From assembly GCA_024644515.1 (NCBI GenBank), contig JAHEHN010000024.1, positions 1 to 64,000 of the forward strand: 64,000 bases of DNA. The letters run 5' to 3'. The first letter of the stretch is position 1. Each line of letters starts with the position of its first letter. Made by a program: the position numbers and the translations under genes. The notes under the pieces were generated by a model that was not told the origin of the DNA, searched no databases, and saw only the letters and a list, made by a program, of their open reading frames with translations. Positions 1-64,000 of the stretch are shown piece by piece. The stretch comes from Gammaproteobacteria bacterium (GTDB lineage: Bacteria > Pseudomonadota > Gammaproteobacteria > Pseudomonadales > Pseudohongiellaceae).

Positions 1-210
1 TGTTCCAGGCACAAGTCACGCTGTGCTTTCCGGGGCTGTTCTGATCAACTCTGAAAATCACAGCCCTTCCATCAAGCAAAGTGACGCAAAAAAATTAGTA
101 AACCAGAGCGACAATTGAGGGAAATAGTCGTGGGAATATTTCTCCACCCGGAGTATTCTGGCAGTTATTGTTTTCAATAGCCGGAACTAAATTACTTCCT
201 ATAAAAAAAT

Positions 211-399
211 ATGCCCTTTGATTTACAAATAATTATTGATTCGCTGATTGCCGCTTTTCAGTTTTTCAAGGATCAGGTAACGCAAACAGGAAATCTGTTA
301 CAGATCCTGGTTATTGTTGTTATCTATATAATTTCACTGCTGTTTGCCCGACAGGCAAAGCCCGGAAAATCAAGGATAGCCCTGAGCTACTTCGCATAA
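211..399 (+). pseudogene. N-terminal fragment of MscS-type mechanosensitive channel (frameshifted)
   Basis: This 62-residue reading frame starts at an ATG and encodes a charged start followed by one hydrophobic segment (about residues 30-46, LQILVIVVIYIISLLFA). It runs out of frame at about 361-372. From there the downstream channel frame is open and continues the protein sensibly with KIKDSPELLRIISSVLRRL. One extra A in the AAAA run at 366-369 would join the two frames into a single channel of roughly 430 residues. I therefore read 211-1493 as one gene with a one-base deletion, either real or a sequencing/assembly error. There is no strong Shine-Dalgarno sequence before the ATG. Confidence 0.6.
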
Positions 400-452
400 T
401 CAGTTCAGTACTACGGCGTCTGGAATGGTTTTTCTTTGTTATTCAAATCAGT

Positions 453-1493
453 GTGATCTGGCTGATTTTAAGTGCGGCGAACTGGCCAAACAGTTACCTC
501 ATCTATCTGGCGCTATTATTCTCCATGATATGGCTGTTAATTACAGTCGTCACCCAGTCAATTCGTAATCGTCCGCTGCGCCGGTTTATCGCCATCACCG
601 GCTGGATCTATGTCGCAATTTCTATTCTCGGCATTAATGAAAATGTTTCCAGTATTCTGGATGCCGCAGATTTTTCTGTCAGTGGTTTCAGGGTTTCATT
701 ATTACTGCTTCTAAAAATTTCCTTGATGCTGATTGTGACTCTCTGGCTTGCGATTTCCGTGGGTAACTTTTTTGAAAGACGACTATTACGCAACGAGGAT
801 CTGTCACCCGGGCTAAGAGTCCTGCTGGGAAAAATACTGCGTATTACCCTTATTGTCTTTGCCTTGATTATTGCGATATCCAGTATTGGTGTCGATTTAT
901 CGGTACTGTCATTGTTGTCTGGTGCAATAGGCATCGGTATTGGTTTTGGCCTGCAAAAAGTTGTCTCCAATTTCATCTCCGGTTTCATTATTCTGGCAGA
1001 CCGCTCCATCAAACCAGGCGATACCATTTCGCTGGGAGAAACCTTTGGCTGGATTAATGAACTCCGGGCCCGGTTTGTCTCTGTAATTACCCGTGATGGC
1101 GTTGAGTATCTTATTCCCAATGAGGACTTTATTACCCAGCAGGTTATTAACTGGTCTTTTTCCAATGAACTGGTCCGTATTGAGGTCAAATTCGGCGTAG
1201 CCTATGATTCTGACCCCCATCAGGTGGCGGAACTTGCAGTTGAGGCAATCAAGGAAGTTGAACGGGTGGTGAGTTACAGGCCCAGCGTGTGCTGGCTGAC
1301 GGGATTTGGCGATTCATCCCTGGATTTCGTACTACGCTTCTGGATCAAGGACCCACAAAACGGCCTGACCAATATTCGCGGTCAGGTGCTGCTCGCATTA
1401 TGGGATAGCTTCAAAGCCAACGATATCAGGATTCCTTACCCGCACCGCGAACTGATCCTGAACGACCCTCCCGCCTCCTGGCAAAAGGAATAA
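453..1493 (+). CDS. MscS-family mechanosensitive ion channel (main reading frame)
   Basis: This encodes an inner-membrane small-conductance mechanosensitive channel that would release solutes on hypo-osmotic shock. Several hydrophobic helices lie in residues 1-150. The pore-lining helix, rich in Gly and Ala as in MscS, is at about 155-181 (GAIGIGIGFGLQ). The beta domain follows with IKPGDTISLG and ITRDGVEYLIPNEDFI, and then the C-terminal alpha/beta domain. The GTG at 453 is only the first start codon after the frameshift. The same frame is open upstream to at least 309 and matches the missing second membrane region, so the true start is probably the ATG at 211. The gene stands alone, followed by a convergent small gene. 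Confidence 0.85.
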   Translation: MIWLILSAANWPNSYLIYLALLFSMIWLLITVVTQSIRNRPLRRFIAITGWIYVAISILGINENVSSILDAADFSVSGFRVSLLLLLKISLMLIVTLWLAISVGNFFERRLLRNEDLSPGLRVLLGKILRITLIVFALIIAISSIGVDLSVLSLLSGAIGIGIGFGLQKVVSNFISGFIILADRSIKPGDTISLGETFGWINELRARFVSVITRDGVEYLIPNEDFITQQVINWSFSNELVRIEVKFGVAYDSDPHQVAELAVEAIKEVERVVSYRPSVCWLTGFGDSSLDFVLRFWIKDPQNGLTNIRGQVLLALWDSFKANDIRIPYPHRELILNDPPASWQKE

Positions 1494-1547
1494 GCAGTGG
1501 TCGCGTAACCAATTGTTATTTATGCCTATTTATATTGATGGAAAAAA

Positions 1548-1775
1548 TTACTCATCAACGATATCTGGATTAAAAACAACAAAGTGCGGACAAACAACTT
1601 CATTGCTATCAAAATGATCCTGTTCCCAGTCTTCATTTTGATCTTCCATTTCATCGGCGCAGCGATAGAGAAAGGAGGCCAGATCCCGAAGTGCCGCCGG
1701 CTCTGCCACAAGGTTAACTTCCGAAAGGAGCTTTAGCTCTGAACCACTTTTCTGTGAGAAGCCATAAATTTTCAT
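1548..1775 (-). CDS. Small hypothetical protein resembling Imm32-type immunity proteins
   Basis: This is a 75-residue acidic protein beginning MKIYGFSQKS. It has a central stretch AALRDLASFLYRCADEME and a Cys-Pro-His near the C-terminus. The pattern of an MKI-x-G-[FY] start, a hydrophobic strand, a LR-x-LA-x-FL helix and an acidic tail recalls the Imm32 family. That is recall of a family pattern, not an alignment. I chose the ATG at 1775, which is preceded by AAGG about 9 bases upstream. A TTG at 1826 would add 17 unlikely residues. No toxin gene lies beside it, so an immunity role is unproven, and it may be a small housekeeping or regulatory protein. Confidence 0.6.
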   Translation of the reverse strand: MKIYGFSQKSGSELKLLSEVNLVAEPAALRDLASFLYRCADEMEDQNEDWEQDHFDSNEVVCPHFVVFNPDIVDE

Positions 1776-2019
1776 AGACAGGAAACCTTGAAAGTTGCGA
1801 AGAGGTTGAGCGCATTGCAACACCAATAATAAACAACTGGTTTAGGCGAAAGTACTCATTTCAGGATCCAGATTACTCTACTTGAAGGAATCTTGAAATG
1901 ACCAATTTCCAATACATAAAAATCTGTAAAATCCGGCTTTCCAGACACCAGCCGTATAATTTCAGGCTTAACTTGAGTATACTGAATGTTAAAATACAAG
2001 CCTGAATTTCTGGTGCTTT

Positions 2020-2865
2020 TTGACAAACGCCAGAAAATTTATCAGCTCAAAACCAGTGGCTTTCCAGGCCGATTTTATTATGTTTAGATTTGCTGCTGAT
2101 CGCCTGCCGGTTTTTATTGTTCTTCTATTCAGTATTCTCGATTTCACCGTATATTTCCTGGTAGAAAATATCTGGTGGCTGCTGCTTTATTTCCTGCTGA
2201 TGATTATCCCGAAAGGAATTATTTGCGCATGGAATCATCATCATCAACATACGCCAACCTTCTTTTTGAGACCTCTGAATCGTCTCCTCGAATTTTTTTA
2301 TGCCTTACACACCGGGGCTACAACAAACCTCTGGGTACTGCATCATGTTCTGGGACATCATAGAAATTTTCTTGACCAGAGCAAAGATGAAAGCGCCTGG
2401 CAGCGCAAAGATGGCAATGCAATGAATACCCTGGAATATACCTTAACCATCGCCGGCACCGCTTATCTAAGAGGTTTTCAAGTGGGCAAAAAATTTGTCC
2501 GGGTTCAGCGTGACTTTATAGTGTATTCCACGCTTACCTTTTTAATTCTGGTTCTGCTGTGCTGGTATAAATTTGTACCAGCCATGCTGTTATTTGTACT
2601 GCCCATCATTATCAGCCTATGCTTCACTGCCTGGGTAACTTACGATCATCACTCCGGGCTGGATACTGATGATCAATACCTGGCCTCGTATAACAATATC
2701 AATCGCCTGTTCAATATTTTGACTGGCAATCTTGGCTATCATACAGCCCATCATTTTCACCAGGGTCTGCACTGGTCAAAACTGCCGGAGCTGCATGAAG
2801 AAATAAAACACCAGATTCCTGACAACCTGATACGAAATGAAGTTTTTGTATTCACCGAAGCCTGA
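2020..2865 (+). CDS. Membrane fatty acid desaturase
   Basis: This is an integral-membrane di-iron desaturase-superfamily enzyme, which would introduce double bonds into, or hydroxylate, lipid acyl chains. The three histidine clusters of the family are visible: HHHQH at residues 73-77, HHVLGHH at 108-114 and HTAHH at 241-245. They are separated by hydrophobic helices at about 30-65 and 167-205. The reading frame begins at a TTG (2020), and the first ATG is at 2080. The residues between them (FISSKPVAFQ) look like the start of related desaturases, so I keep the longer form with moderate confidence. The gene is monocistronic. The exact substrate and regioselectivity cannot be read from the sequence. 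Confidence 0.85.
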   Translation: MTNARKFISSKPVAFQADFIMFRFAADRLPVFIVLLFSILDFTVYFLVENIWWLLLYFLLMIIPKGIICAWNHHHQHTPTFFLRPLNRLLEFFYALHTGATTNLWVLHHVLGHHRNFLDQSKDESAWQRKDGNAMNTLEYTLTIAGTAYLRGFQVGKKFVRVQRDFIVYSTLTFLILVLLCWYKFVPAMLLFVLPIIISLCFTAWVTYDHHSGLDTDDQYLASYNNINRLFNILTGNLGYHTAHHFHQGLHWSKLPELHEEIKHQIPDNLIRNEVFVFTEA

Positions 2866-3006
2866 TCCCCACGTTTGCTTTTATCGTTTTTTCAGCCAAT
2901 TTCTGCTTAACTACCGGATCAGATTTTTCCCATGATTTACCTGTTGCTCGCATTTCGCTGAGGCATGCTCAAACAGTGACAGGCGTCAGTCCACAAGAAA
3001 TTTAGC

Positions 3007-3040
3007 CAAAAAAAAGCCCGCATAAAGCGGGCTTTTTTAT
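3007..3040. terminator. Rho-independent terminator, usable in both directions
   Basis: GCCCGC (3016-3021) pairs with GCGGGC (3027-3032) around an ATAAA loop. An A run precedes it and a T run follows. It closes the leftward O-demethylase/aldehyde dehydrogenase unit ending at 3054, and could also stop read-through from the desaturase gene. Confidence 0.85.
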
Positions 3041-3053
3041 AAGAGCTGATCCC

Positions 3054-4457
<1,404 letters not shown>

Positions 4458-4569
4458 CTAGTTTTTGGGGGGTCAAAAAAAGGCGCTACGATACATGTAA
4501 CTGCCTGATTTTGCAATGCCAATCAGTTCGTTTCCTGAACTGTCACAGTGGCACATAGTCCCGTTTAAG

Positions 4570-6000
4570 TTAGGCTGCCGGGGTATAACCCAATAAGGAT
4601 TTATACTCCAGAAACTCTCCAAAGGCCTGATCACTGAATTCGCGCCCATTGCCGGAGTGTTTATATCCGCCAAAAGGGGCATTCAGATCCAGACCTGCAT
4701 TATTGATACTGATGTAACCTGCTCTGATTTTTGATGCGATCGCGCGGGCATGATCGATGTCCTTGCTGTGCACATAACCGCCCAGACCATATTCGGTATC
4801 GTTAGCTATCTCGATAGCTTCTTCTTCACTGTCATATCCGAAAATGCTTAATACCGGACCAAAAATTTCTTCCCGTGCAATTTCCATATCATTTTTGACA
4901 TCCCTGAATACAGTAGGCTTTACATAGTAGCCCTTATCCAGACCTTCCGGACGGCCTTCACCGCCAGTCACGACTTTCGCACCCTGCTCAATGCCACTGT
5001 GAATCAGACCCTGGATTTTATTCCACTGGGTTTCGGAAATTACCGGTCCCATGCGGCTATCCTGCTTGGGGTCTCCTGGAGTCCAGGTTTCGGCCATTTC
5101 CTTGGCAATTTCACATGCCTGGTCCATCAACTTATTCGGCACCAGCATACGCGTGGGTGCACGACAGGACTGACCTGAATTCATCATAATTCCGGCAATG
5201 CCACCCTTGATGGCGTTTTCCAGGTCAGCATCTTCCAGCACAATGTTCGGGCTCTTGCCGCCCAGTTCCTGGTGTACTCGCTTAACCGTCTTTGCTGCCG
5301 CCTCGGCAACCTGAATGCCGGCACGGGTGGAGCCGGTTATGGAAACCATGTCCACCATTGGATGCGCTGCTATGGCATGGCCAACTTCCGGGCCAAGACC
5401 ATTAACCATGTTGAAGACGCCGGCTGGAACGCCAGCAGCTTCCAGAATGTCAGCAAATATCTTGGCGGAGAACGGGGCAATTTCAGATGGCTTCAGGACC
5501 ACGGTACAGCCCACGGCCAGTGCCGGCGCCACCTTTGCGCAGATCTGGTGAATAGGCCAGTTCCAGGGGGTAATGAAACCACACACGCCGATAGGTTCTC
5601 TGGCAATACGGCTGGTGCCACGATCTTCTTCGAATTCAAATTTTTCCAGAACCGAGACTGCGGTTTTAAAATGATTTACCCCGATTGCTGCCTGGGTACC
5701 ATCGGCCAGCCATTTTGGCGCGCCCATTTCTTCAGTAATGGCTTCACCCAGTTCGGGAACGCGTTTTTCGAATTCCTCAACGATGCGATTTAATATCGCC
5801 AGGCGCTCTTCCTTGCTGGTTACTGACCAGGTTTTAAAGGCATTCGCTGCAGCGTTAACAGCATTATCTATATCAGCGTCACTACCAAGACTGATATGGC
5901 CTGCCACTTCCTCAGTCGCCGGATCAATTACGTCGAGAGATCGGGGCGTCGCCGGATCAACCCACTCGCCATTAATATAAAATTGCATGTAATCACGCAT
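4570..6000 (-). CDS. NAD(P)+-dependent aldehyde dehydrogenase
   Basis: This is a 476-residue member of the aldehyde dehydrogenase superfamily and oxidises an aldehyde to a carboxylate. The catalytic set is complete: Asn147 in PWNW, Lys170 in LKPSE for cofactor binding, general base Glu245 in ELGGKSP, and nucleophile Cys279 in NSGQSC. The length is normal for the family. It is transcribed toward the LigM-like gene and probably shares its transcript, so a methoxylated aromatic aldehyde such as vanillin is an attractive but unproven substrate. The ATG at 6000 is used; a second in-frame Met is five codons later. No regulator gene lies next to it. Confidence 0.9.
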   Translation of the reverse strand: MRDYMQFYINGEWVDPATPRSLDVIDPATEEVAGHISLGSDADIDNAVNAAANAFKTWSVTSKEERLAILNRIVEEFEKRVPELGEAITEEMGAPKWLADGTQAAIGVNHFKTAVSVLEKFEFEEDRGTSRIAREPIGVCGFITPWNWPIHQICAKVAPALAVGCTVVLKPSEIAPFSAKIFADILEAAGVPAGVFNMVNGLGPEVGHAIAAHPMVDMVSITGSTRAGIQVAEAAAKTVKRVHQELGGKSPNIVLEDADLENAIKGGIAGIMMNSGQSCRAPTRMLVPNKLMDQACEIAKEMAETWTPGDPKQDSRMGPVISETQWNKIQGLIHSGIEQGAKVVTGGEGRPEGLDKGYYVKPTVFRDVKNDMEIAREEIFGPVLSIFGYDSEEEAIEIANDTEYGLGGYVHSKDIDHARAIASKIRAGYISINNAGLDLNAPFGGYKHSGNGREFSDQAFGEFLEYKSLLGYTPAA

Positions 6001-6396
6001 GAAATTACCACTCCTGGATATTCAGTTTGAGTTAAATTGTGCTCTCTCTGGTCGCTAAAGTTGCCGGTAAGCACGCCTGTTCGAAACAGCCCTGCCGCGC
6101 AGACCACAAGGAGCCCTGAAAATGGGGGTGCAAGTATAAACATCTCGGCCGAACAAGGCCATGATTTAAGCCTGAAACTATAGTGGCCACTGCTTGGCTA
6201 CCTTGAGCCGGATGAGATCAGGACTGAAGCCACCTGACCTGGATTATTTTTTATTTATTAATATCAACAAATTAATTAAAGATGCAGGTGTGGGGATGGA
6301 ATACCAAGCGATGCCGGATAACAACGCACAGTTTGTTGAAACAGATAGCAGGGCTGGCATACAGGACAGCAGTGGTCAGAAAAAGGACTGCAGAAG
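6001..6396. other. Non-coding stretch between aldehyde dehydrogenase and pgpA
   Basis: It must hold the promoter of the leftward aldehyde dehydrogenase gene and the 3' end of the pgpA operon. A perfect 10-bp palindrome, AGTGGCCACT, lies at 6182-6191. A 68-codon rightward frame (6194-6400) has no family likeness and no good ribosome-binding site, so I do not call it. No RNA gene was recognised. Confidence 0.5.
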
Positions 6397-6915
6397 CTAG
6401 CGGGAAATCAGCTGAATTATTATCTGCAGACAAATAGCCGCATAGACACCGGCCAGAACATCATCCAGCATGATGCCCAGCCCTCCCTCCACTTTACTGT
6501 CGAGCCAGCCGATTGGAAAAGGTTTGAGGATATCGAACAGGCGGAAAAGTATGAATCCTGCCAACACCCCATACCAGCTCAGCGGGACCATGAACATGGT
6601 AATCCAGTAACCGACAAATTCATCCCAGACGATACCACCATGATCATGCACCCCCAGGTCTTTTGCGGTACGCCCACACAAGTAGATACCGATAACAAAG
6701 CTGACGATAATCAGCCCCAGGTAAACATATGGGGAAAGGAATGCCGCCATCAGCAGATACAGCGGAACAGCAACTATGGTGCCCATGGTTCCGGGCGCCC
6801 GCGGTGACAGGCCTGAACCAAAGCCAAAAGCCAGTAAATGCACCGGATTAGTCAAGCTGACTTCACTTTTAACCTCAGCTTGAACCTCAGCTTCATCCTG
6901 ACCGGAATCGCTCAT
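6397..6915 (-). CDS. pgpA: Phosphatidylglycerophosphatase A
   Basis: This inner-membrane enzyme dephosphorylates phosphatidylglycerol phosphate to phosphatidylglycerol. Family marks are FGSGLSPRAPGTMGT early in the chain, HDHGGIVWDEFVGYW in the middle, FRLFDILKPFPI and a final DDVLAGVYA. Three or four hydrophobic segments lie between them. The first 30 or so residues form an acidic, low-complexity tail. I chose the ATG at 6915 because AGGGAG lies nine bases upstream; this start overlaps the thiL stop region, suggesting translational coupling. An ATG at 6924 sits directly against that Shine-Dalgarno and is less likely. It is the last gene of the rib-nusB-thiL operon. Confidence 0.93.
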   Translation of the reverse strand: MSDSGQDEAEVQAEVKSEVSLTNPVHLLAFGFGSGLSPRAPGTMGTIVAVPLYLLMAAFLSPYVYLGLIIVSFVIGIYLCGRTAKDLGVHDHGGIVWDEFVGYWITMFMVPLSWYGVLAGFILFRLFDILKPFPIGWLDSKVEGGLGIMLDDVLAGVYAAICLQIIIQLISR

Positions 6916-6916
6916 A

Positions 6917-7921
6917 TCAGTCATCTCCCTGGAAATGCATATAGCCACCAGCACCTGCCCGGGTGGATCTCACCATGCTGCCATTTTCATCAATACAGCT
7001 CACCTTCTGTGCCTCATTGTGCTCTGAGATTTCGCCGATACAGGTGAATTTTTCAGGCAACACACTGACCGCGTCAAGGAATGACGGCTCCTGCGCCGCT
7101 GACACCGTGAGTATCAATTCGTAATCGTCTCCGGCGCTCAGGGCTTTGCTCAGCCCCGCTGCGCGACCGAGATGTTTTTCCACTAATGGGTGCAGCGGGA
7201 TTTGCGTTAAATCGAGTGTAGCCGAGCACTTGCTTTGCTCACAAATATGGCCAAGATCCGCCAGCAAGCCGTCACTGATATCTATTCCGGCACTGACAAG
7301 CCCGGCCACAGTCAGGGCGGTATCGATTCTTGGCTGCGGCCTGTAGAAAGCAAGATTAATTATTTCCTGCTCTTCGGGCAAAACATTATTCAGTTTGCCT
7401 TCAAACATTAACAAGGCCAGCGCCGCGCAACCCAGCGATTCTGTAATATAGATCCTGTCACCGGGACAAGCGCCAGAGCGCAATATTGCCTGACCATCAT
7501 CCACCAGACCCTGCACCTGTATGGTAATGGTTAAGGCTCCACGGCTCATGTCACCACCAATCAGATAACAGTTAAATTCTTTTGCCATTGTCTTCAGTCC
7601 CGCGGCAAAAGCTTCGAGCCAGGGCTGATTAGCTTCAGGAATCGTTAATCCCAGTGTAAATACCAGTGGTTTGGCGCCAGTGGCGGCGAGATCACTCAGA
7701 TTGACAGCCAGAGCACGGCTGGCAATAAGCCCGGGTGCTGCAGTCGCAGGGAAATGGATATCCTCAACCAGGGTGTCCATGGAAAAAGCCAGCATCTTGT
7801 TGGCCGGCACTTTAATCAGCGCACAATCGTCGCCAATACCTTGAATGACCGAATCCCCGGGAATGGCAGCGAGACCTTCCTGTTCAAAGCAGGTACGGAT
7901 GATGTCGAACTCGGATAGCAT
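6917..7921 (-). CDS. thiL: Thiamine-monophosphate kinase
   Basis: ThiL phosphorylates thiamine monophosphate to the coenzyme thiamine diphosphate, using ATP. The 334-residue chain shows the PurM/ThiL-type order: a start MLSEFDIIRTCF, then GIGDDCALI, SMDTLVEDIHF, a central LIGGDMSRG, then GIDISDGLLADLGHI and SAGDDYELILT near the C-terminus. The ATG at 7921 fits the family N-terminus, though no strong ribosome-binding site is seen. A TTG at 7960 overlapping the nusB stop would add 13 residues and is the alternative. It lies between nusB and pgpA, the usual gammaproteobacterial position. Confidence 0.95.
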   Translation of the reverse strand: MLSEFDIIRTCFEQEGLAAIPGDSVIQGIGDDCALIKVPANKMLAFSMDTLVEDIHFPATAAPGLIASRALAVNLSDLAATGAKPLVFTLGLTIPEANQPWLEAFAAGLKTMAKEFNCYLIGGDMSRGALTITIQVQGLVDDGQAILRSGACPGDRIYITESLGCAALALLMFEGKLNNVLPEEQEIINLAFYRPQPRIDTALTVAGLVSAGIDISDGLLADLGHICEQSKCSATLDLTQIPLHPLVEKHLGRAAGLSKALSAGDDYELILTVSAAQEPSFLDAVSVLPEKFTCIGEISEHNEAQKVSCIDENGSMVRSTRAGAGGYMHFQGDD

Positions 7922-7956
7922 AGAAAGAATGGCCGGGCTTCTGATTTGCTGGCTTA

Positions 7957-8415
7957 TCAAGCGCCAGCTTTTATTTCAACCTGACGACTTTCACGCGCCA
8001 GTTTATCAAGGACACCATTAATATATTTATGACTTTCAGTGGCGCCATATTTTTTGGCCAGCTCAATGGCTTCGTTGATTACAACCCGGTAAGGAATATC
8101 AATACGCTTTGACAGCTCAAATGCGCCCAACCTCAGGATCGCAAGTTCAACAGGATTCAACTGTTTTATCTCACGATCAAGAAAGGGGGTAAAGGACTTG
8201 TCCAGTGCTTCGACGGATGAAGCTATGCCGGTAAACAGCTCATGAAAATAATCCCAGTCTATCTTGCCAACATTATCAGCCCGGTACTGTGCCTCGATGG
8301 CATTCACTGGATAATCTGAAACCTGCCACTGATAAAGTGCCTGCACCAGAATGCTGCGCGCTTTTTTTCTGTGGGAAATTTTGGGCTTTTCGGGGTTGTC
8401 AGTAGACAGTGACAT
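7957..8415 (-). CDS. nusB: Transcription antitermination factor NusB
   Basis: NusB with NusE (S10) binds boxA RNA and supports antitermination, chiefly on rRNA operons. The 152-residue protein is all-helical in appearance, with the family motifs RKKARSILVQALYQW near the N-terminus, the helix containing LNPVELAILRLGAFEL in the second half, and YRVVINEAIELAKKYG followed by YINGVLDKLAR. The N-terminal 15 residues are polar and variable. It sits between ribH (106 bp upstream) and thiL, matching the common ribH-nusB-thiL order. Confidence 0.96.
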   Translation of the reverse strand: MSLSTDNPEKPKISHRKKARSILVQALYQWQVSDYPVNAIEAQYRADNVGKIDWDYFHELFTGIASSVEALDKSFTPFLDREIKQLNPVELAILRLGAFELSKRIDIPYRVVINEAIELAKKYGATESHKYINGVLDKLARESRQVEIKAGA

Positions 8416-8521
8416 TGTATTTACCGCCTGGGAAAAATTATTTTAAGGGCTGCTTCGCGTGGCCAAGCATCAGAATTTTTTTATTGTTAAAAGCATTAAT
8501 GAATACCCGGCTTATTGATGC

Positions 8522-8998
8522 TCAGCTATCCAGTTTTCGAACCAGACTAACCATTTCCATAGCGGCCATTGCAGCATCTGCCCCTTTATTACCTGCCTTG
8601 GTGCCAGCACGCTCAATAGCCTGCTCAATGTTTTCGACAGTCAGGATGCCGTTGATGACAGGAATCCCCAGACTCAGTGCCAATTCAGAAAGACTGCGCG
8701 CACTTTCATTGGCGACGATCTCAAAATGATAGGTGCTGCCACGAATGACTGTGCCCAGGGCAATTACCGCATCAAAGTCACCTGCCTGGCCAGCTTTCTG
8801 AACAGCTAACGGGATTTCCAGAGCACCTGGCACCTTGATAACAGTGATATTGGCATCCTTGACCCCATTGCGCTGCAAGGCATCAATGGCCCCTTCCTGC
8901 AGACTATCGACGATGTAACTGTTAAAACGCGAAACTACAATCGCATAGTTAGCGACCGCTCCGGCAAAATCGCCTTCCAGTGTTTTTACTTTTGTCAT
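8522..8998 (-). CDS. ribH: 6,7-dimethyl-8-ribityllumazine synthase
   Basis: Lumazine synthase condenses 5-amino-6-ribitylaminouracil with 3,4-dihydroxy-2-butanone 4-phosphate, the penultimate riboflavin step. It normally forms an icosahedral 60-mer or a pentamer. Visible signatures are [47 protein letters not shown] with the catalytic His, and [24 protein letters not shown] start at the ATG at 8998, giving 158 residues like E. coli RibH. A TTG at 9010 would add four residues. It is downstream of ribBA in the riboflavin operon. Confidence 0.96.
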
Positions 8999-9030
8999 TT
9001 TATTCGCCAAAAACCCCAGTGACCCCCGGA

Positions 9031-10164
9031 TTAAGCAGGTCCACTATCATTTTCACAGGGTATATATTCAACCACTTCAAGATCAAAACCCGAGATTGCG
9101 TATTTGGTTGGAAAGCTCAGCAAGCGCATCTTGCCAACACCGACATCCCGCAGGATTTGCGACCCTGTGCCTACATTCAGATAAATACCTGATGAGACAG
9201 GCACCGGCACCGACTGATCCGAAATTTCATTAATCCTGGCGAGCTGCGCCAACACATCAGAACCACCTTTCTCGCTGGCCAATACTACCACAACCCCTTT
9301 GCCTTCCTCATTGATACGCGCCATGGCCCGATGCAGTGACCAGCTCGGTCTGAGAGGATTGGCAATACCCAGTAAATCACGCACACTATCGGCAACCAGA
9401 ACCCGGGCAAGAACAGGCTCATCGGCTTTTATATCGCCTTTTACCAGCGCCAGGTGAACCGGACTGCCTTCCTTTATCAGATCCCTGTAGCAATAGACAT
9501 CAAAATCCCCATGTTCAGTTTTCAACGAGTACTGATGGGTTCTTTCAATGGTTTGCTCATGAGCGATACGGTAATGAATCAGGTCCATGATAGTGCCTAT
9601 CTTCAAGTCATGTTCCTGAGCAAACTTTTCCAGATCTGGTTTGCGAGCCATTGAACCGTCTTCGTTCATGATTTCGCATATTGCCGATGCCGGGGACAGC
9701 CCCGCAAGTTTTGCCAGATCACAACCGGCCTCAGTATGACCGGCGCGCCGCAGAACACCGCCATCATTAGCCATTACCGGAAAGATATGTCCGGGCTGGA
9801 TAATGTCTTCCGGACGCGCATCCTCGGCCACTGCTGCCTGAATGGTTCGCGCCCTGTCGGCAGCGGAGATCCCGGTAGTGACTCCTGAGGCCGCTTCAAT
9901 AGAAATCGTAAAGTTACAGCCAAACGGAGTTGAATTGGTTTCAACCATTAATGGCAATTTCAGTTGCTGGCAGCGCTCACGGGTCAATGTGAGACAGATA
10001 AGACCGCGCGCATAGCGGGCCATAAAATTGATATCTTCAGGACGCACCTTATCCGCCGCTATGATCAGGTCGCCCTCATTCTCGCGATCCTCATCATCCA
10101 TGAGCACGACCATTTTTCCCTGGCGGAAATCATCGATAAGTTCTTCTATGGAGTTAAGTTTCAT
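9031..10164 (-). CDS. ribBA: 3,4-dihydroxy-2-butanone-4-phosphate synthase with degenerate GTP cyclohydrolase II-like domain
   Basis: The N-terminal domain (about 1-200) is a full RibB, making 3,4-dihydroxy-2-butanone 4-phosphate from ribulose 5-phosphate. It has [16 protein letters not shown] at about 22-37, and the [13 protein letters not shown] motif follows. The C-terminal domain (about 205-377) aligns with GTP cyclohydrolase II in outline but lacks its three zinc cysteines: the region of the usual LRCDCG motif reads [11 protein letters not shown]. It also lacks the HRQEGRGIG-like segment (here [10 protein letters not shown]). I infer that only the RibB activity remains, as in RibB-type fusions of Pseudomonas, and that a separate ribA lies elsewhere. 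It lies between ribE and ribH. Confidence 0.92.
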
Positions 10165-10178
10165 TGCGCAGGCCAGGC

Positions 10179-10850
10179 TTAATTTTCATCACTTGATTGA
10201 TTGGCAAAGCCGCTGCTGACCAACTTGTCCAGAGTAAGGCCTGCGGAACTCTCTTCCGCCATGCCTTTAATCAGGCTTTCCAGATAGCGACTGAAAATAT
10301 CCACTTCCAGATTTACTTTATCGCCTGCCTGCAAAATTCCCAGTGTTGTTTTTTCCGCGGTGTGTGGAATTATATTTACACCAAACTCGTTCCCTTGTAC
10401 TTCATTCACGGTCAGGCTGATGCCTTCCAGGCACACAGAACCTTTTGCCGCGATATACTTTTTAAGCTCCGTGGGGACTGAAAAAACCAGGCGTTCACTG
10501 CGTCCATCCGGATAACGCTTTACCAGTGTTGCCAGACCATCCACATGGCCACTGACAATGTGGCCACCAAAACGACTGGCTGGCTGCATGGCTTTTTCAA
10601 GGTTAACCGCATCCCCTTCACTTATCCTAGAGAAAGAGGTCAGCGCGACAGTTTCATTGGAAATATCTACCACAAAACTATTGCCTTGCAGACGAATCGC
10701 GGTAAGACAGACGCCACTGACACAGATGCTGTCACCTATTTTTACATCATCGAAATTCATTTCATCGGAAGCAATGGTGGCGCGCAGATCACCGCCGGTT
10801 TCTTCCAGACTTTCTATGATTCCTTTAGCTTCTATTATTCCGGTAAACAT
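10179..10850 (-). CDS. ribE: Riboflavin synthase, alpha subunit
   Basis: This enzyme dismutates two 6,7-dimethyl-8-ribityllumazine molecules into riboflavin and the ribityl pyrimidine. The 223 residues show the duplicated lumazine-binding repeats: the first starts MFTGIIEAKGII and contains IGDSICVSGVCLTA, the second begins FGGHIVSGHVDGLA and contains KGSVCLEGISLTVN. The final 25 residues are an extra polar tail. The ATG start is firm because MFTGI is the family N-terminus. It is 24 bp downstream of ribD and 14 bp upstream of ribBA. In E. coli nomenclature this gene is called ribC. Confidence 0.96.
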   Translation of the reverse strand: MFTGIIEAKGIIESLEETGGDLRATIASDEMNFDDVKIGDSICVSGVCLTAIRLQGNSFVVDISNETVALTSFSRISEGDAVNLEKAMQPASRFGGHIVSGHVDGLATLVKRYPDGRSERLVFSVPTELKKYIAAKGSVCLEGISLTVNEVQGNEFGVNIIPHTAEKTTLGILQAGDKVNLEVDIFSRYLESLIKGMAEESSAGLTLDKLVSSGFANQSSDEN

Positions 10851-10874
10851 GGTTTTTACTTTTGCTGATTACAA

Positions 10875-11996
10875 TTATGGGTTTCGCCTGGCATTGATAA
10901 CGCGGGAGCGCATTCTACAATCTTTTCCCAGCATTACCACATCAAGGAATTCCAGCTCGACCTGATCAGACATGGTCTTCATGCCCGGTAAACTAAACAG
11001 GGGCCTGGCATCACTTCCAAGCAGCTTTGGCGCTATATACGTAAGTACTTCATCAATCAGCCCAGCTGACAGCATGGCCCCGGCCAATTCTGCTCCCGAC
11101 TCAATCAGTAAATCATTGCACTGGTATTCACTGGCCAGAATACGCAGCAGCTTTTCCAAATCGACGCGCCCTTTCCCATCAGCACAGGACAGAATACTGA
11201 CATTGTCATTGGCGATAGCCACATGTTTTTCTGAGATGACATCATCACTGCTTATTGCTGTCACCAGAAGCACTTTGCCAGGCCTGTGTAATGTTTTTGC
11301 CTGGGGCGGAATTCTCAGTTGCGAGTCGACAACAACGCGCAAGGGCTGATCACAGCGCAAGGTCTCGCTCCTGACATCCAGACCCGGGTCATCTGCGATG
11401 ATGGTTTCAATGCCGGTGATTACTGCTCCACTCACTGCCCGATAACGTTGCACATCTTCTCTTGCGGCAGCGCCTGTAATCCACTTACTTTCCCCGCCGG
11501 CCATAGCCGTGCGACCATCCAGACTCATGGCCAGCTTGCACCTGGCATAGGGAAGTCCCTGCTGCATGTTTTTTATAAAGCCGGGATTCAGGGCTGAACA
11601 TTCCTGTTCCAGCATCGGGCCATCAACGGTGATACCCGCGGCCCTGATTTTTTCCAGCCCCTGGCCAGCTACTCTGGGATTGGGATCAACCATGCCGTAA
11701 ACCAGCCGTTGTATGCCTGCTGCAATCAAGGCATCACAACAGGGCCCGGTTTTACCGGTAAAAGAACAGGGCTCAAGGGTGACATAGAGCGTACCACCCC
11801 TGGCATCAGCGCCGGCATTCTTCAGAGCCATGATTTCAGCATGGTCCTGTCCTGCTTTTTCATGCCAGCCTTCTGCAATTACAGTCTCATTGCTGACAAT
11901 AAGCGAGCCGACGGCAGGATTGGGACGCGCACTGTACCTGCCCATTCGAGCGAGTTCCAGACAGCGTTGCATATAGGTAATATCGGCGTCGATCAT
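10875..11996 (-). CDS. ribD: Bifunctional riboflavin pyrimidine deaminase/reductase RibD
   Basis: RibD deaminates 2,5-diamino-6-ribosylamino-4(3H)-pyrimidinone 5'-phosphate and then reduces the ribose side chain. The N-terminal deaminase domain carries zinc ligands in HAEIMAL and PCSFTGKTGPCC. The C-terminal reductase domain shows KLAMSLDGRTAMA, ESKWITG and, near the end, ESGAELAGAMLSAGLIDE and IAPKLLGSDARPLF. The ATG at 11996 gives 373 residues, normal for the family. A TTG at 12044 would add 16 residues without family support, and an inner ATG at 11972 is also possible. It follows nrdR by about 65 bp. Confidence 0.95.
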   Translation of the reverse strand: MIDADITYMQRCLELARMGRYSARPNPAVGSLIVSNETVIAEGWHEKAGQDHAEIMALKNAGADARGGTLYVTLEPCSFTGKTGPCCDALIAAGIQRLVYGMVDPNPRVAGQGLEKIRAAGITVDGPMLEQECSALNPGFIKNMQQGLPYARCKLAMSLDGRTAMAGGESKWITGAAAREDVQRYRAVSGAVITGIETIIADDPGLDVRSETLRCDQPLRVVVDSQLRIPPQAKTLHRPGKVLLVTAISSDDVISEKHVAIANDNVSILSCADGKGRVDLEKLLRILASEYQCNDLLIESGAELAGAMLSAGLIDEVLTYIAPKLLGSDARPLFSLPGMKTMSDQVELEFLDVVMLGKDCRMRSRVINARRNP

Positions 11997-12061
11997 AATC
12001 AGGGAAATGTAATTAATTGCGCGGGCTGTGTTTCTGTAAAACAAGCCGCTTTACCCGGGAC

Positions 12062-12547
12062 TCAGTTCCCGCCAGTGTCGGACCCGGAAGCTTCTCCTTC
12101 CTGGGAGATTCGATCAATTTCCTGCCTGAATTCGTTCAGGTCCTTGAAACTGCGGTAGACAGAAGCAAAGCGAACATAGGCAACTTCATCCAGCTTTTTC
12201 AATTCATTCATGACTTTTTCGCCAACCAGCTTGCTTGGTACCTCACGCTCACCGGTTGCGCGTAGTTCATGTTTGATATGGTTAATGGAATTCTCTACCA
12301 GCTCAGTACTCACTGGTCTTTTTTCCAAAGCTTTTAGAAAACCAAAGCGAAGTTTGTCTTCATTAAAGGGTTCACGGCTGCCATTTTGCTTTATCAGGCG
12401 CGGCATTAACAATTCTGCCGATTCAAAAGTGGTGAATCTTTCTTCACAGGTGACACACTCACGCCGTCGTCTTACCTGATTTCCCTCTCCCACCAGACGA
12501 GAGTCGATTACTTTGGTATCTATGGCATTGCAGAATGGACAGTGCAT
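12062..12547 (-). CDS. nrdR: Transcriptional repressor NrdR
   Basis: NrdR is the zinc-ribbon/ATP-cone repressor of ribonucleotide reductase operons and senses ATP/dATP. The zinc ribbon is complete, with CPFC at residues 3-6 and CVTC about 28 residues later. It is followed by FTTFE and the ATP-cone domain starting [14 protein letters not shown]. The C-terminal tail DTGGN is polar. The length (161) is normal. Its place at the head of a riboflavin operon, just after glyA, is the widespread gammaproteobacterial order. Targets would be NrdR boxes upstream of nrd genes outside this window. Confidence 0.97.
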
Positions 12548-12556
12548 AAGCAGTTC

Positions 12557-13819
12557 TTAGTTAAGTTCGGCATAGACAGGAAAGCGGCGACAGAGCTCAA
12601 CCACTTGCTGTTTCACCGAGTCAATCAGAGCGTCGTTGTTGATGTCTTCGAGAATATCACATATCCAGTGTACCAATTGGGTCACCTCTGCTTCTGCGAA
12701 GCCTCTCGTCGTTACTGCCGGGCTGCCAATCCTGATACCACTTGTGACAAATGGCGGCCTTGGGTCATTGGGGACGGCATTCTTGTTGACCGTGATATTG
12801 GCTCGACCAAGTGCAGCATCTGCTTCCTTGCCTGTTACGTCTTTATCGACCAGGCTCAATAGAAAAAGATGATCATCGGTACCATCAGAAACAATTTTGA
12901 AACCGCGCTCCATAAATACTGACGCCATAGTTCTGGAGTTTTTAAGCGTTTGCTTCTGGTACTCCACAAACTCTTCTGACATGGCTTCCTTGAAACATAC
13001 TGCCTTGGCGGCAATTACATGCATCAGGGGGCCACCCTGGCTTTCCGGGAATACGGCAAAATTCAGGCGTTTGTTAAGCTCTTCATCTTCCTGGGCCAGG
13101 ATAATCCCGCCACGGGGACCGCGCAGGGTTTTATGGGTTGTTGATGTGATCACATGGGCAATATTGACCGGGCTGGGGTAAACACCGGCGGCGATAAGAC
13201 CCGATACGTGAGCCATATCCACGACAAAATAAGCACCGACACTATCGGCTATATCTCGCATACGCTGCCAGTCAACAACACGGGAATAGGCGGAAAAACC
13301 AGCCCAGATTACTTTCGGTTTGTGTTGCAGGGCCAGATCCCTGACCTGCTCATAATCAATTTCGCCGGTTTCGGCCTGCAGCCCGTACTGAACCGCATTG
13401 TATATGCGTCCGGAAAAATTGACCGAGGCGCCGTGGGTCAAATGACCGCCATCGGCGAGACTCATGCCCATAAAAGTATCACCGGGTTCCATCAGGGCCA
13501 TGTATACCGCTGCATTGGCCTGCGATCCAGAGTGAGGCTGGACATTGGCGTAACCCGCCCCAAACAATTCCTTTGCCCGCTCAATAGCCAGAGTTTCCAA
13601 GATGTCCACATACTCACAACCGCCGTAATAGCGTTTTGCGGGATAACCTTCGGCATACTTATTGGTGAGAATACTGCCCTGGGCCTCAAGCACACGCGGG
13701 CTGGTATAGTTTTCTGAAGCGATCAGTTCAATATGCTCTTCCTGACGCCTTGCTTCTTTCTGGATTACCGATAACAACTCATCATCAAATCCGGCCAACT
13801 TCATTTGATTGTCTAACAT
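12557..13819 (-). CDS. glyA: Serine hydroxymethyltransferase
   Basis: GlyA interconverts serine and glycine while charging tetrahydrofolate to 5,10-methylene-THF, the main entry of one-carbon units. It is a PLP enzyme. Lys230 within [15 protein letters not shown] is the Schiff-base lysine, and [10 protein letters not shown] (31-40) and [11 protein letters not shown] (62-72) are substrate and cofactor motifs. The 420-residue length is typical. It lies 9 bp upstream of nrdR and starts the leftward block. The 130 bp before it are shared with the divergent ettA gene and must hold both promoters. Confidence 0.97.
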
Positions 13820-13951
13820 CTTTCTCCACTCGGGGGGCTATAGTATGATTGCGGCTGATCATTCTACCTTAAAAAAGAAACTGTTCGATAAAAATACTAG
13901 TACCGTTTCTTCATTCGTTTCAACGTCTTCATGCAGCAGGAAACCTGATTT

Positions 13952-15616
13952 ATGGCCCAGTTTGTATACACAATGAATCGTGTAGGGAAAGTTGTCCCGC
14001 CAAAACGCGAAATCCTTAAAGATATTTCCCTGTCATTCTTTCCCGGCGCCAAAATAGGCGTACTGGGATTAAACGGTGCTGGAAAATCTACCCTTTTGCG
14101 CATCATGGCAGGTATCGACAAGGATATTCTTGGCGAAGCCAGACCTCAACCGGACCTTAAAATTGGCTACCTTCCGCAGGAGCCGGACCTGGATGAAAAC
14201 AAGGATGTTAAAGGCAATGTGGAAGACGGCATTCGGGAAATCAAGGATCTGATTGACGAATTTAATGCCATCAGTGACAGGTTTGCCGAGCCCATGAGCG
14301 ATGATGAAATGAACACCCTACTGGAAAGACAGGGCGAATTGCAGGGCGCGATAGATGCCTGTAATGGCTGGGATGCTGACAGAACGCTGGAAATTGCAGC
14401 GGATGCATTGCGCCTGCCACCATGGGATGCTGAAGTAAAAACCCTGTCCGGTGGAGAAAAGCGTCGTGTCGCGCTTTGCCGCTTGTTATTGTCAAAGCCC
14501 GACATGTTGTTGCTGGATGAGCCAACCAACCATCTTGATGCTATGAGTGTTGCCTGGCTGGAGCGGTTTTTACAGGAATACCCGGGTACCGTTGTTGCTA
14601 TTACCCATGACCGCTACTTTCTTGATCATGCTGCCGGCTGGATTCTCGAGCTTGATCGTGGCCATGGCATTCCCTACGAAGGCAATTACAGTGACTGGCT
14701 GGCTGCCAAGGAAGCGCGTCTCGAAGTGGAATCCAAGCAACAGGCCTCACTGGCAAAAACCGTCAAGGCTGAACTGGAGTGGGTAAGGCAAAATCCCAAG
14801 GGCAGGCAGGCCAAGAGCAAGGCCCGGCTGGCCCGCTTCGAGGAACTCAGCTCAAAAGATTTCCAGAACCGTAACGAAACACTTGAATTGTATATCCCGC
14901 CCGGACCACGTCTGGGTGAAAAAGTGGTGGAAGTGAACCATGTCAGCAAGGGCTTTGATGGTACGAGCCTGATCAATGATCTTAACTTTTCCATTCCCCG
15001 AGGAGCCATTGTCGGCATCATTGGAGGCAATGGTGCAGGTAAAACCACCTTTCTGCGCATGCTTGTTGGGCAGGAGCAACCTGACAGTGGCGATATCTCA
15101 CTGGGTGAAACCGTCGACATGGCTTATGTAGATCAAAGCCGGGATTCACTGAATGGTGAAAACACGGTGTGGCAGGAAATTTCCGACGGGCTGGATAATA
15201 TGACTATTGGCAATTATGAAATTGCGTCGCGCGCTTATGTCAGTCGCTTTAACTTTAAGGGCACCGACCAGCAGCAATTTGTCAAAAACCTGTCTGGCGG
15301 AGAACGCAACCGGGTTCACCTGGCCAAGTTGCTGAAACGCGGCGCCAACGTCCTGTTACTCGACGAACCCACCAATGATCTTGATGTGGAAACCCTGAGA
15401 GCACTGGAAGAAGGTTTGCTGGCATTCCCCGGAACGGTCATTGTGGTTTCCCATGACCGCTGGTTTATGGATCGCATCGCCACCCATATTCTTGCCTTTG
15501 AAGGCAATAGCGAAGTGGTTTTCCATGAAGGCAACTATTCTGACTACGAAGAGGATTTCAAGAAGCGTAAAGGTGATGAAGAACCGACGCGGATGAAATA
15601 CAAAAAACTGGCCTGA
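13952..15616 (+). CDS. ettA: Energy-dependent translational throttle protein EttA (ABC-F ATPase)
   Basis: EttA binds the ribosomal E site and gates entry into elongation according to ATP/ADP ratio. The 554-residue protein has two ABC domains and no membrane part: Walker A GLNGAGKST (39-47) with LSGGEKRR (165-172) and LLLDEPTNHLD, then GGNGAGKTT and LSGGERNR with LLLDEPTNDLD. An arm subdomain lies in the first domain, and the linker between the domains contains KGRQAKSKARLARFEEL. The C-terminal residues RMKYKKLA are the usual ending. It is divergent from glyA and is followed by a convergent gene. Confidence 0.96.
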   Translation: MAQFVYTMNRVGKVVPPKREILKDISLSFFPGAKIGVLGLNGAGKSTLLRIMAGIDKDILGEARPQPDLKIGYLPQEPDLDENKDVKGNVEDGIREIKDLIDEFNAISDRFAEPMSDDEMNTLLERQGELQGAIDACNGWDADRTLEIAADALRLPPWDAEVKTLSGGEKRRVALCRLLLSKPDMLLLDEPTNHLDAMSVAWLERFLQEYPGTVVAITHDRYFLDHAAGWILELDRGHGIPYEGNYSDWLAAKEARLEVESKQQASLAKTVKAELEWVRQNPKGRQAKSKARLARFEELSSKDFQNRNETLELYIPPGPRLGEKVVEVNHVSKGFDGTSLINDLNFSIPRGAIVGIIGGNGAGKTTFLRMLVGQEQPDSGDISLGETVDMAYVDQSRDSLNGENTVWQEISDGLDNMTIGNYEIASRAYVSRFNFKGTDQQQFVKNLSGGERNRVHLAKLLKRGANVLLLDEPTNDLDVETLRALEEGLLAFPGTVIVVSHDRWFMDRIATHILAFEGNSEVVFHEGNYSDYEEDFKKRKGDEEPTRMKYKKLA

Positions 15617-15650
15617 GCAGGCTGAGATAAAAAACACAGCCAGGCAATCT

Positions 15651-16340
15651 CTAGGACGTTTTAAGCTGCTTCCTTAATTCCGCCATCCTGGATTTATTTT
15701 CTTCCAGAGTCAGTGTTCTTGAAATCTGCTCCGGTAACGCCTCGGGCCTGTCAATGACCAGCGTTTCTCCATGCAGTGCGCGCTGACACAAAGCACGATA
15801 ATTTTTCTCGAAGCGGGGAAAAATCTGTTTCTCGGTTTTATTGGCCAGCTCAAACCACCCTGTAGCCTTCCCCGCAAGATAGACTGCCGGATGCGACCAG
15901 ATCTGCTCAGCCTTGGGGTTTGGCGCACAGCAGGCTTCAATATAGGCAGCACCGGCAGCAGGCAAACCAAAACCGCTCATGGCTTCCTCGCAGGCATGGA
16001 CAATACTGGCTACCGAAGGCAGATACTCTTGTGAGGTAACCACAGTACGCGTAGCCTGGAGAATAATTTCAGGGGAGAAATGGGCAAGACATTCCAGCCA
16101 GTATTTTTTAGCCAGTCCGATACTGCCTTCCTGGGCATAAGCCTTGTGATACTGGTTGTGATAAGCAAGTTCCAGTTCAGCAAACACCTGGTTGATCGCA
16201 TCAACATGATCGCGATGGCCTGAAGCAGCCCTGGCTTTTGAGCCAGCCTCAGCAATCTTGTTGACTTCGGTGCGGTTCGAGCTGGCCGCCCCGGCAACGT
16301 CTTTTGTAATTTTTCCCGTCAGGGAGTCTGCTTTTTTCAT
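15651..16340 (-). CDS. Replication protein P-like protein (putative DnaB helicase loader)
   Basis: This 229-residue soluble protein has a middle region (about 50-140, starting FAELELAYHNQYHKAYA, then AKKYWLECLAHFSPEIILQATR and EYLPSVASIVHACE) that resembles the phage lambda P replication family as I recall it from chromosomal homologues in Pseudomonas and relatives. Lambda P loads DnaB helicase at origins. Here the N-terminal 45 residues are Ala/Ser-rich and probably disordered, and the C-terminal third is polar. No phage genes surround it, so this is likely a stable chromosomal gene. Its role in host replication is inference only. Confidence 0.65.
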   Translation of the reverse strand: MKKADSLTGKITKDVAGAASSNRTEVNKIAEAGSKARAASGHRDHVDAINQVFAELELAYHNQYHKAYAQEGSIGLAKKYWLECLAHFSPEIILQATRTVVTSQEYLPSVASIVHACEEAMSGFGLPAAGAAYIEACCAPNPKAEQIWSHPAVYLAGKATGWFELANKTEKQIFPRFEKNYRALCQRALHGETLVIDRPEALPEQISRTLTLEENKSRMAELRKQLKTS

Positions 16341-16439
16341 GGAAAGAGTTTACTTTATTAGCCCGATGAGGCTATCAATATATAAGCCAGTTTACTACGA
16401 TTAGCGTCCAGACCCCACGATTTATCCGGCCGATTAACC

Positions 16440-17408
16440 ATGAGTTCTATGAAAACGATGAAGGCACTGCAGTGGGACGGCGATTCTCTTGCTTTAAATA
16501 CTGTAGCCAAACCGATAGCGAAACCCGGTGAAGTTCTGGTTCGCCTGACCAGGGCAGGTATCTGCAATACCGACCTGGAAATCATTCGTGGCTATTATCC
16601 TTTTAGCGGCACATTGGGCCATGAATTTGTCGGCATCGTTGATGAGGCCGCCAACCCCTCTCTTATCGGCAAACGGGTCGTTTCGGATATCAACAGCAGC
16701 TGCCATCATTGCGCTATGTGCCAGGCCGGCATGCCTCACCATTGTGTTAATCGATCAGCCCTGGGCATCCATGGCCGGGATGGTGCCTTTGCCGAGTTTC
16801 TGACCACGCCAGAGGAAAATCTTGTTATCGTGCCGGACTCTCTTGAGGACAACCTCGCTGTTTATGCTGAACCTCTGGCCGCGGCGCTGGAAATTCAGGA
16901 ACAGGTTAATTTTTCCCGCCACGAGGGCGTGCTGGTGATTGGCGATGGCAAGCTGGGCTTGCTGATTACCATGAGCCTTGCGCAAGCAGGACTGGAAGTC
17001 ACTCTGCTTGGGCATCACCCGCACCGGCTCGAGTTACTGGGGCTGGACAATATCTCTTTTTGCTCTTCTGCGCCCGACCTCAAGTATCCCGTGGTCATTG
17101 AAGCTACTGGAAATCCTTCAGGCTTTGCAACAGCGGTGCAACTAACCGCGCCGCGTGGCGCGCTGGTTCTGAAATCCACTTATAAAGGCAATCTGGAGTT
17201 TAATCCGGCTCCCCTGGTCGTTAATGAAATCACTCTGCTAGGTTCACGTTGTGGGCCAATGGACAAGGCGGTAGCGCTGCTTGCTGACGGAGCAATTAAC
17301 CCGGCAGGACTGACTGAGGAGATCTTTCCGCTCACCCGGGCACCCCAGGCAATAGCCCGGGCTAATAAAAAAGGTACGCTGAAAGTGTTACTGGAAATGG
17401 GTAGCTGA
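16440..17408 (+). CDS. Zinc-dependent alcohol dehydrogenase (medium-chain dehydrogenase/reductase)
   Basis: This NAD(P)-dependent dehydrogenase of the MDR superfamily is related to threonine or sorbitol dehydrogenases. Catalytic-zinc ligands are Cys42, His61 and Glu62 (GHE). The four structural-zinc cysteines are Cys88, Cys91, Cys94 and Cys102. The Rossmann glycine motif is VIGDGKLG around residue 166. At 322 residues it is a little short for the family; the chain is otherwise complete. The substrate is unknown. An in-frame ATG three codons later is an alternative start. It is divergent from the replication-P-like gene and convergent with the GGDEF gene, 4 bp away. Confidence 0.88.
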   Translation: MSSMKTMKALQWDGDSLALNTVAKPIAKPGEVLVRLTRAGICNTDLEIIRGYYPFSGTLGHEFVGIVDEAANPSLIGKRVVSDINSSCHHCAMCQAGMPHHCVNRSALGIHGRDGAFAEFLTTPEENLVIVPDSLEDNLAVYAEPLAAALEIQEQVNFSRHEGVLVIGDGKLGLLITMSLAQAGLEVTLLGHHPHRLELLGLDNISFCSSAPDLKYPVVIEATGNPSGFATAVQLTAPRGALVLKSTYKGNLEFNPAPLVVNEITLLGSRCGPMDKAVALLADGAINPAGLTEEIFPLTRAPQAIARANKKGTLKVLLEMGS

Positions 17409-17412
17409 AAAC

Positions 17413-18012
17413 TCAGGATTTGTCCGTTTTTCTGGAACCGCCCTGCTTCACTTCATACAACTTGGCTGACGAGACATGTTCAACACTGGCTACCACCTGC
17501 GCACTGGAATAACTGGTTACACTATTGCGACCTGAACGCTTGCATTCGTAGAGCGCCTCATCGGCCTTTTCCAGCAGCTCAAAAACATTGCCCACCTCAT
17601 CCGGATAGGTGGCAATACCAATGCTGATCGTTGATTTAATAAGCTTGCCATCCGCATCAAAGGACGTATTTTCCACTGCATTTCTCAGGCGCTCTGCTGT
17701 TTCTATGGCGCGAGAAGCTGGCAATTGAGGTAATAAAGCAACAAACTCATCGCCGCCATAACGACAAATAATATCGGAGGTACGCAGACATTCCTCGATA
17801 GTAGTGGCAATGGTGACAATCAATCTGTCACCGGCTTTATGACCATGCTTATCGTTCACTTCCTTCAGATTATCTGCATCTATCATCATTACTGACAGGG
17901 GCTGGTTGTACTTCATTGCCACTTCCGCAGCTTTGTTAAACATCGGAATAAAGGAACGCTTGTTCAGCAGGTTTGTCATTTCATCAGTTTCAGACAGGGC
18001 CTTGAATATCAT
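17413..18012 (-). CDS. GGDEF diguanylate cyclase domain (3' part of a decayed membrane-bound cyclase gene)
   Basis: The 199 residues contain a complete GGDEF domain that would make cyclic di-GMP from two GTP. GGDEF is at 86-90 (RYGGDEF), and an inhibitory I-site RTSD at 77-80 has exactly the five-residue spacing seen in feedback-inhibited cyclases. Reading upstream in the same frame, a TAA at 18019-18021 is followed by GGCAAA and the ATG at 18012. AAGG from the stop codon could serve as a re-initiation Shine-Dalgarno. The membrane part upstream is intact in sense but broken by mutations, so this frame is either a freed soluble cyclase or part of a dead gene. The C-terminal 35 residues after the domain are polar. 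Confidence 0.75.
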   Translation of the reverse strand: MIFKALSETDEMTNLLNKRSFIPMFNKAAEVAMKYNQPLSVMMIDADNLKEVNDKHGHKAGDRLIVTIATTIEECLRTSDIICRYGGDEFVALLPQLPASRAIETAERLRNAVENTSFDADGKLIKSTISIGIATYPDEVGNVFELLEKADEALYECKRSGRNSVTSYSSAQVVASVEHVSSAKLYEVKQGGSRKTDKS

Positions 18013-18018
18013 TTTGCC

Positions 18019-18575
18019 TTAGTAAACATCAGGGGCCAGCATTGTAGTGATATAGGCAACCAGAACAAAAGGCGAGAAATAGACCATAGTCTCACCGAAC
18101 CCTGCCATGTCATATTCAATGCCGCTTTTAGCACCGAGAAAAACATAGACAGCAAAAATCAGAATAATTTCAAGGGTCGTCGTTACCTTGTCCAGTGTAA
18201 TCGCGCTGGAAATAACAACCAGCAGATAAAGATTCAACAGGGGACTTTGAATCGTGCCGGTATTCCACAGTATCCAGGTGATGAAAATAATCATTACCCA
18301 GGTTTCTATAGCCAGTTTCCAGGAGCCAGTTTTCAGGCATACTGGGGAGTATCGAGATTGACATAATTAAAGCCAAGCACGAAGACCGCGTAGGCAAGCA
18401 TGGAAAGCGTCATCCAGAAAGGTTCGGCAGTTACTGTAGTGCCCGGCACTACTATATAGAGGATGACGAGGGTCAGTAGCAGAAATTCAATTTCAGTCAG
18501 GCTGCGAGAAAATCCTTTCAGCTAGATTTGATCAATATTCAAATCTTTTGACTGGTCTCTATCCTGATTTCTCAT
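18019..18575 (-). pseudogene. Disrupted membrane-sensor half of a diguanylate cyclase
   Basis: Reading leftward, an ATG at 18573-18575 with AGGA seven bases upstream opens MRNQDRDQSK. The frame is cut by TAG at 18522-18524, then continues with hydrophobic helices (FLLLTLVILYIVV, LSMLAYAVFVLGF). It needs a one-base shift near 18330-18346 to enter the frame WKLAIETWVMIIFITW, SPLLNLYLLVVIS and FVLVAYITTMLA. That frame hits TAA at 18019-18021 just before the GGDEF domain and in the same frame as it. Together the pieces give a roughly 380-residue protein of several transmembrane helices plus GGDEF. Three separate lesions in 560 bp argue for real decay rather than a single sequencing error. Confidence 0.75.
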
Positions 18576-19002
18576 CTGGAATTCCTGTTTATTATTCCGG
18601 GTCTTGCCATTCGTCTTTCCCTTTTCCCTTTTTGCATTTTTCTGGCCTTCCAGGCCTGCCATGGTTCCCGTCATTTCCCTATAAGGCACTGATTACAGCT
18701 TCCAGTTCCAGATGACGAATCACCGCTAACCCTGTCGACTGTAATAAGACCTTTGTATACAAACTTTTTTAAGGGCTTTTAAGCAAAGGCTTTTCTGAAA
18801 ATATTTTTGCAAACCCTGAAACGCCTATATCGTCCCATTATGGCACACCTTATCCTATGATTTAATTAAAAAAATGGTCAGCTTTTAAAAACCCCAACCA
18901 GCTCAAGTTCTTCGCCTTGCGCTCTAGAGTTTAAATTTCCGGGCTGTACGGCCCTGATCAACTGTTTTTATTTATCTGTCGCAATTTATTGGTAATCCGA
19001 AA
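18576..19002. other. Non-coding stretch between decayed cyclase gene and lhr
   Basis: This is AT-rich with pyrimidine-rich tracts near 18610-18650, stops in all frames and no convincing short gene. A small hairpin, GGGC (18941-18944) with GCCC (18951-18954), lies near the lhr 3' end but lacks a good T tract on either strand. The leftward promoter of the decayed cyclase gene must lie at its left edge. Confidence 0.45.
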
Positions 19003-22000
19003 TTACCTGCCCAGGTAGGCCAGCAGATGTGAAGAATAGTGTCTGTTCAACAGAGTTTGCCGGTATAACACCAGTTCATTATCCAGGCAGGGTCTGAGCA
19101 AATGCACATCATCTTTTTCCAGCACTGCAACGGGCAAACCATTTTCAAAAAGAATGCGGTTTTTCGCCAGCCTGGCGATCTTTCTGCCGGGTAAAATAAC
19201 ACCAACCAGATTCAGCGGATCAGTGCCATTTATAAGTCTGCGCGTAACGCTATCTTCAGCTTGTTGCCTGATGTCGGCAGCACATTGTCTGAGGGTTTTT
19301 ACTGTTTCTGGTAGCGCAAACTGTTCACCGCCGATGCCCGCAATAAAACGTCCTCCCCTGACACGACCCTGTAATTCCATGCGCCGCAGTTTGAGCAATA
19401 ATACTCGCCATGGAGGCGAGTAATTCTCCTGCTCGAGAACCTTCCTGCTTATCACGCCCCAGCGATGCAGGTAAATACTGACCAGTTTTTCCAGTGTCTC
19501 ATCGTCTTTCTCTTGTCTATGTTCCTTACCTGGCTCAAACTCTTCATTACCAGCAACTATGGGATTTGAGATCAGCGTCCAGCGACCTGCATCCTCAATC
19601 TCATAGAGCGAACGGCGCATTTTTCGATCCCCGCCTTTCCTGCTTTTCTTACCTTTTGCACTAAGTAAGGCGCGCATCCCGCTAAAACTGTCACTGGTTA
19701 CCACACCAAGGCTGACCAGCTCCGCCAGGGCATTTTCTGTCCGGGTTTTTAGCAGACCGGTCTCGCGCACAATATCAAGAAAGAAACTGGCCCCTTTATT
19801 CCCCAGGACAGCCATGACCTGTTCGGCATCACTGCTCATCGCTGTTGCTACTGCGCTATCAGAAGGAGCCAGGCTGCCCCATAAGGACAGGTTCTCCCGT
19901 TGCACCAGGTTTATCGGTGTACTTTTAACCGGTCCGGCCCGTGGCCGTGCAGCGTAAACATCATCACTATCAGGGCGAGATGCTTTTTTGCCCTGACCAT
20001 TCTGGCTGGCCTGAGCTGCAGGAAAAAACTTGCCCCAGCTAACGCGACCACTCAGGCATAACATGTCGAGCAAGGCAGGATCATAGCCGGGCAGTCTGCC
20101 AGGCAGAATATCGCTTTCCCAGGCAGAGGCTGGCGCGCTGATGCCATCCAGCTTCTGCAAAAGTCTCGATAGGGTTTCATGGGTGGCCGGCATCGCCACC
20201 TCTGATTCCTGCGCCAGATCCCGTACTTCATGATGGCGAAAAAGAAATTCCATATACGCCTGCAAGGATACCGGCTTGATACTTTCTCGATGGGAATCAA
20301 TGGTATATCGATGAATACGCTGCAGTAAGCGACGCTCACACCATTCCTCTGCGATTAATACTGATCCGGCCAATAGCGGCGAATACTGCCCTTTAAAGAC
20401 AAAACCTTCAGCCTGCAATCCATGCAGGGCAAACTCAATATCAGAGACTTCAAGACCAATATCATTGGCTAATCGATTACTACTGACCGGTCCCAGACAT
20501 TCCAGTCTGCCGCGAATAATTTCCTGCAACGCGGCTTCACGACTGAGCGCCGTATCAGCAATAATTTGCGGCACCTCAACTACCGGGTCAAAATTCATTG
20601 GCAGCGCCAGTGCTTTGAACCAGTCAATTCTTTCAACGGCAATCCACAGGCGCGTATCCCCGTGACAGGCCAGTGTGACCCGGCCGGCCTGCAACAAAGG
20701 CTCCAGATAGACGCGGTAATTTTCGCCATCCGGCCCTGCAGTCATCTCTGTATCAGTAATAAAGCCAAGCACCAGTAATGCATCATGCAATTCATCAGCA
20801 GAGCGTATCCAGGGCCACGCTTCCTCCCTGACGCGGGCAATTGCCTCAGCATCCAGATTACTGTAATCATCTGTTTCAGCCGGATCGAGCCAGCTGCGAT
20901 TGCGAATGGCATTGGTACGTCTTTCCTCAAATGGCGCATCATCAAGGAAGGCATAAGGCCTGGCATTGATAATTTCCTGGGCAAAAGGCGAGGGCTCACG
21001 TAAATCCCTGGCTACCAGTTCAAGCTCATTGGCTTCGATTGACTGCAACAGACCTAACAGCTCATCCAGATCCATGGCTTCTGTCAGACAGTCATGGATG
21101 GTTTGCTGCACCAGAGGGTGATCAGGTACATCACGCTTACCCGTCAGGTTTTCCTGGCAGGCAAGCTGATCAGGAAAGACCTGGGCAATCAGATCCTCTG
21201 CATTCATGCGCTGAAATTGGGGTGGTACCCTGCTGCCATTACGATTTCTCTGGATAGCCAGCGAACGGGTAGCATTCCAGCGCCAGCGGGACTCAAACAT
21301 TGGCGCATCCAGCAGCGCCTGGATCAGCACCTCTCTTACCGTCGCAGCCTTCAGATAATGAAAGACATCTGCTACCTCGAAACTGTGCACGGGGCCCAGC
21401 GAGATCACGATACTGTCTTCATTAGCGGCAGCCTGTAACTCAAAATTAAAGCTGCGGCAAAAACGTTTGCGTAATGCCAGCCCCCATGCCCGGTTCATAC
21501 GACTGCCAAATGGCGAGTGAATGACCAGGTGCATGTCGCCTACTTCATCAAAAAATCGCTCCATCACAATAGCTTCACGACTGGGCATTACATTGAGGGC
21601 ATCGCTTCCCGCCCTCAGGTAATCCACGATCTGCTCTGCGGCTGAAAACTGTAAACCAATATCCTTAACCAGGAAATCCACGGCCTGAGCCACTGAGTCA
21701 TTGAGTAATTCTCGCAGTATTATTCTCAATCGCGATACCGATTCTGACAATTCGCGACTGCGTCCGCCGCCCTCACCAAACCAGAATGGAACGGTTGGTG
21801 GCTGACCACTGGCATCAGCAACCCGTATTTTGAGGCCGTCTATTCTCAGCATGCGCCAACTGTGATGACCAAGGGTGAAAATATCGCCAGGCAGTGACTC
21901 CAATGCGAAATCTTCGTTCAGGCTGCCGACGATGGTATCTTCCGGATCCAGTACAACCTGATATTCAAACATGTCAGGGATAGCGCCACCATTGGTCAGC

Positions 22001-23499
22001 GCGGTAAGCCTGGCGGACTTTCGTGGCCTGACCCTGCCGTTAATACGATCCACATGCAGCAAGGCACCGCTGCGTCCACGCCTGCTGGTATAACCATCAC
22101 CCAGCATTTGTACTATCTGGTCAAACTCCTCACGTGCCAGATCACGATATGACCAGGCGCGGCTGAATAGATCATACAGTGCATCCAGTTCCAGGCCTGC
22201 TTCCTCGTCTTCACTGGAGGCCGTTTCTGCAACAATATGCTGGGACAGGATATCCAGGGGTTTTTCAGGAATGCATAATCGATCTAGCTCGCCGCGCCTT
22301 ACACTATCCAGCAAGGCAGTACACTCAACCAGGTCATCACGGGTTAATGGAAACAGAACGCCCTTGGGAATACCGCCTACCTGGTGACCACTGCGTCCCA
22401 CCCTCTGCAGAAAGGCAGAAATACTTTTAGGAGAAGAAAACTGTACTACCAGATTTACCGAGCCGATATCGATTCCCAGCTCCATGGAGGCAGTAGCCAC
22501 CAGGACCTTAAGCTGTCCATTTTTCAGGCGTTGTTCAGCCTGATGGCGATGGTCCTTGCTCATACTGCCATGGTGAGAACTAATAAACTCTTCACCAATG
22601 CGCTCGCCCAATGACAGCGCAAGACGCTCAGCAAGCCGGCGCGTATTAACAAAGATAAGCGTGGTCTGATGACTGTCCACCAACTCTACCAGGCGCTCAT
22701 ACAATTCCTCCCATACCTCGTTACTCATAAGAGCAGTCAGAGGAGATTTGGGCACTTCCAGCCTTAAATCCAGTGATTTTTTGTGGCCGCCATCGATAAT
22801 GACACAATCCGTGCCGTCACTGCTGACATTGTGTTTACCCACCAGGTATTTCGCTACTTCGGTAATAGGTTTCTGGGTAGCAGACAGGCCAATGCGTTGT
22901 AAGGGCCTGCCGACCAGATGCTCCAGGCGCTCAATCGACAGTGATAAATGCGCACCGCGTTTATCGCCAAGCATGGCATGGATTTCATCAACAATCAGGG
23001 TGTCAGCATTGCCCAGTAAAGCCCGCCCGCCTTTGCTGGTAAGTAGCAGGTACAGGGATTCCGGCGTGGTAACCAGAATATGTGGTGGATGTTTGAGCAT
23101 CTGCTGACGTTCATACTGGGATGTATCACCGGTGCGAACGGCAACTTTTATATCAATTCCAGGATATCCCTGTGCTTCCAGCTTCTGACAAATACCGGCA
23201 AGCGGTTCCTGCAGATTACGCTGGATGTCATTACTCAGGGCCTTGAGGGGAGACACATAGATTATCCGGGTACTGCTTTCCAGCTCATTATTCAGCGCTT
23301 TCTGCACCAGACGATCAATCGATACATAAAATGCCGCCAGCGTTTTACCGCTACCGGTGGGAGCTGCAATCAGGGTATTTCGGCCTTGCTGTATCGCCGG
23401 CCAGGCTTCCTTCTGAGCCGCAGTTGGCTGACCCAGAGTCTCCTCAAACCAGCTATGCGTCAGGGGATGAAAGGTGTTAAAAACCATGGCGAAAGCCAT
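19003..23499 (-). CDS. lhr: Large ATP-dependent helicase Lhr (Lhr-core plus C-terminal extension)
   Basis: Lhr is a superfamily-2 3'-5' helicase acting on DNA and RNA:DNA hybrids, linked to repair. At 1498 residues it is the long bacterial form. The motor contains Walker A APTGSGKT (46-53), the DEIH box (171-174), the LSATQ motif, and motif VI QRVGRSGHQ in the second RecA domain. A long Lhr-specific region follows (WRMLRIDGLKIR, FGSRMNRAWGLALRKRF). The C-terminal 500 residues form the Lhr-CTD with winged-helix-like segments. The ATG at 23499 is used; an inner ATG at 23487 (MVFNTFHPLTHSWF) fits the family start equally well. Confidence 0.95.
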   Translation of the reverse strand: MAFAMVFNTFHPLTHSWFEETLGQPTAAQKEAWPAIQQGRNTLIAAPTGSGKTLAAFYVSIDRLVQKALNNELESSTRIIYVSPLKALSNDIQRNLQEPLAGICQKLEAQGYPGIDIKVAVRTGDTSQYERQQMLKHPPHILVTTPESLYLLLTSKGGRALLGNADTLIVDEIHAMLGDKRGAHLSLSIERLEHLVGRPLQRIGLSATQKPITEVAKYLVGKHNVSSDGTDCVIIDGGHKKSLDLRLEVPKSPLTALMSNEVWEELYERLVELVDSHQTTLIFVNTRRLAERLALSLGERIGEEFISSHHGSMSKDHRHQAEQRLKNGQLKVLVATASMELGIDIGSVNLVVQFSSPKSISAFLQRVGRSGHQVGGIPKGVLFPLTRDDLVECTALLDSVRRGELDRLCIPEKPLDILSQHIVAETASSEDEEAGLELDALYDLFSRAWSYRDLAREEFDQIVQMLGDGYTSRRGRSGALLHVDRINGRVRPRKSARLTALTNGGAIPDMFEYQVVLDPEDTIVGSLNEDFALESLPGDIFTLGHHSWRMLRIDGLKIRVADASGQPPTVPFWFGEGGGRSRELSESVSRLRIILRELLNDSVAQAVDFLVKDIGLQFSAAEQIVDYLRAGSDALNVMPSREAIVMERFFDEVGDMHLVIHSPFGSRMNRAWGLALRKRFCRSFNFELQAAANEDSIVISLGPVHSFEVADVFHYLKAATVREVLIQALLDAPMFESRWRWNATRSLAIQRNRNGSRVPPQFQRMNAEDLIAQVFPDQLACQENLTGKRDVPDHPLVQQTIHDCLTEAMDLDELLGLLQSIEANELELVARDLREPSPFAQEIINARPYAFLDDAPFEERRTNAIRNRSWLDPAETDDYSNLDAEAIARVREEAWPWIRSADELHDALLVLGFITDTEMTAGPDGENYRVYLEPLLQAGRVTLACHGDTRLWIAVERIDWFKALALPMNFDPVVEVPQIIADTALSREAALQEIIRGRLECLGPVSSNRLANDIGLEVSDIEFALHGLQAEGFVFKGQYSPLLAGSVLIAEEWCERRLLQRIHRYTIDSHRESIKPVSLQAYMEFLFRHHEVRDLAQESEVAMPATHETLSRLLQKLDGISAPASAWESDILPGRLPGYDPALLDMLCLSGRVSWGKFFPAAQASQNGQGKKASRPDSDDVYAARPRAGPVKSTPINLVQRENLSLWGSLAPSDSAVATAMSSDAEQVMAVLGNKGASFFLDIVRETGLLKTRTENALAELVSLGVVTSDSFSGMRALLSAKGKKSRKGGDRKMRRSLYEIEDAGRWTLISNPIVAGNEEFEPGKEHRQEKDDETLEKLVSIYLHRWGVISRKVLEQENYSPPWRVLLLKLRRMELQGRVRGGRFIAGIGGEQFALPETVKTLRQCAADIRQQAEDSVTRRLINGTDPLNLVGVILPGRKIARLAKNRILFENGLPVAVLEKDDVHLLRPCLDNELVLYRQTLLNRHYSSHLLAYLGR

Positions 23500-23665
23500 T
23501 TAATGTGCAAATAATATGAAATGTAAAAGGCATTACGGGAAAATTACCTCCTTCACTTGTGGATACCTTGTATAGTAGCCTGTTAATTAAAAACAGACCA
23601 TTACAGCAATACCCTTTTACTAAACTTGTTAATCAACTTCTTACTTAACTTAAACAATTCAGCCC

Positions 23666-25114
23666 ATGGGATTAAGCATCAAGGTCAAGCTGTTTCTAGC
23701 AATTTTGTCAGTGCACATTATTGTCTACGTAGCCATGTACAGCATTGGACGTTACAACTTCGATAGCGGGTTTCTGGAATACGTGTCGCGCATCGAGGAA
23801 AGGCAGGTTCCTGCCTTGCTGGATGGACTGAAAAGCTTTTATAAACATACAGGGTCCTGGGATCCTATCCGCGAAGATTTCACCAAGTTTGGCGAGCTGA
23901 TTCGCGAAAGTATAGAAAGCACTGTTGATCCTGAATTAAATGCCCGTCTCGGCACGCAACGACCTACACCAGCCAGGTTTTCTCCCAACGACTGGTACTA
24001 CACCTCTGAGTACAGCCCTGCCCGTCCCTACCTGGCTCTGCTGGATGCCGACGGATCGATTATCTGGGGTAGTGAGGAGGCCATGCCAGCGGCAAACCAG
24101 AATCCCATAGTGGTGAGGGGAGAAACTGTTGGATTTCTGGCTGTTACCAGTCGACAACAATTATCAGAACAGGCAGATCTGCTGTTTACAGAGCAACAAA
24201 AACAATCCTTTTTTACCTTCGCCCTGTTTCTTGGCATCATTTCAGCGGCTATCGCCTTTCCACTTTCTACCTTTATGGTACGCCCTGTCAGGGAGCTGGT
24301 TGATGGCACCCGCCGCCTTGCCAATGGTGACTATACCTCGCGTATTCCTGTCCGCGGTTCTGATGAACTAACGCAACTTTCAGTCGATTTTAATTCCCTT
24401 GCCGACACCCTCGATCAGAACAGGCTGGCACGTCAGCAATGGATTGCAGATATCTCCCATGAATTGAGAACCCCCCTATCCATCCTGCAGGGAGAACTGG
24501 AATCATTACAGGACGGTATTCGTCCCATGAATCCGGATACTATCAATTCACTGCACCATGAAGTGGTCCACCTGAACGCCCTTGTCAATGATCTGCATGA
24601 GCTATCCATGTCAGACCAGGGCGCGCTGATTTACGAAAAGAAAGAAATAAACCTGACAGAAATTTTTGAAATTTCTAGGGACATGAACAGGCACATACTG
24701 GAAAAACACCATATAAAATTGTCACTAAAAATACATTCCCGCGTTGCCGACAATCGTATACAAACTATTGGCGATGAAAACCGGTTTATTCAACTGTTTG
24801 ACAACCTGTTTCAAAACACTTGCCGCTATACCGATGATGGCGGCGAACTGGTAGTCAGTATTTATCAAGCCGGGAAAAAAGTAATAATTGAATGGTATGA
24901 CTCCAAGCCAGGCGTTACCGATGACAATCTGGAGCACCTGTTTGATCGTCTTTATCGCGTAGATTCCTCGCGCAACCGAAAAGAAGGGGGATCCGGCCTT
25001 GGCCTGGCCATCTGCCGCAATATTGTTGAAGCACATGAAGGATCTATCCGAGCCGATCACTCTGAGCTCGGAGGGCTTAAACTGATTATTGAGCTGCCCT
25101 GCCTGGAAGGCTGA
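23666..25114 (+). CDS. Sensor histidine kinase, BaeS-like
   Basis: This is an inner-membrane two-component sensor of 482 residues. Transmembrane helix 1 is at about 8-27, a periplasmic sensor region spans 28-180, and helix 2 is at about 181-203. A HAMP linker begins VRPVRELVDGTRRLANGDY. The dimerisation helix holds phospho-acceptor His265 in ISHELRTPLS, and the ATPase domain has an N box (LFQNTCRY) and a G box (GGSGLGLAIC). Architecture and motifs resemble E. coli BaeS (envelope stress), but the signal cannot be read from sequence. The response regulator follows 120 bp downstream. The gene is divergent from lhr. Confidence 0.92.
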   Translation: MGLSIKVKLFLAILSVHIIVYVAMYSIGRYNFDSGFLEYVSRIEERQVPALLDGLKSFYKHTGSWDPIREDFTKFGELIRESIESTVDPELNARLGTQRPTPARFSPNDWYYTSEYSPARPYLALLDADGSIIWGSEEAMPAANQNPIVVRGETVGFLAVTSRQQLSEQADLLFTEQQKQSFFTFALFLGIISAAIAFPLSTFMVRPVRELVDGTRRLANGDYTSRIPVRGSDELTQLSVDFNSLADTLDQNRLARQQWIADISHELRTPLSILQGELESLQDGIRPMNPDTINSLHHEVVHLNALVNDLHELSMSDQGALIYEKKEINLTEIFEISRDMNRHILEKHHIKLSLKIHSRVADNRIQTIGDENRFIQLFDNLFQNTCRYTDDGGELVVSIYQAGKKVIIEWYDSKPGVTDDNLEHLFDRLYRVDSSRNRKEGGSGLGLAICRNIVEAHEGSIRADHSELGGLKLIIELPCLEG

Positions 25115-25234
25115 TGCGATCTGCGGTGCAGCCTGCAAGATTCATTTGCTCAGTGATAACTGCCGAATTACACTAAAGCTCTTTGCCTTAACAATTAACT
25201 CCCCATGATACAAAGCTCCAAAGGTTAAATAATT

Positions 25235-25906
25235 ATGAGCCAGCATGTATTGATCGTCGAAGACGAAGTTAAAATCGCTTCTCTGCTACAGGATTATTTG
25301 CGCCAAAGCGGGTATGAAACTGATAGCCTTTACGATGGCTCAGAAGTGGAAGGTTGGCTTGCCGAGAACAGCACTGATATCGTTCTGCTTGATTTGATGC
25401 TGCCTGGCAAAACCGGTGTTGATATTTGCAAGGATGTCAGAAAAAGTTCCGCCCTGCCGATCATCATGATAACCGCCAAGGTTGAGGAAATTGACCGCCT
25501 CCTTGGTCTTGAACTGGGTGCCGATGACTATATCTGCAAACCATTCAGCCCAAGAGAAGTGGTAGCCAGGGTAAAGGCAGTATTACGACGTACAGATAAT
25601 ACCGAAAGTCTTTCTGACAAGGGCCTGGTACTCGACACTGAGACCTACAGGGCAATTGTTAACGGGCAGAATCTGGACCTGACAGCTGTAGAGTTCCAGT
25701 TACTAAAGGTCTTGTCTGACCAACCGGGCAGAATTTTTTCCCGCAGTGTTCTGGTTGATAAAATTTATAACGATGGCAGAGTAGTCAGTGACAGAACCAT
25801 TGATAGTCATATCAAAAAGTTGCGCAAGAAAATTGCCGATGTTCTACCCGATATAGAACTTATTCATTCACTCTATGCCGTGGGTTACAAATTCGAGTGG
25901 CAATAA
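25235..25906 (+). CDS. OmpR/PhoB-family response regulator, BaeR-like
   Basis: This 223-residue DNA-binding response regulator has a receiver domain with phospho-acceptor Asp53 in VLLDLMLPGKTG, acidic residues at the N-terminus (VEDE) and the conserved Lys in ICKPFSP near 105. The C-terminal winged helix begins around 130, with LTAVEFQLLKVL and the recognition region SDRTIDSHIKKLRKKI. It is the partner of the upstream histidine kinase. Its targets are unknown, but the lytic transglycosylase 94 bp downstream on the same strand is a natural candidate if the system senses envelope stress. Confidence 0.93.
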   Translation: MSQHVLIVEDEVKIASLLQDYLRQSGYETDSLYDGSEVEGWLAENSTDIVLLDLMLPGKTGVDICKDVRKSSALPIIMITAKVEEIDRLLGLELGADDYICKPFSPREVVARVKAVLRRTDNTESLSDKGLVLDTETYRAIVNGQNLDLTAVEFQLLKVLSDQPGRIFSRSVLVDKIYNDGRVVSDRTIDSHIKKLRKKIADVLPDIELIHSLYAVGYKFEWQ

Positions 25907-26000
25907 AAAGGACATAATCAAAAGCGTGGAAGGTGTCATCGTTTTGGTAACATTTAAATATATAACGACACCGAATTAACGCTTTAAAGGAAAATTCTGC

Positions 26001-27203
26001 ATGAAAAAAAACCAATCGTTTTTGGGGCTTCTATTTCTCTCTTTATTATTCAGCGCCAGTATTTCGCTGGCACAGGAACAGTCATTCGATGAATGGCTGG
26101 AGGAATTGCGCGCCGAAGCTCTGGGCCTTGGCATAAGCGAAGCAACCCTGGATGCTGCATTGACCCTGGTTGAAGAACCCATTCCCCGCGTTCTGGAACT
26201 GGACAAAAGCCAACCGGAATTTGTGCAGACTTTTGCCGGCTACATGCGCAACCGACTTAGCGATGCACGCATCGAACGGGGAAAGAGTTTACTGGTAGAG
26301 TACAAGGATTTATTCAATCGCGTCCAGCAACAGTATGGTGTGCAACCACATTACCTGGTGTCTTTCTGGGCACTGGAAAGTAACTTTGGCGACTTTACCG
26401 GCGGTTTTTCCGTAGTTAATGCGCTGGCCACCCTGGCCTATGATCCGCGCCGCAGCGATTTTTTCCGCAACGAATTATTGACTGCACTGCGCATTATCGA
26501 GGAAGGCCATATTCCTGTTGAGCAAATGTCAGGTTCCTGGGCCGGTGCCATGGGTCAGTGTCAATTTATGCCATCGACTTTCTATACCTATGCCCGCGAT
26601 GGTGATGGCGATGGTCGTGTTGATATCTGGAACAGTGTTCCCGATGTGTTTGCCTCAGCCGCCAATTACCTTTCACAGAACGGCTGGCAGGGTGATGAAC
26701 GCTGGGGACGTGAGGTGATTTTACCGGATGGTTTTGACTTTACTCAGACCGGAACCGGCGTCAGAAAAACGGTAACGCAATGGAACAGTCTGGGCATTCG
26801 TCGCGTTAATGGCAATGCGCTGGGAAATGCCGACATGCTTGGTTCAATCGTTTTGCCGGCTGGAGCAGAAGGTCCGGCATTTCTGGTCTACGACAACTTC
26901 CGCACTACTATGGTCTGGAACCGCTCCACCTTTTACGCCATTTCTGTTGGCCATCTTGCTGACCGCTTTGTCGGTGGCGGCCCGATCATTAACATGCCTT
27001 CAGTAGAGGAACGACCTCTGAGCAGAAACGAAGTCATTGAGCTTCAGGGATTACTGAATGCCCAGGGTATAGATGCGGGGACGCCAGACGGAATCATGGG
27101 GTCAAGGACAAGAGCAGCTATACGCACCTTCCAGGAAAAAGCGAATATACCTACCGATGGCTATGCCAACTTTGATCTGCTTGAGACCATAAGAAATTTC
27201 TGA
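26001..27203 (+). CDS. Lytic murein transglycosylase (MltB family) with peptidoglycan-binding domain
   Basis: This periplasmic enzyme cleaves peptidoglycan glycan strands, forming 1,6-anhydro-muropeptides. A signal peptide covers residues 1-24 (cleavage after SLA). No lipobox is seen, so it should be soluble rather than a lipoprotein. The SLT-type domain has catalytic Glu126 in FWALESNFG, followed by YDPRRSDFFRNELL and GSWAGAMGQCQFMPSTF. A C-terminal peptidoglycan-binding domain is at about 338-398 (LQGLLNAQGIDAG, SRTRAAIRTFQ). The start has AAAGGA upstream. It may belong to the regulon of the adjacent two-component system. Confidence 0.93.
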   Translation: MKKNQSFLGLLFLSLLFSASISLAQEQSFDEWLEELRAEALGLGISEATLDAALTLVEEPIPRVLELDKSQPEFVQTFAGYMRNRLSDARIERGKSLLVEYKDLFNRVQQQYGVQPHYLVSFWALESNFGDFTGGFSVVNALATLAYDPRRSDFFRNELLTALRIIEEGHIPVEQMSGSWAGAMGQCQFMPSTFYTYARDGDGDGRVDIWNSVPDVFASAANYLSQNGWQGDERWGREVILPDGFDFTQTGTGVRKTVTQWNSLGIRRVNGNALGNADMLGSIVLPAGAEGPAFLVYDNFRTTMVWNRSTFYAISVGHLADRFVGGGPIINMPSVEERPLSRNEVIELQGLLNAQGIDAGTPDGIMGSRTRAAIRTFQEKANIPTDGYANFDLLETIRNF

Positions 27204-27225
27204 AGCCTCATTTGACTGATCGAAT

Positions 27226-27924
27226 TCAGCCGGAAGCCTTGGCTTCGTTTACCAGCTCAAGCAATGCTGCTGAACTTTGCGGATTTCCTACCAGACGGCC
27301 ATTGATAAAGAGCGAGGGTGTAGAGCGAACACCGGCACGAATGCCGCCCTGCTGGTCAGCTACGATCTTGGCTCGCACCTCAGGCAATTCAATATCTGCT
27401 CGTAACTGATCAATATCGAGACCGAGCTGCGCGGCATACTCTTCAAATATCGGTGCTGGATCATTCATCGGACTCCAGGCCTGCTGATTGGCAAAAAGCA
27501 GATCATGCATTTCCCAGAAACGCCCCTGCATTCCCGCAGCCTCCGCATAGCGGCTGGCCTGAAAAGAGAACCGATGGGTATCAAGAGGAAAATGCCTGAA
27601 TACCAGTTTCACATCATCCCTGATTCTGGGCCACGTGCGCGCGATCAGCTGAAATTCTGTCATACAGGCCGGGCATTCAAAATCAGCGTACATGGTAACC
27701 ACAACATCAGAATCAGCAGACCCTTTAACGTGATCGGCCTCCCCGATTAAATCCGGCGGCAAAGACGGCGGTCCGGTAAACAGACCCTGATAAAATACAA
27801 ACAGCGCCAGAGGTACCAGAATAACGATGGCAGCTTTAACAACAAGGGCAGTAAATTTTTCCTTGCGCTTTGAAGCCGTCTGTTTTTCTTCCTTTATCTT
27901 TTGTCTTTCTTCTTTCTTTGACAT
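27226..27924 (-). CDS. Membrane-anchored DsbA-family thiol-disulfide oxidoreductase
   Basis: This 232-residue protein begins with a highly charged cytoplasmic tail (1-23), then one transmembrane helix at about 24-46. A periplasmic thioredoxin-fold domain follows, with active site Cys84-Pro-Ala-Cys87 after DFE. The cis-proline loop is RSTPSLFINGRL, and the long helical insertion is typical of the DSBA/DsbA-like group close to disulfide isomerase-type proteins. It would form or shuffle disulfides in exported proteins. No DsbB partner is adjacent. It is convergent with the lytic transglycosylase and lies upstream of the L-lactate permease on the opposite side, with no sign of a functional link. 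Confidence 0.88.
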   Translation of the reverse strand: MSKKEERQKIKEEKQTASKRKEKFTALVVKAAIVILVPLALFVFYQGLFTGPPSLPPDLIGEADHVKGSADSDVVVTMYADFECPACMTEFQLIARTWPRIRDDVKLVFRHFPLDTHRFSFQASRYAEAAGMQGRFWEMHDLLFANQQAWSPMNDPAPIFEEYAAQLGLDIDQLRADIELPEVRAKIVADQQGGIRAGVRSTPSLFINGRLVGNPQSSAALLELVNEAKASG

Positions 27925-27949
27925 GATTTACTGATTTTCCAAAATCTAT

Positions 27950-29740
27950 TTAATTAGTCACTGTGGATGCTTTAGCCGCACCATATCTGGTGATAATCGC
28001 TATGGCACAAAGCACTATCAGCCCCGCCAGAATATAACCAATATTAAACATACTGCCTTTTGCGGTGGCTACAATGCCGTAACCGATTGCCCCTGTAAAC
28101 AGGGCATAGTAGACAAATACCATGAGGGTTTTCCGAATTACTTCCCCTTCCCTGCCAATCAGTCCAACTACCGCAGATGCGGCAACAACATTATGCACGC
28201 AGATAACATTTCCGGCGGCACCACCCACGGCCTGCAGGGCAGCGATCCAGGTGGGGTCAGCACCAATACGCTCCCCCACACCAAACTGGAATAACGAGAA
28301 CATCATATTACTGATGGTATTGCTGCCCGCGACAAAGGCTCCCATACCGCCAATGAAGGTGGAGAAAAATGGCCAGGCATCACCGGCCAGGGCGGCAACG
28401 CCTTCGGCTAATTCAATAGGCATTTGCTGATAGCCCGCACTGCCTCCATCAGAGTTCAGAAATACCTGAACCATCGGAACCGTAAAGACCAGTGCAGCAC
28501 CAGCTGAGAGCATGGTTCTGGCGGAAGTTTTCCAGGCATTCACATAGGAACGCGTATCCATGCCATGCAGAAAATAGGTAATAATAGAGACGGTAATAAA
28601 CAGTGCTGCCGGTGAATAAAAGGGCTGTACGGACTGGCCGATAGTGGTACCGAAAATATCACTGACGGAAAACGTAGCGACGCTACCGCGCAGCATATCC
28701 AGTAAAGGCAGCTGCGGTAAACGCGTAAGAATCAGCAAGCCGGCTACGATGATATATGGCATCCAGGCTTTCGAAAGACTCATTCCAGGTCCTTCAAATT
28801 GTTTCTCTTCCATTTCGAAACGTCCAATCCACAGTGAATCCCATTCACTGCGCTCAGGGAATACCCATATCTCATCTTCATTTGGCATCAGGAATCCCTT
28901 GCGCGCCGCTGTTACAACAATGGCGAGGCCGATCAGGCCGCCGAACAGGGAAGGAAATTCCGGCCCCAGATAACGCGCCACCAGCACATAGGGAATGGTC
29001 ATGGAGAAAGCCGCAAAGATGGCAAACTTCCAGATCTTCATACCCTCGATGAAGGATTTGTTTTTTCCGAAAAACTGGGTCATGACGCAGACCAGGATTA
29101 AGGGAATAAAGGTGCCGGCGATAGCATGAAGCAGCGCCACCTTGGCGGCGATAAAGGAAACCAGCTCCAGATGATCCATACCAAGTTGACTGGCATAGGC
29201 CATGACAGCCTCATCATCTGCCAGCCCCGTAAAAACCCCGGTGAGCATGGGCGTACCCAGAGCGCCAAAAGAAACCGGCGTACTCTGAATGATCATGCCG
29301 GAAACAACGGCGGCCATGGCCGGAAATCCCAGCCCTACCATCAGGGGAACTGCAACTGCAGCGGGCGTCCCGAAGCCGGCAGATCCCTCAATAAAAGAAC
29401 CAAATAACCAGGCAATTATAATGACCTGGATTCTGCGATCCGGCGTTATGTCGGAAAAGCCTTTTCGAATACTCTGAATCGCACCACTTTCCTGCAAGGT
29501 GTTAAGCAGCAGAATAGCGCCAAAAATAATATAGATCAGTTCAATTGCATCAATAAGCCCGTTCACCGAGGCGGCCATCACTTTGACAAAGGGAATCTGC
29601 CAGACAAAAAGCGAAAGCAATACGGCCACTACATAGGAAATAGGCATAGCCCGGCTTGCAGGCCAGCGCAGCATGACCAGGAAGACCGCTACAGAAATGA
29701 TAGGCAAAAGAGATAAAAGCGCCAGAATACCGTTGGACAT
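27950..29740 (-). CDS. L-lactate permease family transporter
   Basis: This polytopic inner-membrane transporter of 596 residues belongs to the LctP/LldP family, importing L-lactate (and often glycolate) with protons. About twelve to fourteen hydrophobic helices are visible. The family motif [20 protein letters not shown] is at roughly 113-133, and near the C-terminus are [14 protein letters not shown] and [20 protein letters not shown]. No lactate dehydrogenase or glycolate oxidase gene is beside it, so the physiological substrate is uncertain. Its promoter lies in the 445 bp shared with the divergent korA gene. Confidence 0.9.
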
Positions 29741-30185
29741 AACAGATCCTTAAATTGTGATTATTATTGTTAACCAGATTTTTTATTGATAAAAATTGAC
29801 TGTCGCCAACTGAATTTATTTCATGTTTTAGCGGACGATCGAAAGCAAACAAGCATAATGCAGGACTCCATGTTGCACAAGACTTGAACCCCGCTCTGTG
29901 CCCGGCCTTTGAAAACAGCAATCCGGCTTAATTCAACACTTACTTATTAACTGCACAATCAATAATTTATCTCCAGAATTTATTAGCCTTCTGTTCATCG
30001 TGATTGCTATAATCCGCGCCCTGAATTTCTGGCCTCGGTGAAATTTGTCATAGATCGCAATTCGCCGTGTCTTCCAGCCAGGCTTAGTTAATGAAGCTTG
30101 ATTCTTTTCAGTCAATACGAGGCAGGCAGACTGGATATGCTCCGGTTTTGTTAAACATTTTTTCAATCTTTTAGAGTACTGAAGG
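29741..30185. other. Divergent regulatory region between L-lactate permease and korA
   Basis: No coding sequence is supported here. An extended -10 promoter (TGCTATAAT) points to korA. The AT-rich first half should contain the leftward permease promoter. A 94-codon leftward frame (29933-30217) overlaps the korA start and has no protein-like features, so I reject it. Confidence 0.5.
30005..30013 (+). promoter_or_regulatory. Probable extended -10 promoter for korAB
   Basis: TGC followed by a consensus TATAAT (30008-30013) and a GC-rich discriminator (CCGCGCCC). A weak TTAGCC lies about 19 bp upstream as a possible -35. The position is about 170 bp before the korA start. Confidence 0.45.
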
Positions 30186-32063
30186 ATGAGTGTAGAAACA
30201 CAAGAAACTGTAGCCAAGGCAAGCCACTCTCCTGAGAGTCAGGCGCTGGAAGATGTTGTCGTGCGCTTCGCCGGTGATTCCGGTGATGGCATGCAGCTTA
30301 CCGGCTCAAACTTCACCGAGGTGACAGCCCTGTTCGGTAATGACCTGGCGACCTTTCCCGACTTCCCGGCAGAAATTCGTGCGCCGGCTGGCTCCACCTT
30401 TGGCGTCTCTGCTTTCCAGATCTATTTTGGCTCTGAAGATATCACTACCTCAGGGGATGCAGTTGATGTGCTGGTCGCCATGAATCCGGCGGCACTGACC
30501 ACCAATCTGGAAACTGTCGTACCCGGAGGCCTGGTAATAGCCGATGCTGGCGCTTTTAACGAGAAGAACCTGAACAAAGCCAATTACGACAGCAATCCGC
30601 TGGAAGATGGCTCGCTGGACGCCTACCGCCTGCTGACCATCGACATCCATTCCCAGGTGCTGGCAGCGGTTGAGGAATTCGAGCTTGGCCACAAAGCCGC
30701 CCTACGCTGCAAAAACATGTGGACCCTGGGGCTCGTGCTGTGGCTATTTGATCGGGAAAAAGCCACTACCATCGAAAACCTGCAGAAAAAATTTGCCAGC
30801 AAACCCGACATTGCCAATGCCAATATAGCGGCCCTTAACGCAGGTCATGCCTATGGCGAAACGGCAGAGCTGCCCACCGGCGTCAATGTCTATAAAGTCC
30901 CCAAAGCCAAAGTGGCTCCAGGCACTTACAGAAACGTCAATGGCACGCAGGCTTTGGCCTGGGGCCTGATTGCCGGCGGTCAACTCGCCGATATCAATCT
31001 CCTGTTTGCCTCCTACCCTATAACCCCGGCATCGGGTCTGCTGCATGCGCTGGCCGCAAGAAAAGAATTTGATGTCACCACCTTTCAGGCCGAGGATGAA
31101 ATCGCCGCAGTCTGTGCAGCCATTGGCGCTTCCTTTGCCGGCAGCCTGGGCATCACCTCCAGCGCCGGACCAGGCATCGCCCTGAAAACAGAAGCCATTT
31201 CGCTGGCAGTATCTGCCGAACTACCGCTGGTTGTAGTCAATACGCAACGCGGCGGTCCTTCAACAGGTCTGCCTACCAAAACAGAACAGTCAGACCTGCT
31301 GCAGGCTTTCTATGGCAGACACGGTGATACGCCATTACCGGTAATCGCTTCCAGCTCTCCTGCTGATTGTTTCGAGGTAGCTATAGAAGCAGTGCGCATT
31401 GCCACCAAATATATGACTCCTGTGATGCTGCTATCAGATGGCTATATTGCCAATGCCTCGGAGCCATGGCTGATTCCCGATATCAAGGATTTCGCACCTT
31501 TCCCGGTAGAGTTCCGTACCGACCCTGAGGGTTTCAACCCCTCTTTAAGAGATCCGCAATCACTGGCACGGGTCTGGGCCAAGCCTGGCACACCTGGGCT
31601 TGAGCATCGCATAGGTGGCATTGAAAAAAGCTATGAAACGGGTAATATTTCCTACGATCCGGATAACCACCAACTGATGACGGATACCCGTGAAGCCAAG
31701 GTAGCCGGCATCAGTGCAGATATCCCTGAGCAGGAAGTGGCCCTCGGTGAAAGCAAGGGTAAACTGGCAGTAGTGGGTTGGGGCTCAACCTTTGGCCCCA
31801 TCCACCAGGCGGTAAAACGCTGTCGCCTGGAAGGTCTGGATGTAAGCCACATTCATGTGCGCTATCTATCCCCCTTCCCCGCGAATTTAAAGGCATTGCT
31901 AGCCGATTTTGACAAGGTACTGGTGCCGGAAATGAATACCGGACAACTGGTGAAAATACTACGCTCGGAATTCCTTATTGATGCCAAGGGGCTTAACAAG
32001 GTATCCGGACAGCCTTTCAAGATTCGGGAAATCACCAACGCCATCAAGGCTGAACTTGCCTAA
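30186..32063 (+). CDS. korA: 2-oxoacid:ferredoxin oxidoreductase, fused gamma-alpha subunit (2-oxoglutarate type)
   Basis: With the beta subunit this enzyme oxidatively decarboxylates a 2-oxoacid, most likely 2-oxoglutarate, to its acyl-CoA while reducing ferredoxin. The gamma domain comes first (about 25-200; FAGDSGDGMQLTGS, DFPAEIRAPAG). The alpha domain contains YPITPASGLLHAL, FQAEDEIAAVCAAIGASFAG and TSSAGPG with TEAISLAVSAELPLVVVNTQRGGPSTGLPTKTEQSDL, and a C-terminal domain ends the 625 residues. Fused gamma-alpha subunits of this size are the aerobic KorA type. korB follows 53 bp downstream. No ferredoxin gene is adjacent. Confidence 0.9.
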   Translation: MSVETQETVAKASHSPESQALEDVVVRFAGDSGDGMQLTGSNFTEVTALFGNDLATFPDFPAEIRAPAGSTFGVSAFQIYFGSEDITTSGDAVDVLVAMNPAALTTNLETVVPGGLVIADAGAFNEKNLNKANYDSNPLEDGSLDAYRLLTIDIHSQVLAAVEEFELGHKAALRCKNMWTLGLVLWLFDREKATTIENLQKKFASKPDIANANIAALNAGHAYGETAELPTGVNVYKVPKAKVAPGTYRNVNGTQALAWGLIAGGQLADINLLFASYPITPASGLLHALAARKEFDVTTFQAEDEIAAVCAAIGASFAGSLGITSSAGPGIALKTEAISLAVSAELPLVVVNTQRGGPSTGLPTKTEQSDLLQAFYGRHGDTPLPVIASSSPADCFEVAIEAVRIATKYMTPVMLLSDGYIANASEPWLIPDIKDFAPFPVEFRTDPEGFNPSLRDPQSLARVWAKPGTPGLEHRIGGIEKSYETGNISYDPDNHQLMTDTREAKVAGISADIPEQEVALGESKGKLAVVGWGSTFGPIHQAVKRCRLEGLDVSHIHVRYLSPFPANLKALLADFDKVLVPEMNTGQLVKILRSEFLIDAKGLNKVSGQPFKIREITNAIKAELA

Positions 32064-32116
32064 CGGATTTTTAGTAACTTATTTTTGCTAAATACAAGCA
32101 ACCCTGGAGCAGCAAC

Positions 32117-33133
32117 ATGAATCAGGCAGTGGACAAGCTAACAGTAGCTGATTATTCCTCGGACCAGGAGGTTCGCTGGTGCCCGGGCTGTGGCGATTAT
32201 GCCATTTTGAAAACTATTCAGAAGCTGATGCCGGAGCTTAACCAGGCTAAGGAAAACCATGTTTTTGTTTCGGGAATTGGCTGCTCGTCACGTTTTCCCT
32301 ACTACATGAATACTTATGGCTTTCATACGATTCATGGCCGTGCCCCATCAGTGGCTACAGGTGTCAAACTGGCCAATCCGGACCTTGATGTCTGGGTGAT
32401 CACTGGCGATGGCGACGCCTTGAGTATCGGCGGTAATCACACCATGCATGCGCTGCGCAGAAACGTGGATCTGAACATTCTGCTGTTCAATAACGAAATC
32501 TACGGATTAACCAAAGGGCAATACTCACCCACCTCAAAAGTGGGTACTCGCTCACCTTCTACACCAGAAGGATCGGTGGATAGGCCCTTATCCCCGTGCG
32601 CTATTGCACTGGGTGCCGGCGCCCCGTTTGTAGCCCGGTCAATCGATACGGAAATGAAACATCTGAGCCCTGTTGTTAAGGAAAGCTACCTACATAAGGG
32701 CGCCTCATTCGTGGAAATTCTGCAGAACTGCCCTATTTATAATGACGGTATTTTCGAACAGGTAAAGGACAAGAAGATTGCGCCGGATTTCCGTATCGAA
32801 GTAGAGCACGGCCAACCCCTGTTGTTTGGAAAAGATAACAACAAGGGTATTCGCCTGAATCGGGAAAGCCTGGAGCTGGAAGTAGTGACACTGGGTGACG
32901 ATGCAAGCCTGGAAGAAATTCTGGTACACGACAAGACCAGCATTACCCAGGCCAATCTTCTGGCAGCCATGCAGGGCCCGGACTTTCCAGTAGCTGTTGG
33001 TATTCTTTACCATCGCCCGGCAAGCGCCTACGTCAGCGATCTGGAGCAGCAGCGCCTGACATTACGAGAAAGCCGTGGTGAAGGCAAACTGCAAGACTTG
33101 CTGAACAGTGGACATATTTGGCAAGTAAAATAA
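32117..33133 (+). CDS. korB: 2-oxoacid:ferredoxin oxidoreductase, beta subunit
   Basis: This subunit binds thiamine diphosphate and one [4Fe-4S] cluster. Cluster cysteines are Cys22 and Cys25 (WCPGCG), Cys56 (GIGCSS) and probably the Cys in ILQNCPIYND near 206. The ThDP motif runs from GDGDALSIGGNH to FNNEIYGLTKGQYSPTS. The 338-residue length suits KorB of the 2-oxoglutarate type. An ATG with GGAGCAGCAAC upstream is the start. It is the last gene of the unit; no clear terminator was found after it. Pyruvate or branched-chain oxoacids remain possible substrates. Confidence 0.9.
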   Translation: MNQAVDKLTVADYSSDQEVRWCPGCGDYAILKTIQKLMPELNQAKENHVFVSGIGCSSRFPYYMNTYGFHTIHGRAPSVATGVKLANPDLDVWVITGDGDALSIGGNHTMHALRRNVDLNILLFNNEIYGLTKGQYSPTSKVGTRSPSTPEGSVDRPLSPCAIALGAGAPFVARSIDTEMKHLSPVVKESYLHKGASFVEILQNCPIYNDGIFEQVKDKKIAPDFRIEVEHGQPLLFGKDNNKGIRLNRESLELEVVTLGDDASLEEILVHDKTSITQANLLAAMQGPDFPVAVGILYHRPASAYVSDLEQQRLTLRESRGEGKLQDLLNSGHIWQVK

Positions 33134-33577
33134 CTATTTTTCAATAAGTTACGCATCATCCTGCGGTATTCAACCAGAAAATTTTATACCTAAGAAAAAA
33201 CCTTGTCACAAAACTTTGCGACAGATCCAGGCCAAGCAATAATTCTATAATATTCAGCGTGTTGCAAGCGTAAATAAAAGTAGATTAAATGCTTGCACTG
33301 CCCCAGCATCTTTACTATTATGATTACGTTTGATAAGTCATTGTGCAAAAAAAACTCAAATGCAAGGCTTTCAGGCTAAAAAAGGGGCTTCATTTATAGT
33401 AAATAGCGGCATCACGGCTGTATTGTGGCACTGCGCTTTCATTTTTGACTCCCAACACCCTCGTTAAAAAACTCCAATGGATTGGCTTACCTAACTTATC
33501 CCTAGTTAGCCGGCCCCATAAGAGTTAATTAACGAAAACTGCAGTTTTAAAAAGTTAAATCACAAAAGGGGATTTAC
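33134..33577. other. Long leader/intergenic region upstream of the TonB-dependent receptor
   Basis: This stretch is AT-rich with no protein-like frame and no recognised RNA family. It contains an inverted repeat (TGCAAGC, 33263-33269, with GCTTGCA, 33291-33297) that could be an operator. The length is compatible with a long regulated 5' leader for the receptor gene. Confidence 0.45.
33263..33297. repeat. Inverted repeat, possible operator upstream of TonB receptor
   Basis: Perfect 7-bp arms TGCAAGC and GCTTGCA are separated by 21 bp of A/T-rich sequence, about 280 bp before the receptor start. The long spacer makes an RNA hairpin unlikely; two half-sites of a dimeric regulator are possible. 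Confidence 0.3.
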
Positions 33578-36430
33578 ATGAAAAAATCAGTCGAAATGAG
33601 CTACAAAAAGCTCGCCACTGCGGTTGCTTTTGCAGCAGCAGCGACTACTTCCGGCTCACTGGTTGCCCAGGATTCGGACATCGAAGAAATCCAGGTAACG
33701 GGTTCATTTATTTCGCGTCCTGCTGACAGGCCACAACCTGTCTCTGTAATGGACAACGAAGAACTTCAGGCTAACCAGCGTGTCACTATTGCTGAGGCTG
33801 TGCGTGATATGCCTCAGATTTCATCAGCAAATACCGTTGGTAACTGGGCTACACCAACGAACAGCATCAACCTCAGGGGACTGGGAACACGTTCCACGTT
33901 GGTTCTGTTGAATGGACAACGTCAAACCATCGATGCTAACGGCGGCTCTCAGGTGGACATTAATAACCTGGCTCCAGCTATTATGCTTGAGCGTATCGAG
34001 CTGGTACTGGATGGTGCTTCTGCATTATATGGTTCAGATGCGGTAGCCGGCGTGGCCAACTTTATTACCCGCAACAATTTTGAGGGAGCTGAAATCTCCG
34101 TTTCCAGCCAGCATGCTGATAACCAGACCTCGGTACCGGAAGTGGTATTCAGTGGTATTTTCGGTGTTCAGGGTGATGACCTTGGTATTGTAATGGGACT
34201 TGAGTGGTTCAAACGCGCAGATCAAATGCAGGCGGAAGATCGCTGGAGCAATGAGCGTTTGGGTGAAGGCCTGATTACTGGTCTTTATAACCCGGGTACA
34301 TTTGGTTACTTTGGGCCACCACAGGCTGGCGGTTCTAGTAATGGCTTTTTCGGCGATCCACTTTGTGGCAGCCCGGAAGTTGGCGGCCTTGCTGAAAACG
34401 TAATTTGGGATCCAGCTGGTGCTACTGGTCATAATGCTGATGGTTTGCCCGATGGCTCCAACCCAGCAGGCTTCTGTCGTGGTACCCTGTCTCTGCAACG
34501 TACCATCATTCCTCAGAACGAGCAGTTAACTGGCATGGCTGTTGTGACCAAACAATTTGGTGGCGACTTCCTGCAGCAGGCTACACTGGAAACAAGTTTT
34601 GCCCGTGTTGAAACACTCTCAAGCTTTGGTACAGGTGTACCGCTGCTTGCCTTGACAGGCATTGGTGCAAAACTACCTGCTAACAACCCAGGCGTTATTG
34701 ATGCTCACCAACGTAGCGGTGGCACATTCCCTCTGCAGGACTTCAACCGAATCTTTACCCGTCAGGCCAGCCCACTGGAAGGTGACCTAGCTTCTTTTGC
34801 AAGGCAAAACACTTTCCGTGCCTCTTTAGGACTTGAAGGTATGTTAACTGAAGGTTGGGACTGGCGTTTAACCGGTACTATGTCCTTTAACGAACAGACC
34901 GCTCAGACTGCCGACACGATCGCAGATCGTTATGCCCGTGCTATTCAAGGTTATGGTGGCCCTGGCTGTAAAGGCAACCTGGTTGACGGACTGGCTAACA
35001 ACGCTAACCTGCAACAGGGTGTCGGTGGATGTCAGTGGTGGAACCCGTTTGCCAGTCGCTTGATTGCCGAACCGGGTGATGCTACCTACAACGATCCGGC
35101 TCTACAGGACTGGATGACATGGGGTGGCCTGGATCGCGGTACAGCCGAATTTTACTCCATGGAATTCATCACTACTGGTGAATTATGGGAAATGGCAGGT
35201 GGAGCTACCGGTTTTGCGGCCGGTGTACAGTATCGCCGACAGGTTCTGGACATCCTCCAGGATCCAATTGCCAAAGATGGCGGTTTTGGTTTTGCACCAC
35301 AGGTAATTCAGGACTGGTCCTCCAATCGTGATACAGAGGCTCTGTTTGCAGAAATGGTTATGTATCCAACCGACACTCTGGAAGTTGACGTGGCGGCTCG
35401 TTACGAATCAACACTGGGTCAGAGCTCCGTTGAGCCTAAGATAAGTATGTTATGGACACCTACTGATAACCTGTTTGTTCGTGCATCAGCCGGTTCATCT
35501 TTCCGTCTCGGTTCCGAGTTCCAGTCATTTGGTATTGGCGCCTCCGGCACCACCATCCGCGCTGTAGGTGGTGAGGTAACTCAGGCCCGTGCGATTGCTG
35601 CTGGTAATCCGAACCTCAAGCCAGAAGAGTCTGATAACTGGACTATAGGTTTCACCTGGGATATCAACGATGCCTGGACAGTTGAAGTTAACTACTGGGA
35701 TTACGAGTTCACCAATCTGATCACTACAGTTAGCCCTGATGATGTGCTGTTGGAAGACATGGCAGACGGTATCATTGATGATCCCCGAAATGGTGTGTTC
35801 CCTGGCCGTCCTCGCGAAGTATGTGAGATCACAGGAAGATGGAGTGGCAATGTTGCCGACCCCCTACCTGCTGGCTGTATCACAGGTCTGGACTTCTCCC
35901 TGTTCACTTCCTCATTCGTTAACAGGGATACTGTTGAAACATCTGGTGTGGATTACAGCATAGACTACAGTTTCGACCTTGCTGGTGGTGAAGCGGGTCT
36001 GCGACTGACTGGTGTCAATGTTCAGCGCTATGCTGGTACTACAAATGATGGCCAGCTCATTGATGTTGTCGGTACAAACGGCAGTGGTGTTTCCGGTGTT
36101 GGTACCAACCCTGAAAACAGGGTTAACCTGGTAGCTACTTATGCTACTGGCAATCACAACCTGCGTTGGACAAGTCGCTGGACTGACGGAAGTACCTTGC
36201 GTAACCCTGGAAACTTCGTCTACAACACCATTGAAGGCGGCGCTACGTTCCATGACTTTGTGTACAGCTACACGATACCGGGAAATCTGGACTCAAGTGT
36301 AACCCTTTCTATACTTAACGTAAGTGAGAAGGATTCACCGCTGGTGGCTAACTCCCTTACAACTGAAAATGGGGGCCTCTTTGATCCCCGTGGCCGGATG
36401 TATAGGCTGTCTTATAACCTGGCTTTCTAA
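33578..36430 (+). CDS. TonB-dependent outer-membrane receptor
   Basis: This 950-residue outer-membrane transporter is energised by TonB-ExbBD. A signal peptide covers about 1-30 (cleavage after VAQ). The TonB box region is IEEIQVTGSFI. The plug domain contains QPVSVMDNEELQ, NLRGLGTRSTLVLLNGQR and the hallmark LDGASALYGSDAVAGVANFITR. A 22-strand barrel follows, ending in aromatic Phe (YNLAF) as required for outer-membrane insertion. Paired cysteines within the barrel region suggest loop disulfides. The ligand is unknown: it resembles the large receptor family of marine Gammaproteobacteria rather than a recognised siderophore or B12 receptor. AAAGGGGA precedes the ATG. Confidence 0.92.
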   Translation: MKKSVEMSYKKLATAVAFAAAATTSGSLVAQDSDIEEIQVTGSFISRPADRPQPVSVMDNEELQANQRVTIAEAVRDMPQISSANTVGNWATPTNSINLRGLGTRSTLVLLNGQRQTIDANGGSQVDINNLAPAIMLERIELVLDGASALYGSDAVAGVANFITRNNFEGAEISVSSQHADNQTSVPEVVFSGIFGVQGDDLGIVMGLEWFKRADQMQAEDRWSNERLGEGLITGLYNPGTFGYFGPPQAGGSSNGFFGDPLCGSPEVGGLAENVIWDPAGATGHNADGLPDGSNPAGFCRGTLSLQRTIIPQNEQLTGMAVVTKQFGGDFLQQATLETSFARVETLSSFGTGVPLLALTGIGAKLPANNPGVIDAHQRSGGTFPLQDFNRIFTRQASPLEGDLASFARQNTFRASLGLEGMLTEGWDWRLTGTMSFNEQTAQTADTIADRYARAIQGYGGPGCKGNLVDGLANNANLQQGVGGCQWWNPFASRLIAEPGDATYNDPALQDWMTWGGLDRGTAEFYSMEFITTGELWEMAGGATGFAAGVQYRRQVLDILQDPIAKDGGFGFAPQVIQDWSSNRDTEALFAEMVMYPTDTLEVDVAARYESTLGQSSVEPKISMLWTPTDNLFVRASAGSSFRLGSEFQSFGIGASGTTIRAVGGEVTQARAIAAGNPNLKPEESDNWTIGFTWDINDAWTVEVNYWDYEFTNLITTVSPDDVLLEDMADGIIDDPRNGVFPGRPREVCEITGRWSGNVADPLPAGCITGLDFSLFTSSFVNRDTVETSGVDYSIDYSFDLAGGEAGLRLTGVNVQRYAGTTNDGQLIDVVGTNGSGVSGVGTNPENRVNLVATYATGNHNLRWTSRWTDGSTLRNPGNFVYNTIEGGATFHDFVYSYTIPGNLDSSVTLSILNVSEKDSPLVANSLTTENGGLFDPRGRMYRLSYNLAF

Positions 36431-36451
36431 GATTGGTTATGCAGTAGACAT

Positions 36452-36481
36452 AAAAAACCCCGCTTAGGCGGGGTTTTTTTT
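36452..36481. terminator. Bidirectional Rho-independent terminator after TonB receptor
   Basis: CCCCGC (36458-36463) pairs with GCGGGG (36468-36473), with six A before and eight T after. It serves both the receptor and the convergent gene ending at 36501. Confidence 0.9.
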
Positions 36482-36500
36482 GAGCAGGATTTTTGAAAAA

Positions 36501-37013
36501 TCATTCCGTTCTGGAGACGCGAATTTTCCTGTTGTTCCTCGAAGAGGATAACTGGTAAGAACCAAAACTTCTGCGTTGGATTGTGTAGAGCTCACCCACT
36601 TCAATATCATAACTCTTAGTACCAACCTGCTTCCAGATTCCGCCGCCTTCGAACTCAATGGTCCAGCCAGTGAAATCATTATGCTTTGCTGAAAGAACAC
36701 GATATGAACGTGAATCTGGCCCAGACTCCCTCTGTTTTTTCTTCTTTGTCTCATCAAGACCAAACTCATCCTGAACAGCACTTGAGACTACAGGCGCATC
36801 AACGTCAGACTGCGGGACGGTGTTGGTATTACGCGGGACACGAATTACCGGCAAATCCCTTACATTTTCACTGACCCGATCGTAACAGTTCAGCCTTGCT
36901 TCGGCATTCTCTATATCTGCACATTCGGTAATACTGGACTGTCCCAGTGCAAAACCGGATGTCAAAATAGGCCCCATCAGGGTTGAAAAAATAATGAAAC
37001 GTTTTGTTCTCAT
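36501..37013 (-). CDS. Exported hypothetical protein with N-terminal CYD motif
   Basis: This is a 170-residue protein with a signal peptide at about 1-24 (cleavage after ALG). The motif CADIENAEARLNCYD recalls the C-x(n)-D-x-x-ARL-x-CYD opening of many periplasmic proteins of unknown function, where the two cysteines may form a disulfide. A Lys/Glu-rich linker (89-98) leads to a beta-rich C-terminal domain (WTIEFEGGGIWKQVG, YTIQRRSFGSYQL) ending in several basic residues. No enzymatic motif is visible. It is convergent with the TonB receptor and followed upstream by a short lipoprotein gene on the same strand. Confidence 0.7.
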   Translation of the reverse strand: MRTKRFIIFSTLMGPILTSGFALGQSSITECADIENAEARLNCYDRVSENVRDLPVIRVPRNTNTVPQSDVDAPVVSSAVQDEFGLDETKKKKQRESGPDSRSYRVLSAKHNDFTGWTIEFEGGGIWKQVGTKSYDIEVGELYTIQRRSFGSYQLSSSRNNRKIRVSRTE

Positions 37014-37049
37014 ATTTATTTTAGTCAGATAAGTGATTGTAGATTAGAT

Positions 37050-37337
37050 TTAGAGATCATTCGTCGAACGTCGTCTTAATACATCTTCCTGTGTCTCTTG
37101 ACGCCGAAGATCTCTTTCCGCTCGAGTCATACAAACTCGCCTTCTGAAATTACTTCCGGTTACCTGCTCCCGACGACAAATTAGTTCATCAGGATCCTCT
37201 TCTGATTCAGAGCTCTCCGCTAACACTGGCTCGCCCGCAACAGTCGAAAGTTCATCACTTTCATCTGCTGGTTGAGAGGCACACGCAGACAAGAGAAAAA
37301 TTGCTAACATAATGAAATACATAGGTTTTTTTATCAT
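37050..37337 (-). CDS. Small lipoprotein, hypothetical
   Basis: This is a 95-residue lipoprotein. The N-terminus is MIKKPMYFIMLAIFLLSAC, with the lipobox LSAC and acylated Cys19. An acidic linker follows, then a conserved-looking segment ICRREQVTGSNFRRRVCMT with two cysteines, and a charged tail (RDLRRQETQEDVLRRR). The motif C-RRE-x-x-TGS-x-x-x-R-x-VC is widespread in small exported proteins of Gammaproteobacteria, with no known function. The ATG at 37337 is preceded by AAAGGGG about seven bases upstream, a clear ribosome-binding site. A much longer frame reaching 37913 overlaps an opposite-strand gene and is not real upstream of this start. Confidence 0.75.
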   Translation of the reverse strand: MIKKPMYFIMLAIFLLSACASQPADESDELSTVAGEPVLAESSESEEDPDELICRREQVTGSNFRRRVCMTRAERDLRRQETQEDVLRRRSTNDL

Positions 37338-37596
37338 TTTTTGCCCCTTTTGTGCAAATACTGTGGAATTCAGGATGTGGAGAATACATTGACTATATTT
37401 CAATTGCCAGAATTTAGTATGATAGCTGGTCTGCTTTAATATTTTTACTAATTTGCAGTTAACGTTTCTTAAAAAATACTTATTAAAAAAATAATACGCA
37501 GCGAGTATAGTGGGAAAGTTACAGAGACTATTTGGGAATAATCTAAAATAACTAGAGTCTTTTATTAAGAGCCCGGTTTTATTTAAGGAGTCATTT

Positions 37597-37980
37597 ATGT
37601 TTGCACGAGTTTTTTTATTGATCACCTGTCTTGGTCTGGCGTTGCCAGCGATTTCACAGACAGGACACCCGGCCAAGGGTTCCTGGTCAGGTAATCTGAA
37701 TCCTTTCTCTGCCGAAGGTCCGGTAAGAGTTCGCATGCTGATTGATGCATTCAATGGCGATCTCTCCGGCACAATCAATCCGGGCCGCAGAGGAGTGGAA
37801 ATGAGCAGTGTTGAGCTGGATGCTGAAAACTGGATTCTGACCATCACGGCAGACATGCCCGATGGCATGCTGGTCATGGAAGGAAAGTTAAGTAATCTTG
37901 GTTCCTGGACCAACAGGAAATATCGTGGCGCTTATACACTGGGAAATACAAAAGGCACTTTCGATATAACCTTGAATTGA
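37597..37980 (+). CDS. Exported hypothetical protein (127 residues)
   Basis: A signal peptide at about 1-20 (MFARVFLLITCLGLALPAIS) is followed by HPAKGSWSGNL and a beta-rich chain of alternating hydrophobic residues (VRVRMLIDAFNGDLSGTINP, WILTITADMPDGML, TKGTFDITLN). It looks like a single small beta-barrel or lipocalin-like domain in the periplasm. I recall similar HPAKGSW proteins beside DUF6152 genes in marine bacteria but know no function. Start: ATG with AAGGAG seven bases upstream. It is the first of three exported-protein genes on this strand, ending at a terminator at 39.46 kb. Confidence 0.7.
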   Translation: MFARVFLLITCLGLALPAISQTGHPAKGSWSGNLNPFSAEGPVRVRMLIDAFNGDLSGTINPGRRGVEMSSVELDAENWILTITADMPDGMLVMEGKLSNLGSWTNRKYRGAYTLGNTKGTFDITLN

Positions 37981-38110
37981 TGAACATCAAAGGTAACTAT
38001 ATTTTTTAGGTGAACAATTGAACCAACAAGCTGCCTGCTTTCTCAAATGACTCAATTGAGTAGAAAGGTATTAATTATCTACCGGGTATACCCCGTTACG
38101 GAGAAACAAA

Positions 38111-38545
38111 ATGAAAACTAAAATTCTGACACTGGCATTTGCTGCCCTATGTACATTAACCACTTATCAGGCTGCAGCTCATCATTCATTTGCTGCCGAG
38201 TTTGATTCCACTGTGCCTGTGCATGTAACCGGCACTGTAGTCAAAGTCGACTGGACCAACCCGCATACCTATATCTTCATGGAAGTTGAGACTGAAGACG
38301 GTGACTATGAAGAGTGGGCCTTTGAAATGGGTAGCCCTAATGGCCTGATGCGCCGTGGCTGGACACGCAATACTCTTGAAATTGGTTCAGAGATCATTGT
38401 TCGTGGTACACGTGCCCGTGACGGAAGCTTCAAAGGTAATGTGCAGACTGTCGTCATTGCTGACACTTGCGAGCGTTTGTTTGCCGGTACCAGCCAACGT
38501 GATTTTGACGAAGGTGCAATCGATCGCGAAGCCTGTGAGCTTTAA
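38111..38545 (+). CDS. DUF6152-family exported protein
   Basis: This is a 144-residue protein with a signal peptide (1-22, cleavage after AAA) followed at once by HHSFAAEFD, the hallmark of the DUF6152 family. Then come VTGTVVKVDWTNPHTYI, FEMGSPNGLMRRGWTRNTL and an OB-fold-like ending (VRGTRARDGSFKGNVQTV). The histidines after the cleavage site and the conserved NPH could bind a metal, which is inference. A Cys pair near the C-terminus (DTCERL, EACEL) may form a disulfide. AGGAG-like GGAG lies eight bases before the ATG. It sits between two other exported-protein genes, 130 and 71 bp away. Confidence 0.75.
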   Translation: MKTKILTLAFAALCTLTTYQAAAHHSFAAEFDSTVPVHVTGTVVKVDWTNPHTYIFMEVETEDGDYEEWAFEMGSPNGLMRRGWTRNTLEIGSEIIVRGTRARDGSFKGNVQTVVIADTCERLFAGTSQRDFDEGAIDREACEL

Positions 38546-38616
38546 TTTAACCACTATTGGTTAAAGTAAATAAGCTGTAAGTTAGCGTTAATATTAAGAA
38601 TAAACAGGTATAGAAA

Positions 38617-39432
38617 ATGTCAGGAAAAATGACAGGCAGTATTTTTAAAACCACCATTATGGCGACCACTATTGCTACAACTATATTGTTGCAATCAGTT
38701 GTTCAGGCTCAGCCTGGCGCCAGAGACGATGGCCCTTCAACACCCACGCCCAGAATGGCTGATGGCACAGTCGATCTCGGTGGTAATGGTGTCTGGAACC
38801 TGCCATGGATCACCAATTTTGCCGCCCGTATGCCTGGCTATGAAGAAGGTGATCAGCCTCCAATGCTGCCGTGGACCGCGGCCATGTGGGAATATAACAA
38901 GTCCAACAACGTCAAATATGATCCAGAAGGCTTTTGTTTGCCACCGGGTGGCCCACGCTCTATGGGTACTCCTTATCCTGCAGAAATAGTTCAGGACAGA
39001 GACCGAATCATTATAGTGTTTGAAGGTGGCGGTCATGTCTGGCGTGAAATCCATATGGACGGTCGAGAGCATCCGGAAGACCCAAACCTTACCTATTTTG
39101 GCCACTCCGTAGGTCATTGGGAAGGCGACACACTGGTGGTTGATACCGCGGGCTTTAACGAGAAAACCTGGATTGATTTCGGTGGCTACATGCACACAGA
39201 ACAGCTGCATACCGTGGAGTACTTTTCCAGACCTGACAAGGAAACACTTCATTACGAAGCTGTTATCGATGACCCGGGTGCCTACAGTGAACCCTGGACA
39301 GTAAGCTGGGATATTCGCTGGTCAGAAGGCCAGGAACTCGCCGATTATATCTGTCAGGAAAATAACAAGTTCCTGCTTGATATGGATGATGATTACGGCA
39401 ATCCGTTTTTTGAAAAAACAAATGGCTTATAA
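38617..39432 (+). CDS. Exported protein of a widespread uncharacterised family, found beside DUF6152
   Basis: This is a 271-residue protein with a longish signal peptide (about 1-31, cleavage after VQA). Conserved-looking blocks include WTAAMWEYNK, FCLPPGGPRSMGTPYP, IIVFEGGGHVWREIHMDGREHP, GHSVGHWEGDTLVVDTAGFNEKTWID and HTEQLHTVEYFSRPD. I recall the last three blocks from many secreted proteins of Acidobacteria and marine Gammaproteobacteria, usually without annotation. The strand-turn-strand pattern suggests an all-beta domain. No classical catalytic triad is obvious, though His and Asp are abundant. It is transcribed with the DUF6152 gene and closed by a strong terminator. Confidence 0.75.
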   Translation: MSGKMTGSIFKTTIMATTIATTILLQSVVQAQPGARDDGPSTPTPRMADGTVDLGGNGVWNLPWITNFAARMPGYEEGDQPPMLPWTAAMWEYNKSNNVKYDPEGFCLPPGGPRSMGTPYPAEIVQDRDRIIIVFEGGGHVWREIHMDGREHPEDPNLTYFGHSVGHWEGDTLVVDTAGFNEKTWIDFGGYMHTEQLHTVEYFSRPDKETLHYEAVIDDPGAYSEPWTVSWDIRWSEGQELADYICQENNKFLLDMDDDYGNPFFEKTNGL

Positions 39433-39461
39433 TTAAATAAACTTGAACTTATGATAAAAAT

Positions 39462-39491
39462 AAAAAAGGCGCTGTTTCAGCGCCTTTTTTT
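39462..39491. terminator. Rho-independent terminator after the exported-protein cluster
   Basis: AGGCGCTG (39467-39474) pairs with CAGCGCCT (39478-39485) around a TTT loop, with A and T runs on both sides. It also serves the convergent ABC transporter gene ending at 39531. Confidence 0.9.
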
Positions 39492-39530
39492 ATTCCTGCC
39501 TTGTAATGCTTCAGGCGGGGGACTTGGTCT

Positions 39531-41363
39531 TTATAAAGAGTCCGCCGTAGTTGCCTCACTTTTTTCCTGCTGCTGTTGCAGAAACCACATGTGATGATAG
39601 GTCCCCTGTCGCGCCAGCAGCTCATCATGAGTCCCTGCCTCAACAAAACGGCCCTGCTCCAATACCAGAATCTGGTCTGCATCAACCACTGTGGACAAAC
39701 GATGGGCGATCACCAGACTGGTATGGCCTTCCGATATTTCGCGCATGGCTTTCAGGATGGCACCTTCAGTTTTGCTATCCAGGGATGACGTTGCTTCATC
39801 GAAAACCAGAATAGCGGGATTTTTCAGCATGGTTCTGGCAATCGCCACACGCTGTTTCTCTCCACCACTGAGTTTTAGTCCCCTCTCACCAACCACAGTT
39901 TTCATGCCTTCGGGCAATCGTTCTATAAAGTCATCGAGATGAGCCATCCTGATAGCCTGCCTGATTTCCTCCTCACTGGCATCGGGACGACCGTAACGGA
40001 TATTCTCATAAATAGTATCGTTGAACAGGACCGTATCCTGCGGCACGATGCCAATGGCCGAGCGCAAGGAATGCAAGGTCAGGTCAAGAATATTATTGCC
40101 ATCAATTTCAATACTTCCGGACTGACAGTCATAAAAACGAAACAACAGTTTTACCAGAGTGGACTTGCCTGAACCACTGGCTCCAACAACAGCCAGTTTT
40201 TGACCTGGCTGAATGGTAAACGAGATATCCTGAATAATTTCCCGGTCCGGCCTGTAATGGAAGCTGACATTTTTAAACTCTATTGAAGGCCTGGTAAACT
40301 TTATTGCAACAGCATCCGCTTTTTCAGTTATGCCCGGCTTTTCTGCCAGCAATTCAAACATGCGTTCTATATTTGCCATTGCCCCTTTAATTTCCCGGTA
40401 TACAAAGCCCAGAAAATTTAGCGGAATAAACAATTGCATCATGAACATATTAACCAGGGTGAAGTCTCCCAGCGTCATGCTGCCATCAGCTACTCCCTGG
40501 GCTGCAAGCAGCAACATGCCGGTCATGGCAAGGGAGACGATAAGCGCCTGACCACCATTGAGTGCAAACAAACTCAAGCGATTATTTCTTTTAGCATTTT
40601 CAAGAGCTTCAAGGCCTTCATCAAAATGTCTGGCTTCGTATTCCTCATTGGTAAAATACTTGACTGTCTCATAATTCAACAGGCTATCTATTGCCCTGGT
40701 GTTGGTTTCTGAATCCGCCAGATTCATTTCCCGAATAAAACGTGTACGCTTCTCCGTCGCAATTACTGAATAACCAACATAAACAACAATTGCCAGGACG
40801 ATGATGCCAGCAAAAGCAAAACCGTAATTCCCCAGGAAAATCCCGATAACAACCAGCAGTTCCAGGAGCGTGGGAATGATATTAAAAATCATAAAGCGCA
40901 ATAAAAAGTTGATTCCGGAATTGCCCCGCTCGATATCCCGCGACAAGCCGCCGGTCTGGCGATTGAGATGAAAATCCAGATCAAGATTGTGCAGGTGACG
41001 GAAGGTTTGCAGGCTGACGCGCCGAATGGTTCTTTCAGTGACACGCCCAAACAGGGTATCGCGTATTTCATTGAACATGACATTAAAAAAGCGGAACAAG
41101 CCATAGGCAATGATCAGCATAATGGGTATGGCAACCACTGCAGCAGTATTGCTGCCAGCTGCTGGAGACATTTGCGTGTCGAGGTTATCGACAATATATT
41201 TCATGAAAAACGGCAAACTGATACTGGACAGCTTGGCCAGTCCAAGACAAATAAAGGCCAGTAGCGTTCGCTTCTTGAATTCAAGCAGGTAGGGAATTAA
41301 CAACCTGATGACATGCCATTTCATGTCCAGGTTTTCTATATCGGTAGGGGTGCGGCGCGCCAT
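39531..41363 (-). CDS. ABC transporter with fused permease and ATPase, Atm1/HMT1-like
   Basis: This 610-residue half-transporter acts as a homodimer in the inner membrane. Six transmembrane helices lie in residues 15-310. The ATPase has Walker A VGASGSGKST, the Q loop in GIVPQDTVLF, signature LSGGEKQR and Walker B AILVFDEATSSLD. The sequence resembles the Atm1 group that exports glutathione-linked or heavy-metal and Fe-S precursor compounds: the membrane region carries NRQTGGLSRDIERG and the helix NTRAIDSLLNYETVKYF, both typical of Atm1. It abuts dxs with its ATG immediately after the dxs stop, so the two are translationally coupled. Confidence 0.85.
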   Translation of the reverse strand: MARRTPTDIENLDMKWHVIRLLIPYLLEFKKRTLLAFICLGLAKLSSISLPFFMKYIVDNLDTQMSPAAGSNTAAVVAIPIMLIIAYGLFRFFNVMFNEIRDTLFGRVTERTIRRVSLQTFRHLHNLDLDFHLNRQTGGLSRDIERGNSGINFLLRFMIFNIIPTLLELLVVIGIFLGNYGFAFAGIIVLAIVVYVGYSVIATEKRTRFIREMNLADSETNTRAIDSLLNYETVKYFTNEEYEARHFDEGLEALENAKRNNRLSLFALNGGQALIVSLAMTGMLLLAAQGVADGSMTLGDFTLVNMFMMQLFIPLNFLGFVYREIKGAMANIERMFELLAEKPGITEKADAVAIKFTRPSIEFKNVSFHYRPDREIIQDISFTIQPGQKLAVVGASGSGKSTLVKLLFRFYDCQSGSIEIDGNNILDLTLHSLRSAIGIVPQDTVLFNDTIYENIRYGRPDASEEEIRQAIRMAHLDDFIERLPEGMKTVVGERGLKLSGGEKQRVAIARTMLKNPAILVFDEATSSLDSKTEGAILKAMREISEGHTSLVIAHRLSTVVDADQILVLEQGRFVEAGTHDELLARQGTYHHMWFLQQQQEKSEATTADSL

Positions 41364-43241
41364 TTATGCCAGTCGCTGCTTGATGGCTTTCAATATCCCC
41401 TGGCTATCCAGACCACAATCCGCCAGCATTTCATCTACTTTGCCATGCTCCAGAAAACTGTCCGGCAAACCAAGATTCAGGATTGCCGTGCATAGGCCTT
41501 TCTGCTCCAGGAATTCATTTACTCCTGAGCCGGCTCCTCCCATCACGGCATTTTCTTCCACTGTCACCAGCAACTGATAGGAATTCGCAAGGCTGCTTAT
41601 CAATGCTTCATCAAGAGGCTTTACGAAACGCATATCAACCAGCGTAGCATCTAGTTCCTCAGCAACAGAAACCGTCCTGGCCAGCAGGGTACCAAATACA
41701 AGAATGGCGACCTCGCCATTTCCTTCCCGACAAACTTTTGCCTTGCCTATTTCCAGCCGCTGCAGTGTCCTGCTAATCGCACAACCCGTCGCTTTACCCC
41801 GGGGATAGCGCACCGCTGCTGGGCCTGGATGATGAAAGCCGGTGGTGAGCATGTCTCTGGCTTCCTGCTCATCACTGGGCGCCATTACCAGCATATTCGG
41901 AATACAACGCAGGTAAGACAAATCAAAGCTACCGGCATGTGTTGGACCGTCCTCGCCCACCAGCCCTGCCCGGTCGATGGCAAAAAGCACATCAAGATCC
42001 TGCAAGGCCACATCATGGATTAGCTGGTCATAGCCGCGCTGCAGAAAAGTTGAGTAGATCGCCACGACAGGTTTTAAACCATCACAGGCCATACCAGCGG
42101 CAAAAGTTACTGCATGCTGCTCTGCTATTGCCACGTCAAAAAATCTGTCCGGATAGGCTTCCTCGAATTTGCGCATTCCCGAGCCTTCGCTCATGGCCGG
42201 CGTGATGGCAATCAGTTTCTCATCTGTTTCAGCTGTCTCACACAACCAGTCACCAAAAACTTTTGAATAGGTAGAAGTTAAATCCGTCGCTTGCGTGGGT
42301 TTCTCGGATTGGGAAACCATTTTGCTCAAGGCATGCATACCAAAAGCATCTTCCTCGGCGGGGGCATAACCTTTGCCCTTTTGCGTTACCACATGCAGCA
42401 AACGGGGGCCTTTCATGTCTTTTATGTTCTTCAGTATATTGACCAGCCCTTCCACGTCATGGCCATCGACCAGGCCAAAATAGGTAAACCCCAATTCTTC
42501 AAAAATCGTCGCCGGGGATACCATGCCCTTCATATATTCTTCGGCTCGATGTGCCGCTTTCCATGCCGGCGGTAGTGCAGATAGCACTTTCTTGCTGCCG
42601 GATCGTAAAACGTTGTAGGGCTTGCTGGCCCACATACGGGCAAAATAACTGGATAGCCCGCCAACATTTCTCGAGATGGACATATTATTGTCGTTAAGAA
42701 TAATCAGGATATCACCCTCAAGATCGCCGGCATGATTAAGCGCTTCAAAAGCCAGTCCCGCGGTCATGGCACCATCACCGATTACTGCCACCACTTTTCT
42801 GTCAGACTCCTGTTGCTGGGCAGCAATCATCATGCCCAAGGCCGCAGAAATCGAAGTGCTTGAGTGACCTGCACCAAAATTATCGTATTCACTTTCATTG
42901 CGATTGGTAAAAGCAGCAAGCCCGCCGGCCTGACGAATACTAAGTAACTGCTCACGCCGTCCGGTAAGTATTTTGTGGGGATAAGTCTGGTGCCCGACAT
43001 CCCAGACAAGCTTATCTTCCGGGGTGTTCAGGACATGGTGCAGGGCTATGGTGAGCTCAACAACCCCCAGACCCGCACCAAAGTGACCGCCAGTCTTGCC
43101 CACGGTAAAAAGCAGGTAGTGACGCAGCTCCTGTGCCAATTGTTCAAGTTGCTCTATGGGCAACTCACGCAAATCAGCCGGGGAATCTATGCTGTCGAGC
43201 AAAGGTGTGTCAGGCCGCTCAAGGGGAATTTCGTTAAACAT
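41364..43241 (-). CDS. dxs: 1-deoxy-D-xylulose-5-phosphate synthase
   Basis: Dxs condenses pyruvate and glyceraldehyde 3-phosphate, the first step of the MEP isoprenoid pathway, with thiamine diphosphate. The 625-residue chain has the expected order: [16 protein letters not shown] with [12 protein letters not shown], the ThDP motif [18 protein letters not shown] with [27 protein letters not shown], the transketolase-type central domain with [15 protein letters not shown], and the C-terminal domain. It lies 95 bp downstream of ispA, giving the classical xseB-ispA-dxs order. Confidence 0.97.
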
Positions 43242-43336
43242 CTATGGAAAATTAGCTCGTGAAAAAACCGGGATATTTTAACGCAAACAACACCGACAGT
43301 CTTTCTTCACCTGCGTCATTGGCAATCAGAGGCTCA

Positions 43337-44218
43337 TTAATGTCTTCGTTCTATTATATAGCTGGCAATGCCTTTCAATTTTTCAGCATTCATGCCGAAG
43401 GAATCAAGTGCCTGTGTCCCCTCTTCAAACAGTGCCAACATTCTCTTTCTTGCCTCTTCAAGACCAAGGATCGCCGGATAAGTAGGCTTGTTCAGGCTCT
43501 GATCCTGACCCTGTTGCTTGCCAAGAACCTCGGTTTCACCTTCCACATCAAGAATATCGTCCTTGATCTGGAAAGCCAGCCCCATGCAGGTGGCAAATGT
43601 CTCAAGCTGTGCCAGTGATGTGGTGGAAGCCAGACCGGTGCTGATTGCACCCATCTTTACACTGGCAGTAATAAGTGCGCCGGTTTTCAGGCGATGCATC
43701 AATGCCAGATCTTCTTCATTTTTTATCTTGCCGGCGCTTTCTATGTCCAGGCTTTGACCGGCAACCATGCCTTTCCATCCGGCAGCTTCAGACAGGATCC
43801 TGATCATCTCCAGACTACTTGAAGGATCAATTTTACCGGCATTGGCCAACAGCTCAAAAGCCAGTGATTGCAAAGCATCACCGGCAAGAATAGCCGTAGC
43901 TTCATCAAATTTTATGTGAGAGGTAGGCTGGCCACGCCTTAATTCATCGTTATCCATGGCCGGCAGATCGTCATGAACCAGCGAGTAGGCATGAATCAAC
44001 TCAACCGCACAGGCACAATCGTCTGCCTTGTCGAGGGTTCCGCCAACGGCTTCTGCACTGGCATAACAAAGTAACGGCCGGATTCGTTTACCCCCACCAT
44101 GAACGGCATAATGTATGGCATTCACCAGACGCTCGGAATGGCCGGTAAAATTGAGACGGGATTCCAGTACAGCCGAAGCTCTATCCTGAAGACTCTTTAT
44201 ATATTCGGGTGTATTCAT
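43337..44218 (-). CDS. ispA: Farnesyl diphosphate synthase (geranyltranstransferase)
   Basis: IspA builds farnesyl diphosphate from isopentenyl and dimethylallyl diphosphate for quinone, undecaprenyl and related pathways. The first aspartate-rich motif is HDDLPAMDND, followed by RRGQPTSH. The second is FQIKDDILDVEG. GGGKRIRPLLCY near residue 40 is the usual substrate-binding start. At 293 residues it is normal for the bacterial short-chain group. It follows xseB by 30 bp and precedes dxs. Confidence 0.96.
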   Translation of the reverse strand: MNTPEYIKSLQDRASAVLESRLNFTGHSERLVNAIHYAVHGGGKRIRPLLCYASAEAVGGTLDKADDCACAVELIHAYSLVHDDLPAMDNDELRRGQPTSHIKFDEATAILAGDALQSLAFELLANAGKIDPSSSLEMIRILSEAAGWKGMVAGQSLDIESAGKIKNEEDLALMHRLKTGALITASVKMGAISTGLASTTSLAQLETFATCMGLAFQIKDDILDVEGETEVLGKQQGQDQSLNKPTYPAILGLEEARKRMLALFEEGTQALDSFGMNAEKLKGIASYIIERRH

Positions 44219-44248
44219 TCAGTGAGGAAAATTAACTGCTTTCTTATT

Positions 44249-44494
44249 TCAGGCCTCGTTTTCATCTTCTTCGAATGGTTCAGCTTCAGGAATGTCATCA
44301 CTATTCACCAGCAGCTGAACTTTCTGCTCGGCATTTTCCAGGGCAACCTGACATTCACGAGTCAGCTTGATTCCCTGTTCGAAGGCTTTAAGAGATTCTT
44401 CCAGGCTCAGCTCTCCTTCTTCCATTGCTTCAACCAGTTCAGCAAGGTTTTCCAGAGCGTCCTCAAAGTTGAATTTTGCAGGTTTTCGGGCCAT
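44249..44494 (-). CDS. xseB: Exodeoxyribonuclease VII small subunit
   Basis: XseB pairs with XseA to form the single-strand-specific exonuclease VII. The 81-residue protein is the expected size and shows FEDALENLAELVEAMEEGELSLEESLKAFEQG, the family's coiled helical core, followed by an acidic tail (PEAEPFEEDENEA). It starts the leftward xseB-ispA-dxs-ABC unit. xseA is not in the window. Confidence 0.95.
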   Translation of the reverse strand: MARKPAKFNFEDALENLAELVEAMEEGELSLEESLKAFEQGIKLTRECQVALENAEQKVQLLVNSDDIPEAEPFEEDENEA

Positions 44495-44796
44495 TTTGAA
44501 TCCTCATACTGGAAGGAAGCGCAACCCTACCGGAGTCACGCAAACAGGTCAAACAACGCGTTTCGAAAGACGCAGGCAAGACGCTTTTCATCTATAATGG
44601 GCTGATGCTCAAAAAATGTGCAATTATTAAGGAACCTGAAGCACATTTTCCCGGATTCAGCTTCAATTCAGTGAAATTCATCAATACTGGTTCCACATTT
44701 CACATGATCAGATTATCTATTGTAAGCATTTGAATTGAAAGATATAAACATTCAGCCAATAATATTTACCCGCTTTAAACAGGAAGACAGGAGAGA

Positions 44797-44868
44797 ATGA
44801 ACATGGCACAATATGGCTCGATTGGAGCTGCCATCAACGTTGATGAACAGGGCCGCTTGAGGGGCTGA
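44797..44868 (+). CDS. Short ORF with strong ribosome-binding site (possible leader peptide or gene remnant)
   Basis: ATG AAC ATG opens a 23-codon frame (MNMAQYGSIGAAINVDEQG, then RLRG and TGA). AGGAGAG lies immediately upstream at good spacing, better than most ribosome-binding sites in this window. The peptide is not hydrophobic and has no attenuator-like codon run. After the stop, another frame is open for 23 more codons, so a frameshifted remnant of a longer gene is possible. The next gene is the cytochrome c' gene 200 bp downstream. I do not recognise the peptide. Confidence 0.35.
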   Translation: MNMAQYGSIGAAINVDEQGRLRG

Positions 44869-44931
44869 CACTTAGCCGCATAAATGCAAGAATTACCCTC
44901 CTGTATATTAATGCGAAATACTGAAAGGCAG

Positions 44932-44985
44932 TATTTACAGTATTAAATGTATTGAAGGTACTGACGGTATTGAATGTATTAAAAG
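44932..44985. repeat. Degenerate 9-bp tandem repeat, six units
   Basis: The units read TATTTACAG, TATTAAATG, TATTGAAGG, TACTGACGG, TATTGAATG and TATTAAAAG. All begin TA(T/C)T and most end in G. The array lies about 80 bp before the cytochrome c' start, in otherwise non-coding sequence. Confidence 0.7.
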
Positions 44986-45065
44986 CCTGATAAAAATTTT
45001 GATTTTTATCGAGAACAAACAACTGGAAACAGATTTTTAAAAACCAACACAATGGGGACACTATA

Positions 45066-45527
45066 ATGAAAAAACTCATTATTACCGGAGCAATCATTTT
45101 AAGCTCAATTTTTTCAATCAATGCCATGGCACAGATGTCTGACGAAGACGCTGCTGCTGCGGTAAAACGACGTCAGGCTGTATTTCAGCTGCTGGCCTTT
45201 GCCAATGGCCCACTGGGACAGATGGCTCGCGGTGCAGACTTTGATGCCGATGCCGCAATTCTTGGTTCACAGCGTATTATTATGCTGGCGCCAATGATTT
45301 CCGAGCTGTTTGCTGCCGATACTACTGGTAACGATGTTACTACTCGTGCTGCTGATACTATCTGGTCTAGCCAGGAAGACTTCGCACAGCTGGCACAGGA
45401 TCTGGTTGACGGTGCAACTGCTGCCATTGAAATTCTGGAAAGCCAGGGTGCAGGTGGTGTACGTCAGGCGGTTGGTCAGATTGGTCCTAAATGTGGCGCC
45501 TGTCATGACAGATTCCGTCTGGATTAA
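45066..45527 (+). CDS. Cytochrome c' (class II c-type cytochrome)
   Basis: This is a 153-residue periplasmic haem protein. The signal peptide is about 1-22 (cleavage after AMA). Four amphipathic helices follow, and the single haem-binding motif CGACH sits eleven residues from the C-terminus, as in cytochromes c' and c-556, with a basic residue nearby. Family members bind NO or CO or carry electrons. Which applies depends on whether a Met ligand is present near the start of helix 1: Met24 of the precursor is a candidate for a low-spin c-556-type. The ATG is preceded by GGGGACACTATA. It ends at a strong terminator. Confidence 0.88.
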   Translation: MKKLIITGAIILSSIFSINAMAQMSDEDAAAAVKRRQAVFQLLAFANGPLGQMARGADFDADAAILGSQRIIMLAPMISELFAADTTGNDVTTRAADTIWSSQEDFAQLAQDLVDGATAAIEILESQGAGGVRQAVGQIGPKCGACHDRFRLD

Positions 45528-45560
45528 TACCAGGCATTTTTACGAGAGTTAAATCTTGTT

Positions 45561-45592
45561 AAAAAAAACGCCCCTTTCGGGGCGTTTTTTTT
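45561..45592. terminator. Bidirectional Rho-independent terminator
   Basis: CGCCCC (45569-45574) pairs with GGGGCG (45579-45584) around a TTTC loop, with eight A before and eight T after. It lies between the convergent cytochrome genes. Confidence 0.92.
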
Positions 45593-45625
45593 GTGTCGTT
45601 TTTAATGACTCAAGACCATCATTGT

Positions 45626-46492
45626 TTAGTCATCTTCGTGAATAAAGAATGCTGCATAAGCTTCCTGGTCTTCCTCGCTAAGCATGCTGGTGTGTTCGAT
45701 AACTTCAGCCATCTCACCACCGACAAAGTCAAAACTGGCCGTCATACCAAGCTGTAGCAAACCGACAAAGTCAAAGGCAGTCCAGCTGGAGAGGCCTTCT
45801 GGATTAATTGGCTTGGAAACAATCTCGGAACCTGCAAACTCCTGGGGAAGGATCATCATTCCCAGAGCATTGCGAGGCGTATGACATTCGCCGCAATGGC
45901 CAAGTGCACGGGCCAGATAAGCACCGCGCTGAACCTGGGCATCCTCTGAAATGGCAGGGGGCTCTCCTTCCATGAAGTCAGCCAGAATATTCCAGCCGGC
46001 CATCAGGAAATCAAACTGCCATGCGGGTAATACATGATCCGGAACCTCACTGGCAATAGCCGGTTGTGCCATTAAGTAGGCAGCAAGATCCAGCACATCC
46101 TCATCCGTCATATTCTGATAGGTACGGTAAGGAAAAGAGGGCCAGTAAAATCCACCTTCCGGGCTTCTTCCGTGTTTCATGGCAAGAATGAAATCTCTGC
46201 CTGTCCAGCCTCCAATACCCGTTTCATCATCCGGAGTGATATTTGGCGTGTAGAAAGTGTTGGGAAATGGATTCTCAACTTCTATGACATAGCCACCGAT
46301 GGGGCCCTCGGCATCTTCAACCTGATGGCAAGCGGCACAGCCGCCGGCATTATAGATATATTCACCGCGGGCAATCGCTTCAGGGGATGTGGAAATCTCC
46401 GGGTTACCTACCATGGGCAATCCAAATACCCAATACAAGCCAGCTAGCAATATGGCAAGGACGACGACTAGAGGTAAAAATTTATTATTCAT
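45626..46492 (-). CDS. Membrane-anchored di-heme cytochrome c
   Basis: This 288-residue protein has an uncleaved or signal-like hydrophobic N-terminus at about 7-26, then two c-type haem sites: CAACH at 52-56 and CGECH at 200-204. Around them are NPFPNTFYTPNITPDDETGIGGWTGRDF and, in the second half, AYLARALGHCGECHTPRNALG. These are typical of the di-haem or tri-haem cytochrome subunits of alcohol or aldehyde dehydrogenases and related proteins (the third haem domain of those is missing here). It would carry electrons from a periplasmic dehydrogenase to the respiratory chain. No dehydrogenase subunit is adjacent, so the partner is unknown. Confidence 0.87.
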   Translation of the reverse strand: MNNKFLPLVVVLAILLAGLYWVFGLPMVGNPEISTSPEAIARGEYIYNAGGCAACHQVEDAEGPIGGYVIEVENPFPNTFYTPNITPDDETGIGGWTGRDFILAMKHGRSPEGGFYWPSFPYRTYQNMTDEDVLDLAAYLMAQPAIASEVPDHVLPAWQFDFLMAGWNILADFMEGEPPAISEDAQVQRGAYLARALGHCGECHTPRNALGMMILPQEFAGSEIVSKPINPEGLSSWTAFDFVGLLQLGMTASFDFVGGEMAEVIEHTSMLSEEDQEAYAAFFIHEDD

Positions 46493-46617
46493 GTTTTAGT
46501 TCCTGACTATCCTGTTGTTAGAGTACCAGATCGGTTTTTTCCAATGCAAAATTATGCAAGGTTTTAATTGTTTTTATTATTTATCAAGCATGCCAGTGCT
46601 TAATCATCGAAAAACTA

Positions 46618-47625
46618 TTACAGCTTTTTCTTCTCATGTTGCTGCTGCTCGGCCTTGAAATGAATCTTTTCTTCTTTTCGCTGCTGGATCAGATCAGTGA
46701 CTTCTGAACCCAGATGAACTTCTCCTCTTTTGGTAGCCAATTCCATTTGTTTCTCACGCTCCCGGAAACGCTGCTGTTGTTCCGGTGTTTTTCTGTTGAA
46801 ACAATGGGGGCAGCTGACGCCTTTTTCATATTGATCACTTTGCTTATCCTGCTCAGTGATCGGCAGCCTGCATGCATGACACTGGTCATAATCGCCTTTT
46901 TCCAGCTGATGATTAACCGCAACCCTGTTGTCAAAAACAAAGCACTCGCCTTTCCATAATGATTCACTTTCCGGCACCTGTTCCAGGTATTTCAGAATAC
47001 CGCCCTGCAGATGATACACCTCATCAAAACCCTTCTCTTTCAAGTATGCCGTAGATTTTTCACAACGAATACCGCCAGTACAGAACATGGCAATTTTTTT
47101 ATGTTTTTCAGGATTCAGATTATTTTCCACATACTCAGGAAATTCCCTGAAAGTTTCCGTTTGTGGATCCACAGCATTGGTAAAAGATCCTATTTCCACT
47201 TCATAGCGGTTTCTGGTATCGATCAAAAGGACATCAGGATCCGAGATCAGCGCATTCCAATCCTCAGGTTTGACGTGGGTCCCTACCTTACGCTTGGGAT
47301 CAATGCCTTCCACGCCCATGGTCACGATTTCTTTCTTTAGTTTAACTTTGGCGCGATAAAAGGGAATTTCATCATCAAAGGACAGTTTATAATCCAGAGC
47401 AGTCAGACGTTTATCACTTTTAAGCCAGTCCAGCACATTCGCAATTCCCTCAGGACTGCCTGCAATGGTACCGTTTATGCCTTCATTGGCCAGCAGGATA
47501 GTGCCTTTTACATTGTTATTAAGCATTTGCTGCAACAATGGTTCTCTTAATGTCTCGTAATCGTCCAGCCTGACAAAATGATAGAGGGCACAAACCTCCA
47601 CCGGGTGCTTACCGTGGTGTGTCAT
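46618..47625 (-). CDS. trhO: tRNA uridine(34) hydroxylase TrhO (rhodanese-related)
   Basis: TrhO hydroxylates U34 of certain tRNAs to 5-hydroxyuridine, the oxygen-dependent route to cmo5U. The 335-residue protein has the N-terminal acylphosphatase-like domain ([16 protein letters not shown]), the rhodanese domain with catalytic Cys in [12 protein letters not shown], and a C-terminal zinc-like cluster of cysteines ([12 protein letters not shown]) with a Lys/Gln-rich tail. I start at the ATG at 47625, which has AGAAGGAAAT upstream. A frame reaching 47742 adds 39 unrelated residues. Confidence 0.95.
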
Positions 47626-47760
47626 TGATATTTCCTTCTGCGATTCGGAGCGTAATTCCGGAGCAAAATAATTGTAAAAAACGACGCTGATTATACAAAT
47701 TGGGCGTCTGGCAAGTCCACGCCAGGAGTTGTCCTGAAACAAATCCTGTGTATTTTTTGA

Positions 47761-48456
47761 TTATTTGGCCAAAATTTCAGCCATATCGATATATCGTGAG
47801 GCCTTTTCAACAGGATCAGTATCGGCAATCCACGGGATTTCGGCCAACATCGGTGCTGGCATTAATTTCACCAGGGTCGCGACATTTTCCTCATAGACCG
47901 GCATCTGCGCATCAATCCGATTAGCGATCCATCCTGCCAGTTCAAGGCCATCAGCCTGAATTGACTCTGCGCTAAGCAGCGCATGACTCAGGCACCCCAG
48001 GCGCATGCTGACAACGAGTATTACCGGTATTTCCAACAACCTGGCAATGTCTGCCATGGATTCCTGATGAGAAAGCGGTACTCTCCAGCCACCGGCACCC
48101 TCAATCAGGGTCAGGTCAGCTTTTTTATCCATGACCTTACGACAATGCCCGGCAATGGTTTTGGCGTTTAGATTTATGCCTGATCTTGCGGCAGCGATAT
48201 GGGGGGCAATGGCTTCGTTTAAACAAACGCCATTGATTTCATCCAAGGCAAGCTCCAGGGAACAGTTTTCAGCCAGAGCTACAACATCATCGTTATGCAG
48301 GCCACGGGATGTTTCAGTGACGCCGGCGGCAACAGGTTTTACTGCTGCCGTGGTTAAACCCTGTGCATTTGCCGCCGCCAAAATACTGCAGGACACAAAA
48401 GTCTTTCCAGCATCAGTATCAGTTCCGGTAATAAAAAATATTTTTTGTGATGACAT
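47761..48456 (-). CDS. bioD: Dethiobiotin synthetase
   Basis: BioD closes the ureido ring of dethiobiotin from 7,8-diaminopelargonate, CO2 and ATP. The 231 residues show the P-loop GTDTDAGKTFVSC at the N-terminus, then KPVAAGV, and the EGAGGWRVPLS motif in the middle. It is the last gene of bioB-bioF-bioC-bioD, 48 bp after bioC. The length is normal. Confidence 0.96.
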   Translation of the reverse strand: MSSQKIFFITGTDTDAGKTFVSCSILAAANAQGLTTAAVKPVAAGVTETSRGLHNDDVVALAENCSLELALDEINGVCLNEAIAPHIAAARSGINLNAKTIAGHCRKVMDKKADLTLIEGAGGWRVPLSHQESMADIARLLEIPVILVVSMRLGCLSHALLSAESIQADGLELAGWIANRIDAQMPVYEENVATLVKLMPAPMLAEIPWIADTDPVEKASRYIDMAEILAK

Positions 48457-48504
48457 AATCGAAGTATCAATAGATATCTAAAAGTTTCACTATCCGTCAG
48501 TGTT

Positions 48505-49311
48505 TTATTTAACCAGATGTAATTGCACCAGATCATAGGTAACGGGAATCCCTTTACCATCAACCCTTCTATTTTCAAAAGTCTGCTTTAATTTCTTCAG
48601 TTTGCTCTTGCCGGTCAGACCTGAAGCCTGGCCTGAATTCTGGTTATGTGCCCCAATCCCCTTAAGCTCATTCGTTAAGGCGCCCAGTGAATCGTAGTAC
48701 CAGATTTCACGCGTGTGGATATTTTTGGCTGAGGCAAAAGGCTGTGATTCAGAGAATTGAACTATTTTTTCGCAGGACAGAAATTCATTAACATGCACAT
48801 AGCTATCAACCGCCGCCCAGCTTTCTTTCAATTCCATCAGTGTTTGCTCTGCCAGCGTACTCACACTCGCCTGCGCACCGGATTTCATTACCCGGAATAA
48901 CTCACTGAAAACCCTGTGAGGATTTTCACACCATTGTATCGTCAGATTGGAGATCACCAGATCAAAACTCTGATCTGCAAAGGGTAAATTCTCGGCATCT
49001 CCGCAAAGCCAGAACTCACTTGTGTCCTGCTGTTGCTTATTACTGTTCGCCCTGGCATATCTCAACATGGCATCTGCAAGATCCAGAGATGTTATTGTTG
49101 CATCAGGGAATCGCTGAGAAAGAATCCCTGCGCAATATCCGGTGCCACTGCCCAGATCAAGAATAGAAACGGGCTCACTCACATCCAGATGAGAAAATAG
49201 CTTATTGGCGATATCGCGCTGTAAACAGGCATAGCTGTCATAACTGCTCGCTGCCTTGCCAAAGGCATGAGCAATTCTGTTTTTGTCGGGTAAGCGCTGG
49301 ACGCTGTTCAC
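48505..49311 (-). CDS. bioC: Malonyl-ACP O-methyltransferase BioC
   Basis: BioC methylates malonyl-ACP so that fatty acid synthesis can build the pimeloyl chain of biotin. It is an S-adenosylmethionine methyltransferase: ILDLGSGTGYCAG is the SAM-binding motif I, and VISNLTIQWCENP with SVSTLAEQTLMEL follow as in BioC. The N-terminal block IAHAFGKAASSYDSYACLQRDIA is the family start. I choose the GTG at 49311, placed one base after the bioF stop with AAGGA eight bases upstream. ATGs at 49341 and 49356 lie inside bioF and lack a good ribosome-binding site. Confidence 0.93.
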   Translation of the reverse strand: MNSVQRLPDKNRIAHAFGKAASSYDSYACLQRDIANKLFSHLDVSEPVSILDLGSGTGYCAGILSQRFPDATITSLDLADAMLRYARANSNKQQQDTSEFWLCGDAENLPFADQSFDLVISNLTIQWCENPHRVFSELFRVMKSGAQASVSTLAEQTLMELKESWAAVDSYVHVNEFLSCEKIVQFSESQPFASAKNIHTREIWYYDSLGALTNELKGIGAHNQNSGQASGLTGKSKLKKLKQTFENRRVDGKGIPVTYDLVQLHLVK

Positions 49312-49312
49312 A

Positions 49313-50512
49313 CTAGGATTCCTTACCCCAGGAGTGAGCATATTTTTCAAATACATCCAGCAATTTCTGAAACTGTGTTTCTGTATGGAGCGCGCTAAAA
49401 GTTACTCTTAATCTTGCTGTACCGGCTGGTACTGTGGGTGGCCGGATGGCAGAAACAAATACCCCTTCCTGCATTAGTTGTTCGCTGGCTTGTACAGTTT
49501 TACTGACATCACCAATCACCACTGCCTGGATAGGAGTGCTGGAGGCCATCGTAGTCAAACCCAGATCATCACAGTGAGCTCTGAAACGGCTGATAAGCTG
49601 GGCCAGATACTGGCGTCGCCAGTTATCCTTTTGAATTATTTTAAGACTGGTACGTATTGCCTCAGCCTGTGCCGGAGAAATGGCAGTGGTATAAATGTAC
49701 GGCCGGCAAAACTGGATTAAGGTTTCTATAAGTTCTTCACTGCCGGCAACAAAGGCGCCGCTTGCACCAAATGACTTGCCAAATGTGCCTATCAGGATTT
49801 GCAGATTATCTTCATCGATGTGGGCACCCTGCTCCTGCCAATGGGCTATAGTACCGCCGCCATTCCTGCCCAGCACACCAATACCATGAGCATCATCAAT
49901 CATTAACAGGCCATCGTGTTCATTGGTAACCCTGATCAATTCCGGCACAGGAGCAATATCACCATCCATACTGAACACACCATCCGCCACCACCAGTTTT
50001 CTTCTGGCATCCTGAAGGGACGATAGTTTCTTTTCCAGGTCGGCAGTATCAAGATGGGCAAAGCGTTTGAACCTGGCGCCACTAAAAAGGCCGCCATCCA
50101 GTAACGAGGCATGATTAAGTCTGTCTTCAAGCACCACGTCATTATTGTTCAGCAGCGTCGTCAGCACGCCCACATTGGCCATGTAGCCACTGGAAAAAAC
50201 CAGTGCTCTGCTGCGGTAGGTAAATTCTGCGAGTTCCTGCTCCAGCGCCTCATGGGGAACAAGGTGGCCACTAACCAGATGGGATGCACCACTGCCAGCC
50301 CCGAACTTATCGAGACCTTCATGAAAGGCTGTAACCACATCGGGATGATCTGCCAGGCCCAGATAATCATTACTGCAAAAACTGGTTACGTGCTCACCAT
50401 CCAGAATGACTTCTGTTCCCTGGGGAGAAAAAAGCGTGCGACGCTGCCTGAATAGCGCACTTCGTTTTCTTTCATCCAGCGCTGACTGGAGTTCCTGCCG
50501 AAAAGATTTCAC
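49313..50512 (-). CDS. bioF: 8-amino-7-oxononanoate synthase
   Basis: This PLP enzyme condenses pimeloyl-ACP and alanine with decarboxylation. The 399 residues include CSNDYLGLADHP, HASLLDGGLFSGA, DDAHGIGVLG and the PLP-lysine motif GTFGKSFGASGAF. The C-terminal AIRPPTVPAGTARLRVTFSA is typical of the family. It is 15 bp downstream of bioB and overlaps the bioC start region, so the products are likely translationally coupled. Confidence 0.97.
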   Translation of the reverse strand: MKSFRQELQSALDERKRSALFRQRRTLFSPQGTEVILDGEHVTSFCSNDYLGLADHPDVVTAFHEGLDKFGAGSGASHLVSGHLVPHEALEQELAEFTYRSRALVFSSGYMANVGVLTTLLNNNDVVLEDRLNHASLLDGGLFSGARFKRFAHLDTADLEKKLSSLQDARRKLVVADGVFSMDGDIAPVPELIRVTNEHDGLLMIDDAHGIGVLGRNGGGTIAHWQEQGAHIDEDNLQILIGTFGKSFGASGAFVAGSEELIETLIQFCRPYIYTTAISPAQAEAIRTSLKIIQKDNWRRQYLAQLISRFRAHCDDLGLTTMASSTPIQAVVIGDVSKTVQASEQLMQEGVFVSAIRPPTVPAGTARLRVTFSALHTETQFQKLLDVFEKYAHSWGKES

Positions 50513-50527
50513 TTGATGGAATTGTTG

Positions 50528-51556
50528 CTACTGCGACAGCGCATCATAAAAAGCCGATGACTGCTCCGGCACCGGTGCATGTTCCTGATCATCATGATCC
50601 AGAACAATCTCTTCAGGATGAATACCGAGTCTGCTGAAAAGCAGCATGTCATCATTCTCGAGGGGATTGGAGGTGGTTAAAAGTTTCTCACCGTAAAAAA
50701 TTGAATTGGCACCGGCAAAGAAACACAAGGCCTGCATCTGATCATTCATTTCTTCGCGTCCGGCAGACAACCTCACATGTGAGGCGGGCATCAGAATCCT
50801 GGCAACCGCTATCATGCGAACAAAATCAAATTCATCCAGGTCATCGACATTTTCCAGAGGTGTACCCTTTATCTTCACCAGATTATTTATAGGAACACTT
50901 TCAGGATGATGGGGAAGGTTCGCCAGTTCCATCAGGAAGCCAATCCTGTCTTTTTCATTTTCGCCCAGACCAACAATACCGCCACTGCACACCTTGATAC
51001 CGGCATCGCGCACATTGGCAAGCGTTTGCAGACGATCGTCGAAGGTCCGGGTGGAGATAATGGTTTTGTAATACTCACGCGAGGTATCAATATTATGGTT
51101 GTAGTAGTCCAGACCTGCATCTGCCAGCGCCGCGCTTTGCTCAGGACTCAAGGCGCCAAGCGTCATACAGGTCTCCATTCCCAGTGCTCTGACGCCCTTA
51201 ACCATATCCAGAACATGGGGGAAATCTTTTGCCGAGGGATGCTTCCAGGCTGCTCCCATACAAAACCGGGAGGCTCCGTTTTGCTTTGCCCTGCGGGCCT
51301 CTTCCATCACCTTTTCGACCTCAATCAGTTTTTCCTTTTCCAGTTCGGTATTGTAATGCCCGCTCTGGGAACAGTATTTACAGTCTTCCGGACATGCTCC
51401 GGTTTTGATTGAGAGCAGGGTGCTTACCTGTACCGCATTCGGGTCAAAGTTTTCACGGTGAACGCTCTGGGCGCGAAACAGCAAATCATTGAACGGCAGT
51501 TCGTAAAGTGACTTTATTTCGTCGAATGACCAGTCATGGCGGGTAATTGATGTCAT
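50528..51556 (-). CDS. bioB: Biotin synthase
   Basis: BioB is a radical-SAM enzyme that inserts sulfur into dethiobiotin. The radical-SAM cluster cysteines are in [13 protein letters not shown], and the [2Fe-2S] cluster residues follow as CMGAAW, ETCMTLG and others; [10 protein letters not shown] near the C-terminus holds the conserved Arg. The ATG at 51556 with AGGA upstream gives 342 residues, normal for the family. A frame reaching 51655 adds 33 hydrophobic residues and is not supported. Confidence 0.97.
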
Positions 51557-51661
51557 AGGAAATCCTGAAGATGGTTGATCGTTATTCAGATTAAAAAACG
51601 GACTGGCGCAGATCAAAACAAGACCTACACTGAAGCCAGCAGCTAAGGATCGCATCTTATC

Positions 51662-52408
51662 ATGTCAACCCGAATCACAGAAAGCGTTTACAAGTGGTTA
51701 ATAAACGCACAGTTTTTCCTATTTCCAGGCATCTGTATTCACTGCAGGAAACCTGGCTCTCGACATCACGATTTATGTGACGCCTGCCTGCTTCAACTGC
51801 CACTGGTTGAACATCCCTGCACTGTTTGCGGTCTTCCATTACCCACCAGCAATCTTGCTGCATCGTTGTGCGGCTCCTGCATGGTCAGGCCACCCGGTTT
51901 TTGCCGTAGTGTTATTCCTTTTCAATACCAGCCCCCAGTGTCTTCGCTGATAGCAGGATTCAAATACAGAAATAAATTAGTGAATGGACGGGTTCTTGGC
52001 GAACAACTGGCATCTCATCTTGCATGGCAATATCAGGATAGCGCCCTTCCCTCCGCAATCATTCCGGTTCCTCTGCATAAGGCCCGTATACGCCAGCGTG
52101 GTTATAACCAGGCGCTGGAAATTGCCCGGACACTTTCACGCTGCCTGAACATTGCAATCAGCAGAGATACGGTGAGCAGGGCCAGAAACACGATACAGCA
52201 AACAGGTCTAACCGCCAGGGCAAGAAAACGAAACCTGCGCCGCGCCTTCACTATTAATAGTGATATTCAATTTGAGGCAAACACCACGGTTGCCATTGTT
52301 GACGACGTGGTGACTACTGGAGTCACTGTGTCAGAACTTGCAAGCGTATTATTGAAAGCCGGCGCCAGTCAGGTACATGTCTGGGCAATTGCCCGCACGT
52401 TGGCGTGA
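51662..52408 (+). CDS. comF: ComF-family protein (phosphoribosyltransferase domain)
   Basis: ComF proteins aid DNA uptake and recombination in competent bacteria, although in Gammaproteobacteria the gene often sits beside the biotin cluster (gntX/comF next to bioH) with no shown role there. The 248 residues have a zinc-like cysteine set in the N-terminus (CIHC, CDAC, CTVC, CGSC). A phosphoribosyltransferase domain carries [16 protein letters not shown] and the PRPP loop [14 protein letters not shown]. It is divergent from bioB and 44 bp upstream of bioA on the same strand. Confidence 0.92.
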
Positions 52409-52452
52409 ATGCCGCTATGACTGCGGGGGCTAATTCAATAGAATAGCCAGCC

Positions 52453-53730
52453 ATGATAGACCTCGACTATGACAAGCAACATATCTGGCATCCCTACACA
52501 TCCATGGATGAACCACTACCGGTATACCCTGTTACGCGGGCAGACGGGGTCAGGCTGACACTGGAAAATGGCACCGAACTGATTGATGGCATGGCCTCAT
52601 GGTGGAGTGCCATCCATGGCTATAACCACCCTGACCTGAACCAGGCTGTAACGGACCAGCTCTCAAGCATGTCTCACGTGATGTTTGGCGGTATTACCCA
52701 TGCCCCTGCCGTGGAATTAGCCAGAAAACTTGTCGATAGCACCCCGCAAGATCTGCAAAAAGTATTTTTTAGTGACAGTGGTTCTGTTGCGGTAGAAGTC
52801 GCCATCAAAATGGCTTTGCAGTACTGGATCAACACCGGCGTGAAGGGAAAACACAAACTGCTAACCATTCGGTATGGTTACCATGGCGATACTTTCGCAG
52901 CAATGTCGGTATGCGACCCGGTGACCGGTATGCATGATATTTTTAGCGGCATACTGCCCCACCACTTCTTTGCCGAGGCGCCTCAATGCCGCTTCAATGA
53001 AAGCTGTTCAGCGGACGATATTGCTGACATGCAATCCTTGCTGGAACAGCACCATGAATCCATTGCTGCGGTGATTCTCGAGCCCATCGTGCAGGGCGCA
53101 GGGCGCATGTTCTTTTATTCAGCTGACTATCTCTCAGCCATTAGAAATCTATGTGATGAATTTAATGTTCTGCTAATTGCTGACGAAATTGCTACCGGAT
53201 TCGGCCGTAGCGGCAAATTATTCGCCTGTGAACATGCTGGCATCTGCCCTGATATTCTGTGCCTGGGAAAAGCCCTCACCGGAGGCTATATGACCCTCGC
53301 CGCCACCCTGTGTACCGGGAAGGTAAGTGAAGGCATCTCAAGAGATAAAGGTGTTTTCATGCATGGGCCCACCTTTATGGCCAATCCTCTCGCCTGTAGC
53401 ACGGCGCTTGCCAGTATCACTCTGCTGGAACAGGAAAACTGGCAGGGCAAGGTCACTACTATTGAAAAACTGTTAAATACAGAATTGGCAGCATGTCGGG
53501 ATTCTGCGAGCGTGGCAGATGTCAGGGTGCTCGGTGCCATTGGCGTTGTAGAAATGAAAGAAGCCGTGAATATGGCCGCAGCACAGGCATTTTTTGTCGA
53601 AAATGGGGTATGGATAAGACCTTTTGGCAAGCTGGTTTACATCATGCCCCCCTACATCATTGAACCAGAAGATCTGCGTCTTTTAATTGAGGCAATAATA
53701 AAGTTTACCAAGTGGGTCGCAAATAGCTAA
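52453..53730 (+). CDS. bioA: Adenosylmethionine-8-amino-7-oxononanoate aminotransferase
   Basis: BioA transfers the amino group of S-adenosylmethionine to 8-amino-7-oxononanoate. The 425-residue PLP aminotransferase starts [18 protein letters not shown] (family-specific). It has [35 protein letters not shown], the [24 protein letters not shown] motif and the PLP lysine in [11 protein letters not shown]. It is separated from the divergent bioBFCD operon by comF, with which it is probably co-transcribed. Confidence 0.97.
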
Positions 53731-53733
53731 AAT
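53704..53733 (+). promoter_or_regulatory. Possible sigma-70 promoter for metF-like gene
   Basis: TTTACC (53704-53709) and TAAAAT (53728-53733) are spaced 18 bp, overlapping the bioA 3' end. A start about 25 bp before the metF GTG would result. Confidence 0.35.
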
Positions 53734-53763
53734 AGCCGCCTTTTTAACTTAAAGGAAGAAACC

Positions 53764-54672
53764 GTGTCAGACGAAAAACAAAATATACTCAAATTCCTGG
53801 AAAATACCTCCGTTGAGGTTACTCCAGGTGGTGCCCAGAAGATTGAAGATTTCAGGGACCTTCTGCGACCAGGAACCACCGTATTTGTTACCTTTCTGCC
53901 AGGTTCAGACATTAAGGATACGGTAGCCTGTGTAAAAAGGCTGTTTGCCGAAGGCATGAACCCAGTTCCTCATTTTGCCGCCCGCTCCATTCCTTCAAAA
54001 GCATTCTTTGAAGAAAACCTGAAGATTCTGCAGGCAGAAGCCCAGGTTGATGAAGCTCTGTTGATCGGTGGTGGCGTTGACAACCCCGTTGGTGACTTTT
54101 CAAGTTCCATGGAAGTACTGCGTACTGACCTTTTCCAAAAATACGGAATCAAGAAATTAGGCGTTGCCGGTCATCCTGAAGGATCACCAGATATTCCTCC
54201 TGCCGATGTCACCAGTGCCCTGCTGGAAAAAAATGCCTACGCCAAGGAACACGGCATTGAAATGTACATCACCACGCAGTTCTGTTTTGAAGCTGAGCCA
54301 ATTATTGAGTGGGACAAGAGAATACGCGCCGAGGGCAATGAGCTGCCAATTCATATCGGTATTCCCGGTCTGGCCACTATCAAAACCTTGATGGCCCATG
54401 CCAAGCATTGCGGTATCGGTCCTTCCATGCGCGTACTGACGCGTCAGGCCGCTAATATTGCAAAACTCATGACCACTCGTATGCCGGACAAGCTTACCCG
54501 TGACCTGGCCAACTATCAGGCCAATGATCCGGACTGTGGTATTACACTTTGCCATTTATATCCGCTCGGCGGCATGAAAAAATCAGCAGCCTGGATGTAT
54601 GCAGTCATGGACGGTGATTTTGAACTGAATGAAAAAGGCGGCTTTGATTTAACCCGCGAACTGGACATTTAG
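53764..54672 (+). CDS. Methylenetetrahydrofolate reductase-like protein
   Basis: This 302-residue member of the methylenetetrahydrofolate reductase superfamily (PF02219) interconverts 5,10-methylene-THF and 5-methyl-THF. The chain fits a TIM barrel, with DKRIRAEGNELPIHIGIPGLAT, TRQAANIAKLMTTR and a glycine-rich GGGVDNPVGDF. It differs from E. coli MetF and looks like the divergent clade that accompanies LigM-type demethylases in sphingomonads. With the LigM-like gene at 3 kb in the same window, it may oxidise the 5-methyl-THF that enzyme forms. The GTG start has GGAAGAAACC upstream. A terminator closes the gene. Confidence 0.8.
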   Translation: MSDEKQNILKFLENTSVEVTPGGAQKIEDFRDLLRPGTTVFVTFLPGSDIKDTVACVKRLFAEGMNPVPHFAARSIPSKAFFEENLKILQAEAQVDEALLIGGGVDNPVGDFSSSMEVLRTDLFQKYGIKKLGVAGHPEGSPDIPPADVTSALLEKNAYAKEHGIEMYITTQFCFEAEPIIEWDKRIRAEGNELPIHIGIPGLATIKTLMAHAKHCGIGPSMRVLTRQAANIAKLMTTRMPDKLTRDLANYQANDPDCGITLCHLYPLGGMKKSAAWMYAVMDGDFELNEKGGFDLTRELDI

Positions 54673-54820
54673 AAAGTACTGGCTGAGTCTATCAGTCAGA
54701 ATGTGACGTGGTTCCCAGCCTGACAGAGTCTTTGTGAAACAGTTCGCAGACCAACATGAAGGATAGAGTAGGATAGTTTCCGAATCATTCTCCTTTTTTG
54801 ATTTTGGTCTCACTGCTTAT

Positions 54821-54847
54821 AAAACCCCGAGTTACTCGGGTTTTTTT
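54821..54847 (+). terminator. Rho-independent terminator after metF-like gene
   Basis: AACCCCGAG pairs with CTCGGGTT around TTA, then seven T. The four A before it make leftward use by folK weaker. Confidence 0.8.
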
Positions 54848-54900
54848 CAGGCTTGTTTTTAATTTTCTGTGGGTGCCAGGATATGCGGAGAATTTGGGTA

Positions 54901-55428
54901 TTAGAGCCTTTGAATTGCGTGATCATCTGAAATAGCACCAAGCATTTTGCCCAGATCCATATCAAAACCTGGAAACAGGAAACCTGCTTCTGTAATTTCT
55001 ATTAAAGGCTCAAGAACGAAACGTCTTTCATTTGCTCTTGGATGAGGCAGAATAAGTTCAGGGGTATGACAAACCTGCTGTTTGAAAAGAATCAAATCCA
55101 GATCCAGTGTCCGAGCTTCATTTCTAATACCACTTCTTGTTCTGCCCGCAGCATTTTCAATTTCCTGTAGTTTATGCAACAGTGACAAGGGGGTTTCTGT
55201 TTCAGCCGAAATAATACCAGCCATGGCATTCAAAAAATCAGGGGTTCCTTCAGGACTGTCTACCGGACTGGATGCATACAATGAAGATTTCAGAATGGGA
55301 AAAGTTGAAAGTTTCTCAAGACACTGAAAAGCAAAGGCAATGGTTTCTTGCGGTGAACCTGCAGCGGAAGGCAGATTGGCACCGATGGAAATAAAACTAT
55401 AAACAGAGAACTTTTGTGGATCAGTCAT
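54901..55428 (-). CDS. folK: 2-amino-4-hydroxy-6-hydroxymethyldihydropteridine diphosphokinase
   Basis: FolK activates the pterin with ATP for dihydropteroate synthesis. The 175-residue protein has the family start FISIGANLP, then VDSPEGTPDFLNA, RTRSGIRNEARTLDLDLI (the signature with two catalytic Asp) and LPHPRANERRFVLEPL. I use the ATG at 55428; a TTG at 55437 is nine bases further. No strong ribosome-binding site is visible at either. It follows hemE by 18 bp on the same strand. Confidence 0.95.
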   Translation of the reverse strand: MTDPQKFSVYSFISIGANLPSAAGSPQETIAFAFQCLEKLSTFPILKSSLYASSPVDSPEGTPDFLNAMAGIISAETETPLSLLHKLQEIENAAGRTRSGIRNEARTLDLDLILFKQQVCHTPELILPHPRANERRFVLEPLIEITEAGFLFPGFDMDLGKMLGAISDDHAIQRL

Positions 55429-55446
55429 GATCAGCAATATTACATG

Positions 55447-56511
55447 CTAGGCATGGTATTGCGCTGATAGTTCATGAACCGCATCAACAAAAAATGATAC
55501 ATGATCGGGATTCACATGCTGGTGAATACCATGGCCAAGATTAAAGACATGACCGTTACCATGACCAAACTGCTCAAGGATCAAACCAACTTCGCGTCGA
55601 ATGGCGTTAGCGCCGCCATATAGCACAGCAGGATCCATATTGCCCTGCAGGGAAACCTTGTCGCCGACTCTGGCTCTTGCCTCGTTAATGGGAAGCGTCC
55701 AGTCCAGTCCTACACAATCACAATCACTGGTGATGATCTCTTCAAGCCAGTGACCACCATTCTTGGTAAACAGAATCACTGGAATCTTGCGCCCTTCATG
55801 CTCTCTGATCAAACCACTGACTATTTTTTTCATATAGTCCAGTGAAAACACCTTGTAGGCATGGGCACTCAAAGCACCGCCCCAGGTATCAAAGATCTGG
55901 ACAGCCTGTACACCAGCCAGGATCTGGGCATTAAGATAATCAGTCACCGATTGCGCCAATGTGTCCAGTAACTGATGCATGACTTCGGGGGTATTCATCA
56001 TCATGGATTTGATATGGGCAAATTCCTTACTGGAACCACCCTCCACCATGTAAGTGGCAACAGTCCATGGGCTGCCGGAGAAACCTATTAATGGCACGCT
56101 GCCGTTAAGTTCCTGGCGAATCAGTTTTACCGCGTCCAGCACATAAGGCAGATCTTTCTCAGCACTGGTTACTTTGAGCGCATCTACATCGGCGGCGCTG
56201 CGTACGGGTTTTCTGAACTTTGGTCCTTCACCCTGGGCAAAGTAAAGCCCCAGTCCCATGGCATCGGGAATAGTAAGAATATCGGAAAAAAGAATGGCGG
56301 CATCCAGCGCGTAACGACGCAGCGGCTGTAATGTAACTTCGCAAGCCAGTTCGGGATTCTGACACAGGCTCATGAAATCACCGGCCTGCTGTCTGACTTC
56401 GCGATACTCAGGCAGATAGCGTCCAGCCTGTCGCATCATCCATACCGGAGTGACATCAACATCCTGACGCAAAAGAGCACGAAGAAAACGGTCGTTTTTT
56501 AGTTCTGCCAT
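55447..56511 (-). CDS. hemE: Uroporphyrinogen decarboxylase
   Basis: HemE decarboxylates the four acetate side chains of uroporphyrinogen III to give coproporphyrinogen III in haem synthesis. The 354-residue sequence shows [32 protein letters not shown] at the start, followed by [41 protein letters not shown] and the C-terminal [14 protein letters not shown], all hallmarks. It is upstream of folK and downstream of gltD on one strand, 52 bp after gltD. Confidence 0.97.
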
Positions 56512-56563
56512 TGTCTGAGCCGGGTTAAAGAGTGATTAGGTAAAATTAACTGTTAATCTGAAA

Positions 56564-57997
<1,434 letters not shown>

Positions 57998-60900
57998 CTA
58001 GTTCCCCGTCACTGTGACATCATTGAGCAGCATTTTAAGACTTGCCGCCTTGGGTTTAACAAGCCAGAACTTGCGTGTGAAATCCATATAGTTATCGAGA
58101 ATATGCTTGCCCCATTCACTACCGGTTTCGATGACAAACTCTTCAATCACCGAGCGTAAATGACTGCGGTATTCTTCCATGCCTTCCATACGGATACGGT
58201 GCACTTCAACCAGCTCATGGTTGTACTTGTCGACAAAATCCTTATTCAGATCAAGAACGTAGGCAAAACCTCCGGTCATGCCGGCGCCGAAGTTATGGCC
58301 AGTTTCGCCAAGCACCGTAATATGACCACCCGTCATATATTCACAGCAATGATCACCGACACCTTCAACTACAGCATGAGCTCCGGAATTTCTTACCCCG
58401 AAACGTTCGCCCGCGGTACCTGACGCAAACAATCTGCCGCCAGTGGCACCATAAAGACAGGTATTACCTATGATGGAGGTATCCTTTGTTTTGAAACTGC
58501 TGCCCGGCGGTGGCACTACAACCAGCTTGCCGCCAGCCATGCCTTTACCCACATAATCATTGGCATCACCGCTGAGATGCATATGCAAACCACCGGCATT
58601 CCAGACACCGAAGCTTTGTCCACATGAACCACTCAGACGCAGATTGACAGGCGTATCAGCCATGCCCTGGTTGCCATAGCGTCTTGCTATTTCCCCGGAC
58701 AGACGCGCACCAATGGAACGGTTGAAGTTCTGTACCTTATAGTTAAATATGCCGCCACTCTTGTTCTCAATAGCTGGAAGAATATCTTCTACCATCTCCT
58801 CGGCCAGCTCACCCTTATCCTTGGGTTCATTTTTCTCACTGACACAAAAGCGATCCATGTCTTCTGGAATAAGGTCATTATAGAAGAGACGGGAAAAATC
58901 AAGATTCGCCTGCTTTTCAGTTTGCGGTGGCAGTTTCTCGAGTAGATCAGTTCTACCGATGACATCGGTCAGCCTGGTAATACCAAGACTGGCAAGCCAC
59001 TGCCTTGTATCCTGGGCAACGAACTTGAAGTAGTTCATGACCATTTCTGCCTGGCCGATAAAATGCTTGTCACGCAGGCGCTTGTCCTGGGTTGCAACAC
59101 CGGTTGCACAATTATTCAGGTGACAGATTCGTAGATATTTACAACCCAGCGCTACCATTGGAATAGTGCCAAAACCAAAACTTTCTGCGCCAAGAATAGC
59201 GGCCTTGATAACATCAAGTCCGGTTTTTAAACCACCATCAGCCTGGAGTCGAATACGTCCACGTAAATCATTGGAGCGTAATGCCTGCTGTACTTCACTC
59301 AAACCAAGCTCCCATGGTGTTCCCGCATAGCGAATGGAAGTCAGCGGACTGGCTCCGGTACCGCCATCATGGCCTGAGATGGTGATTAAATCTGCATAAG
59401 CCTTTGCCACACCGGCAGCGATAGTACCGACACCGGGTCCTGATACCAGTTTCACACTCACCAGAGCGTCCGGATTAACCTGTTTCAGGTCAAAAATAAG
59501 TTGTGCCAGATCCTCGATGGAATAAATATCGTGATGAGGTGGCGGCGAAATAAGGGTGACCCCCGGGACCGAAAAGCGAAGCCGTGCGATCAGATCATTC
59601 ACCTTTCCACCTGGCAACTGACCACCTTCACCAGGTTTCGCTCCCTGGGCAATTTTGATTTGTAATACTTCAGCATTGACCAGGTAATGAGGGGTCACAC
59701 CAAATCTACCGGAGGCGATCTGTTTGATCTTGCTGACCTTGTCAGTACCAAAACGGGCCGGATCTTCGCCACCTTCACCTGAATTTGATCTGCCACCGAG
59801 CCTGTTCATGCCCTGTGCCAGTGCCTCATGGGCTTCCGGTGAAAGCGCCCCGAGAGACATGCCGGCGGAGTCAAAGCGTTTCAGAATGCCTTCGATAGGT
59901 TCAACCTGGTCTATATCGACAGGTTCCTGATCTTCGCGTAACTTGAACATATCCCTTATGGTAGACAAAGGCCGGTTATCAACCAGCTGGGCAAACTTGC
60001 GATACTGTTCGAAATCACCGCTTTGCACTGCATCCTGAATGGTTCTCACCACATCCGGATTGATCATGTGATATTCGCCGCCATGGATATACTTCAGGAG
60101 TCCACCCTGCATGATCTTCTTTCTGGAGAGCCAGGCATCGCGACTGAGAATTTCCATATCATGCTGCAAATGCTCGAATGTCGCCCCTCCTATTCTACTG
60201 TCCACATCAGGAAAGCATAGAGCCATAATTTCATCGGCCAGACCGATAATTTCAAATAGTTGTGCGCCGCGATAGGACGAGATAGTACTGATACCCATCT
60301 TGGACAGAATCTTCAGCAGGCCCTTGTTGATTCCCTTGCGATAATTCTTGTGCGCTTCCAGCGACCCCATACGCAACATGTCTTTATTGATCATGCGATC
60401 AATGAGATCAAAGCTAAGGTAGGGATAAACGGCAGTGGCACCATAACCAATTAGACAGGCAATCTGGTGTGAATCACGGGCTGAACCAGTCTCAACAATA
60501 AGATTGGTGTCACAGCGCAGACCCTTTTTACTCAGGCTTGAATGAATTGCCGCAGTGGCCAGCAATGCATTAATTACCAACTGGCCTTTTTCAGGGAGTC
60601 TCTCCGAAAGAAATAAAAGCACCTTGCCATCGCGAACATGCTGCTCGGCTATAGCCATGACATTTTCAATCGCCTGCTTGAGCCCAATAGCAGGTTCATA
60701 GGTCAAACTGATATGGGCAGATTCAAAACCCGGTCTTTCGACATGCTGCAGGGTATAAAATTTTCTTGGTGACAACAGTGGTGAATGCAGAATGATCCGG
60801 TCAGCATGGGCCGGAGTTTCCTTGAAAATATTAAGCTCCCTACCCAATCTGGTTTCCAGTGACATCACGATGGTTTCCCTGAGTGAGTCAATAGGAGGAT

Positions 60901-62446
60901 TGGTTACCTGGGCAAACTGCTGTCTGAAATAGTCATAAAGGGGGCGTACATGCTTCGAAAGCACAGCAATCGGGGTATCATCGCCCATTGATCCGGTGCC
61001 TTCTGCACCCTTCTCGGCGAGAGGTCTGAATACCTGATCAGTTTCCTCAAAAGTCACCTGGAACATCTTCATATGCTTCTCACCCTCTTCATCAGACAAG
61101 GGCAATAATGCCGCAGTGTCTTCAGAGAGTTTTGATTCCAGATAACTAGTATTTTCCCTTACCCATTCAGCATAAGGCTGCCTGACTTTCAGATAATCGG
61201 CGACATCATCGGAATGCAAGATCTTGCCTTCCTGGGTATCAATGACAAGTATCTGACCTGGCCCTACCCGGCCCTTGGCAATCACATCTTCCGGTGAATA
61301 ATCATTAACTCCGATCTCGGACGCCGCAGTTATATAACCATTTTTGGTCATCACCCAGCGTGATGGTCGCAGACCATTGCTATCAAGAACACAGGCGGCA
61401 AAGCGGCCATCAGTCAGAACAACGCCTGCGGGGCCGTCCCAGGCTTCCATGTGCATGGAGTTATAAATATAGAAACTGCGCAGATCTGCATCCATATTCT
61501 CCATATTCTGCCAGGTGGGCGGCATGATCAGCCTGATAGCCTGATACAGATCCATTCCACTGGTGGTCAGTAGTTCCAGCATATTGTCCATTGAAGAGGA
61601 ATCAGACCCGTTGAAATTTACAATCGGGGCTATTTCTTCAATATTCGGAATTGCTTCAGAGCGGAATTTGTTTGTTCTGGCTACTGACCAGTTTCTGTTA
61701 CCACGAATCGTATTAATTTCGCCATTGTGGGCCAGCATTCTGAACGGCTGGGCCAGAGGCCACTTCGGCAAGGTATTGGTGGAAAAGCGCTGATGGAAGG
61801 TACACATCGCGATTTCAATTCGCGGATCTTTTAGGTCCAGATAAAAGTTTGGCAAGTCTACCGGCAGCATCAGCCCCTTATAGGAAATAACTGAATTGGA
61901 AAGGCTGCATATATAGAAATCTTCATCACCCGCCAGACGGTTTTCAGCTTTGCGCCTGGCAATGAACAACTTAACAGTAAGATCTTTTTTCGAAAGCCCC
62001 GGCGCATTTACAAAAACCTGCTCAATGGTCGGCATATTGGATAGTGCCATACGGCCGCAAACCGAGTCATCACACGGCACCATGCGCCATCCGGCAATAT
62101 CAAGGCCCTGGGCCAGTATTTCTTCATCAAGAACAAATTTAGCTTTAGTGGCCTTGACCGGATCCTGGCTAAGAAACACCATGCCAACACCATAGGACTC
62201 GGACAATTCAATACTGAAAAGCTCCCTGGCAATTTCACGCAGGAAAGAATCAGGCAATTGCATGAGCAAGCCGCAGCCATCGCCGGTAACACCATCCGCT
62301 GCAATCCCACCTCGATGGGTCATGCAGGTTAGTGACTTAATGGCGGTTTCCAGTAGATCATGGCTGGGTTTGCCCTCAATATGGGCGACTAGACCAAAGC
62401 CACAGTTATCTCTGAACTCATCTGGATGATACAGACCCGTCCTCAT
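57998..62446 (-). CDS. gltB: Glutamate synthase, large subunit
   Basis: GltB converts glutamine and 2-oxoglutarate to two glutamates. The precursor begins [18 protein letters not shown]; the family is matured by removal of the residues before the nucleophilic Cys in CGFG. Following the glutaminase domain are the FMN-binding domain with [23 protein letters not shown], the Fe-S cysteines in [18 protein letters not shown], and the C-terminal glycine-rich beta-helix. I start at the ATG at 62446, close behind AGAAGGAAT; a TTG at 62458 would add four residues. gltD follows directly. Confidence 0.96.
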
Positions 62447-62831
62447 ATTCCTTCTCAAATCAGTAAGTTAAGGGGGACTACAAAAGGAAGAAAAACTACC
62501 TTGAATTTTTCGGAAAAACAGCCGGTCATTTTACACAAATCAATCCTGTCGAGCAATTAGGAATATGATTAACCTCAATTATTATGCGGGCTTCAGCTGA
62601 TATGGGATTTAGTCACTTGAACGAAAGGCTATCCGGGAGAGGGTTTTAACTGGCAAACTGCATCAATATTGATCAAGACCCACGAGCAAAAAACGCTGAT
62701 CGTGGATCGTTTTTACTGTAAAACCGGGCTGCTGACATCAATGCACGCAGCAACACCATAGAGGTATTTGGTAGTGAGCGGAATATAACCTGAAAGCCAG
62801 AAACAGGAACCGGGCTAATGAGGAAAAGCAG
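62447..62831. other. Intergenic region between aroB 3' end and gltB
   Basis: This must hold the leftward gltBD promoter. A weak hairpin (AAAAAC near 62689-62694 with GTTTTT near 62709-62714, plus GATC/GATC arms) could act as the aroB terminator. In many Gammaproteobacteria a SPOR-domain gene (damX) sits here; none is present. No coding potential was recognised. Confidence 0.5.
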
Positions 62832-63938
62832 TTATAACCGGGATTCCAAAGAGGCTACCAACGCCCCATGACTAACCTGCCCCGAAACCCTGGCCTTACC
62901 CAGTGCTTCAAGCAGAATAAAATTGATCTTACCCTGCTCGGCTTTTTTATCCCTGCTCATCAGAGAAATGAAAGTATCAACATCCATTTCCTTTGGTGGA
63001 GTTGTTGGCAAACCAGCACGCTGAATGATAGAACGCACTCTCTTGACATCATCAGGGCCAATTAGATTTTCCTGGCATGAAAGCTCCGCTGCCATGACTA
63101 TCCCTGTAGCCACTGCTTCACCATGAAGCCAGTTTCCATATCCCATTGCCGTTTCAATGGCATGACCAAAGGTATGTCCGAGATTTAATATGGCGCGAAT
63201 GCCAGCTTCCTTCTCGTCTTCTGCCACAATAGCGGCTTTTTCCTGACAACTGGTGCCAATGGCATAAGCCAGTGCCCCGGCATCCAGTGCAAGGATGTTT
63301 TCAATATTTTCATCAAGCCAGTCAAGAAACGACAGATTATTAATCAGGCCATATTTGATCACTTCAGCCAGACCCGCTTTTAATTCTCTCTCTGGCAGAG
63401 TACGCAGTGTAGAGGTATCTGCCAGTACGCAATTTGGCTGGTAAAAGGCGCCAACCATATTTTTTCCAAGCGGCCTGTTGACTCCAGTCTTGCCACCCAC
63501 AGATGAATCTACCTGGGACAGCAAGGTAGTAGGAATCTGAATAAAATCTATACCGCGCTGGTAGGTGGCAGCAGCAAAACCAACCATATCACCTATAACA
63601 CCACCACCCAGGGCAACCAGGGTTGCCGATCGGCTGAACCTGGCTTCAAGCAAGCGGTCATAAATGAGGCTTATGGTATCCAGTGTTTTATATTCTTCTC
63701 CGTCAGGCAGAATTATTGACAAGGGATCGAATGCTGACAACGTGTTTGAAAGTGTCTCGAGATACAGCGGAGCAACGGTTTCATTACTGATAATACATAC
63801 TTGTTTGCCGTGTATATGAGGTACCAGCAGCTGAGCATCTGCAAGTAATTGCTCGCCTATGTGAATCGGATAACTTCTATCACCAAGATCAACGGTTACA
63901 GTCTGGCGATTATCGCTATGGGCACTATTATTCTTCAT
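62832..63938 (-). CDS. aroB: 3-dehydroquinate synthase
   Basis: AroB cyclises DAHP to 3-dehydroquinate, the second step of the shikimate pathway, using NAD and a metal. Signatures are TVTVDLGDRSYPIHIGEQLL near the N-terminus, DGEEYKTLDTISLIYD, ALGGGVIGDMVGFAAATYQRG, the DSSVGGKTGVNRPLGKN motif and the metal-site LNLGHTFGHAIETAMGYGNWLHGEAV. I begin at the ATG at 63938; an ATG at 63950 and a TTG at 63953 are alternatives. All overlap or closely follow the aroK 3' end, fitting coupled translation. Confidence 0.95.
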   Translation of the reverse strand: MKNNSAHSDNRQTVTVDLGDRSYPIHIGEQLLADAQLLVPHIHGKQVCIISNETVAPLYLETLSNTLSAFDPLSIILPDGEEYKTLDTISLIYDRLLEARFSRSATLVALGGGVIGDMVGFAAATYQRGIDFIQIPTTLLSQVDSSVGGKTGVNRPLGKNMVGAFYQPNCVLADTSTLRTLPERELKAGLAEVIKYGLINNLSFLDWLDENIENILALDAGALAYAIGTSCQEKAAIVAEDEKEAGIRAILNLGHTFGHAIETAMGYGNWLHGEAVATGIVMAAELSCQENLIGPDDVKRVRSIIQRAGLPTTPPKEMDVDTFISLMSRDKKAEQGKINFILLEALGKARVSGQVSHGALVASLESRL

Positions 63939-64000
63939 GAACTTCTTCATCAAACAGCTGCTTTATAATTTCACTGCTTACAGACCGGGGACTTCGTCTG
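63928..64000 (-). CDS. aroK: Shikimate kinase, C-terminal fragment (runs off the window)
   Basis: Only 24 codons are inside the window, ending TAA at 63928-63930. The peptide RRSPRSVSSEIIKQLFDEE resembles the final helix of shikimate kinases, and aroK directly upstream of aroB is the standard order. The reading frame overlaps the aroB start. The call rests mainly on position. Confidence 0.6.
   Translation of the reverse strand, partial: RRSPRSVSSEIIKQLFDEEVHEE

Follow-up and report, generated by a model that had tools for sequence, protein, structure and literature searches.

HPAK, DUF6152 and F271 form a recurrent exported gene module with a putative three-histidine metal site

Six genes lying between 33.6 and 39.4 kb of a 64,000-nucleotide stretch of gammaproteobacterial DNA (hereafter the window) raise the question of whether a TonB-dependent receptor and the small proteins encoded beside it constitute an undescribed module, and what such a module might do. 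An original prediction, made from the DNA letters, held that every gene here encodes an exported or outer-membrane protein, perhaps for uptake or periplasmic handling of a compound or metal. All six open reading frames (ORFs) were confirmed where that prediction had placed them, using the ORF list and direct reading of the window, and signal-peptide-like starts were found on all six proteins by inspection, which agrees with the claim of export. The features of the locus are as follows.

33578-36430, + strand: TonB-dependent receptor (Plug 1.5e-19, barrel 1e-32); neighbour, probably outside the module.
36452-36479, in the gap separating the receptor gene from the convergent 170-aa gene: perfect hairpin with a T run, seen by direct reading and absent from the hairpin-scan list.
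36501-37013, - strand: 170-aa exported protein; neighbour, its N-terminal 27 residues weakly VasI-like, below cut-off.
37050-37337, - strand: small lipoprotein with an LLSAC lipobox, 95 aa counted from the ATG; neighbour.
37597-37980, + strand: HPAK, a 127-aa exported protein with a G-x-W-x-G motif (HPAKGSWSG); optional third module member.
38111-38545, + strand: DUF6152 protein, 144 aa, signal peptide then HHSF, predicted OB-fold (PF19649, 2.1e-33).
38180-38185, + strand: codons for His1-His2, the first two mature residues of DUF6152, from sequence conservation.
38264-38266, + strand: codon for the third invariant His, in an NPH motif, mature residue 29 of DUF6152, from sequence conservation.
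38617-39432, + strand: F271, a 271-aa exported partner with a predicted calycin-like barrel, two invariant Cys and a GxW motif.
39462-39490, no strand assigned: terminator-like hairpin closing the HPAK-DUF6152-F271 unit, from the hairpin scan.

These six genes likely fall into three transcription units. HPAK, DUF6152 and F271 form one three-gene unit, and the receptor, the 170-aa gene and the lipoprotein gene belong to separate ones. A longer TTG-start ORF for the lipoprotein was set aside as a mechanical call. Assignment of the 170-aa protein to VasI (PF11319) was rejected because its score lies under the Pfam cut-off (E 0.018, 15.1 versus 26.5 bits, over 27 residues), and among the own-genome proteins compared it matched only itself.

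One explanation for the locus is that the receptor takes up a compound or metal complex, which the small exported proteins then bind. Own-genome counts are consistent with such a link: a module gene is found within 2 kb of 5 of the 17 receptors, versus 1.8 expected (P = 0.026). Receptors also occur directly after a DUF6152-DUF6152-F271 arrangement in Croceibacterium atlanticum and two genes from a module in Sphingobium sp. TomTYG65, and TonB barrels make up 5 of the 120 neighbours scanned at named loci (120 of 155 neighbours were kept). However, the enrichment fades at 3 kb (P = 0.06) and 5 kb (P = 0.07), and the hairpin and two opposed genes part the receptor from the HPAK-DUF6152-F271 trio in the window. 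Moreover, the orthologous trio in a sister genus (genome G012) has no adjacent receptor. It still sits beside ABC transporter and DXS genes, and a search of 16 kb around it did not find the receptor, 170-aa and lipoprotein genes. Within-genus synteny lends no support to receptor membership, since housekeeping genes are also kept there. Most modules have no receptor near. The receptor was rejected as a probable non-member on neighbourhood and synteny, and receptor-linked uptake appears very unlikely.

The original prediction had named independent, scattered occurrence of the families as counting against it, and gene-neighbourhood analysis did not show this pattern for DUF6152, F271 and HPAK. 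An F271 gene lies within 1 kb of 39 of the 45 own-genome DUF6152 genes, and DUF6152 lies within 2 kb of 61 of 80 F271 loci from named genomes. HPAK, to which no Pfam or NCBIfam family matched, is found at 18 of the same 80 loci; of its five copies in the genome, four touch a module gene and the fifth is one gene off. DUF6152 and F271 are also encoded as fusions, with DUF6152 placed first in all 14 own-genome and all 21 related fusion ORFs (35/35). Separate gene pairs occur in both orders (DUF6152 to F271 versus F271 to DUF6152, 14:14 in the own genome and 40:30 in related ones). No constant third partner was detected in the own genome, where neighbour tallies were topped by SGL (3/71), PQQ (4/72) and TonB (4/72). 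We conclude that HPAK, DUF6152 and F271 are a recurrent, little-studied exported module. The proposal of an undescribed module thus holds for these recurrent neighbours but not for the receptor, the 170-aa gene and the lipoprotein, absent at the G012 place.

The module is present in unusual numbers. The 2.7-Mb genome carries 45 DUF6152 and 53 F271 matches, about 86 of its ORFs (and more in sister genomes) falling in one or other of these families, to which no function is assigned, and genomes of the same genus carry 45-75 DUF6152 and 50-95 F271 copies. Neither family was found in other families of the order (0/10 and 0/9). Between two same-genus genomes, 20 reciprocal best pairs have a median identity of 82%, versus 41% for the best within-genome paralogue, in a comparison to which one genome (G005) contributed 30 of its 75 loci. 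The best reading of these values is ancient duplication, with the copies separately kept.

The DUF6152 protein belongs to PF19649 (114.7 bits versus a curated cut-off of 27), a Pfam entry with no function attached; among the open-access papers searched, none was found that names DUF6152 or PF19649 or contains its motif strings. The conserved His-rich block noted in the original prediction corresponds to the HH...PH pattern of this protein. In all 44 own-genome domains aligned (of 45; the copy at C24:112781 was left out), HH directly follows a cleavage-like site and the PH-motif His is present. A, S or G occupies position -1 in 43 of the 44, which fits signal peptidase. Among 203 distinct domains (four partial domains excluded, duplicates merged), all three His are present in 200, none in three and a mixture in none, although the set was gathered with a profile built from HH-bearing sequences, which could favour HH. 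The three His-less domains may reflect one or two events. HH is likewise found in 36 of 36 domains from phylum-wide loci, and the three of these without [NDSAM]PH have GPH or PPH there.

Because the three His are conserved in all-or-none fashion and DUF6152 always comes first in fusions, the sequences point to a single putative metal site formed by His1-His2 and the PH-motif His that would need a free N-terminus. An AlphaFold model of mature DUF6152 (pLDDT 89.9; N-terminal block 93) matches OB-fold structures with Z up to 8.9, including PriB and SSB, and Foldseek listings for this model and for a fused DUF6152-F271 model contain OB-fold and PolD/LysRS entries at low TM. His1 and His29 flank the first strand region and may not come together. 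Alternatively, the three His may have a structural role or contact an organic ligand or a partner protein, the many copies then acting as exported binders or scaffolds. Binding of polymers or proteins is common among OB-folds, as PriB and SSB illustrate, but joint loss of three sequence-distant His and strict N-terminal placement in fusions would be unusual for purely structural residues, and we regard a metal-free role as rather improbable.

F271 was matched by no Pfam or NCBIfam family, and its sequence returned zero matches against the PDB. In the fused AlphaFold model (pLDDT 92.8), the F271 part (model residues 122-336) aligns with retinol-binding proteins over 115-122 residues (Z 8.1-8.4, rmsd 3.2-3.7), weak matches at rank 30 and below; the top 50 rows in Foldseek belong to OB-fold proteins and other nucleic-acid-enzyme entries. 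The predicted calycin-like match may reflect no more than a common arrangement. The Trp-rich blocks seen in the original prediction are the G-x-W and GHWEGDTL motifs. G133 and W135 are present in at least 90% of 90 aligned rows, a selection from a larger set that includes 18 of the 21 fusions and 39 of the 122 single F271 proteins from related genomes. A further F271 alignment has 55 rows, chosen from 58 stretches by omitting three weak ones. GxW is also kept in 23 of 23 aligned HPAK sequences. Nevertheless, HPAK was rejected as a short F271 homologue, as profile comparison yields an hhalign probability of 0.27%, i.e. no profile similarity.

We tentatively favour, with a probability of about 0.4, a module in which an exported three-His protein that binds metal, probably copper, works with a small-ligand-binding partner, the pair having diversified by ancient duplication. 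HPAK, DUF6152 and F271 would act in the periplasm or at the surface. In the OB-fold of DUF6152, mature His1-His2 and the PH His may come together in a single site for a transition metal, copper being the likeliest, and the calycin-like barrel of F271 might accommodate a small ligand that is probably hydrophobic. Both proteins would function together, often within a single chain, and the metal would help to bind or perhaps oxidise ligands. The many old copies would then reflect different ligands or substrates, not the metal itself. A bolder version would make DUF6152-F271 a new class of exported copper enzyme, an oxidase or oxygenase, whose three-His N-terminal site acts on small hydrophobic substrates held by the calycin-like partner; with 45-75 copies, one small genome would cover dozens of substrates, much as P450s are expanded in other lineages. 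This version is unlikely.

Loci outside the expanded lineage suggest another possibility, namely that DUF6152 is a periplasmic copper or nickel binder ('anglerase' or CopC-like) that hands metal to a DUF6644-like four-TM protein in most bacteria or to HupE/UreJ-2 in this family, with F271 as a secondary helper. F271 is missing at 19 of 34 phylum DUF6152 loci compared, and these mostly pair with a DUF6644-like membrane protein; the gene is adjacent and on the same strand at 16 of the 19 single-copy loci. F271 appears dispensable for basic DUF6152 function because many DUF6152 genes outside the lineage lack it. Within the family to which the window belongs, the lone DUF6152-F271 locus adjoins a HupE_UreJ_2 gene. 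All eight genomes of genera g3-g7 (8/8) have a gene of this type next to the locus, a count that represents one blast cluster of eight whose L151 member was scored by Pfam; DUF6152 is displayed at seven of these loci, the L158 copy being known from a separate search match. According to PMC12537917, those N-terminal-His proteins that have been characterised bind metal but show little catalysis. However, one metal hardly explains 45-75 diverged copies per genome. The expanded lineage has only two DUF6644 copies, neither near a module, and DUF6644 was rejected as an own-genome partner. Similarity of the DUF6644-like protein to CopD (PF05425) is weak and profile-dependent (hhalign probability 2.8-45%, versus 0.5% for a HupE control), and no paper naming DUF6644 was found among the open-access papers searched. 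Such metal capture and hand-over is possible but somewhat unlikely. As for the predicted role in uptake or handling, metal handling is the best-supported idea, but the receptor is not a constant neighbour.

This analysis adds to PF19649 its partnership with F271, the HH...PH site and the expansion in copy number. The predicted N-terminal metal site makes DUF6152 directly testable and would offer a reason for the many small exported proteins in some lineages (Gammaproteobacteria, Acidobacteriota, sphingomonads). If different copies serve different substrates, genome sequence would reveal a large, now hidden share of organic-matter processing.

According to PMC12537917, DUF4198, DUF6702, Ang-1 and Ang-2 are N-terminal-His metalloproteins found by signal strapping. 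Ang-1 and Ang-2 are fused to HupE/UreJ-2, and a beta-sandwich fold is given for DUF6702 and the anglerases; the passages searched contain no mention of DUF6152. DUF6152 resembles such proteins in its invariant His right after the signal peptide (at the sequence level), further conserved ligand candidates and a HupE/UreJ-2 link in one lineage. It differs in its predicted OB-fold, which would be an addition to this group, in having His-His instead of a single His, and in that its metal site is putative. A mature N-terminal His and one internal His, recognized here from sequence, are also shared with histidine-brace copper proteins (LPMOs, CopC), although the fold differs, His2 is extra, and copper binding, brace geometry and oxygenase activity would be hypothetical for DUF6152. 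F271 is similar to calycins and lipocalin-like barrels such as cellular retinol-binding protein in its GxW near the first strand, a lipocalin feature, and in a predicted barrel that aligns weakly over 115-122 residues, but differs in the lack of a sequence family match, its two invariant Cys and its long helical inserts. Finally, although homology of the DUF6644-like protein to CopD is only putative (2.8-45%), the DUF6152 and DUF6644-like pair of single-copy genomes resembles the CopC-CopD and YcnI-YcnJ copper pairs, in which an exported N-terminal-His protein is joined by a membrane protein, here a small multi-helix one encoded alongside.

The six genes of the original prediction are all borne out by the ORF list and by reading of the sequence. 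These genes are arranged as follows:

33578-36430, +, TonB-dependent receptor
36501-37013, -, 170-residue exported protein
37050-37337, -, lipoprotein
37597-37980, +, HPAK (127-residue protein)
38111-38545, +, DUF6152 protein (PF19649)
38617-39432, +, F271 (271-residue protein)

Pfam matches above the cut-off were obtained only for the receptor and DUF6152, and HPAK and F271 have no family match in Pfam or NCBIfam. A hairpin with a T run, read directly from the sequence, lies between the receptor and the convergent 170-residue gene, and a terminator-like hairpin lies 3' of F271. The N-terminus of the 170-residue protein weakly resembles VasI. The seven other large window genes put through the scan encode ordinary proteins, among them a helicase, a glutamate synthase, a kinase and a permease.

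The genome of this organism (2.71 Mb, 159 contigs, 98% complete) carries 53 matches to F271, 45 to DUF6152 and 5 to HPAK. From 40 fetched stretches and the window, 86 ORFs of the DUF6152-F271 module were called, of which 42 encode F271 alone, 30 encode DUF6152 alone and 14 fuse the two. Scored crudely for hydrophobicity, nearly all begin like a signal peptide or a lipoprotein; the called F271 ORF L056_11 is too short for its start to be seen. An F271 domain is found within 1 kb of 39 of the 45 DUF6152 domains, and module surroundings of this width cover ~7% of the genome. The proposal of an undescribed module holds for HPAK, DUF6152 and F271, which form a real, recurrent and largely undescribed exported module, but probably does not extend to the receptor.

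Variant architectures also occur. In this genome, one ORF (L056:250-1815) has two tandem F271 domains, and an F271 subgroup of ~454-486 residues (L045, L049, L050, L062, L066 and L069) carries ~190-230 residues ahead of the F271 domain that have no DUF6152 match. In same-genus genomes, F271 matches also fall within open frames of about 530-550 residues. Separately, repeated operons in this genome (L067:893-6297, L046, L032 and L061) encode a PSCyt/DUF1592-DUF1588-DUF1585 protein, a DUF1552 protein and an ankyrin-repeat protein, and several adjoin modules.

Of the TonB barrels in this genome (18 rows, counted as 17 places), 5 of 17 have a module within 2 kb, versus 1.8 expected (P = 0.026). No barrel has one within 1 kb, and the excess fades at greater distances (5 barrels within 3 kb, P = 0.064; 6 within 5 kb, P = 0.073). 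The window gene order is kept in three same-genus genomes (G002, G003 and G004), and in a fourth (G005) without F271. In the sister-genus genome G012, the trio, an ABC transporter and DXS are kept, but a search of 16 kb showed no receptor, 170-residue or lipoprotein gene. The receptor is therefore best seen as a neighbour of the module.

Among 44 aligned DUF6152 proteins from this genome, the sole invariant positions are the first two residues of the predicted mature protein (His1 and His2) and the histidine of an NPH motif (mature residue 29). The residue at -1 to His1 is A, S or G in 43 of 44, and that at -3 is small or aliphatic in all 44. Such residues are those expected ahead of a signal peptidase I cleavage site. 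All 36 domains from 34 loci of a phylum sample have the paired histidines at the same place, and 33 carry [NDSAM]PH, with GPH or PPH in the other three. Across all sets, 200 of 203 distinct domains have all three histidines, three have none, and none is mixed. The exceptions are fused DUF6152-F271 proteins (L093:3970-5319, L094:5242-6555 and L118:5545-6711), as though a putative metal site had been given up in proteins that were otherwise retained. DUF6152 comes first in every fusion (14/14 in this genome, 21/21 in related ones), whereas unfused neighbours occur in both orders (14:14 and 40:30), all counts that include related, non-independent sequences. This difference suggests that DUF6152 requires a free N-terminus. 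Together, the histidine conservation, cleavage-like site, joint loss and fusion order yield the pattern expected of one metal site built from the N-terminus of the mature protein and a single internal histidine. This predicted site is well supported by sequence.

The AlphaFold model of mature DUF6152 (pLDDT 89.9; first ten residues 93) is an OB-fold, with PriB and SSB nearest (Z 8.9, rmsd 2.5, 81 residues). A natural DUF6152-F271 fusion was modelled with pLDDT 92.8 and pTM 0.89 (first ten residues 83), and its F271 part weakly matches retinol-binding proteins (Z 8.1-8.4, rmsd 3.2-3.7, 115-122 residues). In keeping with this match, at least 90% of the 90 aligned F271 rows share a GxW motif. Two cysteines, which may form a disulphide, are invariant in these rows, and no invariant histidine is listed.

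In a comparison of 28 genomes including this one, DUF6152 is present in 18/18 genomes of the family (45-75 copies in six of the genus, 37-40 in genus g8, 18-22 in g2 and 1-2 in g3-g7) and in 0/10 of other families. F271 has 50-95 copies in five same-genus genomes, other genomes of the family carry 8-54, and it was found in 0/9 genomes elsewhere in the order. An even draw from the phylum gave DUF6152 in 22 of 249 genomes, mostly as one copy and at most 8 outside this genome. The best 80 loci of a named-genome scan all lie in genomes that are MAGs by title, from Acidobacteriota, Gammaproteobacteria and, in a few cases, Alphaproteobacteria. Of these loci, 61 have DUF6152 within 2 kb, 19 a fusion and 18 HPAK. 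Comparison with 30 of the 75 G005 loci yields 20 reciprocal best pairs with a median identity of 82%, versus 41% for the best within-genome paralogue, with a margin over paralogues of at least 10 points in every pair. By these identities, the module copies are old. Such numerous old copies favour a role in ligand or substrate handling.

Single-copy DUF6152 contexts instead favour metal handling. The single DUF6152 adjoins F271 in seven genomes of g3-g7 (that of an eighth falls outside the ORF set used), and a divergent gene set with a CxxCH lipoprotein and a HupE_UreJ_2-type protein, assigned by Pfam on the L151 member, is present in 8/8 (sequence clusters of 8). At L151:4556-6457 and its counterparts in L152-L158, this conserved set also includes a membrane-anchored protein. 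Among 19 phylum loci without F271, a DUF6644-type membrane protein (four helices by inspection) adjoins DUF6152 on the same strand in 16; it matches annotated DUF6644 by hhalign at 99.9%, and one scanned member was assigned no Pfam family. On sphingomonad plasmids with a gene table, the neighbours of DUF6152 and F271 include TonB receptors, DUF6644 and monooxygenase genes; the records of two more plasmids have no such table.

Searches of an open literature library by name for DUF6152, PF19649 and DUF6644 gave no paper. Many old paralogues are described in Solibacter (PMC3174227), with no DUF6152/F271-like family in the portions of that account consulted. Passages of PMC12537917, in which DUF6152 was not found, describe an N-terminal histidine after the signal peptide as a mark of metal proteins, among which domains fused to HupE/UreJ-2 bind copper at the nanomolar level.
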